From Liolophura sinensis (lineage: Eukaryota > Mollusca > Polyplacophora > Chitonida > Chitonidae): a stretch of 64,000 bases of DNA. The stretch covers positions 1,862,001 through 1,926,000 of the forward strand of contig NC_088304.1 of NCBI RefSeq assembly GCF_032854445.1, read 5' to 3'. Each line of letters starts with the position of its first letter. Positions within the stretch are counted from its first letter, which is position 1. The notes beneath the pieces were generated by a model. That model searched no databases, was not told where the DNA came from, and was given only the letters and a program-made list of their open reading frames with translations. Of this stretch, positions 1 through 64,000 are shown piece after piece. Both the position numbers and the translations under genes were made by a program.

Positions 1-124
1 TCCGAACCACTTCCTGGATGGGAGCAAGCAACATGGAGGTTTGTCACAGAGGTCGGTGACCATGTGGATGTTGATTTCACTTGAATTGAGAGGGTAAGAG
101 AAAAATGGTCTACATGATCTGAAT

Positions 125-2147
125 GACTGATAAACCACCAGTAACATCACCACAATACAAAATATTTTTTGATGAGGCAAACCCTTTGACCCTACCCCAA
201 CACAATTGTTGCCGGTTTCTGTTACAACACAGAAATGGTCCAGTTCAACTTCTGTGTATTGGACACAGTTCTGGTATTTATATCCCTGTGGAATTGGACC
301 AAGAAAATGTTTGCTTTTTCAGTCCACCATCAGCAGCTGTGGGCAATGTAGCAGCTGAGGGAGATATCTGAGAGATCTCTTTCAGTCTTGCGACAAGCTG
401 CTGTAATGGCAAGCTTTTCTTCCGCACAAGCCGCTTCAGAGTTTTCAGGTGGTTTTCAAAAGGAAATGCTGATATTGTGTCAAGAGGACCATGTATTTTC
501 ACCTCTTGAGCAAGGTTGGACCAGATTATGGACATTGTACACGACCTGGGTCAGCACCGTAAAGGTGCGCAAAGTGTTGGACAAAGCTTACTAGAAGCTC
601 ATGTGCATAGCCCACTAACTGATAGCAGAGAGGACGGACTTATAAGTATGGTAATTCCGACTGAGAGCAGAGAAGAAAGTTTTGTACAACTCATCAGCGA
701 TACTGTCCTTTAAAACAACAGTTCCTGTGTACAAAAGAAACATGCGGAATTCTGTTTGCCATCCATCGGTCTATCTCTGACAGTGAACGGGGTTTTCGTG
801 CAAACTCCTTAGGTATAAATTTACACATGTGAAGCAAGGCAGCTGAAATGCGTAATTTTGTCTGAGGCCCTAAGCGGAATTGTAAGATGGACCCCTTATC
901 AATAACACAAGGATACGACGCATTACACCGAGGCACACTAAGTGCATATAGTCAATTGGAAACTGTGACACCATAGAGAACAAATTGCAAAGCGGACTTG
1001 TTCCAGTGTGATGGTTCTTATCTTCCTGCTTTTCAAATGATTCATCAGTTCGCAGCGTTGCATGAGTTTCAGGAAATGTCATTTTCCCATTATACACGCC
1101 TTTTTGTGTACATTTTTCACATGCGGAATAACCTGCGTGACACTTGATTTGTTTGATAAAGGCACGTGCTGGTGCATCACAGATGAAGGATGTTATGTTA
1201 ATCTGGTAATGCCTACCTTTGTATTGTATCCCCTCTAGTTTTAGCTTTGTATACTCTGTGATAAAATCTTTCAAAAATTCAGAAGGATCCTTTGGTTTTT
1301 CTTGTCCAACAAACAACCCAATGACAAACGGCTGGCATTTTGCTTCATTTTGTATCATTCCCAAAATAGGCCACAGCTGAGTGTTACTACTTTTGAAAAT
1401 GGGGAGTCCATCCGTATTCACCTGAACATCTATGACTTTGATACATTCCAGATTTTTGTTCAATTCTATCCTTCGAATTACACAACCTTGGAGTCCAAAA
1501 TGATAGTAAGAACCCCCACATATCTGCTTTATCCCCACAACATGTCCAGTATCCAAAAGAGTCCTGGGGTCTTTAGGTAAATTTGGATGATGGTTTCTAA
1601 GTAAGACTAATAGCCTGCCAACTGCTGTGTGAGTGATGTTATTTTCAACTGCCCATGCAGCTAACAAATCTGACGACAAAACATTTTCTTCCTCTGAATC
1701 AGTACTACCGCAATCATTAAATCTATCACTGTCTACATCCATTGTTTGTATGCTGTTAGGAAATGTCCCTTCATTGTCAATTATGTCATATAATACATCA
1801 TTGGTTTCTGCTTTGTCTGTGAATGTATTATTTTGTTTGGAGCTAGCATTAATGTCGGTAGTGGTATTGTCAACGGAACAAGTGGCAGTATTGATAGAGA
1901 CATCGGCTGTAGTACGGCTACTACTGCCAATGCCAGATGGAGTAGTACTACTGGTACTTCCACTAGATTGATCATTGTTATTACAGACAAATTCTTGACC
2001 TTTCACCAAACCATGCTCCAAAGCTGTCTGTCTACTTTGCTGGCCTTTAAGCTGACATGACCTTGAACTATTTTGAGCAATGCTTATATTGGACAGATAT
2101 TTATTTACATTTTCATGTATCCGCCTTCTTTTAGTCCAGTACGACAT
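125..2147 (-). pseudogene. DDE transposase remnant (CACTA/EnSpm-like, family uncertain)
   Basis: An open frame of 425 codons (2147 down to 870) begins MSYWTKRRRI and has a Ser/Thr/Asn-rich linker, then a conserved-looking core: VNTDGLPIFKSS (first putative catalytic Asp), ITSFICDAPARAFIK (second Asp), a C-x2-C segment (ACEKC) and FPIDYMHLVCLGVMRRIL. The frame breaks at about 870. Similarity continues in other frames: 936-694 (FIPKEFARKPRSLSEIDRWM), then roughly 535-360 (EVKIHGPLDTISAFPFENHL). At least two or three frame changes are therefore needed to join the C-terminal half. I recognise this architecture from uncharacterised transposase-like proteins of cnidarians, molluscs and fish. The CACTA/EnSpm-like assignment is inference. 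No terminal inverted repeats were identified. It is probably a dead element copy. Confidence 0.6.
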
Positions 2148-2159
2148 ATTGTCAACTGA

Positions 2160-2489
2160 CTTTGTTTAATAAGTCACATGTACTCACTATTTTAGTGATT
2201 CACTGATTGCAATCTGTGTCAATAAATAAGCATGGCATCAAAAACGAAGTAAAGAATGCAGCATGTCTGCTTTAGCCTTTACAATTTCAGTGCTTCCCAA
2301 TGATTGACAATGTCCCCATGTAAATTTATCCTTGTCCGTGCCAAACTGATAATATAGGTAGACAGGGCCTTCGTTTGGCCTACTCGTATGTATCTATAAT
2401 CTAGAAATTGAAAATGGAAAGTGAAAGTGAAATGTACTGAATTGCCGTCACTCATTATGTTTTTGTAACAGTCTGTAGTTTTTACGTTT
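2160..2489. other. no gene seen
   Basis: AT-rich sequence between the transposase start and the CpG-rich patch. No exon, repeat or RNA gene could be supported. Confidence 0.4.
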
Positions 2490-2905
2490 TCGTGATAAAA
2501 GTTCGAGACAATCTTACCGTAGCTCTAGGTAGCAGCCGACAGCTTTCTTGGCGCCAGATCCCAGAATTCACTGTTACAGAATGTTCGTTAAGGAATGGCT
2601 ATCGTCCGGTCCGGCATTGGCCCGGTATCACGCCGGTGAGCGCACCGGAACAGAACGTCTCGTACATTTTAGGTCTCGTACTTTTGTGCTCGTTAACCCA
2701 ACAGTACTCGTCAGCCTACATCTTTCGGAGATTTCCGCTTAACTCCGGTCAAGGTACGGAAACTCCGAACGTTTTTCCGAGCGCTTACGAGCGATTCAAA
2801 TCGGAACATCGCTCGGAGGTTTTCGCTCAACTCCGGTCAGGTGCAACAAGGCACGGAAATCCCCGACCAATGTTTCGAGTTGTGCGAAAACAAAATATGT
2901 CATAT
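2490..2905. other. CpG-rich patch
   Basis: Markedly richer in CpG (ccgg, tcgg, cgaac, gcgag) than its AT-rich surroundings, with short near-repeats such as ctccggtca, gtacggaaactccg and gctcggaggttttcgctc. A + strand frame (2492-2932) is open, but its composition looks like chance. It lies upstream of the - strand transposase, so it may be that element's 5' or terminal region, or an unmethylated CpG island. Function unknown. Confidence 0.35.
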
Positions 2906-3055
2906 TTTTATAATATCTACATGCAGCTTTAGCTCCAGAAAACAGTTATTTTCACGTTCCATGTAAACAGAAACTCACATTTGGTTATGTTGAAATATCT
3001 CAAGTTTAAATCAGTTGTAATAATTTGCCACTGTATGCTGATAAAAAATAAATAG

Positions 3056-3165
3056 CCCCCCCCCCCCCCTAAAAAAACAAACAAACAAAAAAAAGCAGAA
3101 AAAAAACACACACACACAAAAAATCAAAACAAAAAAACAAACAAAAAACAAAACACAACTCAATA
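3056..3165. repeat. low-complexity C10 run followed by A/CA-rich tract
   Basis: A run of about 12 C is followed by about 100 bases of A-rich sequence with short CA and AAAC units. It generates spurious - strand cysteine/phenylalanine-rich frames. Homopolymers of this kind are also poor-quality positions for sequencing. Confidence 0.8.
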
Positions 3166-3234
3166 TTATTCTTTTTATTTCTTTGGACCCAGGCCTGTGC
3201 AAACTTATCTAAAGAAAATTTTGCGCTTCGTGGG

Positions 3235-3545
3235 ACTTGACGGGATTTTTTAAAGTCTCCATAACGGCAAAGCTTCATTGGGTCAGCAACGGGCAAGTTA
3301 CGGCGATATTTAATGGCTCAATAATGGCCAGCCAATAATGGCCCGAGGGTGGGTCAGTACATGCTTTGAGTATCGGTAAAACTAAACTGGGCCAGCGCTG
3401 GGCCAGATATGGCGATCATAACACTGGCAAAATAGCGGCAAGCCGGAAATGGTTCAGCACTGGCCTTGTTAAACTCTCCAACTGCCGGTACTGCCGTAAC
3501 AAACCGGTTAAGTCCCGGAATTGGACCAGTACATTCATGTTTATT
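3235..3545. repeat. degenerate GGCCAG-type repeat
   Basis: Loose repeats of ggcca/tggcc motifs (caataatggcc, agcgctgggcc, gccagatatggcg, agcactggcc) spaced about 15-30 bases, with locally raised GC. It may be an old hairpin-rich element. No clear period. Confidence 0.3.
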
Positions 3546-4439
3546 GGGGTAGGACGGGGGGAGGAGGGGTCGCTAAACTGGTTTCGCATTCAGAGTATGG
3601 TCATCGATTCTGAATATTTCAGACTACTGGCGGAAAAATGCATAAAATAGAAGAGCTATTCAGAAACATAAAATGTGCATCAACAATGAAATTTTTGGGG
3701 AAGAGTGCCTGTGCCTTTCTTCATTTTCCTTAAAAACATACTCTGATACTACCATTTCATTTATCCTTTAGCTGTTTTTTCAGTCATCGAGGATTCTTTT
3801 TGTGCCTTGCGTGGTACAATTTTATTTGCGAGTAATTACAGTGTTCAAAAGTTAATGAAGTTAGTTGAAGGTATCTATAATATCAGTGAGATAAATTAAT
3901 TTATCATCAGTATGTCCATCACCATGTTCTCGTGACTGGACAGTTTGTTATGGATTCAAAGCAAGCTATTGTAAAATCTAAAACAAACAAACAAAAAAAA
4001 AACAAAAAAACTGACCAGTGAATTTACAACATGATAATGACCATAACGTTTCACTTTTAATAACAGAAAAGATTTGTGCATGTAGAGATGCTACTACAGA
4101 TAACGTCATAATCTTTGTGGAGAACAAGAGAAATACATGGCGTATGGGTACAAGACTTGATTAGGTGACAGGGCTTATCAGCCCTCACTATTAGGCCTAC
4201 TATACATGCATTAGTTACTTCTAATCTTAACGCATCTTTTCATAACAACATAACTGATAACTGAGTTTATGTTTTTACTTTCGTCAAGAGGCAGTGTTAC
4301 AAAGAAAGAAAAGCTAAATTCAGATTGGTCAATTAAAATGTGTTTTCTTACCTATTTAATTGTTGAATGTTGAGTTTGCGTATATGGCGCTTTTCTAAGA
4401 TTGACAGGTCACAATCTGGTAAAAGAGACTACTTGATTT

Positions 4440-4520
4440 CACCTTGTTCCCATAACCCCAGTACATGCACTTCCGCCAGAGCGTAAATCGAAAGCACGCG
4501 GGTAGCGGTGTGGCAAAAAT
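4440..4520 (+). promoter_or_regulatory. possible TRMT2A promoter patch with an ETS-like site
   Basis: cacttccgcc at 4468-4477 is the reverse complement of a good ETS/GABP-type site (ggcggaagtg). It is followed by a small CpG cluster (gcacgcgggtagcgg). Housekeeping tRNA-modification genes commonly use ETS-driven CpG promoters, and this patch lies just upstream of the candidate first TRMT2A coding exon. Inference only; no TATA box or mapped start. Confidence 0.2.
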
Positions 4521-4804
4521 GAATTTTATCTCCACGTTGTACTGGTCAGTGTATCTTAATTTCTGACTGATAACACTTCTGAGTTGTCTAAACATTTTTT
4601 AGACATACTTTTTCACTGTTCTCTGCCTTCAAGCCTTTTCTGACATGTCTAAGTTTTGTGGACTACAAATTTCTGCAGGTCGCATCCAGTTGAGCAAGGC
4701 ATAATCTGCCTATCTGTATCATCTGTCAGTGTCCGTCAGTGTCAGTCAGTGGACTAAATGCCAATGACTGATTTGAAACTGCTTTGAAATGGATTCAGCT
4801 GTTA

Positions 4805-5265
4805 AGTTTGATGCAGTCTGAGATTGAGGCCACCCGTCTGACTCACAAACTTAGATTAAGGCCACCCGTCTGACTCACAAACTTAGATTGAGGCCACCTA
4901 CTTGCTTGACTCAAAGGGCGCTTATGATTATACAGAAACACTGGTGTCGCAAGCCTAGCCTAGCCAAGCCTAGCCTAGCCAAGCCAAGCCAAGCCAAGCC
5001 AAGCCAAGCCAATCCGATCGTGGGATGTTAATTGCCATTATTGTTACGTGATTGGTCCTCATAATCTAGCAACACCGGTGTTTTTGCATAGTTGTAAGCA
5101 CCCTAAATCCGAAATTGGGACCTTGATCATGCTTGACTGACAACCTGAGATTGACTGAATCACATCTCAGATTGCTTGACTCACAATCTGAGATTAAGTC
5201 CACTTGCTTGAGTACAGTCATAGACTGAGGCCACCTGATTGACTCACAATCTGATATTTTGAGGA
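4805..5265. repeat. imperfect ~40-bp repeats
   Basis: Two near-identical units (gattaaggccacccgtctga followed by ctcacaaacttag) lie at 4810-4905, and divergent relatives at about 5140-5260 (ctcacaatctgagatt). The CCTAGCC/CCAAGCC microsatellite interrupts them. Confidence 0.5.
4951..5010. repeat. (AAGCC/TAGCC)n pentanucleotide microsatellite
   Basis: Twelve consecutive 5-bp units, first mixed aagcc/tagcc and then pure aagcc. Confidence 0.9.
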
Positions 5266-5394
5266 AATTTTGCCAAAAGCAGGTTTACCTACTTTATCAT
5301 GTATTAATGTATAGCCATGTGACTTTTTGTTTGTTTATGTATGTGTATAGACGCATATTTGTAGGTTAAATACTGATATGTATTTTCATTTCAG

Positions 5395-5497
5395 ATCCAG
5401 CAAACAAGGAAATGAGAGCTAGTTATACACACACTTCCTGACTTGAGCCAAACTCCTGGGAGATGTTCACTTGCTATGGAGGCCCATGTTGATGAAG
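5395..5497 (+). CDS. TRMT2A: candidate first coding exon of TRMT2A (5'UTR plus 22 coding bases)
   Basis: Bounded by a good acceptor (tattttcatttcag ending at 5394) and a GT at 5498. It holds an ATG at 5476 in strong context (G at -3 and +4). Coding part 5476-5497 reads MEAHVDE and leaves one base. That phase exactly fits the exon beginning at 15107, whose reading frame lacks two-thirds of its first codon and continues acidic (VEVENTCV). If real, the first intron is 9.6 kb and contains the 30-bp and 60-bp arrays. The alternative is that translation starts at ATG 15133. RNA data would decide. Confidence 0.4.
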
Positions 5498-5520
5498 GTA
5501 CTGTAAAACTAGACTGGGAT

Positions 5521-6447
5521 ATAACCACAAAGCTGTGATGTAGAGCAGATGTAACCACAAAGCTGTGATGTAGAGCAGATGTAACCACAAAGCTGTGATG
5601 TAGAGTGGATATAACCGCAAAGCTGTGATGTAGAGCGGATATAACCACAAAGCTGTGATGTAGAGCGGATATAACCACAAAGCTGTGATGTAGAGCAGAT
5701 ATAACCACAAAGCTGTGATGTAGAGTGGATATAACCACAAAGCTGTGATGTAGAGCGGATATAACCACAAAGCTGCGGTGTAGAGCAGATATAACCACAA
5801 AGCTGTGATGTAGAGTGGATGTAACCACAAAGCTGTGATGTATAGCAGATATAACCACAAAGCTGTGATGTAGAGTGGATATAACCACAAAGCTGTGATG
5901 TAGAGTGGATATAACCACAAAGCTGTGATGTAGAGCAGATGTAAACACAAAGCTGTGATGTAGAGCGGATATAACCACAAAGCTGCGGTGTAGAGTGGAT
6001 ATAACCACAAAGCTGTGATGTAGAGTGGATATAACCACAAAGCTGTGATGTAGAGCGGATATAACCACAAAGCGGTGATGTAGAGCGGATATAACCACAA
6101 AGTTGTGATGTAGAGCGGATATAACCACAAAGTTGTGATGTAGAACGGATATAACCACAAAGCTGTGATGTAGAGCGGATATAACCACAAAGCGGTGATG
6201 TAGAGCGGATATAACCACAAAGCTGTGATGTAGAACGGATATAACCACAAAGTTGTGATGTATAGCGGATATAACCACAAGCTGTGATGTAGAGTGGATA
6301 TAACCACAAAGCTGTGATGTAGAGCGGATATAACCACAAAGCTGTGATGTAGAGCAGATATAACCACAAAGCTGTGATGTATAGCGGATATAACCACAAA
6401 GCTGTGATGTAGAGTGGATATAACCACAAAGCTGTGATGTAGAGCTT
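5521..6447. repeat. 30-bp tandem array, ~31 copies
   Basis: The unit begins ataaccacaaagctgtgatg and ends tagagcggat. Copies differ at a few fixed positions (gcggat, gtggat, gcagat; gatg/gcgg), and one copy is 29 bp (near 6280). Because 30 is divisible by 3, all three - strand frames stay open for over 300 codons (decapeptide repeats such as SQLCGYIRST). These are not credible genes. It lies in the putative first intron of TRMT2A. Confidence 0.95.
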
Positions 6448-6456
6448 ATACACACA

Positions 6457-6476
6457 TCTCCCTCGCGGGAGGGAGA
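6457..6476. other. short perfect inverted repeat (8-bp stem, 4-nt loop)
   Basis: tctccctc-gcgg-gagggaga immediately follows the last unit of the 30-bp array. No T-tract or other context gives it a defined role. Confidence 0.5.
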
Positions 6477-6783
6477 CATGGGTTTCAGAAGACGTTAAAG
6501 CTGCCAGTCTTGACATTTCTTGGTTTGGCACTTACTCAACACTAAAACAGTAAATGATGTATATGTTATATGAAAGATATTAAACAGTGTCCAGAAAAAC
6601 AGTTTGACATAATTTTTTATAAAATTGTTTTCTGCTAAGTAAACAGGTTTCAAAACATCAGATTCTACACTGGTCTGTAGTAGACCATGCAGGGAGTCTC
6701 AGTGATGGTACATCCACATCCATATTGTCAAGGTCCATTTGGCAAATGCCTTCATGGATCTGTACGTGTACATGTCCATTTTG

Positions 6784-9700
6784 AGTGATTAAATGGAGCG
6801 GTCTGTGTGTGCTAACCTAAGTGTCGTCACTGGTGCCAATATGAGTGATGAAATGTAGCAGTCTGTGTGTGCTAACCTAAGTGACGTCACTGGTGCCAAT
6901 ATGAGTGATGAAATGTAGCAGGCTGTGTGTGCTAACCTAAGTGTCGTCACTGGTGCCAATATGAGTGATGAAATGGAGCAGTCTGTGTGTGCTAACCTAA
7001 GTGTCGTCACTGGTGCCAATATGAGTGATGAAATGTAGCAGTCTGTGTGTGCTAACCTAAGTGACGTCACTGGTGCCAATATGAGTGATGAAATGTAGCA
7101 GTCTGTGTGTGCTGACCTAACTGACGTCACTGGTGCCAATATGAGTGATGAAATGTAGCAGTCTGTGTGTGCTAACCTAAGTGACGTCACTGGTGCCAAT
7201 ATGAGTGATGAAATGTAGCAGTTTGTGTGTGCTAACCTAAGTGATGTCACTGGTGCCAATATGAGTGATGAAATGTAGCAGTCTGTGTGTGCTAACCTAA
7301 GTGATGTCACTGGTGCCAATATGAGTGATGAAATGGAGCAGTCTGTGTGTGCTGACCTAAGTGTCGTCACTGGTGCCAATATGAGTGATGAAACGTAGCA
7401 GTCTGTGTGTGCTGACCTAAGTGTCGTCACTGGTGCCAATATGAGTGATGAAATGTAGCAGTGTGTGTGTGCTAACCTAAGTGACGTCACTGGTGCCAAT
7501 ATGAGTGATGAAATGTAGCAGTGTGTGTGTGCTAACCTAAGTGATGTCACTGGTGCCAATATGAGTGATGAAATGTAGCAGTCTGTGTGTGCTAACCTAA
7601 GTGTCGTCACTGGTCCCAATATGAGTGATGAAATGTAGCAGGCTGTGTGTGCTAACCTAAGTGTCGTCACTGGTGCCAATATGAGTGATGAAATGTAGCA
7701 GTGTGTGTGTGCTAACCTAAGTGATGTCACTGGTGCCAATATGAGTGATGAAATGTAGCAGTCTGTGTGTGCTAACCTAAGTGACGTCACTGGTCCCAAT
7801 ATGAGTGATGAAATGTAGCAGGCTGTGTGTGCTAACCTAAGTGTCGTCACTGGTGCCAATATGAGTGATGAAATGTAGCAGTGTGTGTGTGCTAACCTAA
7901 GTGATGTCACTGGTGCCAATATGAGTGATGAAATGTAGCAGCCTGTGTGTGCTAACCTAAGTGACGTCACTGGTGCCAATATGAGTGATGAAATGTAGCA
8001 GTGTGTGTGTGCTAACCTAAGTGTCGTCACTGGTGCCAATATGAGTGATGAAATGTAGCAGTCTGTGTGTGCTAACCTAAGTGTCGTCACTGGTGCCAAT
8101 ATGAGTGATGAAATGTAGCAGTCTGTGTGTGCTGACCTAAGTGACGTCACTGGTGCCAATATGAGTGATGAAATGTAGCAGTCTGTGTGTGCTGACCTAA
8201 GTGACGTCACTGGTGCCAATATGAGTGATGAAATGTAGCAGTCTGTGTGTGCTGACCTAAGTGACGTCACTGGTCCCAATATGAGTGATGAAATGTAGCA
8301 GTCTGTGTGTGCTGACCTAAGTGACGTCACTGGTCCCAATATGAGTGATGAAATGTAGCAGTCTGTGTGTGCTAACCTAAATGATGTCAGTGGTCCCAAT
8401 ATGAGTGATGAAATGTAGCAGCCTGTGTGTGCTAACCTAAGTGACGTCGCTGGTGCCAATATGAGTGATGAAATGTAGCAGTCTGTGTGTGCTAACCTAA
8501 GTGATGTCGCTGGTGCCAATATGAGTGATGAAATGTAGCAGTCTGTGTGTGCTAACCTAAGTGTCGTCACTGGTGCCAATATGAGTGATGAAATGTAGCA
8601 GTCTGTGTGTGCTAACCTAAGTGATGTCACTGGTGCCAATATGAGTGATGAAATGTAGCAGCCTGTGTGTGCTAACCTAAGTGACGTCACTGGTGCCAAT
8701 ATGAGTGATGAAATGTAGCAGCCTGTGTGTGCTAACCTAAGTGATGTCACTGGTGCCAATATGAGTGATGAAATGTAGCAGTCTGTGTGTGCTAACCTAA
8801 GTGACGTCACTGGTGCCAATATGAGTGATGAAATGTAGCAGTCTGTGTGTGCTAACCTAAGTGATGTCACTGGTGCCAATATGAGTGATGAAATGTAGCA
8901 GTCTGTGTGTGCTAACCTAAGTGATGTCACTGGTGCCAATATGAGTGATGAAATGTAGCAGCCTGTGTGTGCTAACCTAAGTGATGTCACTGGTGCCAAT
9001 ATGAGTGATGAAATGTAGCAGCCTGTGTGTGCTAACCTAAGTGACGTCACTGGTGCCAATATGAGTGATGAAATGCAGCAGTCTGTGTGTGCTAACCTAA
9101 GTGACGTCACTGGTGCCAATATGAGTGATGAAATGTAGCAGTCTGTGTGTGCTAACCTAAGTGACCTCATTGGTGCCAATATGAGTGATGAAATGCAGCA
9201 GTCTGTGTGTGCTAACCTAAGTGACGTCACTGGTGCCAGTATGAGTGATGAAATGTAGCAGTCTGTGTGTGCTAACCTAAGTGATGTCACTGGTGCCAAT
9301 ATGAGTGATGAAATGTAGCAGTCTGTGTGTGCTAACCTAAGTGTCGTCACTGGTGCCAATATGAGTGATGAAATGCAGCAGTCTGTGTGTGCTAACCTAA
9401 GTGATGTCACTGGTGCCAATATGAGTGATGAAATGCAGCAGTCTGTGTGTGCTAACCTAAGTGTCGTCACTGGTGCCAATATGAGTGATGAAATGTAGCA
9501 GCCTGTGTGTGCTAACCTAAATGATGTCGCTGGTGCCAATATGAGTGATGAAATGTAGCAGTCTGTGTGTGCTAACCTAAGTGATGTCGCTGGTGCCAAT
9601 ATGAGTGATGAAATGGAGCAGTCTGTGTGTGCTAACCTAAGTGATGTCGCTGGTGCCAATATGAGTGATGAAATGGAGCAGTCTGTGTGTGCTAACCTAA

Positions 9701-12700
9701 GTGATGTCGCTGGTGCCAATATGAGTGATGAAATGTAGCAGCCTGTGTGTGCTAACCTAAGTGACGTCACTGGTGCCAATATGAGTGATGAAATGTAGCA
9801 GCCTGTGTGTGCTAACCTAAGTGATGTCGCTGGTGCCAATATGAGTGATGAAATGGAGCAGCCTGTGCGTGCTAACCTAAGTGATGTCGCTGGTGCCAAT
9901 ATGAGTGATGAAATGGAGCAGTCTGTGTGTGCTAACCTAAGTGATGTCGCTGGTGCCAATATGAGTGATGAAATGTAGCAGTCTGTGTGTGCTAACCTAA
10001 GTGATGTCACTGGTCCCAATATGAGTGATGAAATGTAGCAGGCTGTGTGTGCTAACCTAAGTGTCGTCACTGGTCCCAATATGAGTGATGAAATGTAGCA
10101 GGCTGTGTGTGCTAACCTAAGTGTCGTCACTGGTGCCAATATGAGTGATGAAATGTAGCAGCCTGTGTGTGCTAACCTAAGTGATGTCACTGGTGCCAAT
10201 ATGAGTGATGAAATGTAGCAGTCTGTGTGTGCTAACCTAAGTGACGTCACTGGTGCCAATATGAGTGATGAAATGGAGCAGTCTGTGTGTGCTAACCTAA
10301 GTGATGTCACTGGTGCCAATATGAGTGATGAAATGTAGCAGTCTGTGTGTGCTAACCTAAGTGACGTCACTGGTGCCAATATGAGTGATGAAATGTAGCA
10401 GTCTGTGTGTGCTAACCTAAGTGTCGTCACTGGTGCCAATATGAGTGATGAAATGCAGCAGTCTGTGTGTGCTAACCTAAGTGACGTCACTGGTGCCAAT
10501 ATGAGTGATGAAATGTAGCAGCCTGTGTGTGCTAACCTAAGTGATGTCACTGGTGCCAATATGAGTGATGAAATGTAGCAGCCTGTGTGTGCTAACCTAA
10601 GTGACGTCACTGGTGCCAATATGAGTGATGAAATGCAGCAGTCTGTGTGTGCTAACCTAAGTGACGTCACTGGTGCCAATATGAGTGATGAAATGTAGCA
10701 GTCTGTGTGTGCTAACCTAAGTGACCTCATTGGTGCCAATATGAGTGATGAAATGCAGCAGTCTGTGTGTGCTAACCTAAGTGACGTCACTGGTGCCAGT
10801 ATGAGTGATGAAATGTAGCAGTCTGTGTGTGCTAACCTAAGTGATGTCACTGGTGCCAATATGAGTGATGAAATGTAGCAGTCTGTGTGTGCTAACCTAA
10901 GTGTCGTCACTGGTGCCAATATGAGTGATGAAATGCAGCAGTCTGTGTGTGCTAACCTAAGTGATGTCACTGGTGCCAATATGAGTGATGAAATGCAGCA
11001 GTCTGTGTGTGCTAACCTAAGTGTCGTCACTGGTGCCAATATGAGTGATGAAATGTAGCAGCCTGTGTGTGCTAACCTAAATGATGTCGCTGGTGCCAAT
11101 ATGAGTGATGAAATGTAGCAGTCTGTGTGTGCTAACCTAAGTGATGTCGCTGGTGCCAATATGAGTGATGAAATGGAGCAGTCTGTGTGTGCTAACCTAA
11201 GTGATGTCGCTGGTGCCAATATGAGTGATGAAATGGAGCAGTCTGTGTGTGCTAACCTAAGTGATGTCGCTGGTGCCAATATGAGTGATGAAATGTAGCA
11301 GCCTGTGTGTGCTAACCTAAGTGACGTCACTGGTGCCAATATGAGTGATGAAATGTAGCAGCCTGTGTGTGCTAACCTAAATGATGTCGCTGGTGCCAAT
11401 ATGAGTGATGAAATGGAGCAGCCTGTGCGTGCTAACCTAAGTGATGTCGCTGGTGCCAATATGAGTGATGAAATGGAGCAGTCTGTGTGTGCTAACCTAA
11501 GTGATGTCGCTGGTGCCAATATGAGTGATGAAATGTAGCAGTCTGTGTGTGCTAACCTAAGTGATGTCACTGGTCCCAATATGAGTGATGAAATGTAGCA
11601 GGCTGTGTGTGCTAACCTAAGTGTCGTCACTGGTCCCAATATGAGTGATGAAATGTAGCAGGCTGTGTGTGCTAACCTAAGTGTCGTCACTGGTGCCAAT
11701 ATGAGTGATGAAATGTAGCAGCCTGTGTGTGCTAACCTAAGTGATGTCACTGGTGCCAATATGAGTGATGAAATGTAGCAGTCTGTGTGTGCTAACCTAA
11801 GTGACGTCACTGGTGCCAATATGAGTGATGAAATGGAGCAGTCTGTGTGTGCTAACCTAAGTGATGTCACTGGTGCCAATATGAGTGATGAAATGTAGCA
11901 GTCTGTGTGTGCTAACCTAAGTGACGTCACTGGTGCCAATATGAGTGATGAAATGTAGCAGTCTGTGTGTGCTAACCTAAGTGTCGTCACTGGTGCCAAT
12001 ATGAGTGATGAAATGCAGCAGTCTGTGTGTGCTAACCTAAGTGACGTCACTGGTGCCAATATGAGTGATGAAATGTAGCAGTCTGTGTGTGCTAACCTAA
12101 GTGTCGTCACTGGTGCCAATGTGAGTGATGAAATGTAGCAGTCTGTGTGTGCTAACCTAAGTGATGTCGCTGGTGCCAATATGAGTGATGAAATGTAGCA
12201 GCCTGTGTGTGCTAACCTAAGTGATGTCGCTGGTGCCAATATGAGTGATGAAATGGAGCAGTCTGTGTGTGCTAACCTAAGTGATGTCGCTGGTGCCAAT
12301 ATGAGTGATGAAATGTAGCAGTCTGTGTGTGCTAACCTAAGTGACGTCACTGGTGCCAATATGAGTGATGAAATGTAGCAGCCTGTGTGTGCTAACCTAA
12401 GTGATGTCACTGGTGCCAATATGAGTGATGAAATGGAGCAGTCTGTGTGTGCTAACCTAAGTGACGTCACTGGTGCCAATATGAGTGATGAAATGTAGCA
12501 GTCTGTGTGTGCTAACCTAAGTGACGTCACTGGTGCCAATATGAGTGATGAAATGTAGCAGTCTGTGTGTGCTTACCTAAGTGAGGTCACTGGTGCCAAT
12601 ATGAGTGATGAAATGTAGCAGCCTGTGTGTGCTAACCTAAGTGACGTCACTGGTGCCAATATGAGTGATGAAATGCAGCAGTCTGTGTGTGCTAACCTAA

Positions 12701-14400
12701 GTGACGTCACTGGTGCCAATGTGAGTGATGAAATGCAGCAGTCTGTGTGTGCTAACCTAAGTGTCGTCACTGGTGCCAATGTGAGTGATGAAATGTAGCA
12801 GTCTGTGTGTGCTAACCTAAGTGATGTCGCTGGTGCCAATATGAGTGATGAAATGTAGCAGCCTGTGTGTGCTAACCTAAGTGATGTCGCTGGTGCCAAT
12901 ATGAGTGATGAAATGGAGCAGTCTGTGTGTGCTAACCTAAGTGATGTCGCTGGTGCCAATATGAGTGATGAAATGTAGCAATCTGTGTGTGCTAACCTAA
13001 GTGACGTCACTGGTGCCAATATGAGTGATGAAATGTAGCAATCTGTGTGTGCTAACCTAAGTGACGTCACTGGTGCCAATATGAGTGATGAAATGTAGCA
13101 GCCTGTGTGTGCTAACCTAAGTGACGTCACTGGTGCCAATATGAGTGATGAAATGGAGCAGTCTGTGTGTGCTAACCTAAGTGACGTCACTGGTGCCAAT
13201 ATGAGTGATGAAATGTAGCAGTCTGTGTGTGCTAACCTAAGTGACGTCACTGGTGCCAATATGAGTGATGAAATGTAGCAGTCTGTGTGTGCTTACCTAA
13301 GTGACGTCACTGGTGCCAATATGATTGATGAAATGTAGCAGTCTGTGTGTGCTAACCTAAGTGATGTCACTGGTGCCAATATGAGTGATGAAATGGAGCA
13401 GCCTGTGTGTGCTAACCTAAGTGATGTCACTGGTGCCAATATGAGTGATGAAATGTAGCAGCCTGTGTGTGCTAACCTAAGTGACGTCACTGGTGCCAAT
13501 ATGAGTGATGAAATGGAGCAGTCTGTGTGTGCTAACCTAAGTGACGTCACTGGTGCCAATATGAGTGAAGAAATGTAGCAGCCTGTGTGTGCTAACCTAA
13601 GTGATGTCACTGGTGCCAATATGAGTGATGAAATGTAGCAGTCTGTGTGTGCTAACCTAAGTGATGTCACTGGTGCCAATATGAGTGATGAAATGTAGCA
13701 GCCTGTGTGTGCTAACCTAAGTGATGTCACTGGTGCCAATATGAGTGATGAAATGTAGCAGTCTGTGTGTGTTAACCTAAGTGTCGTCACTGGTGCCAAT
13801 ATGAGTGATGAAATGTAGCAGCCTGTGTGTGCTAACCTAAGTGACGTCACTGGTGACAATATGAGTGATGAAATGTAGCAGTCTGTGTGTGCTAACCTAA
13901 GTGACGTCACTGGTGCCAATATGAGTGATGAAATGTAGCAGTTTGTGTGTGCTAACCTAAGTGACGTCACTGGTGCCAATATGAGTGATGAAATGTAGCA
14001 GTCTGTGTGTGCTGACCTAAGTGTCGTCACTGGTGCCAATATGAGTGATGAAATGTAGCAGCCTGTGTGTGCTAACCTAAGTGACGTCACTGGTGCCAAT
14101 ATGAGTGATGAAATGTAGCAGCCTGTGTGTGCTAACCTAAGTGATGTCACTGGTGCCAATATGAGTGATGAAATGTAGCAGCCTGTGTGTGCTAACCTAA
14201 GTGACGTCACTGGTGCCAATATGAGTGATGAAATGTAGCAGTCTGTGTGTGCTAACCTAAGTGATGTCACTGGTGCCAATATGAGTGATGAAATGGACCA
14301 GTCTGTGTGTGCTAACCTAAGTGATGTCGCTGGTGCCAATTTGAGTGATGAAATGTAGCAGTCTGTGTGTGCTAACCTAATTGATGTCACTAGTCCCAGT
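6784..14400. repeat. 60-bp satellite array, ~127 copies, carrying CRE palindromes
   Basis: The monomer contains aaatgtagcagtctgtgtgt, gctaacctaagtgacgtcac and tggtgccaatatgagtgatg. Strict 60-bp periodicity holds for 7.6 kb. Variation is concentrated at a few sites: tgtagca/tggagca/tgcagca, gtctg/gcctg/ggctg, and gacgtcac/gtcgtcac/gatgtcac/gatgtcgc. About 45 units carry the full TGACGTCA palindrome, and nearly all carry CCAAT downstream of it. The - strand frame of 1916 codons (20-residue repeat with LAHTD...ISSLILAP) is a by-product of a stop-free unit of 20 codons, not a supported gene. It lies in the putative first intron of TRMT2A, or just upstream of the gene. Confidence 0.97.
8941..12060. 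repeat. 1560-bp higher-order duplication inside the 60-bp satellite
   Basis: Blocks 8941-10500 and 10501-12060 (26 monomers each) match monomer for monomer. Diagnostic variants recur at a spacing of 1560: gtgacctcat (9121 line, 10681 line), ccagt (9181, 10741), gcctgtgcgt (9841, 11401) and aatgatgtcgc (9481, 11041). I saw one mismatch (gtgatgtcgc against aatgatgtcgc at 9781/11341). Flanking monomers (8881, 12061) no longer match, so the block edges are sharp. Confidence 0.9.
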
Positions 14401-15106
14401 ATGATTAGAACAAGGCCACCATAGAACCAGCGTAGTTTCAAATGCATTTCGGTAGACTGAAAAAAAGCTAAAAAAAATAAATCAAACTAATTTTATAGAC
14501 ATTGTTAAATGGTCTTTCATTTGATATATACTTCACACTAGCGGTTTGTTTGCCTTCAAGGGATAGGTGAGGTTGGCACATTGTTAGAATATACTGACAG
14601 GAGGCTCAGGGGGTGTTCTGTTTGGTATCTTTGGCATAGCATTCCAGTTAGGCAGCACTAAAGATGTTGCCTTGTGACATTGGTATTTTAATTATTTCAA
14701 ACGAACAGTAAAAGCATCTGGGCCCAGTTTCACAAAGTGTCTCACAACATTTATTCATTGTACGTTTGTCATATGCCAATTTACCTTACGATATTTTGCA
14801 TGTCACTACTCCCGTGCCATTGTCTTTGATCGTGCGATGATCGGTGATCTGGCCAGAATCCTGTACAGACAATACCAATACTAGTATGACTTCTGTGAAC
14901 AGGGGTCAGTGCACAGCCTCAGTCTCAGCTTTTATTGCAAGAAAATATATTATTGCTGTGATAAGAAAGATATTGTCAAAATTCCCTTTAATTAAGTAAA
15001 GTGAATTAGGAAATGTTTGTTCAAGGATTTTACCAGATTTGGTGTGTTGTGCAATATTTTGCAAGTCATTAACATTATGTTTCTCTCTTGTTTTTTTCTT
15101 TTTCAG
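14401..15106. other. unique intron sequence before TRMT2A exon 1
   Basis: AT-rich with no repeat array and no recognisable element. It ends in a pyrimidine tract (ttctctcttgtttttttctttttcag) that forms a strong acceptor. Confidence 0.5.
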
Positions 15107-15460
15107 TTGAAGTGGAAAACACATGTGTCAAAATGGAAACTGGTCAAACAGAAAGTGAAGTAATGATTGGTGGCCAGTCTGAGAACAGTGTACAAGATGC
15201 TGCTGAAGAGAACCCTGGGGATTCCCCTAATAAGGTTCTAGAGGGTGACCCAGTTGAGGGAACAGAGTGTGACCAGACTGATGGTCAAGATGCTAACCAA
15301 AAGGAGGGTTCAGAGATGGCCCTAATGTGGCTGGAGATAGTAAGATTGCAGAAATCTCTGAAGAAGTCGACCCGTATTTTTTATCTCAAGAGAGACGAAT
15401 TTACATCAGAGATCTTCAAGATTGAGCTGAGCAATTTGCCGCTAAAGTTCGGTTTTGGGG
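15107..15460 (+). CDS. TRMT2A: TRMT2A exon 1 (ATG at 15133, acidic N-tail and RRM start)
   Basis: Acceptor cttttttcag at 15106, donor GTAAGT at 15461. It encodes an Asp/Glu-rich tail (METGQTESEVMIGGQ...), then FTSEIFKIELSNLP, the first strand of the RRM with RNP2. The frame between about 15315 and the T6 run at 15377-15382 seems shifted. The alternative frame gives a better family-like acidic linker ending DPYF before LKRDEFTSE. A further extra G in the run 15457-15461 is implied by the phase of exon 2. Confidence 0.85.
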
Positions 15461-18400
15461 GTAAGTGAGAGAAATGTTTATGTGATGAGACAAAAAATTT
15501 GACTAATTGAACATTGATTCACAATATGGTAAATCACTTTTTTGGCTGATAAAATTGCTTTGTAATAAATAAAATTTTGTAACATGTAAACATTTCTGAT
15601 TTGTTGTTTTCCAGCAATTGGAAGAAAAAGCTGATCAGCTTGAAACTAAAGCCAAACAAAATCAAAGCCATTCCTTATAAAACCTTCGCTTACATTACAT
15701 TCAGGTATGTCAAGGTCAAAATGTTTCTGTGCTGCTTCAATGTAAAACTAACGTAATGCTGTTAATAGGAACCTGGCAAAACACCCAAGAGCATAACTCT
15801 GATGCCATTGTACTGATGTCAGATGTTATAAGGGTGGTTTTTAGGCCGTGCACTCCGGATTCCGGTCTGCCATCCATAAAAATTCACGGGCATCGCATAA
15901 GTGAAGACCTTTTTCAGTATGGTTTAAAGCAAAAATCAAAATTAGTACAGAAATAAGTAAAACCCATGTGATTACCAACTGACTAACAAAGTGACTAACA
16001 AGTACTGTGCAAAACGGAGTGCTCCTGTCTGGTTGTATACCTATGTAAGTCAAAAATCCTTGAGTAGAGAGGTAAACACCAATCAAATACATGCAAGTGA
16101 GTAAATAATAGATAAATAAATCAGCTGGCAAACCATCTGATCTGTCAATCAGTCATTCATACAACCTAGATGTATGGTGCTAGAAGTGAGAAAGTGTATC
16201 AGTCAGTCAAGTTACCAACCAGTCAATCAATCTCCCCAGGTGCGAGCAAGACCGTGAGGATGCCATGTCTGCGTTAGAGGGCCATGTCTGGAGGGGGGTC
16301 CACTCTGAAGGTCAAGGTGAGAACAAGTTGATGACCTTTGCATTAAATCTAGAATCAGAACCCAGAAACCATCGCCATAGTAACTGTCATGACAGCACAA
16401 GTTGTAGATCATTGTCTCTGAGATGGTTGATGTTTCTGTGACCTGTAAGCTGTGAGGACAGAAATAAAATGTATATATACTGGATGCAATGACCTGTAAA
16501 GTATGAAAGAGAACTGAAATATCTCCACGCTGGTTGAAATGACCTGTAAACTGTAACAGAGAACTAAAATGTCTCGTGGATTGCAGTGACGTGAACTATA
16601 AAAGAGAGCTAAAATGTCTCTGTGATGGTTGAAATGACCTTTAAGCTGTAAAGGAGAACTAAAATGTTGTAACTGCTGTCCCCTGTGAATATAGGTCAGC
16701 ATTTTAAATTTTCCTAATTAAGGAGGCTAATTAAATTGAGAAGTTAATGAGTAGAAATTTTTTTGTGTGCTTTGCTCCAGCACTTGTAAGCTCTTCAGTT
16801 TGTAATGAATGGACCACACTTCATTTCCTTCAGTTTCCCCCGGGCTCCATCCGGTTTCCTTTCTCTGCCACAGTTGTATAAGTGAAATATTCTTGAGTAT
16901 GGCATAAAATACCAATGAAATAAATAAATACATTTCTTTCACAGAAAGCCAATCCCACGGCAGACCCTCTCCAGAAAAAGAGGAAGGAAAATCAAGGTAA
17001 TTAATGCTTGAATAGAATTTTTCCTACCTGAAGACAATTTATGCAGTTTTTGAGTTGCATGTTTACGACAGCTGAGTGAAACCCCAGTGCAAAATGATGT
17101 GACTGCTGTATGGCAAGTTTGGGTTAATTGACTATCTTGTATTGTTATTTGCACTCGTTAAATATCACTTTTCGGTCGAGCAGACAATTCCTGATGTCCC
17201 ATCCCCAGCTGTCTGTATAACGGTACACGATACAAAGGAATGTCACTCTTGTTATCATAGTGTGGTATCCCCAAACCTGCATGTTACATGGCGACAAGTT
17301 GCTATTTTTCTGTGAGTCCGCTATTTTCTATGTGATCATGCATGCAGTTTATAGAGGATCCTATGTCTTCCACTGCTGTGCAGATGAAAAGTTGTGCATA
17401 TGGAAAGCTCATCAGTTACTTGTCGGCAAGCTCAGTGACATTCAAGAAAGTTGTGCATATGGGAAGCTCATCAGTTACCTGTCGGCAAGCTCAGTGACAT
17501 TCAAGAAAGTTGTGCATATGGGAAGCTCATCAGTTACTTGTCGGCAAGCTCAGTGACATTCAAGAAAGTTGTGCATATGGGAAGCTCATCAGTTACTTGT
17601 CGGCAAGCTCAGTGACATTCAAGAAAGTTGTGCATATGGGAAGCTCATCAGTTACCTGTCGGCAAGCTCAGTGACATTCAAGAAAGTTCATTAGTCACTT
17701 GCGGGAAATTTTATCAGTTGTTTGTGGGAAAGCTCATCGGTTACTTGTGGGAAAGCTCATCAGTTAATTGTGGGAAAGTTTTATCAAGTTACTGCAGGGA
17801 AAGTTCTCTGAAAGTTCAGAGAACTGAGATAAAGTGCCTTTAAAGTATATCTTCATTTGAAAGTATTTCTTCAAGAAAATATGCTGTAATTAAGGTGCAT
17901 AAGTTCAGTGATGGAACATTTTGGTGGTATGGTGTGTGTTTTTGGTGGTATGGTGTGTGTTTTTGGTGGTATAGTTAAGCAGACCCCAGCATTTATTGTA
18001 TAAGGAGGCCCCATCATAAATTTATCTGAAGTAAGTGAAAACAGTGTTAACAAAACATTTTCAATGTATGGTATAAGTGAAAAATTTCTTGGGCATGCAA
18101 AGTAAATAAATAGATGTTAATATGTGTTCAACACCTGTCAGATAAAGAACATGTAATGTACCGTAGCAGAAGTCCGTTAGCTAGAAGTATGCAGCTTCCC
18201 TATAGCTGGTCTCCATGGCTTTTCTCTCATCTCTAACATATCATGTGACGTATCTGCATGTACTGTTTTTCTCTCTGTGGCGCAGCGAACGTTTGAGAAA
18301 CGGCTGATACAGGGTGTGATCCATGCAACGTGGGTTATGTTGAAAGAGACTTGAAAATTATGAGTCCATGGGTTTATAACTGCATGCCAACAATGATTAT

Positions 18401-21400
18401 CAAAATCACAGTTTCTAAATAAGGAGTTTTCTAAATAAGGAGATTTGGTTTTAAAGTATGAGCAGATCTTGCAGCGGCCGTTCACATTAGATTTCCCATG
18501 ATTCAATTCACAATTCCCACCCAAGAGGCTGGCATATTTCTCCGCCAGGTGGTATGAGCTTCTACAGATGACATGTGTAATGTGTAGTGGAGACTAGCCA
18601 TAGATAAGTTGCATATTTCTAGGGAATGGACTTCTAACTGTACATTTTGTATTTTAGAAAAGCCTGACTGTTCAGCCAACAAGAAAGCCAAAATGTCGGC
18701 AGAAGACCAGATTCCCTGGAATATCAAGTAAGTTGATTTTAGTCTGGGCCAGGAACTGAAATAAAGAAGGCAAAAACACAGTAATTCAGAGGAGTAATGA
18801 CTGTAATTCCACAGGAATTTTATTACTGTTATATAAGGATATGTTAATATTGAAAACAGTAATGCATGCTGTTGTATAATTCAAGAATTTAATGGTTTTG
18901 GAAGAATGAAAAAAAAATTAAATCTAGTTCAATAATTTATATTCAAGATAATCATCAGGTTTTGTTCACACATGTACCTGTGACAGAATGTATGATTGCC
19001 TGTCACATGTACCTGTGACAGAATGTATGATTGCCTGTCACATGTACATGTGACAGAATGTATTATTGCCTATCACATGTACCTTTGACAGAATATATGA
19101 TTGCTTGTCACATGTACCTTAGACAGAATGTATGATTGCCTGTCACATGTACCTGTGACAGATTGTATGATTGCCTGTCACATGTACTTTTGACAGAATG
19201 TATGATTGCCTGTTACATGTACATGTGACAGAATGTATGATTGCCTGTCACATGTACTTGTGACAGAATGTATGATTGCCTGTCACATGTACCTATGACA
19301 GAACGTATGATTGCCTATCACGTGTACCTGTGACAGAATATATGATTGCCTGTCATATGTACTTATAACAGAATGTATGATTGTCTGTCACGTGTACCTG
19401 TGACAGAATGTATGATTGCCTGTCCTATGTACCTGTGACAATGTATGATTGCCTGTCACATGTACCTTTGACAGAATGTATGATTGCCTGTCACATGTAC
19501 CTGTGACAGAATGTATGATTGCCTGTCACATGTACTTGTGACAGAATGTATGATTGCCTGTCACATGTACCTGTGACAGAATGTATGATTGCCTGTCACG
19601 TGTACCTGTCACAGAATATATGATTGCCTGTCATATGTACCTATGACAGAATGTACAATTACCTGTCACATGTACCTGTGACAGACTGTATGATTGCCTG
19701 TCATATCAGTACCTACATGTATTATGGTTGGAACTCACACAGACTGTACACGGGTAGAGGTCAAGCATTTGGTGTCAACATACTCTGAGCAGTTAAGCCT
19801 TTAAGCCTGGTATCTTTTGTGGCATTCCACGAAGAGTGCACTATTAATAGGTTGCATGGAGGCCAGTCTCCTTGGCGTTGCTAGGAGACACTGAGATAAA
19901 CACACACATGCAAACCCTCAAAGGGGGGATCTGGTCATACCAAACATTTTTAAAATGGTACTTGTATCTTTCTCACTTGGCGCTCAGCACTGAGAGGTTA
20001 GAGCAAGGAAACAGGACTGGATAGCCAGGTGTCAGTGTAACCTGACTACATAGGGTGGTAAGTCTGGTGTCTTCAGCACGATGCTTCAGTGGCAGCAGCA
20101 CTTTAGCGGCACTTTTGGTGACTCCACAGGAAGACTATATGTGTACACATCTAATGACTCCTCATCCCCATATGACTGGAAAAAGTACACATAAAAACCC
20201 AAGCATACAAACAAGTAAATGTATGTGGACTCGAAGAAGAAAGCTTTTACTGACGACAGCCAAATCTAGGATACCTGTATGCATGTTTTTCTGCACTTTT
20301 CCATTGTATTTTTTAAAAGCAATTCAGAAATCACATACAAATGTTTTGATTTCTGTAGGTTGAAAAACTCTGTGACACCATTGTGGGAAATGGAGTATGA
20401 TGAACAACTTAAGGTTTGTTGGATTTCCATCGGGTGGTGTTGTTAAATTTATTTATTTATTTGATAGGTGTTTCACACAGTACTCAAGAATATTTCACTT
20501 GTATGATGACCAGCCAGCATTATGGTGAGAGGAAACAGGGCAGAGCCTGGGGGAAAGCCACGACCATCCACAAGGTGTTGGCTGGCCATCTTTAGGATGA
20601 ACTTAGATTAATGGATGGAGATTGTAGCTGTGGTCTTCTGGCCCGTGTTTAAAGGAGCAGTTATATTTGACACAAATAAAGTAAAACATTAATATCTGTC
20701 AAAGAGTGTAGATTAATTTAAGCCAGTCATTTGTGGAAAAAATCTTGACTGTATTGTATAAAGATTGTTGATGGGAACTTAAAACGTTGGTATCAGTATG
20801 GATATGTGTTGTAATTTGCATGGTTGCATTAGTGTGTCCGTGTTTGTTTCTCTATCTGCCTCATAGATTTAGCCAGAATTTGAAATAAGGGGGTCTCATT
20901 TTCAAATTTTTCTCCTGTTTACACTGTCTCACCCATATTTATTTTATCAGAATAGGGCCTCTCAAAGATGCTGTGGCTAAAAAAAAATGGGAAAATTATT
21001 TTCTAATCCAAGAGAGCTATTATTTTGAAATAATGGGGCTTCAGTATGGAACAACTTTTGATCTTTAATTGGTGATGTATCATCTATATTCTTTTTTCTA
21101 GGTGAAAACAGAAATTATTAAAGATGTACTCAGGAAACTAGGTCGTCAGATGGATTGTCAGTGTGAACATCTGAAACCATGGCTGCGCCAACAAAGGTAG
21201 GCTCTGTTACTGTTTCAGTGACACGGTTTTACAGTTAAGAATATAACATCACAATAGCACCATCACAATAGCACCATCACAACAGCACCAGCACTTACAG
21301 TTTTTAGGTCACAATATTTGAAAAATTACCTCAAACAGTAAATTGAACCACACCTTTATTTATGGTTTTAGCTGATATTTGTAGTGATGTATTATTGACT

Positions 21401-24400
21401 GTTTTCATGTTTTGGAAATGGAACTGAATATATTGTTTCTAGATTTTTATTTTCTGTTATAAATTATATTAGAGACTCTGGGAAAAGGACACTGTACAAA
21501 TTGACAGTTACCCTCTTTTTAAATAAAAGTTACATCACATTCATTCATTCATTCATCCATTCAAACTGGGATTATGATAGATGAAGGGATATGAAGCTCT
21601 GTTGTTCATGCTCAGTCAGGCTTCAGAATCGCTTCACTTGATCACGTGGCTGTCCGAGACTTCACTAGATTAACTCAACACTTAGCAAACAGATGAACAA
21701 GACGAAGCCGTAGAAGAGACAAAATACAAAATATAAAAGCCAGATTCTGGAAATTGTCACTGACAATAGTATAGAATGTTTTTCCTATGTATAAATTTAA
21801 CTATCTTGAACTTGACGGGAAATTAACGCTGAAAGTAATTGTTCATTTCTTGTGGAACGATCTTCAAAGAATTCAAAGTGCAGATGACGGCAGCGAGATT
21901 TTTAGAATAATGAACACTAGGATTTATTTCATGAAGATCAAGACAGACAAAATCAAGAAGTGATAACAAATAAGTTATGCACAAAGGCCTTTGTCGAGTA
22001 CAGAACTTGCAAATAATATTTAAAATTTTCATTTTGCTAGCGATTTAATCTTATGATAATCTGACAAAGTGAGAATCACACAAGTCTAACGAACTGAGAA
22101 TTACAAAAAGTGTAACGAACTGAGAATCACACAAGTCTAACAAACTGAGAATCACACAAGTCTGATGAACTGAGAATCACACAAGTCTGACGAAGTGAGA
22201 ATCACACAAGTCTGACGAACTGAGAATTACACAAATGTAACGAACTGAGAATCAAACAAGTCTAACGAACTGAGAATCACACAAGTCTAACAAACTGAGA
22301 ATCACACAAGTCTAACGAACTGGGAATCACACATGTGTAACGAACTGAGAATCACACAAGTCTGACGAACTGAGAATCACACAAGTCTAACGAACTAAGA
22401 ATTACACAAGTCTAATGAGGTGAGAATTGCACAAGTGTAACGAACTGAGAAATCAGAAAAGTCTGACGAACTGAGAATCACACAAGTCTAATGAACTGAG
22501 AATTACACAAGTCTAACGAACTGAGAATCACACAAGTCTGACGAACTGAGAATCACACAAGTCTGACGAACTGAGAAATCAGAAAAGTCTGACGAACTAT
22601 CACACAAGTCTGACGAACTGAGAATCACATAAGTCTAACGAACTGGGAATCACACAAGTGTAATGAACTGAGAATCACACAAGTCTGACGAACTGAGAAT
22701 CACACAAGTCTAACGAACTAAGAATTACACAAGTCTAATGAGGTGAGAATTGCACAAGTGTAACGAACTGAGAAATCAGAAAAGTCTGACGAACTGAGAA
22801 TCACACAAGTCTAATGAACTGAGAATTACACAAGTCTAACGAACTGAGAATCACAAGTCTGACGAACTGAGAATTACACAAGTCTAACGAACTGAGAATC
22901 ACACAAGTCTGACGAACTGAGAATTACACATGTCTGACGAACTGAGAAATCAGAAAAGTCTGACGAACTATCACACAAGTGTGACGAGCTGAGAATCACA
23001 CAAGTCTAACAAACTGAGAATCACACAAGTCTAATGAACTGAGAATTACACAAGTGTAATGAATACGCTATCACTGACAGTGCTGTAAATGCAGGTATTT
23101 TCCTAGGTTTTAACCCACGCCGTCCGTAAGGAAGGAATCACCTGGTCTTTAGATTCCGATCCGTCTGACAGAATATGAGTATAACTCTACACAATTATCT
23201 GTTGGCATCGGAAGGTCATACTTATCCATGTTCGTGAAGAAGCCAACAGCGGTGGGCATTTTGATCATAACATAGTGTTTTGGCCAGCATGCGCTTTGAC
23301 CTATATTCAACAGGTGTGTCGAAGATGACATTAGCTCTCGTTGCCAGCCGTTGATAGTTCCCGAAGCAGTCTAGACTTGCCGCTTGTTAACCAGACATTG
23401 TGGCGCCAGTGCCAGTGCTAAAACAATAGCAAGTACAACATGGTGGGTTCAGGCAGCGAAGTTTCATACCCCTCGGTCTGTCTCATTCTCAGACTCAAAT
23501 AGTCCACTTTCTGTGTAAATCCTGTGTAGCTGAGATTTACAGATACTGTAAACAAAGAACACCATGCACTCACAAACTTAGTAAAATTTATTTATAATTT
23601 ATACAGTGGAAACAGTGTACATCCACCTTGCCCATAAGCATGTACCTCAGCTACACCTCAGTTGTACCTCAGATACCCCTCAAGCATCATATTAATATTT
23701 ACAGGGTACTCCTCCACTGAGGGAGTACTGCATAAATGGGGGTATCTCTAATACACCTTCAGAACATCTCACATACACCTCAAGTATACCTTAGGCAAAC
23801 CTCAGTTCAGATTTACTATCTCTCAATGGTACACCTCAGATGTACCTCAAGTATACCTCCAGTAGACCTTATAAGGGTGTTAAAAGGAAAACACCTTCAG
23901 AAACATATAAAGGCCTTAAAATGTTTTTCTTACAAGAAATTAATCATACTTCCTGAAAAGGCCCTATCATGTGAGTGAATCAGTTCGAATGAAATAAAGT
24001 GTGTCTCTTGAAAAATGCTAGTCTTCAGGTGAAAAACACGTCTTCGTCAGTATGCGTCCCAGTGAGTGACAGAATGTAGATGGGAAACTGACATGAGATT
24101 AACAAATCTGGCGGCCATGTTGGTTTCAGGTCTGCCAATGGAGGTCTGTGTTGTGAACTGTTGCCCATCTTGAGGTCGGTGAGTAGGATGTTATTTGGAA
24201 ATGGTTTGTTTAATTTGGCAGGTGTCCTGTGATAATGCATAACAAGGACATTTATTCTTTCTGTGAATAAACAAGGAATTGGTCTGTCCAATCCAGTGCA
24301 GTACAAAAAAAAAGAACAAAACAAAAAAAAACGTTTTCTAAAAGTTTTACAACAGTGATAAGTGTCAAGGAATTTATGTTCATTTTTAATCTTTCTCCCA

Positions 24401-27400
24401 TAAACCGGCACTGTATAAGTGAAAACTTCCTGAGTATAGCAGAATATCAGTCAGTAAAATAAATTAATTAATTTGTGCTTGCTGTACTTAACACCTGTGT
24501 AATTTGCTGCTCTCTCGTGTCACCCACAGCCCATTCTGACGGGTTACAGAAATAAGTGTGAGTTCACGCTGGGATGTAGTCCTGAAGGTCAAGGTTAGTC
24601 TGCGACAGTAACAACATAACAGCATTACGCTAAATGCACTATTATTGCACCATTATTGTGTTGATGTCTTAGGGTCCCAGTGATATGGAGGGCTGGCTAG
24701 AGACCACAGTGACATTGCTTGCATTGCTGTCACCACGTGTTTATGTTTGTGATGTCGGTGTATAGGACGTTGCTGTGGTTTCAAGATGGTGAACCCTAAC
24801 CCCATTTCTTCTCATTTTTGGGACAGATATTTGGAGTGTTGAAAGTACAATTTTACATTCTTTTACCAGCTTTTTGGAAAAGTAAAGATATGAGTATGTT
24901 GTTCATTAGATTGTCTAATGATGTGAGAGAAAGGAAAGTCAGTATTCCTGCTAGAAATACATATATAGTGGCTAAAATGAACAGACGAGGTGTCCCAAAA
25001 AGAAATAGGGTACACGGGTAGTTTAATGTCTTTACAGTGTCATCGTTTCTGAATATTTCCGACCATTAACAGAAAATTTGCATATTATACATGGATTATT
25101 AAGAAATGTATAATATGCCTAAAAATAATTTCTTTTCTTCTCCAGGTTTTTTTTTTAGCCTAAATTTCTTTGTGTTCCCTAAACCATGTTCTTTACTTTA
25201 TTTTACCTTTTCATGTGTCCTTTAAGTAAACTACCAGCTGCACCACAGACAGTATGATGGTATCACTTAATAGACCAAGAGCTTCTCTGGATACAAGATC
25301 TTTAGATTGTGTCTAAGGTTGGTGCCCAGTTGGTGAGGTCTTTTAAGAATCCATCCCCTGCCAGATTACAGAGTAACTGGGAGAATAGTTGTCTTGTGTA
25401 CATTCTCCTTCCCACTAACTGAGTTGTCTGGCTTGTGTAAATAATACTGTAAAACTTGTTGAAGACGTCAATGATGTAAATATTTCCATTTTATTGCAGA
25501 GAAGACCCTGGGTTTTAGATTGGGCAAGTACAGCGGTGGAAGTAGCAGTGTTGGAGAACCGTACGAGTGCAGCCTTCTCTCCGAGAAAATGAAACACATC
25601 GTGAAGGTTTGTCAGAGTGTTACGATATTGTGTCTCCAAAAATAACAAAAATATTCGTGGTAAATGTTTTAAAATTTGATATGTAATGTTGATGAGAGAA
25701 TGTGTTCATTAACATTTTTGTCGAAAATCTATGTCTCATTATGAGCATTCATCTTATGTTAAAACTACCGTAGTTCGCCTAAAGTTTGACCTGTTCAAAT
25801 TCACTTTCAGAAGCACACAAAGGCCTTAAAATGATTCTTTTGATATCAACGCTAAAGATTTTCTGATATTAAAAACATTGATCAGATTAGAAAAAAAAAA
25901 AACAAAAAAAAATGTAAAATATAAGAGGCCCTCTAAGGTAGATAAATCAATTAGAAACTTGAAAAATATTAGTCAATTGAAAAATGTTAGTCACTTGAAA
26001 AATATTAGTCACTTGAAAAATGTTAGACTTTACTTGAAATCCATGTTAAGTATCCTGATTTGAGAATGTGTACACAGGTATGACATGATGAAAACAGTAT
26101 TATTCTTCAGACAAAATTAATATGTCTGCAGTTTTTGTTGTAGCACAATTTGTGGTATTTGATGGCAGGTGTTCCAGGAATATTTCAGAGCAAGTAAGTA
26201 TGCAGCTTTTGATCCCGAAACTCACAAGGGAAACTGGAGACAGCTCACTGTGCGAGAAACCCGAAGTGGAGAAATTATGACTTTCCCAGAATTCCACCCT
26301 CAGGAATTCACACAGGTTAGATGGTTTTCTCTTTTCATAAAGAGTTTGGAGTGCCATAATTTCAAACTTATGACAGTTTTATGCCAGTTGTGGATTTTGA
26401 CTTTCATGGAGCTGCATCAAAACAGCTTTAACCAGTAATGGACAGTCAGTGTGAAAACACAACTTACAGAATGTATGTTACACATATATTGGAACGAAAG
26501 CTATGTGTGACTGTTGCAGGAGGAGATAGAAGCAGAAGTGAAATTTCTGCAGGATTATTTTATGACAGGCCCTGGTAAAGACAGTGGGATAGCAGCCATG
26601 TATTTCTCCGTCTCTTCAGAAAGGTAAACATGACAAGAATGAATGAATGAATAGGGTTGAGATTGAGTCAGCAGAGACCGGGGACTCAAGTGTTCTTATA
26701 ACATTGCATATCGGTGGTGACCCCAAAAGTTGAACATGGTTTAGCTTAGCGGGTGCTGATCACAGCTGGCCATGTTCTCATCTGGCTGTGTTCTCATCTG
26801 GCCGTGTTCTCATCTGGCTGTGTTCTCATCTGGCCGTTCTCATCAAGGCTTGTATTGGTAGTATTTCAGCCAATTTCGCATTTTTACATTAACCACTTCT
26901 TCCATTTTATTTGTGAATTATTTTTTCTCAACAATGATTTACTGTACAGGTTCCACTTTCAAAAACCTTGTATATCAATTTTCGCAACTTTTCTTCCAAA
27001 TCACATCACCTTAATTTGTTAACACTCACGTTATTTATGAAAAAGTCAGGAGAAAGCTGATTTATGGTTACTGAATTTTGTTATAGTGGCCCCAGAAATC
27101 TGGGCCATTATGTGAGCAAGCTATAGTGGCCCCAGAAATTTGGGCAATTATATGAGTAAGCTATAGTAGCCCCAGAAATCTGGGCAATTATGTGAGTAAG
27201 CTCTAGAGGCCCCAGAAATCTGGGCAATTATGTGAGTAAGCTATAGTGGCCCCAGAAATCTGGACAATTATGTGAGTAAGCTATAGTGGCCCCAGAAATC
27301 TGGGCAATTATGTGAGTAAGCTATAGTGGCCCTAGAAATCTGGGCAATTATGTAAGTAAGCAATAGTGGCCCCAGAAATCTGGGCAATTATGTGAGTAAG

Positions 27401-30400
27401 CTATAGTGGCCCTAGAAATCTGGGCAATTATGTAAGTAAGCTATAGTGGCCCTAGAAATCTGGGCAATTATGTGAGTAAGCTATAGTGGCCCCAGAAATC
27501 TGGGCAATTATGTGAGTAAGCTCTAGAGGCCCCAGAAATCTGGGCAATTATGTAAGTAAGCTATAGAGGCCCCAGAAATCTGAGCAATTATGTGAGTAAG
27601 CTATAGAGGCCCCAGAAATCTGGGCAATTATGTAAGTAAGCTATAGTGGCTGCAGAGATCTGGGCAAATATGTAAGTAAGCTATAGTGGCCCCAGAAATC
27701 TGGACAATTATGTAAGTAAGCTATAGTGGCCCCAGAAATCTGGGCAATTATGTGAGTAAGCTCTAGAGGCCCCAGAAATCTGGGCAATTATGTAAGTAAG
27801 CTATAGTGGCCCAAGAAATCTGGGCAATTATGTAAGTAAACAGGTTTACAGAATTTTGCTATTGTGGCCCCAGAAATCTGGGCAATTATGTAAGTAAGCT
27901 ATAGAGGCCCCAGAAATCTGAGCAATTATGTGAGTAAGCTATAGAGGCCCCAGAAATCTGGGCAATTATATAAGTAAGCTATAGTGGCCGCAGAGATCTG
28001 GGCAAATATGTAAGTAAGCTATAGTGGCCCTAGAAATCTGGGCAATTATGTAAGTAAGCTATAGTGGCTGCAGAGATCTGGGCAAATATGTAAGTAAGCT
28101 ATAGAGGCCCCAGAAATCTGGGCAATTATGTAAGTAAGCTATAGTGGCCGCAGAGATCTGGGCAATTATGTGAGTAAGCTATAGTGGCCCCAGAAATCTG
28201 GGCAATTATGTGAGTAAGCTATAGTGGGCCCCAGAAATCTGGGCAATTATGTGAGTAAGCTCTAGAGGCCCCAGAAATCTGGGCAATTATGTGAGTAAGC
28301 TATAGTGGGCCCCAGAAATCTGGGCAATTATGTGAGTAAGCTATAGTGGCCCCAGAAATCTGGGCAATTATGTGAGTAAGCTATAGTGGCCCTAGAAATC
28401 TGGGCAATTATGTGAGTAAGCTATAGTGGGCCCCAGAAATCTGGGCAATTATGTAAGTAAGCTATAGTGGCCCCAGACATCTGGGCAATTATGTAAGTAA
28501 GCTATAGTGGCCCAAGAAATCTGGGCAATTATGTAAGTAAACAGGTTTACAGAATTTTGCTATAGTGGCCCAAGAAATCTGGGCAATTATGTGAGTAAGC
28601 TATAGTGGCCCTAGAAATCTGGGCAATTATGTGAGTAAGCTATAGTGGGCCCCAGAAATCTGGGCAATTATGTAAGTAAGCTATAGTGGGCCCCAGAAAT
28701 CTGGGCAATTATGTGAGTAAGCTCTAGAGGCCCCAGAAATCTGGGCAATTATGTGAGTAAGCTATAGTGGGCCCCAGAAATCTGGGCAATTATGTGAGTA
28801 AGCTATAGTGGCCCCAGAAATCTGGGCAATTATGTGAGTAAGCTATAGTGGCCCTAGAAATCTGGGCAATTATGTAAGTAAGCTATAGTGGCCCCAGAAA
28901 TCTGGGCAAATATGTAAGTAAACAGGTTTACAGAATTTAAGTAAATATTTTATTTTAAATTTAAATTCTCTGTGTCTCAATGGACTGAAGCGTTTGTTTT
29001 GCTTAGCTCAAGACCGTGATGCACAAGGTCACAGGGTCACAGGGTGGTGTTCAGCTTGTGCTTGATCTTGACCTACTGTTAGTCTGGAGGTTTGTCAGAG
29101 CCCAACTCCCACAAACCTGACTCAGAGTAAAAGTGAAATTTCCGTGTAACAATCAATGAAAACGGTTTGACTACAGTTGAATGTTTGAGGAACAAGTCCA
29201 TGTGACTGGCCAGAGGTGGAATGTAACCAGTTACCCTAATTCCTCGCATATCAAAGAACAACTTTCAGTGCAATGTTATACACATTTTTTATATGATTTT
29301 AGACTAAACTACATTTGTTGGATGAATCAGTTTCAGGGCCTCACAAAAAGTATAATTTTATCAGTCAATATAGAAGAATGCCTTCAGAATATGCTTCAAT
29401 AAATCTCTTGCAAACATCTGAAAAGGTTGAGGAATTATTGGAAGTGACAATTTGTGTTTCAGGATATCTGGTACTGCTACATTGCCCACCCGCCATGTTT
29501 TTGGGGAAAAGGTTGGTATTGTCAAGCTTCTCTGCCACAAATTCAGATATCCTGTGAAAAGATCGGTTGTAGTCATGTACCCCAACACAAGCAGAATTTT
29601 CCAACCCCTGCACGGCCATGGCTGGGTGGTGCGCTGATCGAGTGGTTAACATGCCAGCATAGAGCACAGTCAGCCTGGAGCCTCTCACCAATGTGGTCGC
29701 TGTGAGTCCCTGCACGGCCATGGCTGGGTGGTGCGCTGATCGAGTGGTTAACATGCTAGCGTAGAGCACAGTCAGCCTGGAGCCTCTCACCAATGTGGTC
29801 GCTGTGAGTCCCTGCACGGCCATGGCTGGGTGGTGCACTGATCGAGTGGTTAACATGCTAGCATAGAGCACAGTCAGCCTGGAGCCTCTCACCAATGTGG
29901 TCGCTGTGAGTCCCTGCACGGCTATGGCTGGGTGGTGCACTGATCGAGTGGTTAACATGCTAGCGTAGAGCACAGTCAGCCTGGAGCCTCTCACCAATGT
30001 GGTCGCTGTGAGTCCCTGCACGGCCATGGCTGGGTGGTGCACTGATCGAGTGGTTAACATGCTAGCGTAGAGCACAGTCAGCCTGGAGCCTCTCACCAAT
30101 GTGGTCGCTGTGAGTCCCTGCACGGCCATGGCTGGGTGGTGCACTGATCGAGTGGTTAACATGCTAGCATAGAGCACAGTCAGCCTGGAGCCTCTCACCA
30201 ATGTGGTCGCTGTGAGTCCCTGCACGGCCATGGCTGGGTGGTGCACTGATCGAGTGGTTAACATGCTAGCGTAGAGCACAGTCAGCCTGGTGCCTCTCAC
30301 CAATGTGGTCGCTGTGAGTCCCTGCACGGCCATGGCTGGGTGGTGCACTGATCGAGTGGTTAACATGCTAGCGTAGAGCACAGTCAGCCTGGAGCCTCTC

Positions 30401-33400
30401 ACCAATGTGGTCGCTCTGAGTTCAAGTCGGCTTCCTCTCTGATCATATGTTTGAAGTTCTGCCAGAAACCTGTGGATGGTTGTGGGGGGTTCCTGCCTCT
30501 TTGAAACCTTGTTTGGAATTGTGTTCTGTCTAAAGATATGGAAAACTTATCATGAATATCTTAGGGTATTGCATGATCAAGAAAAGCATGTACTGACACA
30601 TAGGGATACCCAGTATCCATAACCAGTATCCATAACCAGTATCCATACCCAGTATCCATGACCAGTATCCATACCCAGTATATGAGGATATTGTAGTATG
30701 GTACAAATATGCTCAGTATCCATACCCAGTATCCATGACCAGTATCCATACCCAGTATCCATACCCAGTATCTATACCATACCCAGTATCCATACCCAGT
30801 ATCTATAACATACCCAGTATCCATACCCAGTATCTATACCATACCCAGTATCCATACCCAGTATCCATGACCAGTATCCATACCCAGTATATGAGGATAT
30901 TGTAGTATGGTACAAATATGCTCAGTATCCATACCCAGTATCCATACCCAGTATATGAGGATATTGTAGTATGGTACAAATATACTATTTTTCTAAAGCA
31001 TTGTGTTTTTCCAAAAAAACGTTTTACTGCCTACTTTGGGATAGTTTTCTGTAAAAGGAATGAAACACTTAGATGAAGTGAGCAGCAATAGAAATACCAT
31101 AAAATCTGAATCTGAAAACATATTTTATATATATATATATCACTTGTTCAGGGTTTTTTGTTTTCTCCTCTAGAATTAAATGTAGTCAAATACATTTGAC
31201 CTTTCTGCTACTGTGTCATCAGTGACATCGCACAGCTGTTACTACACCTTTATGTTCATTCAAGTTCCAATGAAATTCTTGTTGACTTGAGTCATGTAAT
31301 GAGTGTCTGTGCAGGAAAAAGTGAATATATTAAATTCCAGTATATACATAGCATCAACATAGCTATTATTCTGACGGTTCAATTACCACCAGGGGATTGC
31401 ATTTGTGTATTTTTTGAATTGTTTTTCATTCGACTCAGTACATCACAGAAGATCTGCTGGAAATGAAGTTCAGAATCTCACCTGATGCATTTTTCCAAGG
31501 TGAGAGAACTCTGTTCTGTAAATCTGTTGACTTTTGAGATTTACCTGAAAGACATTTTTGGAATATTTTTATGTGTTGAAATGGTAATTGTCAAATTGGT
31601 GAATCTGGACTTAAACTTTTGGGTGACATTACATGTGTGTTGATATAACCGGAAAGCAGTTAAATTTGAAATGTTTTCTAAAAAATGTTACTTTTGTAGT
31701 GAACACAGCAGCAGCTGAAGTTCTTTATAAGACTGTTGCTGATTGGTGCAATGCTTCACCAACCACAACTGTTCTAGACATTTGCTGCGGGACTGGAACC
31801 ATTGGACAGAGTATGTCAAAGGTAAATGTTTCTCTTGACCTTGGACAGACATGCCCAGGAGAGGAAGTCGGCCCAGGAGAGGAAGTCGGCACATATTTAA
31901 AGATAGAACAGTTACACTATAAAATATTTGTTAAATTTACTAGAAATCACTGGCTACACTGAAATAGATTTTTCCACCATGTCCACGTAAGCATTGCTGT
32001 CAGAAGTTGTCTTTCATGGCCCACTTCTAAAAAACTTCATAAATTAATTTTCATTATAAATCATGTTACCTTGTAACCTAGACAAATCTAAAAAAATTTC
32101 TGAAATATTTGGGATTTACAGTTTTGCGAAAGTTGCAGTACGATGTAGATAATAGAGACCTTCCATTTCAAGATACAAGATACAAACTTCTACCTGAAGG
32201 TCTCTGTTGTCAAGATTATGTAAGGCCATTTTGTTTTTTCATGCCATCAGCAAATGTTCTCCGTGCTGTTTATTTCAGAGAGTGGGGAAGGTTGTTGGTA
32301 TAGAGATGTGTCGGTCAGCAGTAGAGGATGCCAAAGAGAATGTAAAACTCAACAGTAAGTTGTTAGGATAATGATGACGACAATCACACTTTGACAGCCT
32401 GTGAACAGTTTTTTATTTTGTTTTCTTGGAGTGGTTCATAGTTAGTTAGTTATGAGGCCTGTCAACCAGTCATGCCAGGCTGCAGGGCCCGGTTGTTGAG
32501 TTAGTTATGAGGCTTGTCAACCAGTCATGCCAGGCTCCAGGGCCAGGTTGTTGAGTTAGTTATGATGCTTGTCTGCCAGTCATGCCAGGGTCCAGGGCCT
32601 GGTTGTTGAGTTAGTTATGATGCTTGTCTACCAGTCATGCCAGGCTCCAGGCCCCGGTTGTTGAGTTAGTTATGATGCTTGTCAACCAGTCATGCCAGGC
32701 TGCAGGGCCCGGTTGTTGAGTTAGTTATGATGCTTGTCGACCAGTCATGCCAGGCTTCAGGGCCCGGCTGTTGAGTTAGCTATGATGCTTGTCTACCAGT
32801 CATGCCAGGGTCCAGGGCCCAGTTGTTGAGTTAGTTATGAGGCTTGTCTACCAGTCATGCCAGGCTCCAGGGCCGGGTTGTTGAGTTAGTTATGAGGCTT
32901 GTCTACCAGTCATGCCAGGGTCCAGGGCCTGGTTGTTGAGTTAGTTATGAGGCTTGTCTGCCAGTCATGCCAGGCTCCAGGGCCCGGTTGTTGAGTTAGT
33001 TATGATGCTTGTCTACCAGTCATGCCAGGGTCCAGGGCCTGGTTGTTGAGTTAGTTATGAGGCTTGTCTACCAGTCATGCCAGGCTCCAGGGCCCGGTTG
33101 TTGAGTTAGTTATGATGCTTGTCTACCAGTCATGCCAGGGTCCAGGGCCTGGTTGTTGAGTTAGTTATGAGGCTTGTCTACCAGTCATGCCAGGGTCCAG
33201 GGCCCGGTTGTTGAGTCAGTTATGAGGCTTGTATACCTGTCATGCCAGGCTCCAGGGCCCGGTTGTTGAGTCAGTTATGAGGCTTGTATACCTGTCATGC
33301 CAGGCTCCAGGGCCCGGTTGTTGAGTTAGTTATGAGGCTTGTCTACCAGTCATGCCAGTCTCCAGGGCCCGGTTGTTGAGTTAGTCATGAGGCTTGTCAA

Positions 33401-36400
33401 CCAGTCATGCCAGGGTCCAGGGCCTGGTTGTTGAGTTAGTTATGAGGCTTGTCTACCAGTCATGCCAGGCTGCAGGGCCTGGTTGTTGGGTTAGTTATGA
33501 GGCTTGTCAACCAGTCATGCCAGGGTCCAGGGCCTGGTTGTTGAGTTAGTTATGAGGCTTGTCTACCAGTCATGCCAGGCTCCAGGGCCTGGTTGTTGAG
33601 TTAGTTATGAGGCTTGTCAACCAGTCATGCCAGGCTCCAGGGCCCGGTTGTTGAGTTAGTTATGATGCTTGCCGACCAGTCATGCCAGGCTGCAGGGCCT
33701 GGTTGTTGAGTTAGTCATGATGCTTGTCAACCAGTCATGCCAAGCTCCAGGGCCAGGTTGTTGAGTTAGTTATGATGCGTGTCTGCCAGTCATGCCAGGC
33801 TCCAGGGCCCAGTTGTTGATTTAGTTATGATGCTTGTCTACCAGTCATGCCAGGGTCCAGGGCCTGGTTGTTGAGTTAGTTATGATGCTTGTCTGCCAGT
33901 CATGCCAGGCTCCAGGGCCCGGTTGTTGAGTTAGTTATGATGCTTGTCTACCAGTCATGCCAGGGTCCAGGGCCTGGTTGTTGAGTTAGTTATGAGGCTT
34001 GTCTACCAGTCATGCCAGGCTCCAGGGCCCGGTTGTTGAGTCAGTTATGAGGCTTGTATACCTGTCATGCCATGCTCCATGGCCCGGTTGTTGAGTTAGT
34101 TATGAGGCTTGTCTACCAGTCATGCCAGTCTCCAGGGCCCGGTTGTTGAGTTAGTCATGAGCCTTGTCAACCAGTCATGCCAGGGTCCAGGGCCTGGTTG
34201 TTGAGTTATGATGCTTGTCTGCCAGTCATGCCAGGCTCCAGGGCCTGGTTGTTGAGTTAGCTTTGATGCTTGTCTACCAGTCATGCCAGGCTCCAGGGCC
34301 CGGTTGTTGAGTTAGTTATGATGCTTGTCTGCCAGTCATGCCAGGCTCCAGGGCCCGGTTGTTGAGTTAGTTATGATGCTTGTCTGCCAGTCATGCCAGG
34401 CTGCAGGGCCCGGTTGTTGAGTTAGTTATGATGCTTGTCTACCAGTCATGCCAGGGTCCAGGGCCCGGTTGTTGAGTCAGTTATGAGGCTTGTATACCTG
34501 TCATGCCAGGCTGCAGGGCCAGGTTGTTGAGTTAGCTTTGATGCTTGTCTGCCAGTCATGCCATGCTCTAGGGCCCGGTTGTTGAGTTAGTTATGATGCT
34601 TGTCTGCCAGTCATGCCAGGCTCCAGGGCCGGGTTGTTGAGTTAGCTATGATGCTTGTCTGCCAGTCACGATAGGCTTCAGGGCCAGGTTGTTGAGTTAG
34701 CTTTGATGCTTGTCTGCCAGTCATGCCAGGCTCCAGGGCCCGGTTGTTGAGTTAGTTATGATGCTTGTCTGCCAGTCATTCCAGGCTCCAGGGCCCGGTT
34801 GTTGAGTTAGTTATGATGCTTGTCTGCCAGTCATGCCAGGCTCCAGGGCCCGGTTGTTGAGTTAGTTATGAGGCTTGTCAACCAGTCATGCCAGGCTCCA
34901 GGGCCCGGTTGTTGAGTTAGTTGTGGTGCGTGTCTACCAGTCATGCCAGTCTCCAGGGCCCGGTTGTTGAGTTAGTCATGATGCTTGTCTACCAGTCATG
35001 CCAGGGTCCAGGGCCTGGTTGTTGAGTTAGTTATGAGGCTTGTCTACCAGTCATGCCAGGGTCCAGGGCCTGGTTGTTGAGTTAGCTTTGATGCTTGTCT
35101 GCCAGTCATGCCAGGCTCCAGGGCCCGGTTGTTGAGTTAGTTATGATGCTTGTCTGCCAGTCATGCCAGGCTCCAGGGCCCAGTTGTTGAGTTAGTTATG
35201 AGGCTTGTCAACCAGTCATGCCAGGCTCCAGGGCCCGGTTGTTGAGTTAGTTATGAAGCTTGTCTGCCAGTCATGCCAGGCTGCAGGGCCCGGTTGTTGA
35301 GTTAGTTATGAAGCTTGTCTGCCAGTCATGCCAGGGTCCAGGGCCTGGTTGTTGAGTTAGTTATGATGCTTGTCTGCCAGTCATGCCAGGCTCCAGGGCC
35401 GGGTTGTTGAGTTAGTTATGATGCTTGTCTACCAGTCATGCCAGGCTGCAGGGCCCGGTTGTTGAGTTAGTTATGAAGCTTGTCTGCCAGTCATGCCAGG
35501 GTCCAGGGCCTGGTTGTTGAGTTAGTTATGAGGCTTGTCTGCCAGTCATGATAGGCTTCAGGGCCAGGTTGTTGAGTTAGCTTTGATGCTTGTCTGCCAG
35601 TCATGCCAGGCTCCAGGGCCGGGTTGTTGAGTTAGTTATGAGGCTTGTATACCTGTCATGCCAGGCTGCAGGGCCTGGTTGTTGAGTTAGTTATGATGCT
35701 TGTCTGCCAGTCATGCCAGGCTCCAGGGCCGGGTTGTTGAGTTAGTTATGAGGCTTGTCAACCAGTCATGCCAGGCTCCAGGGCCCGGTTGTTGAGTTAG
35801 CTTTGATGCTTGTCTGCCAGGCTCCAGGGCCCGGTTGTTGAGTTAGTTATGAGGCTTGTCAACCAGTCATGCCAGGCTCCAGGGCCCGGTTGTTGAGCTA
35901 GTTATGAGGCTTGTCTGCCAGTCATGCCAGGCTGCAGGGCCCAGTTGTTGAGTTAGTTATGAGGCTTGTCAACCAGTCATGCCAGGCTCCAGGGCCCGGT
36001 TGTTGAGTTAGTTATGATGCTTGTCTACCAGTCATGCCAGGCTCCAGGGCCCGGTTGTTGAGTTAGTTATGATGCTTGCCTACCAGTCAAGCCAGGCTTA
36101 TGGCTCTAAGGCTTGATTGTTCAAAACTGTTATGGCACAATACCAGGTAGTAATTTTGTGCAAAATCTTGAATTTTGTACTGTTCCTAATAATGCTTGCA
36201 TAAATGTACATCAGATATGAACTAAATCTGCTGTGGTTATAAGTTGACTTCAGACAACTTTATTGGGTGCTGAATTTGGCTTAAATCTTTAAACAAAAAA
36301 TTGACGTAATACCAGTATTAGTTACTACACTTTCAAACAACTGGGCCTAGGAGACACAATGTCTTTGTTCACTCTGATCCTCCGAGTTTCACTGTTCCCA

Positions 36401-39400
36401 AGGCCTTGATGGCAGTGTTCGGGTTGTCTTGCATGAAGTTTATTAGAGATGACTTCCCTTTCCACTAATATGACATACACTAACACGACTTGGAAAAGTT
36501 TCTGAGTCACTTGCCAAGACTTGTGGTTTACTCCAAGCACTCAAGAAATTTAAAAAATTATGTTTAGCAGGTAATTTCTGAACTCCAGTGTGTGAAACTG
36601 CATTTGGAATACTAGGTTTTTGTGGACTAATAATTGAGGCCTCTGTGGCGTGGTGGCTGGTGTTCTAGCGTAGCGTGACGAACTGCTCACCAATGCGATC
36701 ACTGTGATTTGAAATCCAGCTCATGCTGCCATCCACAAAGATTGCAAGTAAGCTGTGGTTGGTCACAGGTTTCAACCCCAGTTTCCTCCCACCATGATGC
36801 TGGCTGTTGTCGTCTAAGTGAAATATTCTTGAGTATGGCATACAACACCAGTCAAATAAATACATTAATTAAGGAGAGGTGTACATACATGTACAGGGTA
36901 GGGAAGATCTTGTTATTTCTTGCTGTGTGTGCTTTACCGGATTACAGATCTAGACAATGTGGAATACTTCTGTGGTAAAGCTGAGGATGTGATCACAGGT
37001 GTGACGATGAGATTAGACAGGAACGAGGATGTGGTCGCTGTGGTAGACCCCCCACGGGCGGGACTACGTGAGTTCTCCGTCAACATAGCAAAAACTCACA
37101 CTAAGTATCCATATTAGTGTTTTACATGTATACATAGGTAGCCTGGTTGTGCCCTTCATTGGGGATTTTCCCAAAAATCAAACGGGCAATCTTCAGAAGA
37201 AATCCTATGGAATTAGCACTAGATGTCAGCAGGAAAGACTGTGACGGATCAGACTTTGATGAATAAGTTCAAATGGATTTGGTCTTGTAAAAGATGATAA
37301 ATAGGCTGGAAATAAAGCTTGGAAAAAAATGCTCCATTCAAGTGAGGTTTATAAAGAAAATTAATGTTTGAATTAATCCATAAATAAGAGTTGCATGAGA
37401 GTGGAGCTAAAAACTAGGAACATGTACCAGTACAAATAAGGTACAAATCAGTTGGTAAAAAAAATGAAGGCTGTCTTGACCTCTTTTTCAGACCCTAAAG
37501 TGGTCAAGTCTCTGAGGAGATGTGCACGTCTGAAGAAGGTGATTTATGTCTCCTGCAGCCCTCAGTCAGCTCAACAGAATTTTTTGGAGTAAGTTGGTGA
37601 TTGATCATAAATGATTTGAGCCCCCATGTTGTTTTTTGTTGTTGCACAAGTTTGGAAATGTTTCAAAAAAATTATTGCATGCTGATGTTTTAAGAGTTTT
37701 TGGCCATAGCAGAATTTGGCACTTGCCAGACTGTTGTGTTGTGAATATACTATGTGATTTATCAGGGCTTGAATTGGCTGAAATGTTGTAAGTTGGAACA
37801 GCGTTAAATTGACAAACATTGACATACTTCCTGGCTTGTTGATTAGGAGTTAGGCCGAGCAATTGTAGGCCCAGTGTTAGTGCACTCTAGTGAATGGCCA
37901 CATGGTATCAGAATTAGGCATGCCTTGTTTATTTTAGCTGCACTCTGGTGAGTGGCCACATGGGATTAGATTTAGGTATGCCTTGTTTATTTTAGCTGCG
38001 TTAAAGCTAGTTTATGTTGTGCCATCTATTGATTGGTCAAATTTTTGACACGTATTTTTTAGCTCGCCTCATGAAATAAGGGGAGGTATTGTGAGAGGGG
38101 GATCAGATTCTGTTGGTGCTGTTGGCGTGCAGTTCGGTTAAAGTTTTTGATCAGTTATAGGGTTGCAGTGGCCACCCACAGTACACAGATAGCAAAGCAT
38201 AGGGTTGCAGTGGCCACCCATAGTACACAGATAGCCAATCATAGGGTTGCAGTGGCCACCCATAGTACACAGATAGCCAATCATAGGGTTGCAGTGGCCA
38301 CCCACAGTACACAGATAGCCAACCACAGGGTTACAGTGGCCACCCACGGTACAGATAGCCAGTCATAGGGTTGCAGTGGCCACCCATAGTACACAGATAG
38401 CCAATCATAGGGTTGCAGTGGCCACCCATAGTACACAGATAGCCAATCACAGGATTGCAGTGGCCACCCACAGTACACAGATAGCCAATCATAGAGTTGC
38501 AGTGGCCACCCACGGTACAGATAGCCAATCATAGGGTTGCAGTGGCCACCCATAGTACACAGATAGCCAATCATAGGGTTGCAGTAGCCACCCATAGTAC
38601 ACAGATAACCAATCACAGGGTTGCAGTGGCCACCCATAGTACACAGATAGCCAATCATAGGGTTGCAGTGGCCACCCAGAGTACACAGATAGCCAACCAT
38701 AGGGTTGCAGTGGCCACCCAGAGTACACAGATAGCCAATCATTGGTAGCGATTTGCATATCAAAGACCAAGGAAGTCTTTTACCTCACAGCTCAACATTT
38801 TGCTCAACTATTCAGAGGGTTGCAATTGTCAAATAGTACAAGAATTGCCAAATGCACTTTGTGATTTGCATATCAAAGACCTGTGGTAAAGTTTTGACTA
38901 TTAATCCCCTTACGTTGTGTTTTACCACCACAGCGATTTACAACTCCATCACATATGAAGTCACTGCTCTGCAATCCTTACGGATATAATGAACAGTCAT
39001 AGTTGTGACAGTATAATAATTTTGGTCTTTCTTGTTGATTTAATGGCAAGGTCTTAGAGATATCCGTGCACATGTATGACATTGTTAATCACTTTACTTT
39101 TGTTTAGGTTTAGAGGTCAATATGTGAATGTATCACATGACTTGAACATTACGCAGTTTTACAAGCTATTCAATCAGGCATTCTCAGAATGTCTCAACAA
39201 GACAGGGATTTGCTAGATGACAAAAGATCTTTAATGGGTAAACCCAGGTGCTGTAGCAATTGTGAATTTGCACTTGTGTTTTTCATAGCTTGCGTAAACG
39301 GTGAAAGCAGACCTGTGTAACATGGCCTGATACTAGTATCTCTGTTCCACAGCTTGTGCCGACCTACGTCCAGAAAGGTCAAAGGTGAGCCGTATCGACT

Positions 39401-39512
39401 TGTCAAGGCCATTCCAGTGGACCTTTTCCCTCAGACGAAGCTCTGCGAGCTGATACTTATGTTTGAGAGAGAAAGCTCAGGAGAGGAAGAGGTCGTGAAG
39501 CCAAATCAATGA
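15107..39512 (+). CDS. TRMT2A: tRNA (uracil-5-)-methyltransferase homolog A, 19 exons (gene span)
   Basis: The product methylates U54 of cytosolic tRNAs to m5U using SAM. Exon phases chain through 19 GT-AG exons to a stop at 39510-39512, giving about 639 codons from ATG 15133; the human protein is about 625. Order: acidic N-tail; RRM (about residues 93-165, RNP2 IELSNLP, RNP1 YKTFAYITF); Lys-rich linker; RumA/TrmA-type domain with YRNKCEF (276-282), FRISPDAFFQVN (436-450), SAM motif DICCGTGTIG (about 473-482), DPPRAGL (about 548-554), nucleophile Cys in YVSCSP (about 576) and C-terminal CELILMFE with the presumed Glu base. The nucleophile motif has Ser where family members usually have Asn (SCNP). 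Exons 1-3 contain single-base frame disruptions and the remaining sixteen are clean. The gene is convergent with the SVOP-like gene. Identity is secure; N-terminal structure is less so. Confidence 0.93.
15615..15704 (+). CDS. TRMT2A: TRMT2A exon 2 (RRM middle, RNP1)
   Basis: Acceptor ttgttttccag, donor GTATGT. Encodes LISLKLKPNKIKAIP followed by YKTFAYITF, the RNP1-like strand. The 5' end reads QLEE in one frame and KKLISL in the next. One A too many in the A5 run 15625-15629 would explain this, and 89 rather than 90 bases then fits the phases on both sides. Confidence 0.85.
16035..16125 (+). mobile_element. degenerate SINE 3' tail (probable)
   Basis: tatgtaagtcaaaaatccttgag and aaacaccaatcaaatacatg resemble the 3' tail of the SINE seen elsewhere in the window, but highly diverged. 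Intron 2. Confidence 0.3.
16240..16316 (+). CDS. TRMT2A: TRMT2A exon 3 (RRM end)
   Basis: Acceptor atctccccag, donor GTGAGA. Encodes CEQDREDAMSALEGHVWRG, the second RRM helix and following strand. The G6 run at 16293-16298 appears one base too long: with five G the frame continues as STLKVK and joins exon 4 (KANPTADP) in phase. Confidence 0.85.
16800..16931 (+). mobile_element. SINE copy (3' portion), sense to TRMT2A
   Basis: The body (tttcccccgggctccatccg, gtttccttt) and tail (gtataagtgaaatattcttg, agtatggcataaaa, caatgaaataaataaata) match the family consensus seen in other copies here. The tail ends 13 bases before the exon 4 acceptor dinucleotide region (catttctttcacag). Confidence 0.85.
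16945..16996 (+). CDS. TRMT2A: TRMT2A exon 4 (basic linker)
   Basis: Acceptor catttctttcacag, donor GTAATT. Encodes KANPTADPLQKKRKENQ, the end of the RRM and a basic linker matching the family (ADP followed by a basic run). It begins immediately after a SINE insertion. Confidence 0.9.
17389..17700. repeat. 59-bp tandem array, ~5 copies
   Basis: The unit starts agttgtgcatatgggaagct and contains catcagttacttgtcggcaa. Starts at about 17391, 17450, 17509, 17568 and 17627. Degenerate partial units (gtgggaaagctcatcag) continue to about 17800. TRMT2A intron 4. Confidence 0.9.
17919..17975. repeat. ~21-bp tandem repeat, 3 copies
   Basis: ttttggtggtatggtgtgtg is repeated with one-base variation. TRMT2A intron 4. 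Confidence 0.8.
18066..18116 (+). mobile_element. SINE 3' tail fragment (degenerate)
   Basis: tatggtataagtgaaaaatt, tcttgggcatg and aaataaataga correspond to the SINE tail. TRMT2A intron 4. Confidence 0.4.
18658..18727 (+). CDS. TRMT2A: TRMT2A exon 5 (linker)
   Basis: Acceptor tgtattttag, donor GTAAGT; enters in phase 1 and leaves in phase 2. Encodes a basic linker (KPDCSANKKAKMSAEDQIPW) between the RRM and the methyltransferase part. Both phases fit. Confidence 0.85.
18967..19712. repeat. 35-bp palindromic tandem array, ~21 copies
   Basis: The unit is made of tgtcacatgtacctgtgaca plus gaatgtatgattgcc. Variants with acatg in the centre (for example near 19036) are a perfect 20-bp palindrome; others have one central mismatch pair. 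TRMT2A intron 5. Confidence 0.95.
20359..20413 (+). CDS. TRMT2A: TRMT2A exon 6
   Basis: Acceptor tgatttctgtag, donor GTTTGT. Encodes LKNSVTPLWEMEYDEQLK; the VTPLW...Y..QL pattern is conserved in TRMT2A proteins. Confidence 0.92.
20447..20592 (-). mobile_element. SINE copy (3' half), antisense to TRMT2A
   Basis: Begins tttatttatttatttgatag and continues with tactcaagaatatttcactt, ccagcattatggtgagagga and acgaccatccaca. The tRNA-like head is missing or too diverged. Intron 6. Confidence 0.85.
21102..21196 (+). CDS. TRMT2A: TRMT2A exon 7
   Basis: Acceptor tattcttttttctag, donor GTAGGC. Encodes KTEIIKDVLRKLGRQMDCQC then EHLKPWLRQQ, the helical segment before the catalytic part. Confidence 0.9.
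22055..23066. repeat. 25-bp tandem array, ~40 copies
   Basis: The unit is gaactgagaatcacacaagt plus ctaac (or ctgac). Superimposed is a longer duplication: the run containing aactaagaattacac, gaggtgagaattgcac and gaaatcagaaaagtctgacg occurs near 22390-22480 and again near 22705-22790. TRMT2A intron 7. Confidence 0.95.
23067..24129. other. intron 7 remainder, mostly unique
   Basis: No gene seen. A small cluster of cacctcag/tacctca units lies at about 23640-23880. Otherwise unique AT-rich sequence. Confidence 0.4.
24130..24178 (+). CDS. TRMT2A: TRMT2A exon 8 (49 bp)
   Basis: Short exon found by phase: acceptor tggtttcag, donor GTGAGT, length 49 (1+48). Encodes SANGGLCCELLPILRS, which bridges exon 7 (...WLRQQ) to exon 9 (PILTGYRNKCEF) as the family requires (CCxL...P..SP before YRNKCEF). 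Confidence 0.85.
24385..24475 (+). mobile_element. SINE 3' tail fragment
   Basis: tctcccataaaccggcactg, tataagtgaaaacttcctga, gtatagcagaatatcagtca and an aaataaattaatta end match the tail. It ends about 50 bases before exon 9. Intron 8. Confidence 0.7.
24530..24593 (+). CDS. TRMT2A: TRMT2A exon 9 (YRNKCEF motif)
   Basis: Acceptor tgtcacccacag, donor GTTAGT. Encodes PILTGYRNKCEFTLGCSPEG; the YRNK.EF strand is diagnostic for RumA/TrmA-type enzymes. Confidence 0.95.
25500..25606 (+). CDS. TRMT2A: TRMT2A exon 10
   Basis: Acceptor cattttattgcag, donor GTTTGT. Encodes KTLGFRLGKYSGGSSSVGEP then the C..LSEKMKHIVK segment (GFR.G.Y..G signature). Confidence 0.95.
25955..26035. repeat. 18-bp tandem repeat, ~4 copies
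   Basis: cttgaaaaatattagtca and close variants. TRMT2A intron 10. Confidence 0.75.
26169..26315 (+). CDS. TRMT2A: TRMT2A exon 11
   Basis: 147 bp, phase 0 to 0, donor GTTAGA. Encodes VFQEYFRASKYAAFDPETHK then GNWRQLTVRETRSGEIM. The YDPET..G.W.QLTVR pattern is the family's conserved substrate-domain strand. Confidence 0.95.
26520..26623 (+). CDS. TRMT2A: TRMT2A exon 12
   Basis: Acceptor tgactgttgcag, donor GTAAAC. Encodes EEIEAEVKFLQDYFMTGPGK then DSGIAAMYFSVSSE. Confidence 0.93.
26755..26850. repeat. 16-bp tandem repeat, ~5 copies
   Basis: ctggctgtgttctcat and ctggccgtgttctcat alternate. TRMT2A intron 12. Confidence 0.8.
27085..28940 (+). repeat. 40-bp tandem array, ~46 copies, with 5' splice-site-like motifs
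   Basis: The unit is ctatagtggccccagaaatc plus tgggcaattatgtgagtaag. Every unit ends in GTGAGTAAG or GTAAGTAAG on the gene's sense strand, and CCCAG-aaat-CTGGG is a short inverted repeat. Interrupted twice by aacaggtttacagaatttt (about 27839 and 28541); the same phrase marks its right end. TRMT2A intron 12. Confidence 0.95.
28941..29462. other. intron 12 remainder
   Basis: Unique AT-rich sequence; no gene or repeat seen before the exon 13 acceptor. Confidence 0.4.
29463..29511 (+). CDS. TRMT2A: TRMT2A exon 13 (49 bp)
   Basis: Acceptor acaatttgtgtttcag, donor GTTGGT. Encodes ISGTATLPTRHVFGEK, which links exon 12 to YITEDLLEMKF in exon 14; phases fit on both sides. Confidence 0.85.
29605..30480 (+). 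repeat. 102-bp array of SINE tRNA-like heads, 8 copies, ending in SINE body
   Basis: The unit starts tgcacggccatggctgggtg and includes gctgatcgagtggttaacat and agcctctcaccaatgtggtc. Starts at 29609, 29711 and 29813, then every 102 bp. The unit corresponds to the 5' tRNA-related head of the SINE (compare 36640-36720). Internal copies jump from gctgtgagt straight to the next head. Only the last copy (about 30410-30480) continues gagttcaagtcggcttcctc into the SINE body. TRMT2A intron 13. Confidence 0.9.
30601..30990. repeat. 13-bp tandem repeat with a longer interspersed unit
   Basis: cagtatccataac/cagtatccatacc units are interrupted three times by tatatgaggatattgtagta plus tggtacaaatat (about 30678, 30890 and 30951). 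TRMT2A intron 13. Confidence 0.9.
31439..31499 (+). CDS. TRMT2A: TRMT2A exon 14
   Basis: Acceptor cattcgactcag, donor GTGAGA. Encodes YITEDLLEMKFRISPDAFFQ, the F.ISP.aFFQ.N segment that leads into the SAM fold. Confidence 0.97.
31700..31821 (+). CDS. TRMT2A: TRMT2A exon 15 (SAM motif I)
   Basis: Acceptor gttacttttgtag, donor GTAAAT. Encodes VNTAAAEVLYKTVADWCNAS then TVLDICCGTGTIGQSMSK. The D.CCGTGTIG loop is SAM-binding motif I. Confidence 0.97.
32279..32354 (+). CDS. TRMT2A: TRMT2A exon 16 (motif II)
   Basis: Acceptor ctgtttatttcag, donor GTAAGT. Encodes RVGKVVGIEMCRSAVEDAKE then NVKLN. The acidic residue in GIEM is the expected SAM ribose contact. Confidence 0.96.
32435..36110. repeat. 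55-bp tandem array, ~66 copies
   Basis: The unit is gttagttatgaggcttgtct, accagtcatgccaggctcca, gggcccggttgttga. Variants: atgctt/aggctt, gtctac/gtctgc/gtcaac/gtatac, ggctcc/gggtcc/ggctgc. A few copies are shortened, for example near 34205 and 35815. It fills most of TRMT2A intron 16. Confidence 0.97.
36633..36876 (+). mobile_element. SINE, near full length, sense to TRMT2A
   Basis: The head aggcctctgtggcgtggtgg with tctagcgtagcgtgacgaac and caccaatgcgatcactgtga is tRNA-derived. The body has ccagctcatgctgccatcca and caaccccagtttcctcccac. The tail gtgaaatattcttgagtatg ends caaataaatacat. This is the most complete copy with both head and tail. Intron 16. Confidence 0.9.
36948..37067 (+). CDS. 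TRMT2A: TRMT2A exon 17 (DPPR motif)
   Basis: Acceptor taccggattacag, donor GTGAGT. Encodes NLDNVEYFCGKAEDVITGVT, then MRLDRNEDVVAVVDPPRAGL. DPPRAGL is the conserved active-site loop. Confidence 0.97.
37492..37588 (+). CDS. TRMT2A: TRMT2A exon 18 (nucleophile Cys)
   Basis: Acceptor acctctttttcag, donor GTAAGT. Encodes HPKVVKSLRRCARLKKVIYV then SCSPQSAQQNFL. The Cys codon at 37554-37556 is the presumed nucleophile that attacks C6 of uracil. The residue after it is Ser, where Asn (SCNP) is usual. Confidence 0.96.
37871..38000. repeat. ~62-bp direct repeat, 2 copies
   Basis: gtgaatggccacatgg and gtgagtggccacatgg are each followed by ggtatgccttgtttatttta-like sequence (aggcatgccttgtttatttt in the first). 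TRMT2A intron 18. Confidence 0.75.
38150..38748. repeat. 42-bp tandem array, 14 copies
   Basis: The unit is ccaatcatagggttgcagtg plus gccacccatagtacacagatag. A few units are 2 bases shorter (ccacggtacagatag). TRMT2A intron 18. Confidence 0.95.
39353..39512 (+). CDS. TRMT2A: TRMT2A exon 19 (C-terminus, stop at 39510)
   Basis: Acceptor atctctgttccacag. Encodes LCRPTSRKVKGEPYRLVKAI, PVDLFPQTKLCELILMFERE and an acidic tail ending KPNQ, then TGA. The GAG at 39447-39449 (CEL) is the presumed catalytic base; PVD.FPQT..CE is the family signature. Confidence 0.97.
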
Positions 39513-39825
39513 ACGTTCTATAATTTTCAGAAAAATTTTGGCACAGAAAAAATTTAATTTTTTTTTTTTTTGTGGCGGCATTGTATTCTCTTTCTTTCAG
39601 ACATGCACATGTCCAAAACTTCCCGATGGATTTTGTGTTTTAGAAGCATTTAGAAAATATATTTTAAAATTCACGGTTCAGTTAACGAATAATTCTCTGC
39701 TTTAATGCGTGTGGAATTTTCGTATATCAAGAATTGATGGCAAAAAATGAAGAATTATTTTCGTAAATTCAAAGTGAATTAGCATCATTTTCAATTCAGC
39801 TATACAGACTTGTATATGAAGAAAC

Positions 39826-40100
39826 TTTTGTTGAATCTCTGTGAAGATTCTCTGTCTGTGTGACCACCACATTGTTACCTGTGAATATCTGAAGATTAGG
39901 GTAAAGTATACTTGTTTTTGTTGAATCTCTGTGAAGATTCTCTGTCTGTGTGACCACCACATTGTTACCTGTGAATATCTGAAGATTAGGGTAAAGTATA
40001 CTTGTTTTTGTTGAATCTCTGTGAAGATTCTCTATCTGTGTGACCACCACATTGTTACCTGTGAATATCTGAAGGTTAAGGTTAAGTATACTTGTTAAGA
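39826..40100. repeat. 90-bp tandem repeat, 3 copies, in the probable TRMT2A 3'UTR
   Basis: The unit starts ttgttgaatctctgtgaaga and contains tgtgtgaccaccacattgtt and tgaatatctgaagattaggg. Copies start near 39828, 39918 and 40008, with few differences. It lies between the TRMT2A stop and the first AATAAA. Confidence 0.92.
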
Positions 40101-40148
40101 TGGGAAAATTTAAAAATTAGACATTGTTATTATTAATCAAAAATTTGG

Positions 40149-40154
40149 AATAAA
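40149..40154 (+). terminator. candidate TRMT2A poly(A) signal AATAAA
   Basis: First canonical hexamer that I see downstream of the stop codon on the + strand. It would give a 3'UTR of about 650 bases. Another AATAAA lies near 41104. Confidence 0.4.
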
Positions 40155-40279
40155 TTTGATATGCCTGCGACATTTGACCTTGTAGTTTATCATTTCATTA
40201 TAATGAGGTCACTGGACCTAACCATTAATGTAACAAGGGGTGCATTGCTGGTACAACAAATTGTCCTACATGTATTTAT

Positions 40280-40425
40280 TATCAACATGGATACATTGTC
40301 CTATTTGTTGTCAGCATGGATACATTGTCCTGTTTGTTGTCAACATGGATACATTGTCCTGAGTTTTGTCAACATGGATACATTGTCCTGTTTGTTGTCA
40401 GCATGGATACATTGTCCTGGTGTGC
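40280..40425. repeat. 29-30-bp tandem repeat, ~5 copies
   Basis: acatggatacattgtcctgt plus ttgttgtca/gcatgg variants. It directly precedes the SINE-head array. Confidence 0.85.
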
Positions 40426-41010
40426 TAACCACCTCGGACACAGAGACCCCTGGGTCAATGCACTGTGCTGGCATGCTAACCCCCTCGGACACTGAGACCC
40501 ATGGGTCATTGCACTGTGCTGGTGTGCTCACCACCTCAGCCACGGAGGCCCCTGGGCCAGTGCACCACACAAGTGCTAACTCCTTGGGTCCCCTGGGTCA
40601 TTGCACTATGCTGGCATGCTAACTCCCTTGGCCATGGAGGCCCCTGGGTCATTGCATGGTGCTGGGGGTGCTAACCCCCTCAGGCACAGAGACTCCTGGG
40701 TCATTGCATGGTGCTGGGGGTGCTAAACCCCTCAGGCACAGAGGCTCCTGTGTCACTGCACCATGCTGAGGGTGCTAAACCCCTCAGGCACAGAGGCTTC
40801 TGGGTCACTGCACCGTGCTGGGGGTGCTAACCCCCTCAGGCACAGAGGCCCCTGGGTCATTGCATGGTGCTGGGGGTGCTAAACCCCTCAGGCACAGAGG
40901 CTCCTGTGTCACTGCACCATGCTGAGGGTGCTAAACCCCTCAGGCACAGAGGCTCCTGGGTCACTGCACCGTGCTGGCGTGCTAACCCCCTTGGCCACGG
41001 AGGCCCCTAC
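40418..41010 (-). repeat. ~61-bp array of SINE head fragments, ~10 copies
   Basis: Units such as gtgctaaccccctcaggcac, agaggcccctgggtcattgc and catggtgctggggg are the reverse complement of the SINE tRNA-like head (ggcctccgtggc ... gttagc ... aatgaccca). The last unit (ttggccacggaggcccc) is closest to the intact head. Intergenic, 3' of TRMT2A. Confidence 0.85.
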
Positions 41011-41739
41011 AAAACAATTTAAGTACAACTCAAAACACTGATGAAAATTTCTACATTACTATGTTTTTACACTTTCTGCTTGTTTCAAAAGATTATCAAA
41101 GACAAATAAAGTTAAACATATTTATTCACTGTCAGCAATGTAAGAATTCCTCACATGACATCCCTTCTACAAAATGGTAATCTTATATTCCAGAAGCATA
41201 GTGATATGCCAAAATCTCTCCGGTATTGGACGCTGGTATTGACTTGCCACCTAACTCGTTAGCCTGTTCCCAGGCCCCGAGACCACAAAGCGACCTTAGA
41301 CCTACATGCATGTCAAATCATTAAAACTGGTACATTTCTTTCCATTATTTTAGCTGAAATTTGTTACGTAGTAACAGCCAAAATTTACTTTGTCAAACAA
41401 TATTTTGACCTTGTTACATTAGAAATAACAATTTAAAAATTTTGACTTAAATCTAAAATTGCTTTATGATCCACGGGCCTGAGCCTTAACTGTTATGATA
41501 GAACACCAACATTTCAAACTTAACGTGAAAGACTACAGCATAGAGATTAAAACCAAAAGCAACGACAACAGTGTGAGTGCTGGCAATTTGTCACACTTAA
41601 CCGTTGAAATGTGCCTTGTCGATTTACCGCTGTTAGGGTTTCATTCTAACTGTTCATGTACATGCATAAATAGCCAGTAGCAAATTACACAGTACAGGGT
41701 AAAACACCCATGAAAGAAATAGATAACAATCCAGACATC

Positions 41740-41945
41740 ATATTATTTTATTTATTTCATTGGCATTATGCGCTGTACACAAGAATATTTCACTTATATG
41801 ATCGGGGGAAGGTGGTGGGTGGGAGGCCACAACCACCCACAGGTTGCTGGTAGACCTTCCCAGGTATGGCCGGAGAGCAATCATGACCTGGCCTTGAAAT
41901 CCCAGTGGGTACCATTGATGGGACCCTCCTCGGTCATTACAATTA
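41740..41945 (-). mobile_element. SINE copy
   Basis: The tail (ttttatttatttcattggca, acacaagaatatttcactta), body (ccacaaccacccacaggttg, ctggtagaccttcccaggta, tggccggagagcaa) and part of the head are recognisable, inverted. Intergenic. Confidence 0.85.
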
Positions 41946-42770
41946 TTGATTATTCATTGATAATGAAACATCATTTTATATCTACATTTATATCTACAAA
42001 AAAAAATCTTAAAATGAGTATTTAGTTGGTGCACTGTTAATCTCTGGGAAATCAAATCTTGTAGATGCTCCCTACACTGAGCTGTCGCTTAGTGCTATAC
42101 CTGCTTCCAAGCCTTCTTATCACCAATCTGTTCATTTCACTTCATTACAAGTCCCTTTTTAAAATGATGGTTTTGATTGGTACTTCTATCTGGATTCAGT
42201 GATGAACTGATTATTCTCAAAATAGAAACAAAAAAAAGCAAGAATTTGATTGGACAAACAGCAGTGAATATGTATGACTTCGGACGTAGGAATGCCACAT
42301 GTGACTACGGACTTCTTTCTACATCTGTTAATCATAATGTGTTCCCATAAACCATTTGTGATTCAGACATGAAAAAAATTACATCTTTTCGTACAAAACA
42401 AGGATAAAAATCATAATTATTTTAGATAAGTTAATATGGCTGTGTCAATACATAGTAAACAATTTCAGAATGCAAAAAACAATGACAAATATTAATTAGT
42501 TTGCAGAATCATTCATCAAGGGTTTTTTTACATTTATGCATGGACTGAGTCATGCCTGGAAAGAAAACAGAAAAAAAAAAACAAAGAAAAAACTCAAAAG
42601 CCGTATACATAAATAAATATCTCTCATAATATTTGTTGAGCAGGCTTTTCGATTATATGAAATACCAAACATTTAAACAGTAACGAAAACAGCACCGGCT
42701 AAATTGTTAATAATAAAACAGTAAGTGCCCATACTTTGCTTCCTGAATACATTACTGCCCACAGTAGAGT
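41946..42770. other. intergenic, no gene seen
   Basis: AT-rich with several A-runs. Nothing supportable on either strand. Confidence 0.4.
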
Positions 42771-42774
42771 CACA

Positions 42775-43070
42775 ATGTGTGCGGAGCGTTGAACAAGGAA
42801 ACAGCCTGTACTATAATATATGAACCTTAGTAAGTGAATACATGCACAAATTGGAGCTATGTGGAGCGTTGAACAAGAAAACAGCAAAGAATATATGTAC
42901 CTCGGTAAGTGAATACATGCACGAATTGGAGCTATGTGGAGCGTTGAACAAGAAAACGGCAAATAACACATGTACCTTGGTAAATCAACATCTGCACAAA
43001 GTGGAGCTGTGTGGAGCGTTAAACAAGAAAACAGCATACTTGCTAACTAAATACATGCACACAGTCCTGA
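42775..43070. repeat. ~77-bp tandem repeat, 4 copies
   Basis: gtggagcgttgaacaagaaa recurs near 42779, 42859, 42936 and 43010, with taagtgaatacatgcac between copies. Intergenic. Confidence 0.85.
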
Positions 43071-44385
43071 CAGGCACACATATATGGCTAATTTAACAGA
43101 AACCTGCAAGAGTCACAGAAAATAACAACATCACAGGATGACAGTTTGTTCTGAGGTAATGCGTAAGTAGAGAGATCCTCAGAATTCATATATATTAGAA
43201 AATAACTTTTTTTGTATATGAAATTAAAACTTAGTTGTAAAGATTGTTTTGGTCAATTGTTACACATTACATAACAAATCTATTTGGAATTACTGACATT
43301 ACATTATGCATTGATGATGGAGAGTTCAAGTAGTTATTTTGAAAAACTGAGAAATAATTTCAACATATTAAAAGAAAAGGAATGATACAAGTTTACCAAA
43401 AAAAGTTTATAAACAGAGTTTATTTTCAGGCCTAAATATGCTGTACATACCAACATTATGCTGTAATAAATGAAAATTAACAATGTATACAATGTCTTTG
43501 AAAACATGAATATCAACAATGCCATACGAGCCTAAATCTGTTAAGTGAGGAGTGAGAGTATAAACCAGTAAGTGTATATCAGAGATCACACCTTCATCGA
43601 AATAGTCGTATATATTTGTCTAAATGTACATCTGGTTTTTTTTTTTATATTTTAGGAAATAAATTCACATTACACGTCCAATTTTAGCCTCATGATATGA
43701 GAAAACAAACCACAAAGGAATGGTAAAAGTACAAAACTCCCACAATGTTATGTGCCAATGCCACACACCACAAACAAGCTTGTTTTAATGCATTAAGACA
43801 GCATTAAAATATAAAATATACCCTAGCTATAAACAGTTCATCTAAAATCACACCAATGCTTTTGTTGCTCTGTATTTGTCAGAGTAATGCAAACTGTACA
43901 ATCTCACTTTCAAAAGAATACTATTACCTAAGTATCCCATCTCTGACAAGGTTTTTTCATCACTGATCGGTCAGTTATGGTCAAAAGGCCACCAGCCTAT
44001 CATATCTTAAAAAATCTGGTTTCATCTACATGAATTAAATAATGCTATTTTCATGTACAACAAAAGGAAGAATGTAAAATATGATTATAGCAGTATATAC
44101 ATAGACATATAAAATGGCATTCCTTTACCCAACCCACCATATGTACATGCAACAACTGAGAAATCTGACATTCTCAATGATGCACAGTAAAATAATGATG
44201 AGTTTCAGAATCTCGGTTAGGCAAAAAAATGAGATCTCTTTGATTTCACAAGATAATTATTTGTATTAAGAAAATAAAGTCACCCAAACCTGATAACTAA
44301 GTATCTCTCAGAAACTTTCAATATAACTTGAGTGCACTTGTAATTTCGTGCTATCCCATAAAATAAAATATCTACAAGTATGGTT
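43071..44385. other. intergenic, no gene seen
   Basis: AT-rich unique sequence with no exon-like blocks or repeats. Confidence 0.4.
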
Positions 44386-44389
44386 AAAA

Positions 44390-44900
44390 GATCATTTGAG
44401 AGTATTCAGATTAAAGGTAAAGAAAACAGTAAAACGTAAGCATTTGAGAATATACAGATTAAAGGTAAGGGAAACACTACAATGTAACCATTTGAGAATA
44501 TACAGAATAAAGGTTTAGAAAACACTAGAATGTAACCATTTGAGAGTATACAGAATAAAGGTTTAGAAAACACTAGGACGTAACCATTTGAGAGTATACA
44601 GAATAAAGGTACAGAAAACACTACAATGTAACCATTTGAGAACATACAGAATAAAGGTTTAGGAAACACTACAATGTAACCATTTGAGACTATACAGATT
44701 AAAGGTAAAGGAAACATTACAACATAACCATTTGAGAACATACAGAATAAAGGTTTAGGAAACACTACAATGTAACCATTTGAGACTATACAGATTAAAG
44801 GTAAAGGAAACACTACAACATAACCATTTGAGAACATACAGAATAAAGGTTTAGGAAACACTATAATGTAACCATTTGAGCTTATACAAATTAAAGGTAA
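44390..44900. repeat. 48-bp tandem array, ~10 copies
   Basis: The unit is catttgagaatatacagatt, aaaggtaaaggaaacact, acaatgtaac. Two variants alternate (cagattaaaggtaaagg and cagaataaaggtttagg). The - strand 151-codon frame over it is a repeat artefact. Confidence 0.92.
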
Positions 44901-45299
44901 AGAAAATGTTCAAGTGAAGTATGTGTCAGATGAAAGGTCATTAAACACTGTACCAGAAAAGTATCTGATTTGTTTTTTTCAGAATGTTTCCACTCTAGTA
45001 AAATGGCTTCAAAGATTCGATTACTTCACATTAGTGTTTTCTTTACCTTTTAAGTCATATACATGTAACATGATACATGTACCAGTAGAAGCACAGCTGG
45101 CCCCAAACGTCACTGATTCAAAACTTTTCATCTTAAATCATTATTTTCTCGGTCTACACAGATACAAAATGCTCCTACTTTTCAGGTAATAGCATAATAA
45201 AAAGATGTGGTCATAAGCTCTTCCCTTCAGGCTCAAAATTCTACAGCCTTTTTAACTTTTAGGTTGTAAGCACTTGAACAGAAGTGCAAATAAAATAAT

Positions 45300-45800
45300 A
45301 AAAAGCTCACATCACAAGCTCTTCCCTCCAGAAATCACAAGCTCTTCCCTCGTAACAACTCAAGCTCTTCCCTCAAGATGTAATAAGCTCTTCCCTCTGG
45401 TGATCACAAGCTCTTCCCTCTGGAGGTCAGAAGCTCTTTTCTATGGAGGTCAGACGCTCTTCTCTATGGAGGTCAGATGCTCTTCTCTATGGAGGTCAGA
45501 AGCTCTTCCCTCTGAAAGTCACAAGCTCTTCCCTCTGAAAGTCACAGGCTCTTACCTCCAGAAGTCACAAGCTTGTCTCTCCAAAGGCCACAAGCTCTTC
45601 CCTCCTATAAAGATCTGAAACTCTTCCCTCCGAAGGTCATAAGCTCTCCCACCAGAGGTCACAAGCTTTTCTCTCCAAAGGTCACAAGCTCTTCCCTCCT
45701 ATATAAAGATCACAAGCTCTTTCCTCAGGAGGTCACAAGCTCTTCCCTCTGAAAGTCACAAGCTCTTCCCTCTCCAGGTCACAAACTCTTCTCTCCATAT
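45300..45800. repeat. ~24-bp degenerate tandem repeat, ~20 copies
   Basis: gtcacaagctcttccctc with variable gaaa/caga/ctgg linkers. Unit length is uneven (18-36). It lies just 3' of the probable SVOP-like transcript end. Confidence 0.85.
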
Positions 45801-45840
45801 GAAGCATTAAGGTTTCAATGAGCTTTTTCAAGTTTTAAAC

Positions 45841-45846
45841 TTTATT
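45841..45846 (-). terminator. candidate SVOP poly(A) signal AATAAA
   Basis: TTTATT on the + strand, 544 bases beyond the predicted SVOP stop codon. Plausible 3' end; not tested against later hexamers. Confidence 0.3.
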
Positions 45847-45884
45847 TGCTGGATGCACAATACAGCTTCAAACTCATATTGCTT

Positions 45885-45965
45885 ATGTATATATACACAT
45901 ACATATATGTATATATATATATATATATATTACATATATATATATACACAGATAAACATATATAC
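45885..45965. repeat. (TA)n / TATG-rich microsatellite
   Basis: Alternating purine-pyrimidine tract with a run of about 9 TA units (tatatatatatatatata), flanked by tacacata and tatacaca. Confidence 0.9.
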
Positions 45966-46389
45966 AAAATGCATAAATCTATGTGTATAATCTCTTTTTT
46001 TCTTTCCACTGATATGGTCATTTTGCCTGAGTAAAATATATAACACCTGGAACATTGATCAGTACCTGACTGAGATCATTTCTCTTACATAAACAGAGGG
46101 CTGACATACCAGGCTAAACACTCAACCATGTAACTTCAACAACAACTTGTATCAAACTATACACAACAATTGAGAATATTTGGGTGGGTGCAACCACACC
46201 CTTTAACAATAAAATAAAACATGCCCCAAAGTCTTGAGATAATCCTCTACAACTGACCAGAGTTTGTTACGTTCTCAGGCTGACTTCATATTAGCCACGC
46301 ACAACCCATATTAAATAAGGAATATCAAGAAAACTTCACAAACTAGCACCAGGAAGTTAATACACTTTTCTCTAAGCCCAGATGCTTCA

Positions 46390-46404
46390 TCACCTGCCTG
46401 CTTG
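46390..46404 (-). CDS. SVOP: SVOP last coding exon (short)
   Basis: A pyrimidine-rich acceptor (ttttttttctcattgcag on the - strand) is followed by codons for QAGR and TGA, in phase with the preceding exon's GRALL. The short C-terminus is plausible because this tail is not conserved in the family. The exon continues as 3'UTR. Confidence 0.6.
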   Translation of the reverse strand, partial: QAGR

Positions 46405-49400
46405 CTGCAATGAGAAAAAAAAATAAAAATGAAAATGATTAAAACAAAAAAAACCTCCTTTTTGGTTATGTTTGGGTATTTTAGACATCAATTACGATCT
46501 GATTCAACTAAGTGCTGAAAATATGTACTTTAGCCATTTTAACACTTAGCTTTATCAATCTGTGATTATCTGACAAGTAAAAATGTATACCATAATCCAA
46601 AATATCTGGAATTCTGCCAAAGCATGCAAGTTTGGGATGAAAAAAGAACACTATGTTGTTCATAATATAAACGTCGCACAACTGATGAATATTTTGCCAG
46701 TATTTAGTAAACATTAAATCACCTCAAAATTTAACATTTCAAGGAAAGGAGAGTTATAAATATATAGTAAGCTTGCTCACCAGCAATGCCCTGCCCTTTG
46801 TTTCTATAGGCATGCTTAGGAATGAGAGACCACAGAGGACACAAATAACTCCATACACCCAAACGGCCGCTTTCACGGAACTGGCTAACAGCACCTGAAA
46901 CAAAGAGATACTGATACTGAGGAATTGATGAGATGGTGATGTGGGGGTGGGGAAGGAATGATGATGAGGTAGCAGGGGATTGATGAGGTGGTGGGAGAAT
47001 CGATGAGACGGTGGTGGTGGTGGTGGAGGGGTGGCAAGGGGGGGGGGAGGATTGATGAGGTGGTGGTGGTGGGGTGGCTGGGGTCGTGAGGTTTGTGATG
47101 AGATGGTGGGGGGATTGATGAGGTGGGGGGGGGGGTGGGGTGGGGTGGGGGGGAGTGATGAGGTGGTGGTTGGGGATTGATGAGGTTTCTTTTCAGTATG
47201 GTTAGGAATGAGACCAGACAAAGATCACAGAAATGGTGACACTTACTTGGTATATATGTACAACCTAGACAATCCCTCACCTGTGCTATAAAAGGTGTTG
47301 ACATAGAGCCTATCCTGGCCATTGCACTGGAGGCCCCCAGTCTAGTGACCTCACATTGGTCGGGTAGACCTACACAGAAGACAAATAGAGATGAATGTAC
47401 AGCTTCAATTAACTTGAACCTATAAATAGGTGACAGAACCTATAAATAATATCATCTTTATTTATCGCATTTACAATTATGTTTAGGCTTCCACGGGGGG
47501 TTCAGTTTTCATCAAGTTTCAAATCGCAATTATCGGATATGTCACTGCTAAAAATCACCACAAATATGACAAGCTGACGCACGTACAATATTGAGGTTGT
47601 AAAGCGTCTCTTGACCGATTATGTTACATAATAACATGAAAAAATGTTTCTTCTTTCAACATTTTTATTATTGTTGCAAATAGCATTAGGGATTTATAAA
47701 AAATAATCAGAATTTTGCGAATTTGTCGACAAATCACATGCCTGCAGGATAAATCAATCAACTTACTTTTACTTGAAATGTTAAAATACTTGTAGTTATC
47801 CAAATGTTACTGTACAGAAAACATTATCTTACCTCAGAAGTGTATATATAAACAGCGTTAAAGAAACCGGTAGAAAACATCCTGGCAGCAAACATCACCA
47901 TGGTAACGACCCATGTTTTTGAACATATTTGCATGAGTATAAAGAATATGCCAGAGCCCAGCATATTGAGGAATCCAGTCCACCGCCGGCCGACACGGTC
48001 AATCAGCATCATATTGAGTGGTAATGCTGTAAGGAGGAACAACAACAATTGGTCAGGTGTTATGAAGATGTCAATTAAATCTTTTTTTCACAGTTCCACA
48101 CACGACAACTGTCAAGTGCAACTGTCAAAATGCCTCACTTTATACTCACTTTATGTTGGAAGTAGTCTATAAATACACCATGTTACTGAAAATGACCTAA
48201 ACTTTTATTCCATTTGCATTTTTAGTCGCAAATAAATGTACCCTAATTCCTCAACCCTTTCCCATATCAAAGAGCATCTTTCTGTGCTATTTTTGCATGT
48301 TTTTAATTTGATTTGGGAGACAAATTTACATTAGTTGGACTGGCAAAATTCAGGCCTTCACAAAAGAATTACTTTCATCAATCTACACAGAATACTGCTC
48401 TCAGTTAGAACAGTGTAGAATACTGCTCTCAGTTAGAATAGTGTAGAATAATGCTCTCAGTTAGAATAGTGTACAATAATGCTCTCAGTTAGAATAGAGT
48501 AGAATACTGCTCTCAGTTAGAATAGTGTAGAATACTGCTCTCAGTTAGAATAGTGTAGAATACTGCTCTCAGTTAGAATAGTGTAGAATACTGCTCTCAG
48601 CTAGAATAGTGTAGAATACTGCCCTCAGTTAGAATAGTGTAGAATAATGCTCTCAGTGTAGAATAGTGTAGAACACTGCTCTCAGTTAGAATAGTGTAGA
48701 ATAATGCTCTCAGTTAGAATAGTGTAGAATACTGCTCTCAGTTAGAATAGTGTAGAATAATGCTCTCAGTTAGAATAGTGTACAATAATGCTCTCAGTGT
48801 AGAATAGTGTAGAATACTGCTCTCAGTTAGAATAGAGTAGAATACTGCTCTCAGTTAGAATAGTGTAGAATACTGCTCTCAGTTAGAATAGTGTAGAATA
48901 CTGCTCTCAGTTAGAATAGTGTAGAATAATGCTCTCAGTGAGAATAGTGTAGAATAATGCTCTCAGTTAGAATAGTGTAGAATACTGCCCTCAGTTAGAA
49001 TAGTGTAGAATAATGCTCTCAGAATAGTGTAGAATAATGCTCTCAGTTAGAATAGAGTAGAATAATGCTCTCTGTTAGAATAGTGTAGAATAATGCTCTC
49101 AGAATAGTGTAGAATAATGCTCTCAGTTAGAATAGAGTAGAATAATGCTCTCAGTTAGGATAGTGTAGAATAATGCTCTCAGTTAGAATAGTGTAGAATA
49201 ATGCTCTCAGTTAGAATAGTGTAGAATACTGCCCTCAGTTAGAATAGTGTAGAATAATGCTCTCAGAATAGTGTACAATAATGCCCTCAGTTAGAATAGT
49301 GTAGAATAATGCTCTCAGTTAGAATAGTGTAGAATAATGCTCTCAGAATAGTGTAGATTACTGCTCTCAGTTAGAATAGTGTAGAATACTGCCCTCAGTT

Positions 49401-52400
49401 AGAATAGTGTAGAATACTGCCCTCAGTTAGAATAGTGTAGAATACTGCCCTCAGTTAGAATAGTGTAGAATAATGCCCTCAGTGTAGAATAGTGTAGAAT
49501 ACTGCCCTCAGTTAGAATAGTGTAGAATAATGCTCTCAGTTAGAATAGTGTAGAATACTGCCCTCAGTTAGAATAGTGTAGAATACTGCTCTCAGTTAGA
49601 ATAGTGTAGAATAATGCTCTCAGTGTAGAATAGTGTACAATAATGCTCTCAGTTAGAATAGTGTAGAATACTGCTCTCAGTTAGAATAGTGTAGAATACT
49701 GCTCTCAGTTAGAATAGTGTAGAATAATGCTCTCAGTTAGAATAGTGTAGAATAATGCTCTCAGTTAGAATACAGTAGAATACTGCTCTAAGTTAGAATA
49801 GTGTAGAATACTGCTCTCAGAGTAGAGTAGAATACTGCTCTCATAATTTGCTTGAATAAACACCTTACATGGGCAAAGATTGAAGAAATATAGTTATTCA
49901 TAGCTTTGCAGTGGTGTCATGCTGTAGCTGCTCTGAGCCATTCATCAACACACTCTTTGGTCACGTGACTAAGAGTACAGAAGGTGAAAACAGAGCAAAC
50001 TCAACACAGGTGAGATAGGCATTCAGAAGATAATAAAAAATGAAAAAGGAAAATCTTTCTGCAAAAACGTAATCAGTATGTGTCTAGTCTTCAAACATGA
50101 TAGTATCATTGTCCTGTAGTACTTTGAGCCTTAGGCATCGCCAAAAATCAGATTTCACCCATTTAGCTCAAAACCACATGTATGAATAAAAATACTTAAC
50201 GTGCTTTCAGAGGTGATACTTAAGTATCATTTTACATTGTAAGTTCACCTGAAATCACCTTTCAAACAGTAACACCACTTTCAGATCAGGAACAATGAGA
50301 AACATTAATAGTTTTAAAGCCATCTACGCAAATTTTACAAACCAAAAAACCTCATAAAAAATTACTACACTTCACTGAAAGAACCAAAATACACACTATT
50401 ATTTTTTGTATTTATTTGACTGACGTTTTACGTCATACTCAAGAATATTTCACTGATACGACGGTGGCCATCATTATGGTAGGAGGAAACCGAGTAGAGC
50501 CCGGGAAACCCATGACCATCCGCAGGTTGCTGGCAGACCTTCCCACATATGGCCTGAGAGGAAGCCAGCATGAGCTGGACTTGAACTCACAGCGACCGCA
50601 TTGGTGAGAGGCTCCCGAGTCATACACACTATTACATTTGCTTGTTGCAAACATTTGTTCCAGTGACGCCAGAAGACTTGAAACATGATTTGAGTCAAGA
50701 AAGTGGGGCATGTTGAGCATCACAAAAATTGTCAGGTGGAATAAAATCTGAAATCGGACAAGTAAATAACAAAATGGCTATTTCAGGTCAATAATCACCT
50801 GGCCATTGCAATTCCCAAAACAATGTTAAACACAAACCACCAGAGATCTAAGAAAATACATAAAGTACGCAATTGAGAGGGATCCTCGGGTTGTTTCATG
50901 TTGTTGGAGGTCAAAGGGTCAGCCTAGGCTAAGCTCAACATTCAGGCCTACATACTATAAGCTGTTACACTATAAAATTTTAAAATTTTCATACCCACGG
51001 TTTAAATCCTCATATACCCCTTCTCAACATGCGGATAACGATTTTGCCTCTGCTATGTTATTCAAATAGAAAGGCACTCTCGCATGTACATGTACAGCTC
51101 AGCTAAGTAAGAATCATGCTAGCTACTGCAGACAGGGCTGGTATAGTAGGGTGACCTCACAATGAATGCAGTGTCACGATGAATGCGGCCTGACAAAGAA
51201 AATCACGTGAGCCTGAGCATTAATTCAGCTGCGCAGGGTTTAAATCTCATACACCCCTTGCGGGCGTCGCCTGCTGCTCTGGCAAGAGTATGTCAACATT
51301 TTAACCTGCCTGATCAGCCAATGGTAATTGAGAATCACGAGTGATGTTTGATAGCGATGACTAATTCTACAGAGAGTTCTCACCTAGAAACTCCCCAGCG
51401 TTGACACCATCATGCTGACATAGTCATCCCAGTTCAATGGGGCAACATTTACATGTGGACTTCACCTCTTTTTCTCCAGAACCTATCAGAAAAAATACAG
51501 AACATTTTAAATTGTGAATTTTCAAATACAAAGTGTGTGAGTACAATATATTTATTTATTTATTTGATTGGTGTTTTTATGCCGTATTCAAGAATATTTA
51601 ATTTATACGACGACAGCCAGTATTACGGTGGGAGGAAACCGTGTAGAGCCGGCGGGAAACACGGGACTATCTGCACAATGCTGACAGATCTTCTCACAGA
51701 CGACTGGAGCGGAAACCACCATGAGCTGGACTAGAATAAGTGCTCCAGGTAGATATTTACATACTGCGACATATGCAATGTATTACTACAGTGGAAAAGT
51801 TGAAGGCATTTATGAATATTTTGAAACCCCGTCAAAAACTGATTACTTGAAACAGGATGACAAATTGAACCCCTTACTTCATAATAAAGTCCATAAATGT
51901 AAGTTACTCGATGCTTTCAATCTGTACATACAGCTTGTGTAGTTGTAGCGGCCTAGAATGTATAAGGCCTAATACAATACCTGACTGAAATAAATCCATC
52001 ATAAAAAGCCCTTTTACAGAGTAAAACAGTATAATACAGCCGTTGTTAAAATTTGTATATAATTTCAGGCAAAAGAAAACAAGATATTGGAACAAACGTA
52101 ACATTTAAGAGTGACAAAGAACATATTCTAGTTGGAGCAATATTCTTCTGTATTTGTTAACTGATAAACCTGTTTCTCTTTCATAATTACTGTAATTTAA
52201 CCTTTTCACATGTTTGCAAGTTGTTTAGTTTTGTCTCCAAAATCAAATTGTAAGTCAGTATAAATCTGACTGAAAGCTGCTCTTTCATGAGTGAAAAGGT
52301 TTGAATTAAAGTAAAACCATTGAGTTCCACTGGTTTTAATCAGATATGTGTTTTCAAAGTATTTCAGTTTATATGTACTCTAGATGTGCTAACTTTATTT

Positions 52401-55400
52401 TTCACCAGATACCGTGAATGTTCATTAGGTGTTGTTCAAGCAGTGTCAGTGCATGTACTCTAGATGTGCTAGTTTTTATTTTTCACCAGATACCGTGAAT
52501 GTTCATTAGGTGTTGTTCAAGCAGTGTCAGTGCATGTACTCTAGATGTGCTAACTTTATTTTTCACCAGATACCGTGAATGTTCATTAGGTGTTTTTCAA
52601 GCAGTGTCAGTGCATGTACTCTAGATGTGCTAGTTTTATTTTTCACCAGATACCGTGAATGTTCATTAGGTGTTTTTCAAGCAGTGTCAGTGCATGTACT
52701 CTAGATGTGCTAGTTTATTTTTCACCAGATACCGTGAATGTTCATTAGGTGTTTTTCAAGCAGTGTCAGTGCATGTACTCTAGATGTGCTAGTTTTATCT
52801 TTCACCAGATACCGTGAATGTTCATTAGGTGTTTTTCAAGCCAGTGTCAGTGCATGTACTCTAGATGTGCTAGTTTTATTTTTCACCAGATACCGTGAAT
52901 GTTCATTAGGTGTTTTTCAAGCAGTGTCAGTGCATGTACTCTAGATGTGCTAGTTTTATTTTTCACCAGATACCGTGAATGTTCATTAGGTATTGTTCGA
53001 GCAGTGTCAGTGCATGTACTCTAGATGTGCTAGCTTTATTTTTCACCAGATACCGTGAATGTTCATTAGGTGTTTTCAAGCAGTGTCAGTGCATGTACTC
53101 TAGATGTGCTAGTTTTATTTTTCACCAGATACCGTGAATGTTCATTAAGTGTTTTTCAAGCAGTGTCAGTGCATGTACTCTAGATGTGCTAGTTTTATCT
53201 TTCACCAGATACCGTGAATGTTCATTAGGTGTTTTTCAAGCAGTGTCAGTGCATGTACTCTAGATGTGCTGGTTTTATTTTTCACCAGATACCGTGAATG
53301 TTCATTAGGTGTTTTTCAAGCGGTGTCAGTGTATGTACTCTAGATGTGCTAGCTTTATTTTTCACCAGATACCGTGAATGTTCATTAGGTGTTTTTCAAG
53401 CAGTGTCAGTGTATGTACTCTAGATGTGCTAACTTTATTTTTCACCAGATACCGTGAATGTTCATTAGGTACTGTTCAAGTAGTGTCAGTGCATGTACTC
53501 TAGATGTGCTAGGTTTTATTTTTCACCAGATACCGTGAATGTTCATTAGGTGTTGTTCAAGCAGTGTCAGTGCATGTACTCTAGATGTGCTGGTTTTATT
53601 TTTCACCAGATACCGTGAATGTTCATTAGGTGTTGTTCAAGCAGTGTCAGTGCATGTACTCTAGATGTGCTAACTTTATTTTTCACAGATACCGTGAATG
53701 TTCATTAGGTGTTGTTCAAGCAGTGTCAGTGCATGTACTCTAGATGTGCTAGTTTTATTTTTCACCAGATACCGTGAATGTTCATTAGGTGTTGTTCAAG
53801 CAGTGTCAGTGCATGTACTCTAGATGTGCTAACTTTATTTTTCACCAGATACCGTGAATGTTCATTAGGTGTTTTTCAAGCAGTGTCAGTGCATGTACTC
53901 TAGATGTGCTAGTTTTATTTTTCACCAGATACCGTGAATGTTCATTAGGTGTTTTTCTCAAGCAGTGTCAGTGTATGTACTCTAGATGTGCTAGCTTTAT
54001 TTTTCACCAGATACCGTGAATGTTCATTAGGTGTTTTTCAAGCAGTGTCAGTGCATGTACTCTAGATGTGCTAGTTTTATTTTTCACCAGATACCGTGAA
54101 TGTTCATTAGGTATTGTTCGAGCAGTGTCAGTGCATGTACTCTAGATGTGCTAGCTTTATTTTTCACCAGATACCGTGAATGTTCATTAGGTGTTTTCAA
54201 GCAGTGTCAGTGCATGTACTCTAGATGTGCTAGTTTTTATTTTTCACCAGATACCGTGAATGTTCATTAAGTGTTTTTCAGCAGTGTCAGTGCATGTACT
54301 CTAGATGTGCTAGTTTTATCTTTCACCAGATACCGTGATGTTCATTAGGTGTTTTCAAGCAGTGTCAGTAGCAATGTACTCTAGATGTGCTGGTTTATTT
54401 TTTCACCAGATACCGTGAATGTTCATTAGGTACTGTTCAAGCAGTGTCAGTGCATGTACTCTAGATGTGCTAGCTTTATTTTTCACCAGATACCGTGAAT
54501 GTCCATTAGGTGTTTTTCAAGTAGTGGTCAGTGTATGTACTCCTAGATGTGCTAGTTTTATTTTTCACCAGATACCGTCAATGTTCATTAGGTGTTTTCA
54601 AGCAGTGTCAGTGTATGTTACTCTAGATGTGCTAGCTTTATTTTTCACCAGATACCGTGAATGTTCATTAAGTGTTTTTCAAGCAGTGTCAGTGCATGTA
54701 CTCTAGATGTGCTAGTTTATTTTTCACCAGATACCGTGAATGTTCATTAAGTGTTTTTCAAGCAGTGTCAGTGCATGTACTCTAGATGTGCTAGTTTTAT
54801 TTTTCACCAGATACCGTGAATGTTCATTAAGGTGTTTTTCAAGCAGTGTCAGTGCATGTACTCTAGATGTGCTAGTTTTATTTTCACCAGATACCGTGAA
54901 TGTTCATTAGGTGTTTTTTCAAGCAGTGTCAGTGCATGTACTCTAGATGTGCTGGTTTTATTTTTCACCAGATACCGTGAATGTTCATTAGGTACTGTTC
55001 AAGCAGTGTCAGTGCATGTACTCTAGATGTGCTAGCTTTATTTTTCACCAGATACCGTGAATGTCCATTAGGTTGTTTTTCAAGCAGTGTCAGTGTATGT
55101 ACTCTAGATGTGCTAGTTTTATTTTTCACCAGATACCGTCAATGTTCATTAGGTGTTTTTCAAGCAGTGTCAGTGTATGTACCCTAGATGTGCTAGCTTT
55201 ATTTTTCACCAGATACCGTGAATGTTCATTAGGTGTTTTTCAAGCAGTGTCAGTGCATGTACTCTAGATGTGCTAGCTTTATTTTTCACCAGATACCGTG
55301 AATGTCCATTAGGTGTTTTCTCAAGCTGTGTCAGTGCCGCATGTTAACCAAGTACAGCGTGGTGTCTTACATGCCTAAATCCAGACGAGACTCCCACAGT

Positions 55401-58400
55401 GAATTGCATGTACTAGTGCCCAAGGTAAATGGCCAAACACTTCGCTCCAAAAATTGCATTTCTGGCAAATAAATTCCAAATTCCAACCCAAATCCGCCCC
55501 CCCACCCAAAGACATTCTCTTTATCTTGTAACCAAATCTTTAACACACCTTTCTAAGACCAATAGAACTTTCAGAATAAGGGTAACATTAATCACAGGTG
55601 AAATTTTAGGTCATTTACCCTACACCGTTGCTTTCCTTTCTTTGGGAATGTATAGACAGTTCAAGATAAGGTACGTGTACTTAGCCACATCCACCGTGTT
55701 GTTCTAGAATTTCAGACTGAGCCAGGACCATCCCATAATAGGAGAAAGCGGCCCCGAACCAGGACAGCCATAGCTGCAAGGTCGTCCTCCTGTACACCCC
55801 ATGAAACAGGTCCTTGACGTGACCTCTACTTGTCTGGAGATCAAGACACTTCATTCAGTAAGTTATAATGACATTGTTTTCAGGTACTAATTGTCACTTT
55901 TTGCTTTATGTCAACTCTTCTAACAACACCCTAGAAATATACAGTCAGAAAAATATTTTCTGAAAATATAACAATAGGAACAGCTACACTGTGCTTCTTC
56001 TGCAAAAAAAATTTATTTATTTATTTATTTGATGGTGTTTTACGCCGTACTCAAGAATATTTCAGTTATACGACGGCGGCCAGCATTATGGTGGGAGGAA
56101 ACCGGGCACAGCACGGGGAAACCCACGACCATCCGCAGGTTGCTGGCGAAGAAAAAAAAATAAAAAAAAAAGAAATTGGTTGGATTTCTGCGTTTTTCCA
56201 TATTGAAGAACTATAAATCTGGTATATCAGAAGCACAAATAGACCTTAAATTTTTATGGCATTTTAAATGCCAACATGTAAGTTATTCTAAATTAACAAA
56301 ATTTTAAAACATTAAGAAAAAAACTTACATGGCCTTATGCGATGGATGAATCAATTAAGACTCAAGCAAAATGTGTCACATAAAAAATGCTAAACTTGGG
56401 GTGAAATACAGTATTCACTGACCGTTTTTGTCTCAATGAGCTTCCCTGGAGGTAAACTTGACCTGTTCCACCTAGCGGCTTTTTGTAAAATACTCATGGC
56501 GTCCTGTTTCCTGCCAGCAGCCACCAGGAAACGAGCCGATTCGGGCAAAAACTACAACAGATTATTTCATTTATTTATTTGATTTGTCTTAATACCGATC
56601 CGCAGGTATTATGGTGAAAAGGGAAACCCACAGCCATCAGCAGGTTGCTGACAGACCTTGCCACATACTACTGGAGTGGAAGCCAGCATGAGCTGGACTT
56701 GAGCTCACAATAACCACATTGGTGAGAGGCTCAAGAGTTATTTTGCTGTGCTGACACACAACAAACTGGAATCAAATCTTTCTCCAGGAAGCACTCACTT
56801 TGCAGGCAAAGAAATCTTACAAACCACAAATCACTAATAATTGTGATCTTATTTTGAGATTACCGACTTATCACAATGCTATACAAAGTGTAGTACAAAA
56901 TGGTCACTAGCTGGAGAAAAAACATGGTAAAGTCTACGTGAAAATTTCACGAGTGTTTTCACAATAAAATTCCATGATATTATGAGTGATTTGCTGTAAC
57001 TTAGAGAGGAGTGATATGCATGAAGGCCATTACTGGCCAAAATGCTACACTGTGTAAAATACATTCTCGATATCTGTGAGAGTAGAGAAAGGGTTTTGCA
57101 ACTGAAGCAGAGAGAGGGACACCACTTCCCCACAGGACTTTTTACTCTTCCCTGGGGCAGTCAGGTTTATTTAATCACTTTAGGCTGTTAAAAGAAACAT
57201 GAAGGGACTGATGTGTTACATTGTGTCCCATAATACAAAATACATAATAAACAAAACCACGCCCCAAAACAGACCTTTATCTGTAACAACACTCACTGTA
57301 TCTATTTTTACAGCTACATAATATTAATATTTTAATATTATTATTATTATTATGTATTAATATTAATATTTTTATTTTTTGTTTTTCAACTTTTAAGTTT
57401 GGTGTGTAAAACTTGCACTTTTTCTGATAAGAAATTAATCAAACTTCACAAAAAATTTGGGACTACAGTAAACAAGTATAAGGTGAACAAATCAATCAAT
57501 ATCATGCAAAATGTGTCACGTGAAACAGGCTATACTTTAGGAAACCTACAGTATACAGCTAAAAGAACAAGTAATATTACCCATAAAACAGAGGAATGTT
57601 TTTTAAAATCGGATTTAACTTTAAAATCTCGAAATCTTCAAATCCTGTTAGTTTCTCAGATGACACTCACCCAGAAAATGACAAAGCAGAAACATTGTGG
57701 CAATGCGGACAAAGCCACGTGCCATCTCCACCCCAGTGTAGGCATGACTAATGCCGCCAGCATCACCTCAAAACACACCCCCGTCGCCCAGAATACCTGA
57801 AACAGCAACACAGCAGGCTTCTTATTCAACACGTATGTTAAATGTCCTAAAATTTCACACACACAAAAAAAAAAATTGAATTTTTAGCATGCAGATAAAT
57901 GTTATAAAATTCTACTTTTGGTGTAGAATCATAGCTTGCAAACAAACCTCAAAACACCTTTCTAAGATCAACAGAACTCTGAATCAGACAAAGTGTGTAA
58001 CTTAAATCCGGGACGAAATTTTAGGTCATTTACTGTAATCACTGAAATTGATTTGATTTGATTTATTTGACTGGTGTTTTACGCAGCACACAAGAATATT
58101 TCGCTTATACGACGGCAGCCAGCTTTATGGTAGGAGGAAACCGGACACAGCCCGGGGTAAACCCACGACCATCCACAGGTTGCTGCCAGACCTTCCCACA
58201 CTGGGCTTGAACTCACAGCAACTGCATTAGTGAGACTCCTGGGTCATTACGCTGCACCAACGCGCTAACCAATGGGTAAATGAGAAAAGGTAAACCCACG
58301 ACCATCCACAGGTTGCTGACAGACCTTCCCACACTGGGCCTGAACTCACAGCAACCACATTAGTGAGACTCCTGGGTCATTACACTGCACTAGCGCGCTA

Positions 58401-61400
58401 ACCAATGGGTAAATGAGAAAAGGTAAACCATGACCATCCACAGGTTGCTGGTAGACCTTCCCACTTACGGCCGGAGAGGAAGCCAGCATGAGCTGGACTT
58501 GAACTCACAGCAAACACATTGGTGAGAGGGTCATTTTACTGCGCTAGTGCGCCGACCAACTGAGCCACGGAGGCCCCTACTTATTGAATGGTCTTTAACA
58601 AGCAGAAGGCTGTGGATTTATTTACTTCCCAAATGCAAAACTGGGAACTTGGGTCTATCAATCTATCTGTTGGTCAGTCTATTGGTTTGTCTGCCAGCTG
58701 GTTTGTCTGCCAGCTGGTTTGTCTGCCAGTTGGTTGGTCTGTCAGTTGGTTGGTCTGCCAGTTGGTTGGCCTGTCAGTTGGTTTGTCTGCCAGTTGGTTG
58801 GCCTGTCAGTTGGTTTGTCTGCCAGCTGGTTGGCCTGTCAGTTGGTTGGTCTGTCAGTTGGTTGGTCTGTCAGTTGGTTGGTCTGCCAGCTGGTTGGCCT
58901 GTCAGTTGGTTGGTATGCCAGTTGGTCGGTCTGCCAGTTGTTTGATCTGTCAGTTGGTTTGTCTGTCAGTTGGTTGGTATGCCAGTTGGTTGGCCTGTCA
59001 GTTGGTTGGCCTGTCAGTTGGTTTGTCTGTCAGTTGGTTGCCTGTCAGTTGGTTGGTCTGTCAGTTGGTTTGTATGTCAGTTGGTTGGTCTGTCAGTTGG
59101 TTGGTCTGTCAGTTGGTTGGCCTGTCAGTTGGTTGCCTGTCAGTTGGTTGGTCTGTCAGTTGGTTTGTCTGTAGCTTTTTTTGCATCATAACCAGAACTT
59201 TTTGTTTGTTTGCTGCTACTGCTAATTTGTACTTGTTTTTATTTGTCACACCTGCGGTCTGTGTATTATCCTCAGTTTACATCAGCTGATCAAAGATTAT
59301 ATGGTAAATATTCTAGGCTAAAAAAAAAATTCACCATGTTCTACTTTAAACCAACAGATGAGAGAAATGATTTTCATTTGCACAAGCAGTGACACACTCT
59401 CTTTCTTAATCATTTTAATATGCAAATGAGAATTACAAAAACAGAATCAAAGATAATTAATCAATGGATACTCTCCTTTATAGGAGAGACAATAGCAGAA
59501 CCCAGTACAGGAGAGACAATAGCAGAACCCAGGACAGGAGAGACAATAGCAGAACCCAGGACAGGAGAGACAATAGCAGAACCCAGTACAGGAGAGACAA
59601 TAGCAGAACCCAGTACAGGAGAGACAATAGCAGAACCCAGTACAGGAGAGACAATAGCAGAACCCAGTACAGGAGAGACAATAGCAGAACCCAGTACAGG
59701 AGAGACAATAGCAGAACCCAGTACAGGAGAGACAATAGCAGAACCCAGTATCAATTGTCTTTCTTAACCAGTCCAAAATGGCTGCCTTTCATTAGCAGAT
59801 GTACTCACCGAATGAAATGTCAAGAGTTTTGCTCTGTATTTGGACGGCAAGTATTCAACTAGAAGAGTGAAGCTGAAATACACAATAATTGAAAATCACT
59901 TATTACAATACTGGGAAGCCAACAAGATATTTCTGATCTGTTAGAAAAATGGATGCATCCAAATGAATTGCCTATGGGTTGATCATCGCAATATATTCAA
60001 ACAGGTAACTAAAAAAATGTGATGAAAAATGTATGCACATCTAAATCATGTACATGTGACAAAAAATTATAATAAAATATAATGTAAAAAGATAAAAATA
60101 TAATATATATATATACTGATTCCTGATTACTTGTCACGTTTCCATAGGGATTAAGTCTCATGTTCATCACAGCTTTCACCCTGTCAAAAATGTCCATATG
60201 CTGAAGGATGTTTGAAGGGAGGCAACTCAACACAACTTACCCCTGAGTGGCTCCACCTATGTTAAATCCGACAACGCATCTGAGTATTAACAACCAATAA
60301 TATGTTGGGCTAAATGTGGTTAAGAGCCCAAAGTATCCAATACCTCCACTCACCAACAACACTACCTGTAAAAAACACAGATTTTTGTCAAAATTTACAT
60401 TCTCCACCTAAATCAATGGCACAGATGAATTACTGGTAACAGTTATTACATTTTACAGGTTACTGGATCAGACGAAATTGTTGGTTTTCACAGGTTGGGA
60501 GATAAAGCAAAAACTGGTACTGATGGGCTCTCATATTAGTCAGGATATTTTTAGCACAAAACAAAAACAACTAAAATGAGACAGCGAAGGAAGGTTGGTA
60601 TCTTCAAATTTACAGCATACTCTGAAGCATATGCAAGCTGTGTACATAGTAGTTGTTCTTAGTGGTTGTTTAATGGCGTTTCCATTCTAATGAATGATGC
60701 ACACCAGAGCTATGTACATGACGCCTTTTAGAAATTCAACCCCAAAATATGTCAGCTTCACAGTCCATTCATAATGAATGAATAATTATGATCCAATCAG
60801 AAAAATCTACTTACGGAACGTCGTCCATATTTATCTGCCATGGAACCGTAAAATGGAGAGCCTAGAAACATTCCAATGAACACCACCTGTGGGAACGAAA
60901 AGGAAGAGCTAAGTGAAATTCATTACCGTGAATTCCTACCCATGCCCGCTACAGGCTGTGAATTCCTATCCATGCCACCTACACACTGTGTTAGAGCAAT
61001 GGCATTCATTACCGTGAATTCCTACCCATGCCACCTACAGGCTGTGTTAGAGCAAATGGCATTCATTACTGTGAATTCCTACCCATGCCAGCTACAGGCT
61101 GTGTTAGAGCAATGGCATTCACTACTGTGAATTCCTACCCATGCCAGCTACAGGCTGTGTTAGAGCAATGGCATTCATTACCGTGAATTCCTACCCATGC
61201 CAGCTACAGGCTGTGTTAGAGCAATGGCATTCATTACTGTGAATTCCTACCCATGCCAACTACAGGCTGTGTTAGAGCAATGGCATTCATTACCGTGAAT
61301 TCCTACCCATGCCAGCTACAGGCTGTGTTAGAGCAATGGCATTCACTACTGTGAATTCCTACCCATGCCAGCTACACACTGTGTTAGAGCAATGGCATTC

Positions 61401-63051
61401 ACTACTGTGAATTCCTACCCATGCCAGCTACAGGCTGTGTTAGAGCAATGGCATTCATTACCGTGAATTCCTATCCATGCCAGCTACACACTGTGTTAGA
61501 GCAATGGCATTCACTACGGGCATTCCTACCCATGCCAGCTACAGGCTGTGTTAGAGCAATGGCATTCATTACCGTGAATTCCTTCCCACAACAGCTGCAC
61601 GCTGTGCTACAGCAATGGGATTCAAACAACATACTACAATGTGAACAAGTGCCACCTACATATAGTCGACACTCCCAATTTTCCAGTCTGCTGTGTGTGT
61701 AAATACTGTGTTTTCTTGTGGTAGGATGAAACCATGCTGCCTTATATTCCCAAGGGTTGCTAAAGGCATTAGACATGACGCCCCACCCAGTCTTATTATA
61801 CTGACACCGGGCCAACCAGTCCTCTGTCCTTACTCTACCCTCTCAGTACTGAGCACCAAGCGAGGCAGCAAAAAGTATTCTTTTTAAAGTCTGGTATGAC
61901 CTGATCCGGGTTTGATCCCTGGTCCCTCTATTTTGAGATAGACGCTGCAACAACTAGGCTGAGAAAGTAGCTGTGCATAGTTAACGACTGCATTGGTGAC
62001 AGGATGGCGGGCCATAATGGAAAGTGGTGTTAAACAAAATGATTACTGGTGTTGTCAGCTGAAGATGACACCCTCTTCCTGTTGCAGTCTTTCATTTATT
62101 GAAGGTAATCCTTCACACAAGATTTGGATTTGGTTCGGGGATGCCCTACTTTCTCTTTACACAGAACTCATAATCTCAATGAATTATTCTCTCTGTGGAA
62201 AATAGCAGCAGACTTTGATATCTGAAAGTCGAAAATCCTGGAGTTGCTTGGTTCAGAGCTGGCACCAGACTGTCATGTCTATGTGAATGTGACTCGCCAA
62301 AAGCATACTTCAGTCACCAAATGATCACCGTCGTGTCTCGTTGCTGATGCAATATAATGATTTAAGCCAGTAAAAATTCCTATGATTTTATCATTACAGT
62401 TAGCATTAAATTCTTTTGCAAATCTCGGAATTGTTTCTCCATCTATTTATTTTCATTGATATTTATCCTCCATAGTGAATTGATTTATTTATTTATTTGA
62501 TTGGTGTTTTACGCCGTACTCAAGAATATTTCACTCATACGACAGCGGCCAGCATTATGGTGGGTGGAAACTGGGCACAGCCCAGGGAAACCCACAACCA
62601 TCTGCAGGTCGCTGGCAGACCTTCCCATGTACGGCCGGAGAGGAAGAGAGCATGACAATAGTGAATTGAAGCAGTGAGGCTGTTTTTATACCAATAAGCT
62701 AAAAACAAAAAAAAAAGCTGTTGTATTTTAAAAAATATATACACTACAATAAGCCAGAAAAAACAGACTTTTCAGAACAGTTCAATACTCCAATGCACTG
62801 TGTGACAATTGTTTGGTTAGTCAGAGGATGCCCTGGTTTGTAACCACATCAAACAATCCAGTGACTTTTTTTCTGCAAAGGTTCAGGGAGCGAAAGTAGG
62901 AACCTCTGAATACATATGGAGAGCTGATAGGTACTTCAACATGTGTATTTACCGTTGTCACTATGGCAACCTGATACTCCTGTAAATGCCACTCACACCT
63001 CACAGCAGGGGAGAGAACTGCCAACAACATCATCTCAAAAGCATCAGTAAC
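46390..63051 (-). CDS. SVOP: SVOP-like major facilitator transporter, 12 visible exons (gene span, 5' end beyond window)
   Basis: This is a synaptic vesicle 2-related MFS protein, expected to be a 12-helix membrane protein of intracellular vesicles with unknown or organic-ion substrate. About 424 residues are in the window; the human protein is about 548, and the N-terminal exon(s) lie to the right of 64000. Hallmarks in order: DAFEMMLLAVLSPAV..EW (helix 1), GSMADKYGRRS (MFS loop 2-3 signature), RCVVGFNIGGATQG (helix 4), EYLPSKYRAK, VFWATG...GWRW, FLPESARF, DLFHGVYRRTTLQLW...AFSYYG, IDRVGRRWTG (second MFS signature), ARMFSTGFFNAVYIYTSEV, MARIGSMSTPFIAQ and PIETKGRALL. Exon phases chain throughout. 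The exons at 51384 and 47281 carry frame disruptions. SVOP rather than SVOPL is inference. Confidence 0.9.
46781..46894 (-). CDS. SVOP: SVOP exon (helix 12 and PIETKG motif)
   Basis: Phase 0 to 0, 114 bp, donor GTGAGC. Encodes VLLASSVKAAVWVYGVICVL then CGLSFLSMPIETKGRALL, the last transmembrane helix and the sugar-porter-type P.ETKG signature. Confidence 0.95.
46920..47195. repeat. GATGAGGTGGTGGTGG minisatellite with G-runs
   Basis: Irregular repeats of ggattgatgaggtggtg with long G-tracts (gggggggggg near 47040 and 47125, ggggtggggtgggggg near 47140). The - strand Pro/His-rich frames are artefacts. SVOP intron, 26 bases from the exon 46781-46894 acceptor side. Confidence 0.9.
47281..47369 (-). 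CDS. SVOP: SVOP exon (helix 11 region), frame-disrupted
   Basis: Reads VYPTNVRS in the entry frame, then RLGASSAMARIGSMSTPFIA in the next frame. One base appears missing near 47345-47350. With it the exon would be 90 bp, phase 0 to 0, matching both neighbours. Splice sites (tctgtgtag; GTGAGG) are intact. Confidence 0.85.
47833..48026 (-). CDS. SVOP: SVOP exon (helices 8-10)
   Basis: Acceptor cctccttacag, donor GTAAGA. Encodes LPLNMMLIDRVGRRWTGFLN, then a hydrophobic helix and ARMFSTGFFNAVYIYTSE. IDRVGRR is the repeated MFS loop motif. Confidence 0.95.
48385..49845. repeat. 28-bp tandem array, ~52 copies
   Basis: The unit is tagaatactgctctcagtta plus gaatagtg. Some copies lack the agttagaat part or read agtgtagaat. 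SVOP intron. Confidence 0.96.
50400..50625 (-). mobile_element. SINE copy, sense to SVOP
   Basis: tttatttgactgacgtttta, cgtcatactcaagaatattt, gatacgacggtggccatcat and ccatgaccatccgcaggttg, through the head region caccgcattggtgag-like sequence (cagcgaccgcattggtgaga). SVOP intron. Confidence 0.92.
50640..51383. other. intron sequence, no gene seen
   Basis: Unique sequence with a short direct repeat (cacaatgaatgcag/cacgatgaatgcgg at 51158-51188). Nothing else recognised. Confidence 0.4.
51384..51482 (-). CDS. SVOP: SVOP exon (extracellular/luminal loop and helix 7-8 start), frame-disrupted
   Basis: Acceptor ttttttctgatag, donor GTGAGA. It reads SGEKEVKSTCKCC in the entry frame, LNWDDYVSMMVSTLG in a second frame, and must return to the first for EFL to join the next exon. 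One base too many in the G4 run 51439-51442 and one too few in the C4 run 51393-51396 explain it. Net length (99) still fits the phases. Confidence 0.8.
51547..51735 (-). mobile_element. SINE copy, sense to SVOP
   Basis: tttatttatttatttgattg, gtgtttttatgccgtattca, agccagtattacggtgggag and ccaccatgagctggac. Begins about 65 bases upstream (sense) of the exon at 51482. Confidence 0.92.
52386..55332 (-). repeat. 80-bp tandem array, ~37 copies, with AATAAA in SVOP sense
   Basis: + strand unit: gataccgtgaatgttcatta, ggtgtttttcaagcagtgtc, agtgcatgtactctagatgt, gctagttttatttttcacca. Indels become frequent after about 54240. On the - strand (the SVOP sense strand) nearly every unit contains ggtgaaaaataaa. 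SVOP intron. Confidence 0.96.
55686..55833 (-). CDS. SVOP: SVOP exon (after the central loop, helix 7)
   Basis: Acceptor cttgatctccag. Encodes TSRGHVKDLFHGVYRRTTLQ, LWLSWFGAAFSYYGMVLAQS and EILEQHGGC. The 3' end is uncertain: phase 1 is needed, and candidates are GC at 55685 (gctaagt), GT at 55688 (gtggct) or GT at 55694 (gtggat). None is a good consensus. Confidence 0.85.
56005..56150 (-). mobile_element. SINE copy (3' part), sense to SVOP
   Basis: tttatttatttatttgatgg, tgttttacgccgtactcaag, ggcggccagcattatggtgg and acgaccatccgcaggttgct, then an A-rich stretch instead of the head. SVOP intron. Confidence 0.92.
56423..56551 (-). CDS. SVOP: SVOP exon (LPESAR motif, central loop)
   Basis: 129 bp, phase 0 to 0, donor GTCAGT. 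Encodes FLPESARFLVAAGRKQDAMS then ILQKAARWNRSSLPPGKLIE. PESARF is the conserved start of the large cytosolic loop. The acceptor (aaataatctgttgtag) has a weak pyrimidine tract because a SINE tail abuts it. Confidence 0.92.
56561..56746 (-). mobile_element. SINE copy, sense to SVOP, abutting an acceptor
   Basis: On the - strand the head region (accaatgtggttattgtgag) and ctccagtagtatgtggcaag lead into a tail ending aaatcaaataaatgaaataa. The tail stops about 10 bases before the exon at 56551. Confidence 0.88.
57300..57385. repeat. AT-rich (ATT)n microsatellite
   Basis: taatattttaatattattat and following ATT units. Confidence 0.85.
57671..57796 (-). CDS. SVOP: SVOP exon (helices 5-6)
   Basis: 126 bp, phase 0 to 0, acceptor ttgctgtttcag, donor GTGAGT. 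Encodes VFWATGVCFEVMLAALVMPT then LGWRWHVALSALPQCFCFVI. VFWA.G and LGWRW are characteristic of SVOP/SV2-type transporters. Confidence 0.96.
58050..58580 (-). mobile_element. SINE with tandemly triplicated head/body module
   Basis: The tail (tttgactggtgttttacgca, cacaagaatatttcgcttat) is at the left. Then the module from aaacccacgaccatccacag through tgggtcattacgctgcacca to gcgctaaccaatgggtaaat is repeated with period about 133 (aatgggtaaatgagaaaagg at 58271 and 58404). The final head is intact (tgagccacggaggcccc). SVOP intron. Confidence 0.88.
58664..59178. repeat. 16-bp tandem array, ~32 copies
   Basis: gtcagttggttggtct and variants (gccagctggtttgtct, gcctgtcagttggttg). Overlapping + strand frames rich in SWLVCQLVGLSV are artefacts. 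SVOP intron. Confidence 0.95.
59482..59756. repeat. 27-bp tandem array, ~10 near-identical copies
   Basis: The unit is aggagagacaatagcagaac plus ccagtac (two units read ccaggac). All six frames across it are open. It starts about 50 bases downstream, in SVOP sense, of the donor at 59809. Confidence 0.96.
59809..59872 (-). CDS. SVOP: SVOP exon (64 bp, loop 4-5)
   Basis: Acceptor attgtgtatttcag, donor GTGAGT. Encodes FTLLVEYLPSKYRAKLLTFH. The EYLP.KYRAK loop is conserved (acidic residue plus basic run). Confidence 0.92.
60241..60365 (-). CDS. SVOP: SVOP exon (helices 3-4)
   Basis: Acceptor ttttttacag, donor GTAAGT, phase 0 to 2. Encodes VVLLVSGGIGYFGLLTTFSP, TYYWLLILRCVVGFNIGGAT. The R..VGF.IGG helix 4 motif is clear. 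Confidence 0.95.
60815..60886 (-). CDS. SVOP: SVOP exon (helix 2, MFS signature)
   Basis: 72 bp, phase 0 to 0, acceptor ttcccacag, donor GTAAGT. Encodes VVFIGMFLGSPFYGSMADKY then GRRS, the canonical G.xxDxxGRR loop. Confidence 0.96.
60930..61640. repeat. 56-bp tandem array, ~12 copies
   Basis: The unit is gtgaattcctacccatgcca, gctacaggctgtgttagagc, aatggcattcattacc. Variants: cactactg/cattaccg, acaggct/acacact. It lies in the SVOP intron directly upstream (sense) of the exon at 60886. Confidence 0.95.
61641..62477. other. SVOP intron sequence, no gene seen
   Basis: Unique sequence. No repeats or exon-like blocks recognised on either strand. Confidence 0.4.
62478..62660 (-). mobile_element. 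SINE copy (head missing), sense to SVOP
   Basis: tttatttatttatttgattg, gtgttttacgccgtactcaa, gacagcggccagcattatgg and cttcccatgtacggccggag. It stops in the body at ggaagagagcatgac. Confidence 0.92.
62953..63051 (-). CDS. SVOP: SVOP exon (helix 1), first visible
   Basis: 99 bp, phase 0 to 0, acceptor ttgtacttgcag, donor GTAAAT. Encodes VTDAFEMMLLAVLSPAVRCE then WHLQEYQVAIVTT. The DA.EMM..A.L.P...CEW pattern is SVOP-like. The preceding exon is not in the window. Confidence 0.93.
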
Positions 63052-64000
63052 CTGCAAGTACAAACACAGCAGTTCTGGAGATGTCAAACTAACAGGGCTA
63101 TTGCCTGTTACGATCTCCAAACACTGACATACCAGCAGACATAAACACCCTGGAAGACTACTCCACTCCATCTTATTCCCAGACATATTTGGTGAAAATC
63201 AAACCCTGTGGTTCCAGAGCTACTAAGGCCACACCAATTTAAATTGTCGTTATACAGGCAGAATAAATTGTTGTTTTACAGAATAAATCTTTTTCTCAAT
63301 GTCAGAGAAGGATATAAAAATAAAATTTCAACATAATATAATTTATGGAAAACGTGGACTATCCCAGCAATTTCCTGTGAGACATGTTTACATGATCGGA
63401 AAGCCTTATAAAATAAAAAAAAAGATCATAAATATATCATGATCGGACAAACTTAACAACTTAACCCACAAACAAAAATGGTGTTTCCTAAGCAGACAAG
63501 TGAACACAGAACATCACAAACACTGTCTGTCTCTTGCAACACAATATAACAGAGATGTAACAACATGAAACTTTGAAAATGGCAGTAGGACCACTGGGTA
63601 ACATCCTATTTAAAGGTGGAGAAGACATGAAAATTATGGGAAAAGTTTAGATGAAAAAGTGTGAAAAGTTTTCATTGTTAACATGGTCTTCACATTTTCT
63701 TTGATTTTTGTCGACAGCGAAAAAGACATTTTTGGGACCACCTACTGAAATATAGTGTCTTTACATAGTGTTCTACATGAACATGTGATGGAAGTCTAAT
63801 AAATACATTTGTCCCAGGATTTGGTCTTTTCAGTTAACAGTTGTGCTCAACTGGACTTTCATCATATTTATATGTTTAATATATTCATAAATACTATCAT
63901 AATTTGCATTTGGATATACACAACAAATTTACATTCAAATAAACTTTTTAGACATGTATTACATTCTCATTTTGAAATTTATTATAAAATTACAGCTAGT
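63052..64000. other. SVOP intron, no exon seen
   Basis: AT-rich. I searched the - strand for the preceding coding exon and found none. Confidence 0.4.

Follow-up and report, generated by a model that had tools for sequence, protein, structure and literature searches.

How can a gene tolerate an intron in which a sense-oriented 5′ splice site motif is repeated dozens of times? The question is raised by a tandem array in a 64,000-nt stretch of the Liolophura sinensis genome (the window), where an earlier note had seen such tolerance as unusual and had expected the repeats to compete with the true donor or to recruit U1. The most likely answer is that this is an ordinary repeat, ignored by the cell, because arrays of this kind are common in the genome, and this despite a strength equal to that of the real donor. 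More specifically, the array is very probably a neutral minisatellite, private to its locus and composed of mostly non-productive pseudo-donors.

The array lies within a + strand intron of ~2.84 kb (26624-29462), bounded by the donor AAG/GTAAAC at 26624 and the acceptor TTTCAG/GATATC. The 104-nt coding exon on its 5′ side (26520-26623, + strand; acceptor TTGCAG/GAG; EEIEAEV...YFSVSSE) translates in frame with its flanking exons, and the phase of the 49-nt coding exon on its 3′ side (29463-29511, + strand; (R)ISGTATLPTRHVFGEK) agrees with both neighbours. The host is a predicted gene of the TRMT2 family (tRNA m5U methyltransferases). Its joined protein, from exons read outside the stretch from 15461 to ~24530, aligns along the RNA-uridine methyltransferase family and, across the junctions of the 49-nt exon, with a solved RNA methyltransferase. 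It also contains a tRNA_U5-meth_tr domain (PF05958, 67.2 bits against a cut-off of 23) and scores 154.3 bits with TIGR00479 over residues 1-329, under the equivalog cut-off of 183.55. Translation of the first exon, which alone represents the N-terminal exons, gave no Pfam matches at E ≤1, and so no sign of the RRM that would mark TRMT2A rather than TRMT2B. The gene family, the intron and the true donor are therefore as the earlier note had assigned them.

As delimited by TRF rows, a census of units and a comparison of spacers, the minisatellite occupies 27082-28938 on the + strand, a small correction to the edges first given (27085-28940), and consists of 45 units of 40 or 41 bp in three blocks. 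TRF gives a period of 40 bp, with the 40-bp rows matching at 92-95%, and the 45 anchored units are spaced 40 or 41 bp apart except for two steps of 58 bp. Both of these longer steps contain an 18-bp spacer that is a copy of the array's right edge, and GTAAGTAAACAGGTTTACAGAATTT is the end of every one of the three blocks. Such an arrangement, with head-to-tail units in the range of ~10-100 bp and an array of at least 0.5 kb, is that of a minisatellite or VNTR, and its repeated word is sense-oriented, donor-compatible and contained in a transcribed unit, here the intron of a predicted gene. In the census, sense GTRAGT occurred in 42 of the 45 units (23 GTGAGT and 19 GTAAGT) and antisense GTRAGT in none, so that the dense, sense-oriented array described earlier stands, but not the count of ~46 words at one per unit; the remaining three units carry GTGAGC, ATGAGT and ATAAGT. 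The longer words GTRAGTAA and GTRAGTAAG number 42 and 39, respectively, and the donor-like TAT/GTRAGTAA series, scored by matrix and U1 duplex energy, runs along the + strand from a GTGAGC variant to the last copy (27112-28919). Clearly, the 42 sites are a single motif multiplied by tandem copying and not 42 independent events, and their high density arises because one motif-bearing unit was copied. Replication slippage or unequal exchange would have expanded the array from one 40-bp segment of the intron that happened to contain TAT/GTRAGTAA, and copying would then have yielded 42 pseudo 5′ splice sites.

Weakness of sequence does not explain the presumed silence of these sites, because they equal their own intron's donor in strength by two measures, which counts against the neutral reading. 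By a human-type matrix, rather than one trained on this genome, the 42 GTRAGT sites score 2.22-2.68 and the donor at 26624 scores 2.7; by U1 duplex energy the values are -7.0 or -7.1 kcal/mol and -6.8 kcal/mol. The U1 complementarity claimed for the sites is borne out for positions +1 to +7, where GTGAGT forms a G-U pair at +3, and + strand GTs with a duplex of ≤-7 kcal/mol number 42 in the 1.86 kb of the array versus 90 in the window's other 62.1 kb. The suggestion that the T at -1 might render them weak is rejected because the sites match the true donor and because 3 of the 11 donors of readable host-gene exons also lack a G at -1, all three being GTRAGT. As for the hairpin said to stand beside each site, the perfect CCCAGAAATCTGGG inverted repeat occurs 25 times in the 45-unit array, not in every unit. 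Sequestration of the sites in hairpins was dropped as an explanation, since in local folding they are more accessible than other 6-mers of the array (mean unpaired probability 0.120 vs 0.063). This accessibility counts, in its own right, against the neutral reading.

Conservation across the copies does not set the donor-word columns apart. Minor letters amount to 1.3% in the core donor columns vs 5.2% elsewhere, in a test whose power is low because the copies are not independent. Five random unit columns match the invariance of the site columns in 15% of draws (P 0.15), and 22 of 40 six-column windows are as invariant as the site.

Nor does the tolerance of such an array appear unusual. A second minisatellite (29606-30421, + strand; a 102-bp unit in 8 copies by TRF rows) with seven sense GCT/GTGAGT words occupies the following intron of this gene, and a pseudo-donor within a coding exon, CAA/GTAAGTATG (26194-26202, + strand), outscores the array words by both matrix (4.62) and U1 energy (-7.5 kcal/mol) while the coding sequence runs straight through it. 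For the window, 25 non-overlapping arrays were hand-picked from 68 TRF rows, setting aside microsatellites, rows with overlapping periods and a number of short arrays (~2-4 copies); 12 of the 25 begin within the host-gene span and occupy 9.5 of its 24.4 kb. At least 0.5 sites (matrix ≥2) per copy were present in three of the 25 on the + strand, which is all that "sense" means outside the host gene, against 2.83 expected (SD 1.55), and in two on the - strand against 2.35. Strict GTRAGT in most copies was seen in three + strand arrays vs 0.79 expected (P of ≥3 = 0.039, one strand), an observation that counts against the neutral reading.

Genome-wide, three spaced GTRAGT words occur at 22,976 places (11,192 forward and 11,784 reverse), and spaced triples of control words from two families occur at 33,606 (backwards GTRAGT), 20,796 (AGTRGT) and 43,268 (AGTRGT backwards). 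Tandem GTRAGT is thus abundant without exceeding the controls, in counts of spaced patterns that disregard the gene strand of arrays. Among the 100 places listed, with clusters counted by eye, one array for example (G000 C1:1,120,902-1,122,135) has ~40-bp units and many AT/GTAAGT; it is similar to the TRMT2-family array in unit length and GTRAGT, but its unit sequence is unrelated. Among the open-licence papers listed in searches on U1, splice donors and tandem repeats, none showed the TRMT2-family array.

Able to pair with U1 yet most likely non-productive, the pseudo-donors would be passed over for three reasons. Few AGs within or ahead of the array resemble acceptors, and the true donor closes a short 104-nt exon before any array site is reached. 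An array site serving as alternative donor would, in addition, lengthen that exon by ≥488 intronic nt, with an in-frame stop one codon past 26624. By an acceptor score that is likewise human-type rather than trained on this genome, 2 of 199 array AGs reach 0 or more, compared with 8 of the 10 natural acceptors of the host gene. One natural acceptor, however, scores only -5.9. Array donors do lie downstream of the AGs at 27874, whose score of 3.3 exceeds those of 5 of the 10 natural acceptors, and 27096 (1.5), and pseudo-exons are possible through them, a point against neutrality.

The array could conceivably compete measurably with the true donor or feed pseudo-exons, leading to less splicing or to decay-targeted isoforms and allowing array length to tune expression, but this is unlikely. 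Sites as strong as the true donor outnumber it 42 to 1, and the AG at 27874 precedes many of them. Against this, exon definition favours the proximal donor, array AGs rarely resemble acceptors, and pseudo-donors of equal or higher score sit in coding exons of the same gene. In the human ABCA7 VNTR (PMC5954066), one-unit retention reaches ~2% and length correlates with exon 19 skipping, but that array starts at the donor itself and this one ~460 nt downstream.

A use for the array as a U1 platform is more doubtful still. Acting in cis as a U1 sponge or platform, it might enhance splicing at the weak upstream donor or shield the AATAAA at 29398 from premature polyadenylation, so that its length would set the output of a tRNA-modification gene. 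The U1-complementary words do lie 3′ of a weak donor, and this AATAAA, ~460 nt beyond the array, is the single one in the host intron, where ATTAAA is absent. However, the donor columns show no special conservation, and such arrays are common and do not exceed the controls in number. In PAH, U1 bound downstream can enhance a donor, but the element sits 17-20 nt from it, against at least 488 nt for the array words (PMC5933811). In work that the same paper cites, when U1 occupies the sites simultaneously it is a downstream one >40 nt away that is preferred, which counts against the neutral reading. Were the platform real, donor-word minisatellites might form a widespread layer of U1 regulation in this repeat-rich genome.

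The repeat is private to its locus: in the 609-Mb assembly, where N stretches are invisible, 43 of 43 matches to the unit core (≤3 mismatches over 24 bases) fall at the array, as do all three exact matches to the spacer word, for which ≤2 mismatches gave 135 places vs 108 for a backwards control. Membership in a dispersed mobile element carrying donor words, which the common spacer ending each block might recall as in a modular element, is hardly credible and was dropped because of this privacy, there being no dispersed copies with common flanks.

The array offers a natural example, free of complications, of an intron with numerous decoys of donor strength, and it is useful for asking why splicing is not decided by donor sequence alone. 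Because such arrays are frequent in the genome, setting sense against antisense arrays in annotated introns could gauge how strong selection against pseudo-donors is.

Known systems offer several comparisons. In the gene 6-16/G1P3/IFI6, a minisatellite reportedly supplies several splice donors in one transcript, to judge by the title of a 1995 paper; the repeated donors there are reportedly used, whereas those of the TRMT2-family array are predicted ones. PAH intron 11 has a U1-bound pseudo 5′ splice site downstream of the true donor, and it resembles the array in placing a U1-complementary intronic word 3′ of that donor (PMC5933811). It differs in being one site, tested for function, whereas the array has 42 predicted sites ~490-2290 nt away. 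The intron 18 VNTR of human ABCA7 is a close precedent, both being intronic minisatellites that repeat a donor word in sense orientation. In ABCA7 the 25-bp unit opens with a donor GT (PMC5954066); exon 18 has its true donor at the first of these, with low-level use of the donor one unit on. The TRMT2-family array, whose words are candidate donors, begins ~460 nt beyond its donor.

The array sits in a eukaryotic, intron-bearing gene, presumably from an animal, on contig C10 of a 609-Mb assembly (G000); its exons were called from the window through splice signals and reading frame. The protein joined from these exons matches PF05958 (tRNA_U5-meth_tr) at 67.2 bits against a cut-off of 23, scores 154.3 bits with TIGR00479, below the equivalog cut-off of 183.55, and is also matched by solved RNA methyltransferases. 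The best of these is SP_1029, whose alignment crosses the exon junctions flanking the array intron on both sides. Because of these matches, the predicted protein is assigned to the TRMT2 family; it is likely TRMT2A and not TRMT2B, with RRM exons not among the exons read and no Pfam match for the first-exon translation. The array intron occupies 26624-29462 on the + strand, between YFSVSSE(R) and (R)ISGTATLPTRHVFGEK.

Within this intron, the minisatellite (27082-28938, + strand) comprises 45 units, each 40 or 41 bp long, with two 58-bp steps and the consensus AGTGGCCCCAGAAATCTGGGCAATTATGTGAGTAAGCTAT. A unit census found the donor-like word GTRAGT on the + strand in 42 of the 45 units (GTGAGT in 23 and GTAAGT in 19), extended to GTRAGTAAG in 39, while the - strand of the array held none. 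The inverted repeat CCCAGAAATCTGGG is found in perfect form 25 times. The earlier note's description of about 46 tandem donor sites, each beside a hairpin, is therefore sound apart from small corrections to these counts. Spacers near 27840 and 28540 repeat the right edge of the array, AAACAGGTTTACAGAATTT, which the left edge, GGTTACTGAATTTTGTTATAGTGG, resembles, so that blocks were probably duplicated along with their edge.

A search of the genome for U1 returned 41 matches, 40 above the Rfam cut-off, and the genes read at two loci start ATACTTACCTG. The array's TAT|GTRAGTAA (the bar marking the would-be exon/intron boundary) is complementary to U1 over positions +1 to +7, the +3 pair of GTGAGT being G-U. 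Under a human-type donor matrix, not built on the host genome, the 23 GTGAGT sites score 2.68 and the 19 GTAAGT sites 2.22, with U1 duplex energies of -7.1 and -7.0 kcal/mol. The intron's true donor, AAG|GTAAAC, has values of 2.71 and -6.8, and the 11 donors read in the host gene score between 0.94 and 6.64, with duplex energies between -5.6 and -11.1. The same contig as the window also carries a tandem U1 snRNA gene cluster (G000 C10:30,033,968-30,140,539); C10 holds 34 of the 41 matches (33 above the cut-off), mostly spaced about 1.97 kb apart, 28 of them identically scored.

The earlier note proposed as a refutation that T at -1 would leave the array sites weak. On sequence this fails, since the sites score like the true donor and 3 of the 11 natural donors lack G at -1 (ACA, TAC and GGA), all with GTRAGT, the class of the array sites. 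The donors read in the host gene (15461-37589 of the window) fall into two classes, GTRAGT following G at -1 in 1 of 8 and another base in 3 of 3, a small case in which the exon side and +5/+6 compensate for each other. Local folding does not mask the sites: their mean 6-nt unpaired probability (0.120 for the 42 sites) exceeds that of all array 6-mers (0.063; intron, 0.093).

The earlier interpretation is partly supported: it holds for donor strength, by two measures, but its view that tolerance of such an array is unusual is not supported, on three lines: window arrays, genome counts and other pseudo-donors in the host gene. TRF gave 68 rows for the 64 kb window, which is dense in minisatellites, and 25 arrays totalling 25.9 kb were retained. 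Arrays with at least 0.5 sites per copy scoring at least 2 numbered 3 of 25 on the + strand and 2 of 25 on the - strand, against 2.83 (SD 1.55) and 2.35 expected from units drawn from non-array sequence. Unlike this matrix-based count, the strict one leans against ordinariness: three + strand arrays (40-, 102- and 75-bp units) carry GTRAGT in most copies where 0.79 would be expected (P = 0.039 for at least 3, + strand alone). A fourth has it in 3 of about 127 copies, and on the - strand there are none. Outside the host gene, a 48-bp array of about 11 copies (44393-44906) has 6 donor-like sites on the + strand; their top score, 7.2, lies far above the scores in the 40-bp array. A 60-bp-unit minisatellite spans 7.6 kb (6782-14404; 127 copies, 96% matches), and towards its right end the - strand has a stop-to-stop open frame of 397 codons (13293-14486).

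Genome-wide, GTRAGT triples spaced 14-44 bases apart number 11,192 on the forward and 11,784 on the reverse strand, where about 258 per strand would be expected at the window's non-array rate of one per 1,314 bases. Control words gave 33,606 (GTRAGT backwards), 20,796 (AGTRGT) and 43,268 (AGTRGT backwards). Tandem GTRAGT is abundant, as are other words, because tandem arrays are abundant. The 40-bp array itself contributes 34 start positions. Among the 100 matches listed (first 1.71 Mb, one strand of C1), about 18 clusters could be distinguished by eye, one of which (C1:1,120,902-1,122,135) is a GTAAGT array whose units, about 40 bp long, are unrelated in sequence to those of the present one.

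The host gene provides further examples on the + strand. Its next intron holds an array (29606-30421) of eight copies of a 102-bp unit with seven sense GCT|GTGAGT, and its coding exons contain the pseudo-donors CAA|GTAAGTATG (26194-26202; matrix 4.62, U1 -7.5) and AGT|GTGAGTTC (24558; 2.40, -6.5). The former is a long U1 complement and lies above the array sites by both measures. In humans, according to PMC10599564, of 12,996 distinct 9-mers taken from random GT loci, 5,367 are identical to some annotated donor; donor-like words that are not donors are therefore the rule.

Conservation of the donor word is weak evidence on selection either way, because array copies are not independent. The most variable of the 40 unit columns is column 30, the donor +3 (25 G, 20 A). 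Across the remaining five GTRAGT columns, minor letters fill 3 of 225 cells (1.3%), versus 5.2% in the 34 columns outside the word; equal invariance is reached by five random columns in 15% of draws and by 22 of the 40 contiguous windows.

Could splicing ignore such an array? If its first word (27112) served as donor, the 104-nt exon would grow to 592 nt and meet an in-frame stop one codon beyond the true donor. Exon definition and nonsense-mediated decay would be expected to render such use rare or invisible. By a human-type acceptor score, only 2 of the 199 array AGs reach at least 0 and 1 at least 2, versus 8 of the gene's 10 natural acceptors reaching at least 0. Pseudo-exons using array AGs may nonetheless form, since the AG at 27874, with a score of 3.3, surpasses 5 of the 10 natural acceptors, the one at 27096 reaches 1.5 and a natural acceptor stands at -5.9. 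Work cited in PMC5933811 also counts against the array being ignored: where sites more than 40 nt apart are simultaneously occupied by U1, the downstream one is favoured.

Minisatellites bearing donor words are a known kind, given precedents such as the VNTR in ABCA7 intron 18, and the present array, with its putative donors, is a further example. According to PMC5954066, the 25-bp ABCA7 unit starts with a donor GT, and the first GT of the array is the donor that the exon itself uses. A single unit is retained at a level of about 2%, and skipping of exon 19 correlates with array length. Like the array described here, the ABCA7 VNTR is an intronic repeat whose unit bears a donor word.
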